The position numbers and the translations under genes are program-made. A stretch of 32,461 nucleotides of DNA from Kordia jejudonensis. Lineage in GTDB: Bacteria; Bacteroidota; Bacteroidia; Flavobacteriales; Flavobacteriaceae. Where the stretch lies: positions 1-32,461 of the forward strand of contig NZ_LBMG01000056.1 in the NCBI RefSeq assembly GCF_001005315.1. Direction: 5' to 3'. How positions within the stretch are numbered: the stretch's first letter is position 1; each line of letters begins with the position of its first letter. The notes beneath the pieces are model-generated. The model saw only the letters and a list, made by a program, of their open reading frames with translations, searched no databases and had not been told where the DNA came from. Shown in pieces: positions 1-32,461 of this stretch.

Positions 1-116
1 CAACGAATTACTTAACCTTTACAATTTCGAGCGCAGTCGAGAAATTTTTGCAACATATTTCTCATCTGCATCTCAACTGCGCTCGATGAGACAATATTTT
101 GATTATTGAATCTACA

Positions 117-698
117 CTAAAACAACAACTTTATATTTTCATACGAGTTTTGAAGTGCTGCGTTGGTTGCGGCTTCATTTTTCCATACAACTTCCATAAT
201 ATCTTCTTCAAATTCTGGGAACAACTCGCCATCGTACGCTGTTTTCATTTCGTACCAATGTGTTAATTTTAAACGATACTCGCCATTTCTCTTAAATACA
301 TGATAGGTATTCATTATAAAATCTGTAATTACCAAACCTTTTACGCCAGTTTCCTCTTCCACCTCACGCAAAGCAGTTTCTCTAATATTTTCGCCTTTTT
401 CAGTTTTTCCTTTCGGTAAATCCCACTTTCCATTTCTAAAAATAAAAAGAACTTCATTTTTGGCATTTCGCACCAATCCGCCAGCAGCTTCCACTAACGG
501 TAATTTTGTGTGTAAAAGCGGCAATAACTCATCACCGTTGTCGTGATAAAGGATCGCTTTATCTAATTTTCCAGAAGTTATTTTTGATATAAGCCATTCA
601 AAATCAACATCTTTCAACAAAAAGGTGTCGGAAATTTTATTCTTATTTACTTCATTAGATACAATAATGAGCTTTTCATTGATAAAAACTTTATACAT
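117..698 (-). CDS. Nudix hydrolase
   Basis: Predicted Nudix-fold pyrophosphohydrolase of about 193 aa, acting on a nucleoside diphosphate linked to some other group; the substrate cannot be read from sequence. A complete Nudix box spans residues about 97-119 (G97, E103, then R111-E112-V-E-E-E-T-G118-V), with the metal-binding REVEEE core intact. About 70 residues precede the catalytic domain and are typical of flavobacterial homologues. The open frame extends further upstream, but that extension lies antisense inside pyrE, so I place the start at the Met of MYKVFINEK (698); the alternative MQMYK start is at 704. The gene is divergent from pyrE with only 7 bp between the start codons. Confidence 0.9.
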   Translation of the reverse strand: MYKVFINEKLIIVSNEVNKNKISDTFLLKDVDFEWLISKITSGKLDKAILYHDNGDELLPLLHTKLPLVEAAGGLVRNAKNEVLFIFRNGKWDLPKGKTEKGENIRETALREVEEETGVKGLVITDFIMNTYHVFKRNGEYRLKLTHWYEMKTAYDGELFPEFEEDIMEVVWKNEAATNAALQNSYENIKLLF

Positions 699-705
699 TT
701 GCATT

Positions 706-1350
706 ATGATTTTTGATAAAAATACAGCTAAAAAAACTGCCGAATTATTATTGCAAATTAACGCAATTAAATTACAACCACAAGAACCTTTCACGTGGGC
801 TTCTGGTTGGCAGTCTCCGATATATTGTGATAACAGGATTACTTTATCGTTTCCTCCAATACGAAATTACCTAAGAGAACAATTCGCAAAACATATTGAA
901 AAAGAATATGGAAAACCCGATGTCATTGCTGGTGTAGCTACTGGTGCTATTGGAATTGGGATATTAGTTGCCGAATACTTAGGACTTCCATTTGTGTATG
1001 TACGACCGGAAGCAAAAAAGCACGGAAGACAAAACCAAATTGAAGGTTTTATCCAAAAAGGGCAAAATGTTGTGGTTGTTGAAGATTTAATCAGTACAGG
1101 AAAAAGTAGCTTAAATGCTGTAAAAGCGCTAAAAAAAGCCGAAGTAAATGTAAAAGGAATGGTGGCTATTTTTTCATATAATTTTGATGTTGCCAAAGAA
1201 AACTTTGAAGCATCAAATGTACGATTGAACACATTAAGTAACTACGAAAACTTATTGGAACAAGCGTTAGATACCAACTACATAACGTCTTCTGAATTGG
1301 AAACTTTAGAAAATTGGCGAAAAGATCCTGCAAATTGGAACGCAAATTGA
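706..1350 (+). CDS. pyrE: Orotate phosphoribosyltransferase
   Basis: Joins orotate and PRPP to give OMP in de novo pyrimidine synthesis, in the cytosol. The 214-aa product has the conserved segment RPEAKKHGRQNQIEG (residues about 100-114) with catalytic Lys/His positions, and a PRPP-binding loop VVVVEDLISTGKSS (about 122-135). I chose the ATG at 706 (MIFDKNTAKK), which matches the usual N-terminus of the family; the frame stays open to 625, but that part is antisense to the Nudix gene. An SRPBCC gene follows after 28 bp and is probably co-transcribed. A TAcaTTTG box lies at 694-701, so close to the start that it would give an almost leaderless transcript if used. Confidence 0.96.
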   Translation: MIFDKNTAKKTAELLLQINAIKLQPQEPFTWASGWQSPIYCDNRITLSFPPIRNYLREQFAKHIEKEYGKPDVIAGVATGAIGIGILVAEYLGLPFVYVRPEAKKHGRQNQIEGFIQKGQNVVVVEDLISTGKSSLNAVKALKKAEVNVKGMVAIFSYNFDVAKENFEASNVRLNTLSNYENLLEQALDTNYITSSELETLENWRKDPANWNAN

Positions 1351-1378
1351 TTACAATACCCAAATAAAAAAATAATAG

Positions 1379-1771
1379 ATGAATTTAGAAAGCCCAAAAG
1401 TTACCGTGGCAAAATCGCCGCAAGAACTTTACGATTTTTTGATCAATGTGGAAAACTTTGAAAAATTAATGCCAGAAAGCATTAGTAAATTTGAAGTGTT
1501 GGCAGAAGGAAAATTTCTTTTTGCCTTAAAAGGAATGCCAGAAATCGTATTAAAATTAAAAGAAAGTACACCACCAAATCAAGTTGTGTTAGGTGCCGCT
1601 TCAGACAAACTTCCGTTTACACTTACTGGAAACATTCAGGAATTAGAAGCTGGAAAAAGTGAGGCGCAGTTAGCCTTTGAAGGCGACTTTAATCCTATGA
1701 TGGCTATGATGATTAAAGGACCTATTGGGAAATTTATCAATACGCTAGCTGAAAATATGAGCAAATTGTAA
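1379..1771 (+). CDS. SRPBCC (START-like) family protein
   Basis: Small 130-aa cytosolic protein of the SRPBCC/Bet v1-like helix-grip fold, which usually binds a hydrophobic ligand. The pattern fits a polyketide-cyclase/CoxG-like member: N-terminal strand (SPKVTVAKSPQELYDFL), the 'VENFEKLMPESISKFE' helix region, a run of beta strands, and a long C-terminal amphipathic helix containing MMAMMIKGPIGKFINTLAENM. It follows pyrE by 28 bp on the same strand and is followed by a hairpin terminator, so it is probably the last gene of a two-gene unit. The ligand and cellular role are not known; the pairing with pyrE is, from memory, common in flavobacteria. Confidence 0.8.
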   Translation: MNLESPKVTVAKSPQELYDFLINVENFEKLMPESISKFEVLAEGKFLFALKGMPEIVLKLKESTPPNQVVLGAASDKLPFTLTGNIQELEAGKSEAQLAFEGDFNPMMAMMIKGPIGKFINTLAENMSKL

Positions 1772-1791
1772 ACGATAATATACACATTGCG

Positions 1792-1825
1792 AAAGCTGGA
1801 TAAAGGTAACTTTGTGCAGCTTTTT
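1792..1825 (+). terminator. Intrinsic terminator after the SRPBCC gene
   Basis: AAAGCTG (1792-1798) pairs with CAGCTTT (1817-1823) across an 18-nt loop. The 3' arm runs into a T tract. It sits 20 bp after the stop codon of the preceding gene, on the same strand. Confidence 0.6.
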
Positions 1826-1849
1826 TGTTTTACATATATTTTGAATTTC

Positions 1850-2095
1850 CGCCATCATAAGAAATTGAAGATTCTGTGTATAGCGAAGTAACTTCAAAGC
1901 AGTTCTCGATACTAATTTGTTTTACAAATTCACTCGAAGTGACGTTTCATAAGTTGTCGAGCTATTCCGTACGCATATAAGTGTGGATTCCTGCCTCCGC
2001 AGGAATGACATTTGAGTAATTATTAACCAAAGCGAAGCGACCAAAAAGCGAAGCGACCAAAAAGCGAAGCGACCAAAAAGCGAAGCGACCTTTTG
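1850..2095. repeat. Intergenic repeat cluster with a 16-bp tandem repeat
   Basis: This stretch has no credible gene. It contains a perfect hairpin, ATTCCTGC (1987-1994) and GCAGGAAT (1999-2006) around CTCC, of a kind often scattered in flavobacterial intergenic DNA. Next to it is a tandem array with unit AAAAAGCGAAGCGACC: three full copies at 2043-2058, 2059-2074 and 2075-2090, and a 14-bp first copy at 2029-2042. A segment around 1880-1945 (GCAGTTCTCGATACTA, then CTCGAAGTGACG) resembles parts of the 24.9-25.76 kb array. The cluster separates the convergent SRPBCC and birA genes. Confidence 0.75.
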
Positions 2096-2119
2096 AATCT
2101 TTCAATCTTTCAATTCACA

Positions 2120-2851
2120 TCAATACATCAACTTAATCTCCTTTAAATCAAACGCTTCTACAACTTCATCTTCAAGCAATACGTTCAATTTTCCATCTTC
2201 GCTCACGCCTTGAATAAATCCCATAAACAAATCGCCATTTAACCTTTTAAATGTTGAAGGTTTATCTTTTCGAAACAATAACGATTCATAATGTATTTTC
2301 AACGTATCAAATTGTCTATCAGTAATTAATTCTGAATATTTTTTCAATTGAATGATCAGTTGAGACAGTACTTCATCCAAATCGAAATGAATGCCTGTAT
2401 TTTTTTTCAATGAAGATGCATTCAAGTCTTTTTGAAATACTGTCTGATTCACATTTAAACCAATTCCTATAATTGCTGCTGTCATTTTGCTATTTTGTAT
2501 GACATTTTCAATCAAAATTCCACAAATCTTCTGACTCTCTGACAAAATGTCGTTTGGCCATTTAATCGCTAATTTAGGAATCTGAAAATAGGATAATGCA
2601 TTATAAATTGCCAATGAAGTTGCCATACTAATGTAAAAACCTTCATGTGTATTCAAACAAGAAATCTTTTTAAAGACGCTAAACGTAAGGTTTTGACCTT
2701 TTGCAGAACTCCATTGTGTTCCCATTTGTCCTTTGCCAGCAGTTTGCAAAGCGGCAGTAACTATGGTAAAATCTTCCAACAATTCGGTACTAGTTAACTG
2801 ACGCAAATAGGTATTTGTGGAATCAATGGCATCAAGTTTGATTATTTTCAT
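2120..2851 (-). CDS. birA: Biotin-[acetyl-CoA-carboxylase] ligase
   Basis: Activates biotin with ATP and attaches it to the biotin carboxyl carrier domain of carboxylases. The 243-aa product starts directly at the catalytic domain (IDSTNTYLRQL); there is no N-terminal winged-helix domain, so it is a group I (non-repressor) BirA. Visible motifs are the biotinyl-AMP loop GKGQMGTQW (residues about 39-47, the counterpart of GRGRxGRxW), the KWPNDI segment, and SQKICGILIE, which carries the conserved lysine-Gly-Ile/Leu pattern. A small C-terminal domain follows. The gene is divergent from rsfS; the shared intergenic region holds a perfect palindrome at 2880-2903. Confidence 0.94.
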   Translation of the reverse strand: MKIIKLDAIDSTNTYLRQLTSTELLEDFTIVTAALQTAGKGQMGTQWSSAKGQNLTFSVFKKISCLNTHEGFYISMATSLAIYNALSYFQIPKLAIKWPNDILSESQKICGILIENVIQNSKMTAAIIGIGLNVNQTVFQKDLNASSLKKNTGIHFDLDEVLSQLIIQLKKYSELITDRQFDTLKIHYESLLFRKDKPSTFKRLNGDLFMGFIQGVSEDGKLNVLLEDEVVEAFDLKEIKLMY

Positions 2852-2879
2852 TGTATATTTAAAAATTCTTTAAGTATTC

Positions 2880-2903
2880 TTTATGTAAATAGACTTACAT
2901 AAA
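2880..2903. promoter_or_regulatory. Perfect 24-bp palindrome between birA and rsfS
   Basis: TTTATGTAA (2880-2888) and TTACATAAA (2895-2903) are exact reverse complements around a 6-bp spacer. The palindrome starts 28 bp upstream of the birA start and ends 14 bp before the -7 box of rsfS. This is a plausible operator for a dimeric repressor or activator; the binding protein is unknown. Confidence 0.5.
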
Positions 2904-2917
2904 ACATTTAAAAGTAA

Positions 2918-2925
2918 TACTTTTG
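2918..2925 (+). promoter_or_regulatory. Predicted -7 promoter box of rsfS-ftsH
   Basis: TACTTTTG fits the Bacteroidetes -7 consensus TAnnTTTG and lies 20 bp upstream of the rsfS ATG. No clear -33 TTG was found at the usual distance; the palindrome at 2880-2903 occupies that place. Confidence 0.5.
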
Positions 2926-2945
2926 TACAAAATATAAATAATTGA

Positions 2946-3317
2946 ATGACGAAAACTGAAGTGAGCACGGATCAATTGATCACGGGCATCGTAAAAGGGA
3001 TAGAAGAAGTAAAAGGAAATGACATTACTATTTTAGACTTACGCGAAATAGAAAATACAGTTTGTGACTACTTTATCATATGCAATGGTACATCTAATAC
3101 ACAAGTAAATGCCATTGTAGGTTCTGTTCAAAAAATGGTTAGTAAAGAACTGAAAGACAAACCATGGCACATTGAAGGTGCCGACAATGCAGAATGGGTA
3201 CTAATGGATTATGTGAATGTAGTTGTTCATGTATTTCAAAAACACATCCGCGAATTTTATGACATAGAAGGACTTTGGGGAGATGCCAAAGTAACGACTA
3301 TTCAAGCTAATTATTAA
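2946..3317 (+). CDS. rsfS: Ribosome silencing factor RsfS
   Basis: Binds protein L14 of the large ribosomal subunit and blocks subunit joining when translation must be lowered. The 123-aa product matches the RsfS/Iojap family in size. Visible family features are DITILDLREIENTVCDYFIIC near residues 24-45, the GTSNTQVNAIVGSVQ helix, the KPWHIEGADNAEWVLMDY segment, and VHVFQKHIREFYDIEGLWGDA near the C-terminus. ftsH follows after 18 bp, so the two are almost certainly co-transcribed. This pairing of a translation brake with a membrane protease is a recurring flavobacterial arrangement. Confidence 0.95.
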   Translation: MTKTEVSTDQLITGIVKGIEEVKGNDITILDLREIENTVCDYFIICNGTSNTQVNAIVGSVQKMVSKELKDKPWHIEGADNAEWVLMDYVNVVVHVFQKHIREFYDIEGLWGDAKVTTIQANY

Positions 3318-3335
3318 AAATTACATTTTCATTTA

Positions 3336-5273
3336 ATGGCAAACAATAACAAGAACATTGATAAAAAACCCAAGTTTAGTCCATATTGGATTTATGGAAT
3401 GATTGGGCTCTTCCTTATTTTTTTAATATTTTCTAATGATTCTGGTTCTGACGACAAAGTAACTTTTACGAAGTTTAAAGAATTGGTTCAGTACAATGAT
3501 ATTGAAAAAATTGAAGTTGTAACAAATACGAAAGTCGCTCGAATTTATCTTAAAAAAGGCGCAGCTGATAAAGAAATTTTTAAAGATTTTGTAAAGAAAA
3601 AAACAGGCTTAGCTTTCATGGGAGATTCTCCTGACTTTACTATTAAGTACTTAAACTTAGAAAACTTTGAAGACTATCTTGACGAAGTAAAAAGAGCAAA
3701 CAACCTTGATTTTGAAATTGCTTCTGATCAAGAAAGCAGCAGTTTTACAAGTATTTTGATAAGCATCTTACCGTTTGTACTTATCATTGGCGTTTGGATT
3801 TTCATCATGCGAAGAATGTCTGGCGGCGGTGGCGCTGGCGGAGGCGGACAGATTTTCAATATCGGAAAATCAAAAGCCAAGCTATTTGACGAAAAAACAG
3901 ACATGAAAACATCGTTTAAAGATGTTGCAGGTTTGGAAGGTGCAAAAGAAGAAGTGCAAGAAATTGTAGACTTCTTAAAAAATCCTGAAAAATATACTTC
4001 TCTAGGAGGAAAAATTCCAAAAGGAGCTTTATTAGTAGGACCTCCAGGAACTGGTAAAACCTTGTTAGCAAAAGCAGTTGCAGGAGAAGCAAAAGTACCT
4101 TTCTTTTCACTTTCAGGTTCAGACTTTGTGGAAATGTTTGTTGGTGTTGGAGCTTCCAGAGTTCGTGACTTATTTAAACAAGCCAAAGAAAAATCGCCTG
4201 CAATTATCTTTATTGATGAAATTGATGCCATTGGTCGTGCTCGTGGAAAAAATAATTTCACAGGTTCTAATGACGAACGTGAAAATACACTGAATCAGTT
4301 ATTAACTGAAATGGACGGTTTCGGAACCAATACAAATGTTATTGTAATGGCAGCGACAAACCGTGCAGATATTTTGGATAAAGCATTAATGCGTGCGGGA
4401 CGTTTTGACAGACAGATTTATGTAGATCTTCCGGATATTCGCGAACGTAAAGAAATCTTCGAAGTACATTTGAAACCACTTAAAAAGGCAGATAATTTAG
4501 ATACCGATTTCTTATCAAAACAAACGCCAGGATTTTCTGGAGCCGACATTGCAAACGTATGTAACGAAGCCGCATTAATTGCCGCAAGAAAAGGAAAAAA
4601 AGCTGTTGAAAAGCAAGATTTCTTAGACGCTGTTGATAGAATTGTTGGTGGATTAGAAAAGAAAAATAAAATCATTACGCCAGGCGAAAAGAAAACAGTT
4701 GCATTCCACGAAGCTGGTCACGCTACGGTAAGTTGGTTGGTAGAACATGCTGCACCGTTAGTAAAAGTAACTATTGTACCACGTGGACAATCATTAGGAG
4801 CTGCTTGGTATTTACCAGAAGAACGTTTATTAGTTCGTACAGAGCAAATGTTGGATGAAATGTGTGCTACTTTAGGTGGACGTGCTGCCGAGAAAGTAAT
4901 GTTTAATAAAATTTCTACAGGTGCATTGAGCGATTTAGAAAAGGTAACCAAGCAAGCGCGTGCAATGGTAACTGTTTATGGGTTGAACGACAAAATTGGA
5001 AACATTACCTACTACGATTCAAGTGGAAATGATAATGGATTTTCAAAACCATATAGTGAAGAAACTGCGAAAGTAATTGACAAAGAAATCTCTGATATTA
5101 TTGAAAAACAATACCAAAGAGCCATTCAATTATTAGAGCAAAACAAAGATAAATTAACAACGCTTGCCGAATTACTTTTAGAAAAAGAAGTAATCTTCAA
5201 AGATGACTTGGTAGGCATTTTCGGAAAAAGACCGTTTGAAAAATCGGATAGCAGTGACGATTCGGAAGAATAG
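3336..5273 (+). CDS. ftsH: ATP-dependent zinc metalloprotease FtsH
   Basis: Membrane-anchored AAA+ protease that degrades misassembled membrane proteins and some short-lived regulators. The 645-aa product has a first membrane segment near residues 17-36, a periplasmic domain, and a second segment near 136-157. A Gly-rich linker follows (about residues 160-172). The Walker A GPPGTGKT is at 235-242, with Walker B and the second region of homology ([19 protein letters not shown]) after it. The zinc-binding HEAGH is at 458-462. The tail is acidic (SDSSDDSEE). Length and all key residues are normal. A 10-bp hairpin follows the gene and may separate it from the lipid operon downstream. Confidence 0.97.
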
Positions 5274-5303
5274 TTACTCACTTTAACAGATATTTATATT
5301 TAA

Positions 5304-5340
5304 AAAATCTCGATTTATCGTTCGCATAAGTCGAGATTTT
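5304..5340 (+). terminator. Hairpin terminator after ftsH
   Basis: AAAATCTCGA (5304-5313) and TCGAGATTTT (5331-5340) form a perfect 10-bp stem with a 17-nt loop. It sits 30 bp after the ftsH stop codon. The T run lies inside the 3' arm, so termination is likely but not certain. Confidence 0.55.
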
Positions 5341-5341
5341 C

Positions 5342-5349
5342 TATCTTTA
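5342..5349 (+). promoter_or_regulatory. Possible -7 promoter box of the lipid operon
   Basis: TATCTTTA differs by one base from the Bacteroidetes TAnnTTTG box. It follows directly on the ftsH terminator hairpin and lies 38 bp upstream of the LUD gene start. No clear -33 TTG is visible. Confidence 0.35.
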
Positions 5350-5387
5350 CGAAAATATGTCCTAACATTAAACTGCAGTTTGACTCT

Positions 5388-5996
5388 ATGAGTCTTTTTA
5401 AAAAAATTTTTGGTTCCAAATCGAAACCGCAACAGGAAGAACATCCTGTAGACGAGCGGGGAAAATACATGCCTCAGATAGAACTTCCTATAGATGAAAG
5501 GTTTACAATAAATTTCAGAAAAAACGGCGGTAAATTCTTGTACTGCGATTCTTTTACAGATGTTTACAACAGCATAGAAAATATCCTTATTGAAAATGGT
5601 TGGGAAGGAAAAGAAGCGCTCTGTTTTGATGAAAAATTACAGGAACGTTTTGATAATTTTGGCGTTCGTTTCACAAAAATAAACATGAACGCTAATTTTT
5701 ATTTGTCGTCATGCGAATATTTAATTGCTGATAATGGCTCTATTTTAGTTTGTTCTAATCAAATTAAAGAAAAAAAATTAAATGATTTGCCAGATAATTT
5801 CGTCATTCTTGCCACGACAAGTCAACTAGTTAGCGCTATTGGCGAAGGTTTGCGCGGCATTAAGAACAAATACAAGTCAAACATTCCAAGTAATATTACT
5901 ACAATTAAGCATTTTCAAGTAAAAGAAGAAAAGGACTTTTTATCTTACGGAAGTAGCTCAAAAAACTTATATTTGTTGCTTCTGGAAGACCTCTAA
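5388..5996 (+). CDS. LUD domain-containing protein
   Basis: A 202-aa cytosolic protein of the LUD (lactate utilisation, LutC-like) family, an NagB/RpiA-like fold. The region from about residue 45 (KFLYCDSFTDVYNSIENIL) to the end matches the domain in layout, including CEYLIADNGSILVCS and the central LPDNFVILATTSQLVSAI segment. The N-terminus is short, basic and partly low-complexity (KKIFGSKSKPQQEEH). There are no LutA or LutB genes nearby, so a role in lactate oxidation is not supported; instead it is the first gene of the cdsA-psd lipid operon, ending one base before cdsA starts. Its real function there is unknown. Confidence 0.8.
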   Translation: MSLFKKIFGSKSKPQQEEHPVDERGKYMPQIELPIDERFTINFRKNGGKFLYCDSFTDVYNSIENILIENGWEGKEALCFDEKLQERFDNFGVRFTKINMNANFYLSSCEYLIADNGSILVCSNQIKEKKLNDLPDNFVILATTSQLVSAIGEGLRGIKNKYKSNIPSNITTIKHFQVKEEKDFLSYGSSSKNLYLLLLEDL

Positions 5997-5997
5997 A

Positions 5998-6801
5998 ATG
6001 AAAGAACTTTTAACGCGATCTTTTTTTGGATTAATTTTTATTGCACTGCTAATTTTCTCAGTAATATATTCTGATTTAGCATTGATTATAGTTTTCATCA
6101 TATTCGGATTACTGTGTATGTTTGAATTTAGTAAATTAATCAATCTAAAAGGATTCATACAATACCTTATATTTCTTGCGTTTATTGGCATATTTGTCTA
6201 TTGGAAACCAAGCCAAGAAGCCACAATGATCTTGTTGGTATTTTCCATATTTGTCTCTTTATTTTTAATTCGAGACTTATTCTCCAAAAAAATAATTCCT
6301 GAATCTGCATTTAAAAGATACTTGCTCGTTACATTTTATATCAGCAGTAGTTTTGTGTTTTTACTATTGATTCCGTGCGCTACAGAAACCTACGAGCCTT
6401 ATATAATTTTAGGAAGTTTTATCTTAGTTTGGGTCAATGATTCGTTTGCCTATTTGACAGGTAAAAACTTTGGACGACAAAAACTATTTGAGCGTATTTC
6501 ACCCAAAAAAACCGTTGAAGGATTTTTAGGAGGTTTACTTTTTTCTTGTATTGCTAGTTATTTTATAGCTAAATTTACAGAAACCTTGAGTTTTAGTAGC
6601 TGGCTTATTTTAGCAATTATTATAAGTTCTATAGGAACTATTGGCGATTTGATTCAATCGAAGTTTAAAAGACAAGCCAATGTAAAAGATAGCGGTTCCA
6701 TATTGCCTGGTCATGGTGGTATTTTTGACCGATTGGATAGCATGATTTTTTCTGCGCCATTTATTTATTTGTTTTTAAAGATATTACATTATGTTTCATA
6801 A
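5998..6801 (+). CDS. cdsA: Phosphatidate cytidylyltransferase
   Basis: Makes CDP-diacylglycerol from phosphatidic acid and CTP in the inner membrane, the branch point of phospholipid synthesis. The 267-aa product is strongly hydrophobic, with seven or eight membrane segments. The CDP-alcohol signature is clear near the C-terminus: SPKKTVEGFLGG, then IGDLIQSKFKRQANVKDSGS, then LPGHGGIFDRLDS, including the metal-binding aspartates. The gene starts 2 bp after the LUD stop codon, and its end overlaps the start of psd by 11 bp, so translation of the set is probably coupled. Confidence 0.95.
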   Translation: MKELLTRSFFGLIFIALLIFSVIYSDLALIIVFIIFGLLCMFEFSKLINLKGFIQYLIFLAFIGIFVYWKPSQEATMILLVFSIFVSLFLIRDLFSKKIIPESAFKRYLLVTFYISSSFVFLLLIPCATETYEPYIILGSFILVWVNDSFAYLTGKNFGRQKLFERISPKKTVEGFLGGLLFSCIASYFIAKFTETLSFSSWLILAIIISSIGTIGDLIQSKFKRQANVKDSGSILPGHGGIFDRLDSMIFSAPFIYLFLKILHYVS

Positions 6802-7438
6802 AGAAGGATACAAAATCATCATTGTAACATTTATTATTGTTACTGCTGTTATTATTACTGCTGACAAAATTGACACCACTTGGATCAAATACTTATTGCA
6901 AGGAGTTGCATTTATATTTTTACTTTTAATTCTACAATTTTTTAGAAATCCTAAACGTAGCACACTGTTAAATGACGCACAAGTTATTGCACCAGTGGAT
7001 GGAAAAGTGGTTGTAATTGAAGAAGTATTTGAAAAAGAATACTTTAAAGACAAGCGCTTGCAAGTATCCATTTTTATGTCGCCTATCAATGTGCATGTCA
7101 CGCGATATGCTATCGGAGGAACTGTAAAATTTAGCAAATATCATCCTGGGAAATTTTTAGTTGCTTGGCATCCAAAAGCTTCTGAAGAAAACGAACGCAC
7201 AACAGTCGTAGTTGAAAATAAAAATTATGGAACCATTTTATATAGACAAATTGCGGGCGCTTTAGCAAAAAGAATTGTAAATTATGCTGAAGAAAACGCA
7301 ACTGTTGTACAAGGCGAAGATGCTGGTTTTATAAAATTTGGCTCACGTGTCGATTTATTTCTTCCGTTGGATACCAATATCAATGTAAAACTAAATCAAG
7401 TTGTAAAAGGTGGCGTTGACATAATTGCTATGAAGTAA
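6791..7438 (+). CDS. psd: Phosphatidylserine decarboxylase (short, PSD-related type)
   Basis: Pyruvoyl enzyme that converts phosphatidylserine to phosphatidylethanolamine. At 215 aa it belongs to the short bacterial/archaeal-type family. Two N-terminal membrane segments (about residues 8-24 and 31-51) are followed by the catalytic core APVDGKVVVIEE, FMSPINVHVTRYAIGG and ERTTVVVENK. The self-cleavage site is Gly184-Ser185 in IKFGSRVD, which would give the pyruvoyl group on the small subunit. It overlaps cdsA by 11 bp and shares one base with the next gene, so it is part of one operon. Confidence 0.95.
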   Translation: MFHKEGYKIIIVTFIIVTAVIITADKIDTTWIKYLLQGVAFIFLLLILQFFRNPKRSTLLNDAQVIAPVDGKVVVIEEVFEKEYFKDKRLQVSIFMSPINVHVTRYAIGGTVKFSKYHPGKFLVAWHPKASEENERTTVVVENKNYGTILYRQIAGALAKRIVNYAEENATVVQGEDAGFIKFGSRVDLFLPLDTNINVKLNQVVKGGVDIIAMK

Positions 7439-7698
7439 TGAGTACCTCAGAGTTAGACATAGAATTCTTTGAAGCCGTAGAGCGTGTTAATAATAGTACT
7501 AATGCGTTTCCTGCTGACTTTTTATTGCGATTGTATGCGTATTATAAAAAAGCAACGAATAATTACGACAAACCGAGCAGTCGTAGACCTATTATTAATG
7601 CTTTTAAAATGAACGCATTACTACAAACACAAAACATTTCTCCCGAAGAAGCCAAAAAAGCATACATAGCACTAGTCAATTCATATTTTGAAGAGTAA
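7438..7698 (+). CDS. Acyl-CoA-binding protein (ACBP family)
   Basis: An 86-aa protein with the length of a single ACBP four-helix domain, expected to bind long-chain acyl-CoA in the cytosol. The YAYYKKATNNYDKPSSRRP stretch corresponds to the family's central YKQAT segment. The next motif, normally K..KW.AW, is replaced by PIINAFKMNALLQ, so ligand binding may differ. The C-terminal helix (ISPEEAKKAYIALVNSYF) is typical. The ATG shares its first base with the last base of the psd stop codon. Its place directly after cdsA and psd suggests it serves phospholipid synthesis. Confidence 0.85.
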   Translation: MSTSELDIEFFEAVERVNNSTNAFPADFLLRLYAYYKKATNNYDKPSSRRPIINAFKMNALLQTQNISPEEAKKAYIALVNSYFEE

Positions 7699-8542
7699 AA
7701 GCAACTTACCTATTGGAGTACAACTATGTTTATTTCTACTGACATGGTTTGCCATTTCTATTGTATTTGAAATTATTTCCCAAGTTTGGATTTCACAAGC
7801 TTCCAAAGAAGTTGGCGGAATTGCATCACTTGCACCACGTACAGTTTCACGCTTTATGCAATTTATAGGAACACTCGTATCTACTTGGCTTTTTACAAAA
7901 TATATAGACAAGGTTTCGCTAGTTTCTATAGGTTTTCAGCTTAAAAATAGAGGAAAAGATATCATCTTCGGAATCGGATTGGGTTTTGCGGTCATGGCAA
8001 TTGCCTATTTTGTATTGCTAAGTTTGAATGAAATTGCGCTTGTTTCAATCTCCGTACATGCAAAGGGAATTATATACAGTATGATTTTCTTTATCTTGGT
8101 TTCACTCATTGAAGAAATTTTATGTAGAGGATATGTGTTAGGATTATTACTAACCAAATTGAACAAATATGTTGCTTTGATGATTTCCGCTGTCATTTTT
8201 ACGGCGTTACATTCCTTTAATCCAAATATGGGAACAATTCCTATTCTAAATTTATTCCTTGCGGGAATTTTGCTAGGAATTACATATATCTACACAAAAA
8301 ACTTATGGTTTCCCATTGCTTTACATTTTAGCTGGAACTTCTTTCAAGGACCTATTTTTGGATTTGAAGTTAGTGGACAAGAATTTTATTCCGTTATTCA
8401 ACAATCGCGAATGGAAGATAATTTGCTGAATGGTGGCAGTTTTGGATTTGAAGGTTCACTCCTAGCGACTTCTTTATTGTTGGTTTCTATTTTTGTGATT
8501 GATCAATATTATAGAAGAAAAATTGGAGTATTGAAGTCATAG
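7688..8542 (+). CDS. CPBP family intramembrane glutamic endopeptidase
   Basis: Multi-spanning membrane protein of 284 aa belonging to the CPBP (CAAX protease/bacteriocin-processing, Abi) family. The three catalytic motifs are present: EEILCRG with E142, E143 and R147; the F..(x)LHS motif with H175; and HFSWN with H213 and N217. These are the residues proposed to form the active site in Rce1-like proteases. The start is a TTG at 7688, inside the end of the ACBP gene (11-bp overlap); the first in-frame ATG is more than 150 bp later and would remove the first membrane segment, so TTG is preferred. Substrate unknown. Confidence 0.88.
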   Translation: MKSKSNLPIGVQLCLFLLTWFAISIVFEIISQVWISQASKEVGGIASLAPRTVSRFMQFIGTLVSTWLFTKYIDKVSLVSIGFQLKNRGKDIIFGIGLGFAVMAIAYFVLLSLNEIALVSISVHAKGIIYSMIFFILVSLIEEILCRGYVLGLLLTKLNKYVALMISAVIFTALHSFNPNMGTIPILNLFLAGILLGITYIYTKNLWFPIALHFSWNFFQGPIFGFEVSGQEFYSVIQQSRMEDNLLNGGSFGFEGSLLATSLLLVSIFVIDQYYRRKIGVLKS

Positions 8543-8690
8543 TATCATTTCTTTCTTGGCAATGCTTGTGCTCTTAGTATTTCAGTAGTAAAGTGTTCAA
8601 AAAGTGAAAAAAGTATCTAAAAAATTACATCACATGACTGTTTTAAGAGAATTTTAGGATTATACATTTTATAAAGCATCTAGATCATAG

Positions 8691-8698
8691 TATCTTTA
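8691..8698 (+). promoter_or_regulatory. Possible -7 promoter box of the Ohr gene
   Basis: TATCTTTA, one base from TAnnTTTG, lies 25 bp upstream of the ATG at 8724. The 8543-8690 stretch before it is AT-rich and holds no open frame of interest. Confidence 0.3.
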
Positions 8699-8723
8699 TT
8701 CCATAACAATAAAAAGAAAAAAA

Positions 8724-9152
8724 ATGAAAACATTATACGAAGCAACTACGCAAGCAGTTGGTGGTAGAGAAGGAAAAGTACACTCAGAAAATAGTCCAAT
8801 CGATTTTAATTTATCAGTTCCAAAATCAATGGGCGGTAATGGTGGCGACGGCGCAAATCCTGAACAACTTTTTGGTGCAGCATATGCAGCTTGTTTTGGT
8901 GGTGCTATTCAATCGGTTGCAAAAAACGAAGGTATCGACATTAATAATGAAGAGCTAAGTATTACTGCTATCATTGGGTTTTGCAAAGATGATGACGGTT
9001 TCTTTTTGGAAGCAACGTTAGATTGCTATATTCCTGGAGTTGATCTGAAAACGGGAGAAGATTTAGTAGAAAAAGCGCATAAAGTGTGTCCTTTTAGTAA
9101 AGCTACGCGTGACAATATAACTGTAAATTTAAATTTATTATTGGACGAATAA
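8724..9152 (+). CDS. Organic hydroperoxide resistance protein (OsmC/Ohr family)
   Basis: Thiol peroxidase of 142 aa that reduces organic hydroperoxides in the cytosol. The Ohr pattern is clear: GGREGKVHS near the N-terminus with the catalytic Arg at residue 15, the loop GGNGGDGANPEQLFGAAYAACFGGA with the peroxidatic Cys57, and the resolving Cys122 in VCPFSKATRDN. Both cysteines and the arginine favour Ohr over plain OsmC. It is transcribed alone and followed by a clear terminator. No OhrR-type MarR regulator gene lies beside it. Confidence 0.94.
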   Translation: MKTLYEATTQAVGGREGKVHSENSPIDFNLSVPKSMGGNGGDGANPEQLFGAAYAACFGGAIQSVAKNEGIDINNEELSITAIIGFCKDDDGFFLEATLDCYIPGVDLKTGEDLVEKAHKVCPFSKATRDNITVNLNLLLDE

Positions 9153-9187
9153 TAATCTTCGTTACTCATAAATTTTTAAATCACACA

Positions 9188-9223
9188 AAATCGTCTGAAA
9201 GTAATTTTTGGGCGATTTTTTTT
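9188..9223 (+). terminator. Intrinsic terminator of the Ohr gene
   Basis: AAATCGTC (9188-9195) pairs with GGCGATTT (9211-9218), eight pairs including one wobble, and is followed by an uninterrupted T run to 9223. Confidence 0.75.
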
Positions 9224-9298
9224 GCTTAAAATATTTGATTACTTTACCATGAAACTTCTTTATCAGCATTTTAACTACTAAATTTTGAATACAAAATG

Positions 9299-9538
9299 TC
9301 AAGGTAACGTATCAATCAAAAAATCCAATGCTTTTACCTGATAATCCGTATCATAATAATCATTTGTTTTTCTAAATTCTTGAAGCAACGCAACCAAATC
9401 ATTTGTTAAGATAAAAAAATACAAACCGTTTTTGATATTCTTTTCTTTTTCAAAATCTTGTTTATATCTTAGTAATTCAGATTTAACTTCTTTGAGTTCT
9501 TGCAATAATTCTTTGTTGAGTTGCTTTTGAGTTGTCAT
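9299..9538 (-). CDS. Small coiled-coil protein of unknown function
   Basis: A 79-aa protein I do not recognise. Residues about 5-35 are a charged heptad-like helix (ELLQELKEVKSELLRYK), followed by a more hydrophobic segment (GLYFFILTNDLVALLQEF) and a short acidic C-terminus. I chose the Met of MTTQKQL (9538); the frame is open to 9586, but that extra part crosses the likely promoter region. The gene is divergent from the XRE regulator, and their shared upstream region carries repeated ACTATAATT motifs, so the regulator probably controls it. No toxin or antitoxin motif is visible. Confidence 0.6.
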   Translation of the reverse strand: MTTQKQLNKELLQELKEVKSELLRYKQDFEKEKNIKNGLYFFILTNDLVALLQEFRKTNDYYDTDYQVKALDFLIDTLP

Positions 9539-9572
9539 TACACTAAATTTGTATTCTTTATAATTAAGTATT

Positions 9573-9667
9573 ACTATAATTTCCAATATTCAAATATAAG
9601 CAACGCTGTAATTAAATGCAAATAATACTATAATTATTTTGTAAAAAATTTAGCGAAACTATAATTA
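9573..9667. promoter_or_regulatory. Divergent promoter region with three ACTATAATT copies
   Basis: The motif ACTATAATT occurs at 9573-9581, 9627-9635 and 9658-9666; the last two copies also share a following A. A partial TATAATTA lies at 9559-9566. The copies sit between the start codons of the small coiled-coil gene (9538, minus) and the XRE gene (9699, plus). A minus-strand TATATTTG box (CAAATATA at 9591-9598) fits a promoter for the coiled-coil gene. The copies are candidate operators for the XRE protein. Confidence 0.45.
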
Positions 9668-9698
9668 TAAAGTTTTACCTAATCACAAATTATTAACT

Positions 9699-9974
9699 AT
9701 GAACATTCTACGCTTAAAAGAAGTTTTAAAGGAAAAAGAAATGACAGGAAAAGACTTGGCTGAAAAAGTGGAAGTTACGCCTGCGAGTATTTCTAATATT
9801 GTTCAAGGAAATAGTTTTCCCAAACCTGAATTGTTACTCAAAATCGCTCAAACTTTAGATGTTGATATTCGAGAATTGTTTCATCCTACAAAAGAAAATA
9901 GTACAACGCTGGAAGATATTCAGAAGGCTATTGATACGTTGGAAAGTTTGAAGAAGAAATACAAAGAATCGTAG
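9699..9974 (+). CDS. XRE-family HTH transcriptional regulator
   Basis: A 91-aa DNA-binding protein with one Cro/C1-type helix-turn-helix over about residues 4-60: MTGKDLAEKVEVTPASISNI forms helices 2 and 3, and LLLKIAQTLDVDIRELFHP closes the domain. The short C-terminal part (TLEDIQKAIDTLESLKKKY) is a helix that could support dimer formation. It is divergent from the small coiled-coil gene, with repeated AT-rich motifs between them, which points to autoregulation and control of that neighbour. It could also be a stand-alone regulator with distant targets. Confidence 0.9.
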   Translation: MNILRLKEVLKEKEMTGKDLAEKVEVTPASISNIVQGNSFPKPELLLKIAQTLDVDIRELFHPTKENSTTLEDIQKAIDTLESLKKKYKES

Positions 9975-10064
9975 CTTTTGTATGCGATGCTGAATCACAC
10001 TTCGGCTCCGCTCAGTGAAAAAGTTCAGTATGACGTGGAAATGATTTTTAACCTTTTAATCAAT

Positions 10065-10204
10065 AAAAAGGAAGCCGTCTAAAAAGTATAAAAAAGCGTC
10101 ATTCTGAATTCAATTCAGAATCTCATTACACTGATTTTCAATGATTATGAGAAACCGAATCAAGTTCGGCTTGACGAAAATTTAGCCTTTTAGACAGCCT
10201 TTTT
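10065..10204. repeat. Nested palindromic element between convergent genes
   Basis: A 140-bp element built from nested inverted repeats. Outer arms: AAAAAGG (10065-10071) with CCTTTTT (10198-10204), and GTCTAAAA (10077-10084) with TTTTAGAC (10188-10195). Then CGTCA (10097-10101) with TGACG (10172-10176). Inside these sit TTCTGAATT/AATTCAGAA (10102-10120), TCTCAT/ATGAGA (10121-10152) and CCGAA/TTCGG (10155-10169). It lies between the convergent XRE and valS genes and may act as a bidirectional terminator. The design resembles dispersed REP-like or MITE-like elements. Confidence 0.7.
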
Positions 10205-10215
10205 ATAGTATGACA

Positions 10216-10231
10216 TCTCGACTGCGCTCGA
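10216..10231. repeat. Dispersed repeat TCTCGACTGCGCTCGA
   Basis: The same word occurs inverted at 27-42 and with one mismatch at 71-86, always outside genes and beside short T-rich sequence. It is a short dispersed intergenic repeat. Confidence 0.6.
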
Positions 10232-10254
10232 TGTGACATTTTCAAATCTTCAAA

Positions 10255-12978
10255 TTACTTCAAAGAAGCTAAACTCGCTTTTAAAGTTTCAATTTTTGCA
10301 ATAGCATCCGCTTCTTTCTTCTTTTCGTTGGCAACAACTTGTGCTGGAGCATTGCTTACAAAACGTTCATTGGCTAGCTTCTTTTGAACTATTTTCAACG
10401 AACCTTCTACATATTCCAACTCTTTGGTTAGCTTCTCAATTTCGGCTTCAATATCAATTGCACCTTCCATTGGAATGAAATATTCGTTCGATTTTACACG
10501 GAACGATAATGCGCCATCAACATTTTCCTCGCTGTAACTGATGTTTTCAACGTTTCCGAGCTTCGCAATTACTGAATTTAAGTTTTCTGTAGATTTCTCA
10601 TTGTTTACAATAATTAATGATAACGAGTCTTTTTGCGGAATGTTCTTTTCTTTACGAATTGTTCTAATTCCAGAAACTACTTCTTGAATCATTTCAAAAT
10701 TACGCAATAAGCTTTCATCAACCGTGTCCGTTTTTGGCCAAGCTGCCACAACTAATGCTTCTTCTTTGCTTCTATTTGCTATACGTTGCCAAATATCTTC
10801 CGAAAGGAATGGCATAAACGGATGTAAAACTCTTAATACATCTTCAAATAAGGAAATAACTGCATCGTAGGTTTTCTTGTCAATTGGCGAACCGTATGTT
10901 GGTTTTACCATTTCTAGGAACCATGAACAGAAATCGTCCCAAATAAGTTTGTACGTTATCATTAATGCATCCGAAATTCGGTATTTGCTGTATTGATCTT
11001 CTAAATCAATCAATGCACTTTGAAATTTTGACTGAAACCACTCAATGGCAACTTTGGCAACCTCAGGCTGTTCAACAGCATCGCTTACTTCCCAAATCTG
11101 CGTTAGGTTGTAGGCATTATGGATTTTATTGGCAAATCCTTTTCCTTGCATACATAACTTAGAAGTGTAAATTGGTTCTTTGCCAGCTTCTTTCCAAGCT
11201 TTAATTTGTTTTGGTTTTAGTACTTCTCCTTTTTCATCAACTTGATCAAAATCGAATAATAAATCGTTTCCAGCAGCTGAACTTAGTAACAATCCAACAC
11301 GAACTCCATCGGCTCCAAACTCTTCAATTAGTTTTAACGCATCTGGCGAGTTTCCTAAGGATTTCGACATTTTTCTACCTTGTTTATCACGAACCAATCC
11401 TGTAAGATATACATTCGTAAATGGCTTCATGTCTCTGTATTCGTATCCAGCAATAATCATTCGGGCAACCCAGAAAAATAAAATATCTGGACCTGTTACC
11501 AAATCATTTGTTGGATAGTAATAGTTGATTTCTTCATTTTCAGGATTCCGAATTCCATCAAATACACTTATTGGCCACAACCATGAAGAAAACCACGTAT
11601 CAAGTGCATCTTCATCTTGTTTTAAATCGGCAAGTGTTAAGTTGGTATTTCCTGTTTTTGCTTTCGCTTTTTCTAGTGCTTTTTCAGCAGTTTCTGCCAC
11701 TACAAAATCTTCTTTTCCATCGCCAAAATAATACGCAGGAATTTGTTGTCCCCACCAAAGTTGACGTGAAATATTCCAATCGCGAATATTTTCCATCCAA
11801 TGACGATAGGTGTTTTCGAACTTTTTAGGAAATAAGTTGATGTCATTGTCTTCGTCTAAAACCGCTTTGATAGCAGGCTTTACCAAATCTTCCATTTTTA
11901 AAAACCATTGATCTGACAATCTTGGTTCTATGACAGCTTTGGTACGTTCGGACGTTCCAACTTTGTTAATATGTTGTTCCGTTTTAATTAAGAATCCTTT
12001 TTCTTCAAGTTCTTTTGAAATTTCTTTACGAACTACAAAACGATCTTTTCCTTCATAATGCAATCCAAAGCTATTCAGCGAAGCATCATCATTAAAAATA
12101 TCGATTACTTCTAAGTTGTGCTTGTCTCCTAGTTCTTTATCATTTACATCGTGTGCAGGCGTCACTTTCAGGCAACCTGTACCAAATTCTACATCTACAT
12201 ATTCATCTTCAATGATAGGAATCACTCTGTTTACTAACGGAACAATTGCTTTTTTTCCTTTCAAATGCGTATAACGTTCATCATTTGGATTAATACATAT
12301 TGCAGTATCGCCCAAAATTGTTTCAGGACGTGTTGTGGCAATCGTTACTTTTTCGTCACTTCCTTCAATGGCATATGACAAATAGTAAAGATTTCCTTGT
12401 TTTTCTTCGTGAATTACTTCTTCGTCAGATAGTGTTGTTTTTGCTTCAGGATCCCAATTTACCATGCGATATCCGCGATAGATTAACCCTTTGTCATGTA
12501 AATCAACAAAGGTTTTGATTACGGCTTCTGACATATCGTCATCCATGGTAAACTTGGTTCTGTCCCAATCACAAGAAGCGCCTAGTTTTTTAAGTTGCTC
12601 TAGGATGATGCCACCGTGTTTGTGTGTCCATTCCCAAGCATGGGTTAAAAATTCTTCGCGTGATAAATCTGACTTCTGAATTCCTTCTTTTTTCAGTTTA
12701 TCTACCACTTTCGCTTCCGTTGCAATAGATGCATGATCGGTTCCAGGAACCCAACATGCGTTGAATCCTTTTAAGCGCGCTCTACGAATCAATACATCCT
12801 GAATGGTATTATTGAGCATGTGTCCCATGTGCAAGACTCCAGTGACGTTTGGTGGCGGAATTACGATTGTATACGCTTCACGTTCGTCTGGTTCTGAATG
12901 GAAATAGTTATTTTCCATCCAATATTGGTACCATTTGTCTTCGATCTTACTTGGATCATACTTTGTTTGAATACTCAT
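10255..12978 (-). CDS. valS: Valyl-tRNA synthetase
   Basis: Class I aminoacyl-tRNA synthetase that charges tRNA-Val and edits threonine. The 907-aa product has the HIGH-type signature HMGH at residues 50-53 ([13 protein letters not shown]) and KMSKS at 536-540. Between them is the large CP1 editing domain ([18 protein letters not shown], then [15 protein letters not shown]). The anticodon-binding domain comes after the catalytic core, and a C-terminal coiled coil ([23 protein letters not shown]) ends the protein. All domains are complete. The gene stands alone, convergent with the XRE gene and divergent from the DUF1573 gene. Confidence 0.98.
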
Positions 12979-13007
12979 TTTTGGTATTGTTTTTGTAATA
13001 TAATTGG

Positions 13008-13015
13008 CAAAAGTA
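13008..13015 (-). promoter_or_regulatory. Predicted -7 promoter box of valS
   Basis: On the minus strand this reads TACTTTTG, a match to TAnnTTTG, 29 bp upstream of the valS start codon. No clear -33 box. Confidence 0.45.
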
Positions 13016-13114
13016 CTTATATCTGCACTATTTAAAAAGTGTTTTGTTACTTTTGCATTTAATTGTTAAATATGTGTAAGTAATACAGATTAGTTTGTAT
13101 TTTATGAAACAAAT

Positions 13115-13146
13115 TTTGTAAGATTACAAATAAGTGCCTAATTTTA
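13115..13146 (+). promoter_or_regulatory. Possible promoter of the DUF1573 gene
   Basis: TTTG (13115-13118) and TAATTTTA (13139-13146) are spaced by 20 bp, within the usual range for a Bacteroidetes -33/-7 pair; the -7 box has one mismatch (A for the final G). The ATG is 20 bp further on. Confidence 0.35.
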
Positions 13147-13166
13147 CATGAATACAAAAAATAGAA

Positions 13167-13595
13167 ATGATGAAAAGAATAGTTACTATATTATTTGTTG
13201 GTTTATTTGCTTTTGCTGTTCAAGCTCAAGAAAAAACGGCAAAAATTAAATTTAAAACGGAAACAATTGATTACGGAACCATTGAAAAAGGTGCCGACGG
13301 TGTACGTATTTTTGAATTTACAAATATAGGAGATGCGCCATTAATCATTACAAGAGTATATTCAAGTTGTGGATGTACGATTCCGAAGAAACCTGAGGCG
13401 CCAATTTTACCTGGAAAAACGGGTGTTATTGAAGTAAAGTATGACACGAAGCGTGTGGGTCCAATTAGAAAGACAATTACTGTATATTCTAATGCAGACG
13501 AGCCAACGAAAGCCATCAAGATTAAAGGAAAGATTGTTGACCCAAGCAAGTCAAAAAGTATTATGATGAAAGATAAATCAGAGATTGAATCTTAA
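13167..13595 (+). CDS. Secreted DUF1573 domain protein
   Basis: A 142-aa exported protein. A signal peptide covers about residues 1-20 (KRIVTILFVGLFAFAVQAQ). The mature part is one Ig-like/ASH-type beta domain of the DUF1573 family, with the hallmark motifs DYGTIEKGADGVRIFEFTN, the GDAPLIITRVYSSCGCTIP cysteine pair, and PGKTGVIEVKYDT. Such proteins are common in Bacteroidetes and lie in the periplasm or at the outer membrane; no biochemical role is established. A second ATG directly follows the first (13170), so the start may be one codon later. Confidence 0.9.
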   Translation: MMKRIVTILFVGLFAFAVQAQEKTAKIKFKTETIDYGTIEKGADGVRIFEFTNIGDAPLIITRVYSSCGCTIPKKPEAPILPGKTGVIEVKYDTKRVGPIRKTITVYSNADEPTKAIKIKGKIVDPSKSKSIMMKDKSEIES

Positions 13596-13623
13596 TTCGT
13601 AAAAAATATATCATTAATAAAAT

Positions 13624-13653
13624 GCCTTGTCAGTTTTGATGAGGCTTTTTTTT
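13624..13653 (+). terminator. Intrinsic terminator of the DUF1573 gene
   Basis: GCCTTGTCA (13624-13632) pairs with TGATGAGGC (13637-13645), including two G-T wobbles, with loop GTTT and a run of eight T after the stem. Confidence 0.75.
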
Positions 13654-13737
13654 GTTAGGTCTTAGGAGTTAGGTTTTAGGAATGAAAAAAAATCAATTTA
13701 CAACGCTGGTTTTTCAATCGATCTATTCCTAAGTTAA

Positions 13738-13765
13738 ATACTGAATACTGAATACTGAATACTGA
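13738..13765. repeat. Heptamer tandem repeat (ATACTGA)4
   Basis: Four exact head-to-tail copies of ATACTGA lie 4 bp from the stop codon of the retropepsin/PDZ gene. Related 'CTCAATACTAA' strings occur before other minus-strand gene ends near 19987-20000 and 25804-25828. Confidence 0.75.
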
Positions 13766-13768
13766 AAT

Positions 13769-15139
13769 TTAAAGTACTTCTTTGAGTCGGAATTCAAAAT
13801 CGAGCAATACGTCATTTCGATTTACTTTCATGCGTATTTTTTTACCTTCTTTTCCTTCGAGCATGCCCGTTACTCTAGTTAATGAGTAGTTGTGTACAAA
13901 GCGTCCGTTTATGGAAATGATGACGTCACCTTTTAGCAATCCTGATAAACCTGCTGGAGAATCTTCACGTACTTCGGCAACTTCAAACGATTTTACCAAA
14001 CTGAATTTGTTGTAGTGTTCATATACAATGCTTACTTCTCCCGTGGCACCTGGATCTCTAAGAACACCGTTGTTTGCTTCTGTACTTGTACGTTTTACTG
14101 TTTCAGTTACCAAACGCATTCCATTGTGTTGCAGCTCTATACCACTCATATTGTATCGAAAAGGTGCAGAATAGAAACGGCTTTTGCGCAAGCGAATTCG
14201 CTTATTACCATAGTCAAAAACAACTTTGAAACGTTTTAAAATTTCGCCACCAATGCTTCCATTTCGTTCTTTGAAATTTTTCACATATACAATCGCTGTA
14301 GAATCAGGAAACGCAACTTTAGCATTTTTAAATGAAAATTTACCCATAGAAAATTCCTTTACACGAGATCGTTTTCCATAAATGCTTCCACTGAGACCTT
14401 TTCCTAGAAAATCTTCAAAGTTTTTATCAGGAACATTGATATTTATTCCTTCATCTTCAAAAAGCCACAATGCGTCACTTCCGCCAGAATCGATTAAGAG
14501 TTTTACGGGAATTTCTTCTCCATTCTCAATCATGACATTTACATCTATGTATGGTTTGCTATTTCTAAATGTCAATGGCAAATCTTCACATTTTCTGCAC
14601 GATGCATAAGTATATTTTTCTGGTCGATGCAGCTTTATTTTTGAATTGCTATAGTTAATCTCAACAATAAAATCGTTAAATACATCATACCCAATAATTC
14701 CGTGAACGGGAACACCTAAACGGGTAGACATATTGATTTCTTCATCTAAAATGATAAACATTTCTAAGTCTTTCTTTTCTACCTCAGCTATTTTGAAAGA
14801 ATTGGATCGTGCGCGAACTGCCGTAATAGTACTTCCAGAACCCAAACCGCGAAGTTCAATACGTTCGCGCTGTTCTATTTCAAGCGAATCGCCTGGATTC
14901 AAATTGAATAATATAGGTTTATTGACCCCAGAATCTAGCAGAAAAGACATTTCTACGCCATTCACTTCAACAGGAATCAATATTAAGTTGTTTAATAATT
15001 TAAACGGAACGGTAACTTTATCTTTACCTTCAGGCATTTCAAACTTATACTGTGCTTGCGCAAAGCTGGCAATACACAGTATTAATAAAACCGTATGTTT
15101 CTTTAGTGTAATCAAGTGATAAAGGGAGTTTGGTAACAT
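13769..15139 (-). CDS. Secreted aspartyl protease-like protein with PDZ domain
   Basis: A 456-aa exported protein. A signal peptide ends near residue 29 (LLILCIASFAQAQ). Two retropepsin-like half-sites follow: SFLLDSGVNKP with Asp69 and KLLIDSGGSDALW with Asp217. Each has its own hydrophobic-hydrophobic-Gly partner strand (HGIIGYDVFNDFIVEINY and GSIGGEILKRFKVVFDY). A C-terminal PDZ domain runs from about residue 365, with the carboxylate-binding type motif SPAGLSGLLKGDVIISINGR. This is the layout of the 'aspartyl protease family protein' group of Bacteroidetes. Whether both sites form one active centre is unclear. It is probably periplasmic or surface-exposed. The gene stands alone. Confidence 0.88.
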   Translation of the reverse strand: MLPNSLYHLITLKKHTVLLILCIASFAQAQYKFEMPEGKDKVTVPFKLLNNLILIPVEVNGVEMSFLLDSGVNKPILFNLNPGDSLEIEQRERIELRGLGSGSTITAVRARSNSFKIAEVEKKDLEMFIILDEEINMSTRLGVPVHGIIGYDVFNDFIVEINYSNSKIKLHRPEKYTYASCRKCEDLPLTFRNSKPYIDVNVMIENGEEIPVKLLIDSGGSDALWLFEDEGININVPDKNFEDFLGKGLSGSIYGKRSRVKEFSMGKFSFKNAKVAFPDSTAIVYVKNFKERNGSIGGEILKRFKVVFDYGNKRIRLRKSRFYSAPFRYNMSGIELQHNGMRLVTETVKRTSTEANNGVLRDPGATGEVSIVYEHYNKFSLVKSFEVAEVREDSPAGLSGLLKGDVIISINGRFVHNYSLTRVTGMLEGKEGKKIRMKVNRNDVLLDFEFRLKEVL

Positions 15140-15266
15140 TTCAATATACGAAATTTAACAATAATTTGCAATTTTTTTCATTTTTTAACATTGTTGAAAA
15201 TGTATTCAATAATGACATGAATTTAAAATATATTTTGCAATTTTGTGTTTCTAAAAACCAAGACGT

Positions 15267-16460
15267 ATGCCAACTATTTCCAACAAAGGAATTGCAATGC
15301 CACAATCGCCAATTCGAAAATTGGTTCCTTACGCTGAGAAAGCGTATAAACAAGGTAAAACTGTTTTTCATTTAAATATCGGTCAGCCAGATATCAAAAC
15401 TCCTCAAGTTGCTTTAGACGCTGTTAAAGTTCACTCGCTTGACGTATTGGCATACACCAAATCTGATGGTTCTGAAGAGTATAGAACTAAAATTGCCAAT
15501 TATTATTCGCAACACAATATTCATGTAACTGCTTCGGATATTATTGTAACCACTGGAGGAAGCGAAGCGTTAGGATTTGCTTTTGGAAGCACTATGGATA
15601 GTGATGACGAAGTGATTATTCCTGAACCATTTTATGCAAATTACAACGGTTTTTCTACAGCTGCTGGCGTAAAAGTTGTGCCTGTTATTTCTAAAATTGA
15701 AGATAATTTTGCATTGCCACCAATTGAAGAGTTTGAAAAGCTAATTACACCTAAAACGAAAGCAATTTTAATTTGCAATCCAGGAAACCCAACAGGTTAT
15801 TTGTATACAAAAGAAGAAATTCAAAAATTAGCGAAGATTGTTAAAAAACATGATTTGTTCTTGATTGCTGATGAAGTATATCGTGAGTTTGCTTACGACG
15901 GAATGGTGCATTATTCTATCATGCAAGAACCAGATATGGAAGCGCATGCCATTATGATTGATTCGGTTTCAAAACGTTATAGTATGTGTGGTGCGCGTAT
16001 TGGTTGTATTGTTTCAAAAAATAAAGAGGTAATGGCGACCGCAATGAAATTTGCACAAGCGCGTTTATCGCCACCAACATTTGCACAAATTGCAAGTGAA
16101 GCCGCTTTAGAAACTCCACAAAGCTATTTTGATGATGTTATTGTAGATTATGTAAGTAGAAGAAATACGCTGATTTCGAGTTTAAAACAAATTGAAGGTG
16201 TGCGTGTGGCAAATCCGAAAGGTGCTTTTTATTGCATTGCAGAATTGCCTGTAGCAGACGCTGAAGATTTTGCAAAATGGTTGCTAGAAAGCTTTGAATA
16301 CGAAGGAAATACAGTTATGGTTGCTCCTGCAGCTGGGTTTTATTCTACGCCAAACACAGGTCTCAACCAAATTAGAATAGCCTATGTGCTGAATGAGGAA
16401 AGTTTGGTAAAAGCCGTTGAAATTTTAGAAAAAGGACTTAAAACATATAATGCAAGATAA
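15267..16460 (+). CDS. PLP-dependent class I/II aminotransferase
   Basis: A 397-aa fold type I aminotransferase of the aspartate/aromatic AT (I-gamma) group. Key positions are visible: NIGQPDIKTP near the N-terminus, TTGGSEALGFAF (phosphate-binding turn), ICNPGNPTGYLY with the conserved Asn, IADEVYREFAYDG with the PLP-binding Asp and Tyr, and DSVSKRYSMCGARIG, in which Lys236 should form the Schiff base. The C-terminal Arg lies in LNQIRIAYV. Amino-acid specificity cannot be decided from sequence alone; aspartate is a reasonable default. murB starts 3 bp after its stop codon. Confidence 0.93.
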   Translation: MPTISNKGIAMPQSPIRKLVPYAEKAYKQGKTVFHLNIGQPDIKTPQVALDAVKVHSLDVLAYTKSDGSEEYRTKIANYYSQHNIHVTASDIIVTTGGSEALGFAFGSTMDSDDEVIIPEPFYANYNGFSTAAGVKVVPVISKIEDNFALPPIEEFEKLITPKTKAILICNPGNPTGYLYTKEEIQKLAKIVKKHDLFLIADEVYREFAYDGMVHYSIMQEPDMEAHAIMIDSVSKRYSMCGARIGCIVSKNKEVMATAMKFAQARLSPPTFAQIASEAALETPQSYFDDVIVDYVSRRNTLISSLKQIEGVRVANPKGAFYCIAELPVADAEDFAKWLLESFEYEGNTVMVAPAAGFYSTPNTGLNQIRIAYVLNEESLVKAVEILEKGLKTYNAR

Positions 16461-16463
16461 CTA

Positions 16464-17480
16464 GTGATTTCTATACAACATAATGTTTCCCTAAAGAAGT
16501 TTAATACGTTTGGCATTGACGCTACAGCGAAAAACTTTATTTCCATTACCAACATATCAGAACTGCTCGTTGCTTTGCAATTAGAAGAGTTTCCTGAGTA
16601 TTTTGTGCTTGGTGGCGGAAGCAATATGTTGCTTACCAAAGATATTGAAACGCCTATTTTACACATCAACACGAAAGGAAAACGTATTGTTATCCAAACA
16701 GAAGAAGAAGTTTTAGTAGAAATTCAGGCGGGAGAAAACTGGCACGAATTTGTACTTTGGTGTATTGAAAATGATTTTGGCGGTGTTGAAAATTTATCGC
16801 TCATTCCTGGGAATGTTGGTACTTCTCCGATTCAGAATATTGGTGCTTACGGTGTAGAACTCAAAGATACATTTGTAAGTTGCTCGGTTATTGATATAGA
16901 AACACTTGAACAAAAAATATTTCAACTAGAAGATTGCAAGTTTGGCTATCGAAATTCTATTTTTAAGAATGAAGCAAAAGGCAAGTATATTATAACTTCG
17001 GTTGTGTTTCGTTTAACGCGAAAAAATCACAAATTGAATACTTCTTATGGAGCTATTCAACAAGAATTGGAAAGCAATCATATTACCAATCCTACTATAA
17101 AAAATGTCAGTGATGCCGTAATTGCTATTCGCGAACGAAAACTTCCAAATCCTAAAGAAATTGGTAATAGCGGAAGCTTCTTTAAAAACCCTGTCATTTC
17201 AAAAGCTGACTTTGATATGCTACAAGAAAATCATAAAAACGTACCACATTACGTAGTTTCAGACACTGAAATTAAAGTTCCTGCGGGTTGGTTGATTGAG
17301 CAATGTGGATTCAAAGGAAAACGATTTGGAGATGCAGGTGTTCATAAAAATCAAGCACTCGTTTTAGTGAATCATGATAATGCTACTGGCGCGGAAATTC
17401 TGGCTTTAGCCAAAAAAATTCAAGCAACTGTGTTGGAGAAATTCAATATTGCTATTGAAGCGGAAGTGAATGTTATTTAG
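16464..17480 (+). CDS. murB: UDP-N-acetylmuramate dehydrogenase
   Basis: FAD- and NADPH-dependent reductase that makes UDP-N-acetylmuramate for peptidoglycan. At 338 aa it is the longer type I form. The FAD-binding segment is visible (EYFVLGGGSNMLLTKD, then LSLIPGNVGTSPIQNIGAYG), as is the catalytic Ser loop GNSGSFFKNPV and the C-terminal AGWLIEQCGFKGKRFGDAGVHKNQALVLVN. The start is a GTG at 16464 (MISIQHNVSLKKFNTFG), only 3 bp after the aminotransferase stop codon, which implies coupled translation. No better ATG is available before the FAD domain. Confidence 0.95.
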   Translation: MISIQHNVSLKKFNTFGIDATAKNFISITNISELLVALQLEEFPEYFVLGGGSNMLLTKDIETPILHINTKGKRIVIQTEEEVLVEIQAGENWHEFVLWCIENDFGGVENLSLIPGNVGTSPIQNIGAYGVELKDTFVSCSVIDIETLEQKIFQLEDCKFGYRNSIFKNEAKGKYIITSVVFRLTRKNHKLNTSYGAIQQELESNHITNPTIKNVSDAVIAIRERKLPNPKEIGNSGSFFKNPVISKADFDMLQENHKNVPHYVVSDTEIKVPAGWLIEQCGFKGKRFGDAGVHKNQALVLVNHDNATGAEILALAKKIQATVLEKFNIAIEAEVNVI

Positions 17481-17543
17481 ATCGCTATCGCTGTTAGATT
17501 TTAGACCGCTTCGCTATTAGATCGCGCTCATGCGCTGTTAGAT
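17478..17543. repeat. Degenerate short repeats after murB
   Basis: Three imperfect copies of a word of the form TAGAycGC(n)GCTrTTAGAT run from the murB stop codon to about 17543. They belong to the same GC-richer, gene-free repeat type seen at 2029-2090. Confidence 0.5.
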
Positions 17544-17568
17544 AATCTCTGTATTAATCGAAAAAATT

Positions 17569-18222
17569 ATGTTTAAAAACACACTCATCTTTATTATGTT
17601 TACTGCAACTTGTTTTGCACAAATTAAAGGTGAAAAAAAGTTACAAGAATGTGAACTTACCTTGAAAGATAGTACAGCCTTTCGCGGATTTTGTAGAATT
17701 GGAAAGGTTGATAAAATTCACTTTTCTATGGAACGCGATAGTACGCCTGATGTTTGGGATTCTAAAGATGTGAAATCAGTTCGTTTTTTCAGAAGTGATT
17801 ATGATCAAGTGTTGGAATATTTTAATCTGCGTAAAAACTCTTTACCTAGACTTCTTGAAATTAAACTCTATGGAGATGTAATGTTGTATGCGCGTACTAA
17901 GTTTCGAATGATCCCAGACAAAACTATTACTGTTTACCCTTCATTACCACCTTTTGGCAAAGAAAATGACCTGCCACAACAAAGAGTCGTATCTTATAAA
18001 AAAGAAGAAGAAGTATCAGCCTATTATTTAAAAAAAGCATCTTCAGATACCTTATTTCCAATTCGTCCGTCATGGACCAACAGAAGATGGAAAAAGGAAA
18101 TGATCGAATTTTTTAAAGATTGTCCGTCACTTGTGGAAGATTTGGAAGCGGATGCATACGATAAGAAATCTATTGCACAATTGGTAGAAGATTACAATTT
18201 GTATTGTACAGAGAATGATTAA
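17569..18222 (+). CDS. Secreted protein of unknown function, paralogue A
   Basis: A 217-aa exported protein of no family I can name. A signal peptide covers about residues 1-18 (FIMFTATCFAQ). The mature part begins with a Cys-led beta segment (CELTLKDSTAFRGF), followed by the motif RDSTPDVWDSKDVKSVRFF, and ends with a basic/aromatic stretch (RRWKKEMIEFFKDCPSLVEDL) and the tail LVEDYNLYCTEND. The next gene encodes a protein with the same sequence of motifs, so the pair arose by tandem duplication. Paired cysteines in the mature part suggest disulfides in the periplasm. Confidence 0.85.
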   Translation: MFKNTLIFIMFTATCFAQIKGEKKLQECELTLKDSTAFRGFCRIGKVDKIHFSMERDSTPDVWDSKDVKSVRFFRSDYDQVLEYFNLRKNSLPRLLEIKLYGDVMLYARTKFRMIPDKTITVYPSLPPFGKENDLPQQRVVSYKKEEEVSAYYLKKASSDTLFPIRPSWTNRRWKKEMIEFFKDCPSLVEDLEADAYDKKSIAQLVEDYNLYCTEND

Positions 18223-18243
18223 GATTCAAAATTTAAAAAATTT

Positions 18244-18837
18244 ATGCTCAAACACGTTATTTTTTTTCTTTGCTTCATCGGAATTGGTTTTAGCCAAAAT
18301 CAAAAATGTGAGTTGATATTTAAAGATGGTACCTCCATTCAAGGATATGGAAGTTTAACCAAAAAAGATAGTATCAAATTTCGAATTGATCGAGAAAGTA
18401 AACCTGATGTTTGGGGAAATGAAAATGTACAACGTATTACGTTTTTTGGATTTGAAAACATGGAAGTAACACTTGAATATGTTAAAGCAAAATGGCAACG
18501 GAAATATGAATTGATGGAAGTTGTGGTAGATGGCAATATAAAACTTTATGCACGTTTTAGTGCCTATTGGACAACTACAACTTTGAATTATGGCTCACGA
18601 AAAGGTGCCAATTACACACCTAGCCAAAAAAATACTGATTTTACACTATTTCTTAAAAAGCCAACGGATGAAAAAGTGATACTAGTTTCCACTGGATTAT
18701 TTAGCGGTTGGAAAAAGAAAATGCTTGCTTATTTTAAAGAGTGTCCTGAAATCACTGAAGGAATTGAGTCTGGAGAATACAAATCGAGCGACATGAAAAA
18801 ACTAGTAGAAGATTATAATATTTATTGTACTGAGTAG
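18244..18837 (+). CDS. Secreted protein of unknown function, paralogue B
   Basis: A 197-aa exported protein, tandem paralogue of the gene 21 bp upstream. A signal peptide covers about residues 1-18 (FLCFIGIGFSQ). Shared landmarks are CELIFKDGTSIQGY, RESKPDVWGNENVQRITFF, GWKKKMLAYFKECPEITEGI and the tail LVEDYNIYCTE. The middle is shorter and differs (a Thr/Asn-rich stretch in place of the Pro-rich stretch of the first copy). The two are probably co-transcribed, and a hairpin terminator shared with the convergent tyrosinase-like gene follows. Function unknown. Confidence 0.85.
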   Translation: MLKHVIFFLCFIGIGFSQNQKCELIFKDGTSIQGYGSLTKKDSIKFRIDRESKPDVWGNENVQRITFFGFENMEVTLEYVKAKWQRKYELMEVVVDGNIKLYARFSAYWTTTTLNYGSRKGANYTPSQKNTDFTLFLKKPTDEKVILVSTGLFSGWKKKMLAYFKECPEITEGIESGEYKSSDMKKLVEDYNIYCTE

Positions 18838-18872
18838 TTTTCCAAACTCACTTTACACTTATAATTTTATAA

Positions 18873-18900
18873 AAAAAGCACCTCAACAGCGATGCTTTTT
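18873..18900. terminator. Bidirectional terminator
   Basis: AAAAAGCA (18873-18880) pairs with TGCTTTTT (18893-18900) around a 12-nt loop. It has A and T runs on both sides and lies between two convergent genes, so it can serve both. Confidence 0.75.
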
Positions 18901-18924
18901 AGTTGTATATAATAGTCCTAGGTT

Positions 18925-19701
18925 TTAGTCTACATAAGTATATCCAAGGTTTTCTGTGTTTAATACATCTGTAGTTTTCAATGTTGTTCCTTCATCATTA
19001 CTAAATGGTTGCAAGCTCGAATTTAAGACCGAATTTGGCATACTTGCAGCTCCAAGATCTTCTCGTGCGGGTTGCTTTTGCCATTGATCCCAAAAACGAT
19101 CTAATTGACAATGTGTAAACCAAAAGATAGGATCATACGCAGTACAGTTTGTATTTGCCGATGAGCCGCCTATATACATGTGACTTTGTACATCTGCTAC
19201 ATAAATTTCTGTCCCAAAAGTAACAAAGTCATCGGCTTCCATTGCTTTATTGGCTGAGATAAATGCTGACTCAAGTAATGTATTATTTGGTGCATCATTT
19301 CTAAAGGTGTATAAAGGAATTTCATATTCAGCTCTGTAAAATGGATTTGACTTCTTTTTACCTTTTTTCTTGGTTTTGTAATACGGATCTGCCAATAACG
19401 GAGGAATACCTTCTTCTCTAGCGGTTTCTGAAGTGTAGTCCCAATATGGCAACGTAATAACTGGTTTTGCATTAGGAACTGCGTCTTGAAGCGCCTTTTC
19501 AAAGTCTGCAAAATACGCTCTTGCCCACGGTAAAAAAAGCATATCATTTCGCATGTAATGCCCATCTTTGATCAAAATTCCTGCTTTTTGTTGATATATG
19601 CGGTTTTTATATAATCTTCTAAATGCCTTTCGCAAGTTTGCTATTTCCTTTTCCGAAAGATCGTATACACTTTTCCGAACGTGAACGGTTTTTTTCTTCA
19701 T
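18925..19701 (-). CDS. Tyrosinase-fold protein with degenerate copper sites
   Basis: A 258-aa protein that aligns along its length with the tyrosinase/polyphenol oxidase central domain: DLSEKEIANLRKAFRRLYK, FLPWARAYFADFEKAL, ITLPYWDYTSE, SHMYIGGSSAN, DPIFWFTHCQLDRFWDQWQ and the closing LGYTYVD. The copper A ligands are missing: the usual WHR is WAR (Ala60), the usual His nine residues earlier is Arg51, and the first His (AGIH) reads AGIL. At copper B, His174 and His197 remain, but the first His is Asp170. There is no signal peptide. By sequence it should not be a normal dinuclear copper oxidase. It might be a pseudoenzyme, a binding protein or a mononuclear metal protein. The frame is intact and full length for the domain. 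Confidence 0.82.
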   Translation of the reverse strand: MKKKTVHVRKSVYDLSEKEIANLRKAFRRLYKNRIYQQKAGILIKDGHYMRNDMLFLPWARAYFADFEKALQDAVPNAKPVITLPYWDYTSETAREEGIPPLLADPYYKTKKKGKKKSNPFYRAEYEIPLYTFRNDAPNNTLLESAFISANKAMEADDFVTFGTEIYVADVQSHMYIGGSSANTNCTAYDPIFWFTHCQLDRFWDQWQKQPAREDLGAASMPNSVLNSSLQPFSNDEGTTLKTTDVLNTENLGYTYVD

Positions 19702-19809
19702 AATGTTAGTTTTTGGTAGTTAATTATCATGAGAATGGTTGTCTCTTTTTACTAAATACTCAAATGATCTATACTATTATATTGAGGATTTAAGATACGA
19801 TTTTATGAA

Positions 19810-19986
19810 CTATTTCTTTCCTCCAGAAACTTCTGGCCAAATAATTGTATCAGGCATTGTTCCTTTTTTTAGCATTTCTTTTGTCAATAGTTGGTGTAAT
19901 TCTTGATGTTTTTTAGCCACAAAAGCTTTCTTTATTGAATACGAAAAAGTGAGGTTTTGGGTTTTGGGAAGTAAAAAATCTAACAT
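19810..19986 (-). CDS. Small ORF, 58 aa, unknown function
   Basis: An open frame of 58 codons, beginning with ATG at 19986 and ending with TAG at 19810, 32 bp downstream of the DUF4136 gene on the same strand. The protein is basic and mostly helical in the middle (AFVAKKHQELHQLLTKEMLK) with a C-terminus GTMPDTIIWPEVSGGKK that looks like ordinary coding sequence, not intergenic DNA. It may be a real small gene or the remaining 3' end of a decayed larger gene. No signal peptide and no recognised family. Confidence 0.4.
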   Translation of the reverse strand: MLDFLLPKTQNLTFSYSIKKAFVAKKHQELHQLLTKEMLKKGTMPDTIIWPEVSGGKK

Positions 19987-20018
19987 CTCAATACTAATAT
20001 CTTAATACTATTTTATCA

Positions 20019-20537
20019 CTATTTCTTCGGAGGATACTTTTCCAAGACTTTCAACAAAATTGTTCTAAAATAATTGGTTCGTGCTTGTGGAGTTGCATTT
20101 TCTTGATAATATCCTTCTGCGACAGCTTGCCAAAACAATTCATCTTTTTGAACATCTACAAAGTCAAAAATCAATTGCTGATTCAACTTTGATCCAACAG
20201 GCAATCCAATAGAAATTCCGCCACCAACGCCGCGTCCGCCACCGCCAACACCGACACCAACTGCACTATTTTGATCACTTTCAAAAGCACTCACCATAAT
20301 ATTGACATAAAAATCAGGTGTTTCATTCTTTACAAAACCACGCGATTGTAAAATAGAATCGGTTTGTCGCAACAAGCGTTTTGTGTCCAATTCGTTCAAA
20401 CCCGTTTCCATTTCTGGGAAAAAATTATAGGATGTGTATACAGAAAAATCTAACTTCTCATCATAATCATACACTACTTTTGGTGCTGAACAGCCAACAA
20501 CTAAAATCAACAAGCAAATCATTCCTAAATACTTCAT
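20019..20537 (-). CDS. DUF4136 domain lipoprotein
   Basis: A 172-aa lipoprotein: the signal sequence ends in the lipobox LVVGC, with Cys16 as the acylated residue. The mature part is a DUF4136 domain: YDEKLDFSVYTSYNFFPE near the N-terminus, a helix covering TKRLLRQTDSILQSRGFV, then TPDFYVNIMVSAFE and the ELFWQAVAEGYY motif at the end. A Gly-rich loop (GVGVGGGGRGVGGGISIGLP) is inserted before the DFVDVQKDELFWQ strand, as is usual in the family. Probably in the outer membrane or periplasmic side of the envelope. The function of the family is not known. Confidence 0.88.
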   Translation of the reverse strand: MKYLGMICLLILVVGCSAPKVVYDYDEKLDFSVYTSYNFFPEMETGLNELDTKRLLRQTDSILQSRGFVKNETPDFYVNIMVSAFESDQNSAVGVGVGGGGRGVGGGISIGLPVGSKLNQQLIFDFVDVQKDELFWQAVAEGYYQENATPQARTNYFRTILLKVLEKYPPKK

Positions 20538-20600
20538 AGCGTTCTATTTTTGTTTGAAAAACCTACTACAAGATATCAAAAATTATTCCATAAAAAGCTG

Positions 20601-20608
20601 TATCTTTG
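20601..20608 (+). promoter_or_regulatory. Predicted -7 promoter box
   Basis: TATCTTTG is an exact match to TAnnTTTG, 38 bp upstream of the small membrane protein gene. It probably drives the four-gene run that ends with the Nramp-family transporter. Confidence 0.55.
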
Positions 20609-20646
20609 CATAAGATTATTGCGTACACTAAAATATAAATTATCAC

Positions 20647-20850
20647 ATGAAACTCGCATTATTAACAATTGGCTTATTATTAGTAGGTGTTGCTGGAATT
20701 GCAATTAAAATTTGGGCAAAAAAAGACGGTAAATTTGCAGGAACTTGCGCAAGTCAAAACCCAATGTTAAACAAAAATGGAGATGCATGTGGATTTTGTG
20801 GAAAAACACCTGATCAATTTGAAAACTGCTCTGAACCACAACATCAATAG
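20647..20850 (+). CDS. Small membrane or secreted Cys-containing protein
   Basis: A 67-aa protein. Residues about 2-23 form a hydrophobic helix (ALLTIGLLLVGVAGIAIKIW) that may be a membrane anchor or uncleaved signal. The rest is short and polar, with four cysteines including CGFCG (about residues 48-52) and single cysteines near 35 and 61, which could bind a metal or form disulfides. Similar small proteins are common in flavobacteria and remain uncharacterised. It precedes the glycosyltransferase gene by 15 bp and is probably the first gene of that operon. Confidence 0.8.
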   Translation: MKLALLTIGLLLVGVAGIAIKIWAKKDGKFAGTCASQNPMLNKNGDACGFCGKTPDQFENCSEPQHQ

Positions 20851-20865
20851 GACTTCTCTCCTTTT

Positions 20866-21969
20866 ATGATTACACTACTTTTTTATATTTTCATAGCAAT
20901 TGCTGCTATACAAATCATTTATTTTTCAATTTTTGGTGTGTTCGCTTTCGCGAAGATAAAACGCAGTAAAGTACAATACGATATTCCCGTTTCTGTGATT
21001 GTTTGTGCTAAAAATGAAGCGGAAAACCTTGAAAAACTCATTCCTGAATTGCTGCGACAATCATACAAAAAATTTGAAATTGTACTGATAAATGATGCTT
21101 CTTCTGATGAAACGCTCGAAATCATGGAACGTTTTCAAAAAAAACATGATAACATTAAAATTGTCAATGTTGAAAACAATGAAGCGTTTTGGGGCAATAA
21201 AAAATATGCCTTAACACTCGGAATCAAAGCGGCAACACACAACTATTTATTATTTACAGACGCTGACTGCAAACCTATTTCCAACCATTGGATTACAGAA
21301 ATGAGTCAATGTTTTTCAAGTGATAAAAAAATTATCATTGGGTATGGTGCTTACGCGAAAAAGAAATATTCATTGCTAAACATTCTTATCCGATTTGAAA
21401 CCGTTATGGCGGCAATTCAGGCATTTAGTTATGCTAAAATTGGCATTCCATATACGGCAGTCGGACGAAACTTAGCGTATCACAGAGATGAATTTTACGC
21501 CGTAAACGGTTTTGTAAATCATATGAAAATACGTTCAGGCGACGATGATTTGTTCATTAAAGATGCTACAACACGTAAAAATACCGCCATCTGTTTTTCT
21601 AAAGATAGTTTCACGATTTCACAAGCCAAAACAGGATTTATAGCGTGGTTTCGTCAAAAACGCAGACACGTAAGTACATCGTCTCATTACAAATTTATAC
21701 ATAAATTCTTATTAGGTTTTTTCTATCTAACGCAAGTTTTATTTTGGATATTTGCCATCGGTTTGCTATTTACTTCCATGTGGCAATTGGCACTTTGCGT
21801 GCTCGCTTTTAGAATCATATTTCAATACTTTATCATAGGTTTTGCAGCAAGTAAACTCAAAGAACAAGACATTTTATATTTCTTGCCATTATTGGAAATC
21901 TTTTTAGTTATCATACATTTTGGTATCTTTATCACTAATTTGACCTCAAAACCAACGCATTGGAAATAG
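20866..21969 (+). CDS. Membrane-associated family 2 glycosyltransferase
   Basis: A 367-aa processive-type GT2 enzyme. One N-terminal membrane segment (about residues 2-30) anchors the GT-A catalytic domain: PVSVIVCAKNEAENL, VLINDASSDET, the metal-binding LLFTDADCKP, SGDDDLFIKDA, and FRQKRRHVSTSSHY, which corresponds to the Q..RW motif. The last 120 residues hold three or four membrane segments. Likely role: polysaccharide or glycolipid synthesis at the inner membrane; donor and product unknown. Its end overlaps the sigma factor start by 10 bp. Confidence 0.9.
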   Translation: MITLLFYIFIAIAAIQIIYFSIFGVFAFAKIKRSKVQYDIPVSVIVCAKNEAENLEKLIPELLRQSYKKFEIVLINDASSDETLEIMERFQKKHDNIKIVNVENNEAFWGNKKYALTLGIKAATHNYLLFTDADCKPISNHWITEMSQCFSSDKKIIIGYGAYAKKKYSLLNILIRFETVMAAIQAFSYAKIGIPYTAVGRNLAYHRDEFYAVNGFVNHMKIRSGDDDLFIKDATTRKNTAICFSKDSFTISQAKTGFIAWFRQKRRHVSTSSHYKFIHKFLLGFFYLTQVLFWIFAIGLLFTSMWQLALCVLAFRIIFQYFIIGFAASKLKEQDILYFLPLLEIFLVIIHFGIFITNLTSKPTHWK

Positions 21970-22517
21970 CTGAAACGATTCTGAAAGCATACATACAAAA
22001 AGCTAAACTAGGCAATCAAGTAGCTTTCAATTTTCTACTCAATTCGTTTTGGAATGATGTATATGGATTTCAATTAAAGCGTGTGCAAAACGAAAATGAC
22101 GCGGAAGATATTACGATTCAAACGTTCTCAAAAGCATTTGATAAAATTGATACGTTTGACGAACAATATAAGTTTAAAACGTGGTTGATTACCATTTCTA
22201 AAAATGTACATATTGATTTTCTTCGCAAGCGGAAAAAGCTCATTGAAACGACAGAAGAACAGGAAGAAGAAGTGTATCAAATTATTGATGATGGACCAAC
22301 GCCAGAAGATAAAATCATTACAGAACAAAACTTGGCAAAGCTTTTACGCGATATCAAAAAGCTAAAACCGCATTATCAGGAAGTCATTAATTTGCGTTAC
22401 TTTCAAGAGTTGAGTTACAAAGAAATTTCGGCACAATTGCAAGAACCAATGAACAATGTAAAGGTAAAATTGTTGCGTGCTAAAAAACTATTGGCAGAAA
22501 TAATTCAGAAACAATAA
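21960..22517 (+). CDS. Sigma-70 family RNA polymerase sigma factor (ECF type)
   Basis: A 185-aa sigma factor with regions 2 and 4 only. Region 2 (about residues 15-90) includes AFNFLLNSFWNDVYGFQLKRV, the NDAEDITIQTFSKAF core and YKFKTWLITISKNVHIDFLRKRKK. Region 4 (about 120-175) includes LKPHYQEVINLRYFQELSYKEISAQLQEPMNNVKVKLLRAKKLL. The start is a TTG at 21960 that overlaps the glycosyltransferase stop by 10 bp; no ATG exists before region 2. No anti-sigma gene lies next to it; instead a transporter gene follows, overlapping by one base (TAATG). Confidence 0.9.
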   Translation: MEIAETILKAYIQKAKLGNQVAFNFLLNSFWNDVYGFQLKRVQNENDAEDITIQTFSKAFDKIDTFDEQYKFKTWLITISKNVHIDFLRKRKKLIETTEEQEEEVYQIIDDGPTPEDKIITEQNLAKLLRDIKKLKPHYQEVINLRYFQELSYKEISAQLQEPMNNVKVKLLRAKKLLAEIIQKQ

Positions 22518-23728
22518 TGACTTCATTTCTTAAAAAACTCGGTCCAGGATTATTATTTGCAGGTGCTGCAATTGGAGTATCGCATTTGGTAAACTCCACA
22601 AAAGTTGGTGCCGAATTTGGCTTTGGATTGCTATGGGCATTGTTATTAGTAAATCTATTTAAATATCCGTTCTTTCAGTTCGGACCACGATATGCTGCCG
22701 CTACAGGCGAAAGTTTGCTAGATGGTTATAAAAAGTTAGGCAAAGGATTGTTGGTGGTGTATTTTATACTCACATTCGCAACGATGTTTACTATACAAAC
22801 CGCAGTAACGATTGTGACGGCTGGTTTGGCGTCTCAATTATTTGGAATTACAGCCGATTTGGAAATTTGGAGTACAATCATTACCCTAATTTGCTTGGGA
22901 ATTTTAACCATGGGACGTTATTCTTTTTTAGATAAACTGATGAAAGTTATCATCATTACCTTGACGATAAGTACCGTAATTGCTGTCACCATGGCAGTTT
23001 TTCGAGGAAATGAAGCCTTGAATGCGGAACAAGTTTTCCCGACTGGCGCTGGCTTAACGTTACTTATTATTTTTATGGGATGGATGCCTGCGCCGCTTGA
23101 TGTTTCAATTTTTCATTCGTTGTGGACAATTGAAAAACGGCAAGAAACGGAAAATTTCACGCCAAAAAGCGCGTTGTTCGATTTTAATTTTGGCTATATA
23201 ATTACCATTGTTTTAGGAATCTGTTTTATGGCGTTGGGCGCGTTGATCATGTTCAAATCTGGTGTTCAATTTTCTTCCAAAGGTGGCGAATTCGCTTCGC
23301 AACTCATTAATCTTTATACGGAAAGTTTAAGTAGCGAAGTTTACATCATCATTGCAATTGCTGCATTTACGACTATGTTTAGCACAACACTAACAACGTT
23401 AGACGCTTCACCAAGAGCCATGGCAAAAACGAGTCAGTTGTTATTTGGAAAATACATCAAACACAGTTATATTTTTTGGATGTTGATTTTGGTAATCGGA
23501 ACAATCGTGATCATGACACAATTTCTAGCCGAAATGGGCTCGCTGATTTACATTGCAACGGTTTTATCATTCATCACTGCTCCTTTTTATGCCATTTCAA
23601 ATTATATTCTTATTACGAGCAAACACACTCCAAAAGAATGGCAACCAAAAACTGGCTTACGAATTTTGAGCTGGTTAGGAATGTTATTTTTAACAGGATT
23701 TTCTATTTGGTATTTGACGATGATCTAG
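22517..23728 (+). CDS. Nramp-family transporter with atypical ion-binding motifs
   Basis: A 403-aa membrane protein with about eleven predicted membrane segments, belonging to the Nramp (SLC11-like) superfamily. The first segment begins GPGLLFAGAAIG as in the family, but the DPGN metal motif is replaced by GVSH (residues 20-23). In segment 6 the usual MPH is MPAPLD (GWMPAPLDVSIFHSLW). Loss of both means classic Mn/Fe transport should not be assumed. Its ATG lies in the stop codon of the sigma factor gene, so expression is coupled. Possible roles include transport of another divalent ion or a small organic cation. Confidence 0.82.
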   Translation: MTSFLKKLGPGLLFAGAAIGVSHLVNSTKVGAEFGFGLLWALLLVNLFKYPFFQFGPRYAAATGESLLDGYKKLGKGLLVVYFILTFATMFTIQTAVTIVTAGLASQLFGITADLEIWSTIITLICLGILTMGRYSFLDKLMKVIIITLTISTVIAVTMAVFRGNEALNAEQVFPTGAGLTLLIIFMGWMPAPLDVSIFHSLWTIEKRQETENFTPKSALFDFNFGYIITIVLGICFMALGALIMFKSGVQFSSKGGEFASQLINLYTESLSSEVYIIIAIAAFTTMFSTTLTTLDASPRAMAKTSQLLFGKYIKHSYIFWMLILVIGTIVIMTQFLAEMGSLIYIATVLSFITAPFYAISNYILITSKHTPKEWQPKTGLRILSWLGMLFLTGFSIWYLTMI

Positions 23729-23793
23729 ATTTTCTTTGGATTGAATACAACTTTTCATTTTTGATGTTCGTAATTTGTTATTCGTTTATTCGA

Positions 23794-23835
23794 TATTCTT
23801 TATTCTTTATTCTTTGTTCTTTGTTCTTTGTTCGT
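23794..23835. repeat. Heptamer tandem repeat TATTCTT/TGTTCTT
   Basis: Three copies of TATTCTT (23794-23814), then two of TGTTCTT (23815-23828) and a degenerate TGTTCGT. It lies in the gap before lipA, about 50 bp upstream of the -7 box. No gene is seen in this gap. Confidence 0.75.
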
Positions 23836-23885
23836 TATTATGATAAAAAACAAATACACAGATTAACAAACAACAAGATTCTTCG

Positions 23886-23893
23886 TATCTTTG
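23886..23893 (+). promoter_or_regulatory. Predicted -7 promoter box of lipA
   Basis: TATCTTTG, an exact TAnnTTTG match, 31 bp upstream of the lipA start codon. Confidence 0.55.
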
Positions 23894-23924
23894 CATTTCA
23901 TTTCACTTTGAAGAAGAAATTTTT

Positions 23925-24800
23925 ATGAGTACAGAAACAACAGCAAGTGTATTACCACCAAAAGGAAAACCGAAATGGCTTCGTGTAAAACTTCCAACAG
24001 GTAAGAAATATACAGAACTTCGTGGATTGGTTGATAAGTATAAATTGAATACGATTTGTACATCAGGAAGTTGTCCAAATATGGGCGAATGTTGGGGCGA
24101 AGGAACTGCAACCTTTATGATTTTAGGAAATGTATGTACACGCTCGTGCGGATTTTGTGGTGTACAAACAGGACGACCAGAAACGGTTGCTTGGGACGAA
24201 CCTGAAAAAGTTGCACGTTCTATAAAAATTATGAAAATTAAACACGCTGTTTTAACGTCAGTTGATCGTGATGATTTAAAAGATATGGGAAGTATCATTT
24301 GGGCAGAAACGGTAAAAGCTGTTCGCCGCATGAATCCGACCACAACATTAGAAACGTTAATTCCAGATTTTCAAGGTATCGAACGTCATTTGGATCGTAT
24401 TGTAGAAGTTGCTCCAGAAGTAGTTTCACACAATATGGAAACCGTTCGCCGTTTGACGCGTGAAGTACGAATTCAGGCAAAATATGATCGTAGTTTAGGC
24501 GTATTAAAATACTTGAAAGATCAAGGCATCAACAGAACCAAGTCGGGAATTATGTTAGGTTTGGGTGAAAAAGAAGATGAAGTTATCCAAACTTTACACG
24601 ATTTGAGTGCCGCAAATGTAGATGTAGTGACGATTGGACAGTATTTACAACCAAGTAAAAAGCATTTACCAGTGCAACAATTCATTACGCCTGATCAGTT
24701 TGACAAATACCGCCAAATCGGACTCGATTTAGGATTTCGTCATGTAGAAAGTGGTGCGTTGGTGCGTTCGTCTTATAAAGCGCATAAACATATTCTTTAA
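23925..24800 (+). CDS. lipA: Lipoyl synthase
   Basis: Radical SAM enzyme that inserts two sulfur atoms into octanoyl groups bound to lipoyl domains of 2-oxoacid dehydrogenases and the glycine cleavage system. The 291-aa product carries both iron-sulfur clusters: the auxiliary cluster in [12 protein letters not shown] (Cys45, Cys50, Cys56) and the SAM cluster in CTRSCGFC (Cys71, Cys75, Cys78). The C-terminal RSSYKAHKH supplies the conserved Ser ligand of the auxiliary cluster. Length and motifs are normal. It stands alone, with its own promoter box and a terminator; no lipB is in the window. Confidence 0.97.
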
Positions 24801-24836
24801 AATTTAATTGAAAGATTAAAAAATAAAAATATTTAT

Positions 24837-24867
24837 AAAGGCTATTGGCTTCTTGCTTTTAGCCTTT
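24837..24867 (+). terminator. Terminator hairpin after lipA
   Basis: AAAGGCTA (24837-24844) pairs with TAGCCTTT (24860-24867), a perfect 8-bp stem, followed by a short T-rich stretch. Confidence 0.6.
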
Positions 24868-24934
24868 CTTATATACTATATTTTGTCATTCCTTCGACTT
24901 GTACTGAGCTTGTCGAAGTAAGGCAGGAATCCAA

Positions 24935-25762
24935 TTGTATCGAGAAATACTTGATTAACTTTACGTAGCAAAGCTGTTCTCGATAGTTTCACTAGGTAGT
25001 TGAAATCAAAATATATTTGATCTTACATAATGCTCAAACTGACAATGATTATCTTTTGCTAGTGTTATGTGATCCTGAATCAAGTTCAGGAGGACGTTTG
25101 TGTAGAAATTTTACATATAAAACACAAAACGTCTTTTCGAGTAGTTTTTCATTGCGTAGCGAGATGAAAAAATTGTATCGAGAAATACTTGATTCTCTTT
25201 ACGTTACGAAGCTGTTCTCGATAGTTTCACTAGGTAGTTGAAATCAAAATATATTTGATCTTACATAATGCTCAAACTAACAATGATTATCTTTTACTAG
25301 TGTTATGTGATCCTGAATCAAGTTCAGGAGGACGTTTGTGTAGAAATTTTACATATAAAACACAAAACGTCTTTTCGAGTAGTTTTTCATTGCGTAGCGA
25401 GATGAAAAAATTGTATCGAGAAATACTTGATTCTCTTTACGTTACGAAGCTGTTCTCGATAGTTTCACTAGGTAGTTGAAATCAAAATATATTTGATCTT
25501 ACATAATGCTCAAACTAACAATGATTATCTTTTACCTAGTGTTATGAGATCTTGAATCAAGTTCAGAGGACGTTTGTGTAGAAAGTTTACATATAAATGC
25601 ACAAAATGTCTTTTCGAGTGGTTTTTTCATTGCGTAGCGAGATGAAAAAATTGTATCGAGAAATACTCGATTAACTTTGCGCTACTTTACTGTTCTCGAA
25701 CTAACAATGATTATCTTTTACCTAGTGTTATGAGATCCTGAATCAAGTTCAGGATGACGTCT
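24935..25762. repeat. Tandem array of hairpin-rich units of about 238 bp
   Basis: Units begin at TTGTATCGAG: about 24935, 25173, 25411 and 25651 (steps of 238, 238 and 240). Three copies are full and the fourth is cut short, with an internal deletion. The stretch 25013-25250 is nearly identical to 25251-25488. Each unit holds several inverted repeats: TATCGAGAA/TTCTCGATA, TTTCA/TGAAA, ATCAAA/TTTGAT, CCTGAA/TTCAGG, GACGTTTGTGT/ACACAAAACGTC (one bulge) and TTTTTCAT/ATGAAAAA. Frames of 74 codons inside the two best copies have no other support. The 24801-25839 gap holds nothing else that I can support apart from the lipA terminator. Confidence 0.9.
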
Positions 25763-25839
25763 GAATAAAAAGTCTACTATTTTGGCAGGCTCAAAGTCAA
25801 AATTCTCAATACTAATGTCTCAATACTAAAACCTCATTA

Positions 25840-26517
25840 CTAAATCAACGGAATTTCATTCGGTTCAATATAATCATTTTGAATGGCGTAAATAACCAAA
25901 CCAGCAATGTTACGCGCTTCCGTTTTGATGAAAAGATTACTTTTATGTCCTTCCACAGTTCGTGGTGTAATGAAGAGCTTCTCGCCTATTTCTTTAGCCG
26001 TTTTTTGGAAACAAATAAGTTTTAAGACTTCTATTTCGCGTTCGGTAAGTTTGTTTTTTTCAATTAATGTTGGTTTTGGACTTTTGTGTGATATTTGCTC
26101 ACGCAACACTCCTAACTGATCGTCCATAAAATAAAATCCTTTGTCGTACACTTCTCTCACAATTTCTAGCAATTGTACAGGCGAAATTCCTTTGGGTAAG
26201 AATGCAGAAACGCCCGTTTTTAACATGAATCCCATGAAAGAACGTTTGTAATGTGAAGTCATTAAGATGATTCGAATACTTGGGTAGTTTTGTTTTAAAA
26301 ATTCTGTGACTTCTACGCCATTGATGCCTTTCATATTTAAATCTAAAATAATGACATCTGGCAATGCACTATCCGTTACCAATTTCTCTTTGAGCATTTC
26401 GCCACTATCAGCCGTGTAGCATATTTCTATTCCTTCCTGACTTCCCAAAAAATCTTTTAGTAAAGACACAATTAATGCATCATCATCAACTAAAGCAAGT
26501 GTAATTATATCTTTCAT
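25840..26517 (-). CDS. NarL/FixJ-type response regulator
   Basis: A 225-aa two-component regulator. The receiver domain spans about residues 5-122: acidic pocket VDDDALIV near residues 10-17, phospho-acceptor Asp59 in VIILDLNMKG, and the conserved Ser/Thr and Lys in MTSHYKRS and FLPKGIS. The output is a LuxR-type helix-turn-helix near the C-terminus (LTEREIEVLKLICFQKTAKEIGEKLFITPRTVEGHKSNLF). It is the last gene of a four-gene run; the histidine kinase gene ends 33 bp upstream. The targets are unknown; candidate sites can be sought in the operon's own promoter. Confidence 0.94.
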   Translation of the reverse strand: MKDIITLALVDDDALIVSLLKDFLGSQEGIEICYTADSGEMLKEKLVTDSALPDVIILDLNMKGINGVEVTEFLKQNYPSIRIILMTSHYKRSFMGFMLKTGVSAFLPKGISPVQLLEIVREVYDKGFYFMDDQLGVLREQISHKSPKPTLIEKNKLTEREIEVLKLICFQKTAKEIGEKLFITPRTVEGHKSNLFIKTEARNIAGLVIYAIQNDYIEPNEIPLI

Positions 26518-26550
26518 CTTGGTCTTTTAATCTTTTAATTATTCATTTTT

Positions 26551-27303
26551 TCAATTCTCAAATAGAAACATGTTTGAAGTCCCTTTTCCTAGGTTCGATT
26601 TCACTTTATAATTTCCTCTGAGATATTGTACTCTGGTTTCTATATTTTTGGTTCCTAAACCTTTACTTTGTTGCGAAACATCATATCCTTTTCCATCATC
26701 AATAATACGCAATACCATGTAATTTTTTGTTTGTTTTAGATGAAAAATTACCTCTTCTGCCTCAGCATGTTTTACAATATTGGTAATAATTTCTTGAATG
26801 ATTCGGGTAATTTGCACTTTAAAATCGTCCGTTTCGTTCGTTTCATATCGAATATCATAGATCGCTTTTATTTGAATATGTTGTTCCCAAGGATATAACA
26901 ATTCTTTAATGAGTTCGGGAAGTTTGGTAAATTCAATAAGTGGCGGACTTAAATCGTGCGAGATTCTACGAGCAATTGCAATACTATCATGCAACGCATC
27001 AATGGTTTTTTGATCTTTTTGCGTGATTTCTTGCTCCATTTTAATCGCCGTCAACTTTCCTATCAACGCATCATGAATGTCTGCCGCAATGCGATGACGT
27101 TCTATTTCTTGTGTTTTTATCGTCGTTTCCAGCAAATTTTGTTGGTACGCCAATTGTGTTTTTGCCTCTTTCTCTTTAGCTTTTATAATCTTCTTAAAGA
27201 TAGCGCGCACCAAAAAAATGATTGCTGTTAGTAGCACCACCAAAAATATTCCCACAATAATAATCCAAAGAATTATTGTTTCGGGTTTTTGCCATGCTTC
27301 CAT
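26551..27303 (-). CDS. Sensor histidine kinase (HisKA_3 type) without sensor domain
   Basis: A 250-aa kinase. One membrane segment lies at residues about 10-33. A coiled-coil linker follows, then the NarX/DegS-type dimerisation helix with phospho-acceptor His77 in RIAADIHDALIGKL. The ATPase domain carries the N box (IIQEIITNIVKHAEAEEV), the G1 box (IIDDGKGYDV) and the G2 region (KGLGTKNIETRV). There is no extracellular loop or other input domain, so the signal must come from a partner. The start overlaps the upstream membrane protein gene by 31 bp, which makes that protein the likely partner. Confidence 0.92.
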   Translation of the reverse strand: MEAWQKPETIILWIIIVGIFLVVLLTAIIFLVRAIFKKIIKAKEKEAKTQLAYQQNLLETTIKTQEIERHRIAADIHDALIGKLTAIKMEQEITQKDQKTIDALHDSIAIARRISHDLSPPLIEFTKLPELIKELLYPWEQHIQIKAIYDIRYETNETDDFKVQITRIIQEIITNIVKHAEAEEVIFHLKQTKNYMVLRIIDDGKGYDVSQQSKGLGTKNIETRVQYLRGNYKVKSNLGKGTSNMFLFEN

Positions 27304-27929
27304 ATGAAATAAGTTAGGTACGAATAAAATAATACGAGTAGTAATACATGCGCTACCAACACATATACCGCCAAGTAAAATCCTCCATTAATTAAAAAAT
27401 TAATTGGCAATAGAAATAAAAATTCCAACGCAAAAAAACATAAAACAATACTGTTAAATGAAAAATAGCGTGCTTTTCCTTTGACAAGTTTTAATTCATC
27501 TTGAATCAATTCAAAAAAATACACTAGCGTCATAATCACAATCAACAACGGCGTTAATGCTTTTGCATAGGGTTGAAATAGTTCTACATTGTTTGCATTT
27601 AAATATATTGATTCTATCAATGTATATGATACGCCAATGATTGTTAAAACTCTGATGATTTTTTTCTTTTTACACAAAACATCAAATATTTTAAAAAAAA
27701 TGAGTAGTTCAAGTAAACTGAGTGCTACATATAAAATTAAATTATTATTTAATAGTTCTGCTAAAACTCTAGAGGAAATATCTATTGCCAAGCTTCCTAT
27801 TAAAAAATATACTAATAACTTAGTAACCTTATCTAATTTTTTAAAATAAAAAATACCAACACTCGTACCAATACATAGTACAAGTGGTGATAAATAAGTC
27901 ATTATTTCAGAAAATGTACTAAGTGTCAT
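27273..27929 (-). CDS. Multi-spanning membrane protein of unknown function
   Basis: A 218-aa very hydrophobic protein with six or seven predicted membrane helices and short basic loops (CKKKKIIRV, FIWKHGKNPKQ at the C-terminus). I recognise no family. The gene overlaps the following kinase gene by 31 bp, and the preceding gene ends 2 bp before its start. It may sense a signal in the membrane and pass it to the kinase, in the manner of 7TM sensors fused to kinases in other systems. This is inferred from position only. Confidence 0.8.
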   Translation of the reverse strand: MTLSTFSEIMTYLSPLVLCIGTSVGIFYFKKLDKVTKLLVYFLIGSLAIDISSRVLAELLNNNLILYVALSLLELLIFFKIFDVLCKKKKIIRVLTIIGVSYTLIESIYLNANNVELFQPYAKALTPLLIVIMTLVYFFELIQDELKLVKGKARYFSFNSIVLCFFALEFLFLLPINFLINGGFYLAVYVLVAHVLLLVLFYSYLTYFIWKHGKNPKQ

Positions 27930-27931
27930 TG

Positions 27932-28603
27932 TTATTCTCCTAATAGTGATAGAACTCCAAAATTAGTTTCATCAGTAGACGCATGATTTTCTTGTCCGAA
28001 TGGCGGTACTGGTCTTGCCATATCTCTATAGCTAGGTCCAATTCCTGTTGCAGTTGCAGCTTCTAATTTTACATTTATGAACGTGTTTGTCACTGTATTT
28101 TGAATCACTAAATCCATTCTATTTTTAGTTGGAATTGATGCATTAGAATTTGGTCGTAATGCCAAGTAACATAAATGCTCATCATTTACTGTAAAGTCAT
28201 CAGTATGAATTACCAATACTTGCGGCGCGTTGCTTACTTTCATTAACCAATTGTCACGCATAGTGTCATTACACCAGTTATTGATCCAAGTAATTAATTC
28301 TCCATCTCCTGAAATAGTTGTTTTTGTTGCACTAAGCGGTAAAGGATATATTCCTGAACTATAAATGCTTTTATTAGTTGATACATCGTCAGCCGCAGGA
28401 ATGACAAAAAATTCTATTTCTTCGCTTCCATCGAGAGAAAAATAGATATGTAGTCGCTTTGCAGCTTTCATTTTCTCATTCAAAGTCAGCGCAAAATTAT
28501 TTCCACTTTTTTGAAATAATGAAACAATACCATCTATTGGAGCTCCTTGCGCAAGCGCTTTCCAGTTTTCAATACTAGTAGAAGGGGTTGATAATCCAGC
28601 CAT
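27932..28603 (-). CDS. Protein of unknown function, first gene of the signalling operon
   Basis: A 223-aa soluble protein of no family I recognise. There is no signal peptide or membrane helix. It appears rich in beta strands, e.g. RLHIYFSLDGSEEIEFFVIP, APQVLVIHTDDFTV and RMDLVIQNTVTNTFINVKL, with a tryptophan/asparagine-rich helix WINNWCNDTMRDNWLMKV between them. The C-terminal 40 residues are Pro/Asn-rich and probably disordered. It is 2 bp from the membrane protein gene, so it is very likely part of the same operon and may feed the signal, carry the effect or be the product being controlled. Confidence 0.75.
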   Translation of the reverse strand: MAGLSTPSTSIENWKALAQGAPIDGIVSLFQKSGNNFALTLNEKMKAAKRLHIYFSLDGSEEIEFFVIPAADDVSTNKSIYSSGIYPLPLSATKTTISGDGELITWINNWCNDTMRDNWLMKVSNAPQVLVIHTDDFTVNDEHLCYLALRPNSNASIPTKNRMDLVIQNTVTNTFINVKLEAATATGIGPSYRDMARPVPPFGQENHASTDETNFGVLSLLGE

Positions 28604-28661
28604 AATGTTTAGTGTTTTAAATTGAGTTGATAAATAAAAAGTACATTTATTATTATTGATT

Positions 28662-28669
28662 CAAATTTA
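28662..28669 (-). promoter_or_regulatory. Predicted -7 promoter box of the signalling operon
   Basis: On the minus strand this reads TAAATTTG, a match to TAnnTTTG, 58 bp upstream of the start at 28603. The 349-bp gap 28604-28952 is otherwise AT-rich and without a gene; it also holds the gapA promoter. Confidence 0.4.
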
Positions 28670-28919
28670 AAAAAAGTAATAAATGTGCTCATGCGTAATT
28701 TTACGTATATCATAGATACTGTAATTTTTACATATCTAAAAATTCATCTTCAATAATCTTTTCTGTTTAACAAAAACCGATGTCTTTTTCTATAATTTTC
28801 TGTCATCACCATAAAAATTTTACTGCATAATTTTCCAATATGTACATTTTGATTAACGCATGATGAGTATGTGCTAAAAATCAAATAATCTATCAAACTT
28901 ACAATCCAACTAAAAACCG

Positions 28920-28927
28920 TAATTTTG
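28920..28927 (+). promoter_or_regulatory. Predicted -7 promoter box of gapA
   Basis: TAATTTTG, an exact TAnnTTTG match, 25 bp upstream of the start codon. Confidence 0.5.
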
Positions 28928-28952
28928 TTTTTCTTATAAATACAGCATACAC

Positions 28953-29948
28953 ATGATTAGAGTTGCTATTAATGGTTTTGGTAGAATTGGTCGAAACTTC
29001 TTTCGCTTGCTCCTAAACCATCCAACTATTGAAGTAGTTGCTATTAATGATTTGGCAGATACGCGCACGCTGAGTCACTTACTAAAATATGATAGTATTC
29101 ACGGTGTTTTACATAAAGAAGTAACACATAACGAGACTGAAATTATCGTTGATGGAAAAAAATATCCTGTAACAAACACTTCAGATATTACACAACTCAA
29201 TTGGCAACCATATACTATAGATTTTGTAGTGGAAGCCACTGGAAAGTTTAAAACACAAGCGCTGCTCAATCATCATATTGCAAATGGTGCCAAAAAAGTA
29301 ATTTTAGCCGTTCCGCCACAAGATGAAGACATTAAAATGGTAGTTTTAGGTGTCAATGAACATATTTTAGATGGTTCTGAACGTATCATTTCAAATGCTT
29401 CCTGTACCACAAACAATGCGGCTCCGATGATGAAAATTATCAATGATTTGTGTGGCATTGAACAAGCATATATTACCACGATTCATTCGTATACAACTGA
29501 TCAAAGTTTGCACGATCAACCACATCGTGATTTACGCCGCGCACGTGGCGCTAGTCAAAGCATTGTTCCAACGACAACAGGAGCTGCCAAAGCATTGACA
29601 AAAATATTTCCTGAGTTTTCAGATGTAATTGGTGGTTGCGGAATTCGCGTTCCTGTTCCTGATGGTTCGTTGACAGATATTACGTTTAATGTAAAGAAAG
29701 AAACTTCTATTGAAGAAATCAATACAGCGTTCAAAAAAGCGGCGGAAACGAATTTGAAAGGAATTTTATCCTACACGGAAGATCCAATTGTTTCAGTGGA
29801 TGTGATAGACAATCCATATTCGTGCACATTTGATGCTTTAATGACGTCTGTAATCGGAAAAATGGTCAAAGTCGTCGGTTGGTATGACAATGAAATCGGA
29901 TATTCGCATAGATTAATTGATTTAATTCTATATATTTCAAATAAATAA
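28953..29948 (+). CDS. gapA: Type I glyceraldehyde-3-phosphate dehydrogenase
   Basis: Oxidises and phosphorylates glyceraldehyde 3-phosphate in glycolysis. The 331-aa product starts with the NAD-binding motif INGFGRIGR; the acidic residue in AINDLADTRTLSHLLKYDS favours NAD over NADP. The catalytic Cys151 lies in SNASCTTNN, and the conserved His in IHSYTTDQ. The substrate-binding RRARGASQSIVPTTTGAAKA and the C-terminal GWYDNEIGYSHRLIDL are complete. Flavobacteria often carry more than one GAPDH gene; which one this is cannot be said from the window. The hybrid kinase gene follows after 25 bp and may be partly co-transcribed. Confidence 0.96.
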   Translation: MIRVAINGFGRIGRNFFRLLLNHPTIEVVAINDLADTRTLSHLLKYDSIHGVLHKEVTHNETEIIVDGKKYPVTNTSDITQLNWQPYTIDFVVEATGKFKTQALLNHHIANGAKKVILAVPPQDEDIKMVVLGVNEHILDGSERIISNASCTTNNAAPMMKIINDLCGIEQAYITTIHSYTTDQSLHDQPHRDLRRARGASQSIVPTTTGAAKALTKIFPEFSDVIGGCGIRVPVPDGSLTDITFNVKKETSIEEINTAFKKAAETNLKGILSYTEDPIVSVDVIDNPYSCTFDALMTSVIGKMVKVVGWYDNEIGYSHRLIDLILYISNK

Positions 29949-29973
29949 GTATTTTTGAATAAATCATTACTTC

Positions 29974-32175
29974 ATGGTGTTTAAGGTAAAACACATTTTA
30001 TTTTTCTTTTTTACTTTATTCTCAATCGTGTCCCAAGCGCAATCTAATGAACAAGTTAAGGACAGTATCGAGCGTTCTTTTGTAGATGTGTACGAACATA
30101 AAAAGAAGGCAAAAAAGCACCTAGCTTTAGAGAAATTAAACATCATTTTAGACCTTTCTGATAGCATTCAAGACAAAAAAAGCAGAGCAAAAGCATACAT
30201 GCTGCGTGCCGAATTGGAAATTGAAGAAAATTACAAAGACTTTAATCCCGAAGAAATTAAAAGTATTTTGCTTCGCGCTGCCAAGATTCAAACAGATATT
30301 AACGATTCTCTCGGACTCGGTTACAATTATGTTTTACAAGCTTTAACAGCAACTAAAAACACTTCCTATAGTATTGCTGATTCACATTTTGATGAAGCAG
30401 AAAAAATTTTCAGTAAAACCCAATCTAAAGATGATATTAACAAACTGAAATATTACAAAGGATTGTTCTTTTTGAGTCAAGGAATTAATGGACGCGCTAT
30501 AGAACGTTTTGAAAATTCATTGCCAATCAACGACAAATATCAACCAAATTATCTACGATCAAAAGTACATTTGAATTTGGCAAAAGCATATGCAAATATC
30601 AAAGAATTTAAAGACGCAAAACTAAATGCAGAAGCCGCATTGCGTATTGCCAACGCGTATGATTTTCCAATTATAAAACTACAAAGTATTCGTATTATTT
30701 CGGACACTTATGCTGGAATGGACGATATGAACAACGCGTATCGATTTCAATCTAGATTTATAAAAGTGAATGATTCTATCTACAATAACGCGCGTTTGCA
30801 ACGTGAAGTAACTGCCGATGCGTATTTTGATAATGAATTTAAAACGCGTTATATAGAACAGCTAAAACGTGAAAATACGGAAGAATCTCAAAAAGGAAAA
30901 CGAAACAAATTAACATCTATATTAAGTTCGGCTTTACTTATTATCATTTCATTATTGACGATTTCATTGTATCGAAACAATCAAATTAAAGTAAAAACAA
31001 ACAACTTATTATTAAAGAAAAACTCTGAATTGCAACTGGCAAAAGACAATGCTGAAAAAGCCATGAAAGCCAAAGCGCAATTCTTATCGACAGTAACACA
31101 CGAACTGCGGACACCTTTGTATGCGGTAACAGGTTTGACACATTTGTTATTGGAAGAAAACCCAAGCGAAAGTCAAAAAGAACATCTAAAATCGCTTAAA
31201 TTTTCAGGAGATTATTTATTGACATTTATCAATGATATTCTGCAAGTGAACAAAATAGAAGCTCGAAAATTGGCGATAGAAAAAGCGCCGTTAAATTTAA
31301 AAAAGGTGCTGAATGATGTTGTCAATTCGCTTACGCAGACATCAAAAGAGAATAATAATAAGATTATATTAACGATTGATAAAGGCATTCCTGAAAAGTT
31401 AGTTGGTGATTATTTAAAGATGTCACAAGTGTTTATCAACCTTATTAGCAACGCTTTAAAGTTTACAAAAGATGGTTTGGTAGAAATTGTGGCGCACATT
31501 GAAAAGGAAACAGACACGCAACAAACGATCAAATTTGAAATTAGAGATAACGGTATTGGTATTTCTGATGAAATGCAAGAAAATATTTTTGACAGTTTTT
31601 CACAAGGTTCTGTTCAGATCAATAGAAAATATGGTGGAACCGGATTGGGATTAACTATTGTAAAAAGCTTGTTGGAGTTGTTGGAAAGTCACATTCAATT
31701 GGAAAGCAAACTTGGAGAAGGTTCTACGTTTATTTTTACGCTTACGCTAGATAAAATTCCAGCAGAAACTATTGAAGCAGAAGTGATTAGTGAAGAAAAA
31801 ACAGACCTTAAGAATCGTAAATTCAAAGTGCTTTTGGTTGAAGATAATAAGATCAACCAAGTAATTACCAAGAAAATTATTGCGAAACAAAACATGACGT
31901 GTGATATTGCTGATGATGGATATCAAGCAATTGATTACGCACGAAGTAATCGTTATGACTTCATTTTGATGGACATTCACATGCCAGGTATTAGTGGAAT
32001 TGAAGCGACAAAAGAGATTAGAAAATTTGATGTTTCAACGCCAATCATTGCTTTAACTGCAATTTCATTAGATGACAATAAAGGCGATTTCCTAAAAGAT
32101 GGTTTCAACGAAGTTATTTCAAAACCATTTGATCCTGAAGTTTTCTACCAAAAGATTTCACATATTCTTTCGTAA
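29974..32175 (+). CDS. TPR-containing hybrid sensor histidine kinase/response regulator
   Basis: A 733-aa hybrid kinase. A signal peptide covers about residues 1-22. A periplasmic region of helical TPR-like repeats follows to about residue 290, then a membrane helix (about 312-333) and a coiled coil. The dimerisation domain has phospho-acceptor His376 in STVTHELRTPLYAV. The ATPase domain shows QVFINLISNALKF (N box), IRDNGIGIS (G1) and YGGTGLGLTIVKSL (G2). A C-terminal receiver domain has phospho-acceptor Asp667 in DFILMDIHMPG. There is no DNA-binding output, so the phosphoryl group must pass to a separate regulator, none of which is adjacent. Such TPR hybrid kinases are frequent in Bacteroidetes. 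Signal unknown. Confidence 0.94.
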   Translation: MVFKVKHILFFFFTLFSIVSQAQSNEQVKDSIERSFVDVYEHKKKAKKHLALEKLNIILDLSDSIQDKKSRAKAYMLRAELEIEENYKDFNPEEIKSILLRAAKIQTDINDSLGLGYNYVLQALTATKNTSYSIADSHFDEAEKIFSKTQSKDDINKLKYYKGLFFLSQGINGRAIERFENSLPINDKYQPNYLRSKVHLNLAKAYANIKEFKDAKLNAEAALRIANAYDFPIIKLQSIRIISDTYAGMDDMNNAYRFQSRFIKVNDSIYNNARLQREVTADAYFDNEFKTRYIEQLKRENTEESQKGKRNKLTSILSSALLIIISLLTISLYRNNQIKVKTNNLLLKKNSELQLAKDNAEKAMKAKAQFLSTVTHELRTPLYAVTGLTHLLLEENPSESQKEHLKSLKFSGDYLLTFINDILQVNKIEARKLAIEKAPLNLKKVLNDVVNSLTQTSKENNNKIILTIDKGIPEKLVGDYLKMSQVFINLISNALKFTKDGLVEIVAHIEKETDTQQTIKFEIRDNGIGISDEMQENIFDSFSQGSVQINRKYGGTGLGLTIVKSLLELLESHIQLESKLGEGSTFIFTLTLDKIPAETIEAEVISEEKTDLKNRKFKVLLVEDNKINQVITKKIIAKQNMTCDIADDGYQAIDYARSNRYDFILMDIHMPGISGIEATKEIRKFDVSTPIIALTAISLDDNKGDFLKDGFNEVISKPFDPEVFYQKISHILS

Positions 32176-32276
32176 TTAATTATAAAATACTTGTTTCGTT
32201 TACTGCATATAAATGATGTATTAAACTATTAGCATCACTTTATACAATTCAAAAATCAACCGCCAAATCAATTCAT

Positions 32277-32335
32277 TAACAAATATTTAGCATACGAATA
32301 CGCTTCCAAATTTGTGTTTGGCATGCGGTTTGTTA
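32277..32335. repeat. attC-like imperfect inverted repeat
   Basis: Outer arms TAACAAA (32277-32283) and TTTGTTA (32329-32335) enclose a second pair, GCATAC (32290-32295) with near-complement GCATGC (32321-32326), and an inner hairpin CCAAA/TTTGG. Total length is 59 bp, with AAC on one side and GTT on the other, as in integron attC sites, but the flanking RYYY and RRRY bases do not fit well. It might also be a plain terminator or the end of an unrelated dispersed element. Confidence 0.35.
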
Positions 32336-32437
32336 TATATTTTTTGAAAGCAAACAAAAGCAATCACGCTTTGTTTTCATTTCACATAAATTTTGGATTG
32401 GTTAGTTAAAGAATAAGGCGAGTTGGTTACCAGTCAT

Positions 32438-32457
32438 GGTCGGAAGAAATTCCGACC
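32438..32457. other. Perfect hairpin with GAAA tetraloop
   Basis: GGTCGGAA (32438-32445) and TTCCGACC (32450-32457) form an exact 8-bp stem with a GAAA loop, 4 bases from the window edge. It may be a terminator of a gene beyond the edge or part of a structured RNA. The 286-bp stretch after the hybrid kinase holds no gene that I can see. Confidence 0.55.
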
Positions 32458-32461
32458 TATT

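Follow-up and report, generated by a model that had tools for sequence, protein, structure and literature searches.

A gene on the reverse strand of a 32,461-nucleotide stretch of the Kordia jejudonensis genome (the window; gene at positions 18925–19701) encodes a 258-amino-acid tyrosinase-fold protein in which the copper A (CuA) site has lost all of its histidine ligands and the copper B (CuB) site has kept two of three. The protein belongs to a small clade whose members share these losses, and dN/dS for the gene is about 0.13. Conserved replacements at the active site, together with a neighboring sulfatase gene in some of the genomes, point to a protein that has changed its job rather than to a dead gene. 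The host genome (G000) is of the same genus as K. aestuariivivens (G001) and K. periserrulae (G004).

The tyrosinase fold is retained

The Pfam Tyrosinase model (PF00264) matched the window protein at 85.9 bits (6.5e-24; cut-off, 22.6), placing it in the domain superfamily, and also matched the relatives from a Saprospiraceae MAG (L035; 81.4 bits), K. periserrulae (L036; 90.3 bits) and G1549, a genome of the MAG's family (81.2 bits). Molluscan hemocyanins were the best matches in a sequence search of the PDB, followed by bacterial tyrosinases. An AlphaFold2 model built from 31 aligned sequences had a pLDDT of 85.9 and a pTM of 0.87, and the 50 Foldseek matches listed (TMq 0.57–0.79) were tyrosinases, polyphenol oxidases and hemocyanins, plus 9pgz, a tyrosinase fusion according to the sequence search. 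For the K. periserrulae relative, a second model gave a pLDDT of 81.4 and a pTM of 0.82. Confidence was middling in the loop around H48, with pLDDT values for residues 41–50 and 51–60 of 76 and 84 in the first model and 67 and 79 in the second. The initial annotation had described the tyrosinase fold as intact, a description borne out by the Pfam score, the fold matches and the retained LPYWDY and DPIFW motifs.

The protein was not a member of either NCBIfam family that it resembled, scoring 68.4 bits against a cut-off of 450 for MelC2 (NF047834) and 50.6 bits against a cut-off of 630 for the o-aminophenol oxidases BagH/FevF (NF041220). PADLOC returned zero matches for four proteins, two tyrosinase-like and two sulfatases. 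Judged by its sequence, the window protein is a true tyrosinase-domain protein that lacks the ligand set defining type-3 copper proteins.

Loss of copper ligands

Type-3 sites are described as binding CuA through H-Xn-H-X8-H and CuB through H-X3-H-Xn-H (PMC11608171). Alignment with canonical relatives places the CuA triad of the window protein at L43, R51 and A60, with D170, H174 and H197 as the CuB set; eight residues separate R51 from A60, the spacing expected between HisA2 and HisA3 (PMC11608171). All codons given here lie on the reverse strand. The HisA1 position (L43; 19573–19575) is Leu in all six clade members and His in 28 of 30 canonical rows, the other two having a Gly and a gap. HisA2 is replaced by R51, encoded with N52 and D53 at 19543–19551: five of the six members have Arg there, against His in 29 of 30 canonical rows and Arg in one, while N52 and D53 are invariant in the clade and each occurs in 1 of 29 canonical rows. 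The HisA3 position (A60; 19522–19524), His in every one of the 30 canonical rows, is Ala in four members and Asn in two. At HisB1 the clade has Asp throughout (D170; 19192–19194) and the canonical rows have His (30/30). HisB2 (H174; 19180–19182) and HisB3 (H197; 19111–19113) are kept in all 36 rows.

All six members therefore lack HisA1, HisA2 and HisA3, and all have lost HisB1 while retaining HisB2 and HisB3. Read from the alignment columns alone, D170, H174 and H197 form a 2-His-1-carboxylate pattern at ligand positions, invariant in 6/6. The initial annotation had reported that the CuA histidines were lost and that CuB kept just His174 and His197, with Asp170 in place of the first His, and the alignment confirmed both points. 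Its particular CuA replacements held for L43 throughout the clade; R51, in contrast, is Ala in one member and A60 is Asn in two. Absent from its list were H48, N52, D53, the change at residue 196 and a sulfatase remnant at 19810–19986.

Residue 196, just before HisB3, is Thr in the window protein and Thr, Val or Ser across the clade, and His in 25 of 30 canonical rows. By our own reading it corresponds to the 'seventh' His, which a review places in all structurally known polyphenol oxidases except the insect enzymes and PvdP (PMC11608171). The window protein has four histidines in total (7, 48, 174 and 197), so that beyond H174 and H197 only H7 and H48 are available and a three-His CuA site cannot be assembled from its own residues. 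H48 (19558–19560), which lies in the HisA2 loop, could sit near the CuA site; it is present in all six members and in none of the 27 canonical rows with a residue there.

A small clade shares the losses

The six known members of the clade are the window protein and its relatives in G005 (a Kordia genome), G001 (also recovered as L034), G004 (L036), the Saprospiraceae MAG (L035) and G1549 (L086). The five relatives, three from Kordia and two from genomes of the MAG's family, are 85, 79, 62, 43 and 42% identical to the window protein, and pairwise identity inside the clade goes down to 40%. All six have L43, D170, H174, H197 and either Ala or Asn at position 60.

Members were found by several routes. 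A search of the genus (E ≤ 1e-5) gave matches in 4 of 11 genomes: its own, G005 (85%), G001 (79%) and G004 (42%). A scan of contigs with the patterns GH[YA][MQT][RA]NDM and [IL][TF]LPYW[DN]Y, both drawn from the first four members, yielded 36 loci, among which L034, L035 and L036 belong to the group and the other readable loci have WHR. Since L035 fits only the first pattern, which contains H48, N52 and D53, those residues in L035 cannot count as independent. L086, which matches neither pattern, was recovered by a profile search and the Kordia members by an ordinary protein search; these do count. Thirty of the 36 scan loci (27 of them canonical) entered the alignment with the window protein, from which L041, L051, L064, L065, L067 and L068 are absent.

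Searches of wider samples returned mostly canonical proteins where motifs were read. In the family of the MAG (248 genomes, 1e-10), the seven matches were the MAG itself, G1549 (43%) and five with WHR; in the window's family, 8 of 397 genomes matched (its own, G004 and six with WHR). Matches in 5 of 395 genomes of the phylum sample and 9 of 395 of the class sample were its own and others carrying WHR, with L015 outside that reading. In the order sample, 13 of 395 genomes matched, namely its own and twelve others, whose loci (L015–L033) lie outside the motif reading, and in the order of G1549 (149 genomes) G1549 and G1721 matched, the G1721 locus (L094) not being among those read. Fourteen plasmid records matched, with identity below 60% among the matches listed, and the single matching locus on viral contigs bears the WHR motif.

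In a 36-row tree the six members fell on one side of a branch with support of 100/99, or 98/98 when the twelve ligand-region columns were masked. Of 38 rows chosen, 36 were used, L074 and L083 having failed the motif cut. The L051 row, overlong with a false WAR upstream, entered the tree and the 30-row column table but not the 29-row comparison. The clade divides into two subclades, one of the window protein, G005, G001 and L035 and the other of G004 and G1549. Both contain Kordia as well as the MAG's family, which indicates that the gene moved between lineages or was duplicated early. On this tree, the ligand losses precede the split into two subclades. The sister group is unsure because several canonical rows are long branches.

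The initial annotation had named close homologues with all six histidines as evidence against its view; instead, the five relatives share the losses and form a well-supported clade. A one-off mutation or sequencing error is ruled out by the same losses in five relatives and by a dN/dS of about 0.13, and open frames with dN/dS at 0.13 rule out a pseudogene for the clade.

Among canonical proteins, L073, L079 and L080 are longer (frames of 520–591 amino acids) and have a single His followed by Cys in the HisB3 motif (FWFxHC). They resemble the clade at HisB3 but retain WHR and the other histidines, and are possible relatives of its ancestor.

Selection and newly conserved residues

Pairwise dN/dS (NG86) was 0.131 for window–G005, 0.132 for window–G001 and 0.131 for G005–G001, and the branch values were 0.132 (window), 0.128 (G005) and 0.132 (G001). 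These estimates are confined to the three sequences, as dS to G004 is 1.6–1.9 and to L035 mostly undefined. They give a clear signal of purifying selection on the gene, and they agree with the earlier view that the frame is clean and the gene is kept.

Across the six members 69 of 258 positions are invariant. They include three of the four histidines of the window protein (48, 174 and 197) and four of its 18 Asp residues (53, 170, 190 and 201); D53 and D170 are clade-specific, while D190 and D201 lie within motifs common to nearly all canonical rows. When clade-specific residues were defined as invariant in the six and present in at most 10% of 29 canonical rows, twelve qualified: Y31, L43, G47, H48, N52, D53, F64, L130, T132, R134, D170 and V225. 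Half of these (L43, G47, H48, N52, D53 and D170) map to the former CuA region or to HisB1, and such clustering at the old active site is the pattern that a re-used pocket would show. R134 (19300–19302, reverse strand) ends a conserved L-x-T-x-R stretch (130–134) and is a candidate anion binder.

A sulfatase gene beside the tyrosinase-fold gene

Directly upstream, on the same strand, G005 and G001 each carry a sulfatase gene (579 and 578 codons, ending 206 and 112 bp away, respectively). The G005 protein matches Pfam Sulfatase (PF00884) at 126.9 bits, does not reach the threshold of any NCBIfam sulfatase model that it matched, and is 85% identical to its G001 counterpart. In G1549 a 555-amino-acid sulfatase (96.1 bits) ends 5 bp upstream of the tyrosinase-fold gene. 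The pair thus occurs at three of six loci, on both sides of the deepest split in the clade. Each of five genomes has one or two relatives of the paired sulfatase (E ≤ 1e-30), which puts chance adjacency at the order of one in a thousand per genome (an estimate assuming ~5,000 genes). No signal peptide was evident by eye in the paired proteins.

The paired sulfatases of the two subclades are just 34% identical to each other, and that of G1549 is nearer (48–49%) to stand-alone sulfatases of Kordia and the MAG, in a comparison that excluded the G001 sulfatase because its CTSSR lies outside the C-x-[AP]-[SA]-R filter. The sulfatase partner may have been exchanged, or acquired on two occasions. Neither K. 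periserrulae, where a Usp gene lies on either side, nor the Saprospiraceae MAG, where MFS and HNH genes flank the gene and the contig ends 1.9 kb upstream, has an adjacent sulfatase gene.

What we take to be the formylglycine site reads CTASR in G005 and CSPSR in G1549. At the presumed site in the K. aestuariivivens sulfatase beside the gene (L071:6470–8206) the sequence is CTSSR. A stand-alone sulfatase with a DQER start (L102:6707–8242; also L097, L098, L100, L101 and L105) is found in the window's own genome, G004, G005, G001, G002 and the MAG; in the stretches read, which do not include L105, no tyrosinase-fold gene adjoins it.

The locus in the window

The window preserves a trace of the partner. 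A 58-codon ORF on the reverse strand (19810–19986) matches residues 539–578 of 579 of the G005 sulfatase at 72.5% identity and, by synteny, holds the C-terminal end of the sulfatase that is intact upstream in G005 and G001. It adjoins an 81-bp scar (19937–20017), located between the tyrosinase-fold gene and a DUF4136 gene and delimited by blastn blocks and the G005 genes, where G005 has about 6.7 kb holding two-component genes, a DUF1254/DUF1214 gene and most of the sulfatase. Two further sulfatases, at 40% identity, are present in the window genome. Deletion of the sulfatase next to the window gene implies either that the protein works without its usual neighbor or that it has been recently orphaned.

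Several other features of the locus were observed. Between murB and the tyrosinase-fold gene lie two adjacent forward ORFs (17569–18222 and 18244–18837; 217 and 197 amino acids) with shared repeated stretches and alike ends; the first has no Pfam match and the second a weak one (0.046), and neither has a G005 counterpart in the blastn blocks. A tandem array at 24933–25672 consists of 3.1 copies of a 238-bp unit with 96% matches, and a 52-bp segment of it also has a single match in G005, close to L070:17569. Three genes about 6 kb from the tyrosinase-fold gene (25840–27929; a response regulator, a histidine kinase and one other) have counterparts next to the G005 sulfatase pair (L070:1959–4106), at 42, 35 and 27% identity, respectively. 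The genome also encodes a canonical tyrosinase of 469 amino acids with WPWHR (L104:6295–7704, contig C196). Its N-terminal SRRDFL resembles a Tat signal, and the TSCPTICPQM stretch of the following gene product resembles an SCO1-type copper chaperone.

A proposed one-metal site and its alternatives

We propose that these tyrosinase-fold proteins, which are short and apparently cytosolic, make up a small clade within Bacteroidota that lost the type-3 dicopper center before it split. A single metal ion (Fe, Zn or Cu) would be held in the old CuB half-site by D170, H174 and H197, with H48 and D53 serving as a further ligand, as second shell or as base. The pocket would act on a substrate or product of the adjoining sulfatase, and R134 may hold an anionic group. 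One metal in the half-site is the simplest reading of the loss of HisA1–HisA3, the retention of HisB2 and HisB3, and the Asp at HisB1 in every member. A precedent for a half-filled site is aurone synthase, in which CuA-His-to-Ala mutants are reported to retain a single copper but no diphenolase activity (PMC4364613). Binding of O2 between two coppers would not be expected of such a protein, nor, therefore, would tyrosinase or catechol oxidase activity. We put the chances at about even that the proteins carry one metal on D170, H174 and H197, perhaps with H48 and D53, and work with a cytosolic sulfatase, where we infer both the metal and the chemistry. A more specific version is tentative and rather unlikely: a rebuilt non-copper site (H48 and D53 of the former CuA loop with D170, H174 and H197; mono- or dinuclear) that, with the sulfatase, performs a two-enzyme cytosolic step on an anionic compound, sulfated or of another kind and perhaps aromatic.

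A metal-free pseudoenzyme would explain the loss of four of six copper ligands, the retained fold motifs and the sulfatase adjacency, if the fold were kept for binding or scaffolding, with the sulfatase or the compound it acts on as one example of a partner, and the conserved polar residues lined a ligand pocket. However, no member shows drift at H174 or H197, and HisB1 has become a potential ligand, Asp, in all six, a set not needed without a metal; we regard this alternative as rather unlikely. A further thought, prompted by the 81-bp scar and the sulfatase tail, is that the window gene lost its partner by deletion and is on its way out. Its frame is intact, its branch dN/dS (0.132) compares with 0.128 and 0.132 in the relatives (a recent loss of constraint would not yet be visible), and decay in one genome would be silent on the other five members, so that we consider it improbable.

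Two readings seem to us very improbable. An atypical dicopper oxidase would use H48, a shifted HisA2, with other atoms to hold a second copper; H48 does lie in the HisA2 loop, three residues ahead of the HisA2 position, and some type-3 proteins (beta subclass) are described as placing HisA2 elsewhere (PMC3658974). Against this, HisA1 is Leu in 6/6 and HisA3 is Ala or Asn, the window protein offers only H7 and H48 for a second copper, and altering any copper-holding His in known enzymes is reported to abolish or nearly abolish activity, often with about half of the copper staying (PMC11608171). The position of the gene directly after a sulfatase gene in three genomes would also fit a helper in sulfatase maturation, for example one that oxidizes the active-site Cys to formylglycine or delivers a metal. 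This role is hard to credit because G002, a Kordia genome in which no match to the gene appeared at E ≤ 1e-5, encodes a related sulfatase, and the window genome itself has two other sulfatases; G003, also without the tyrosinase-fold gene, has no related sulfatase at 1e-20. Of the options offered by the initial annotation (a pseudoenzyme, a binding protein or a single-metal site), the last gained from the invariance of D170, H174 and H197 in 6/6, whereas its parts list proved short, omitting H48, N52, D53, R134 and the sulfatase link. The evidence leans toward a changed site plus a link to the sulfatase.

Relation to known proteins

The clade resembles short bacterial tyrosinases that consist of just the central domain, such as Streptomyces MelC2 and Bacillus megaterium TYR, in its PF00264 match, length, four-helix fold, HisB2 and HisB3, and LPYWDY and DPIFW motifs. 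Unlike those enzymes, it lacks HisA1–3 and HisB1, and no caddie gene was seen beside the window gene. Hexamerins and cryptocyanins are copper-free relatives of arthropod hemocyanins that have lost copper ligands, kept the fold and serve as extracellular storage proteins; the present clade differs in lying on another branch and in its sulfatase link. Molluscan hemocyanin functional units were the top PDB matches by both sequence and fold, yet hemocyanins are described as having six copper-binding histidines (PMC3658974), of which the clade keeps two. TYRP1, with two zinc ions, and TYRP2, with zinc (PMC3658974), share the tyrosinase fold and have a metal other than copper. Their zinc is described as sitting on conserved His sets (PMC3658974), whereas the clade has lost four of the six and does not have the zinc-type ligand set.

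Among the titles and abstracts retrieved from an open-licence library, none described a CuA-less bacterial tyrosinase or a sulfatase–tyrosinase pair. A clade that has dropped four ligands, is under strong selection and has fixed new polar residues in the position of the old site would represent a natural re-use of an oxygen-activating copper fold. It opens to testing what the tyrosinase fold can do with a single metal or without any, and the neighboring sulfatase provides a handle on the substrate.
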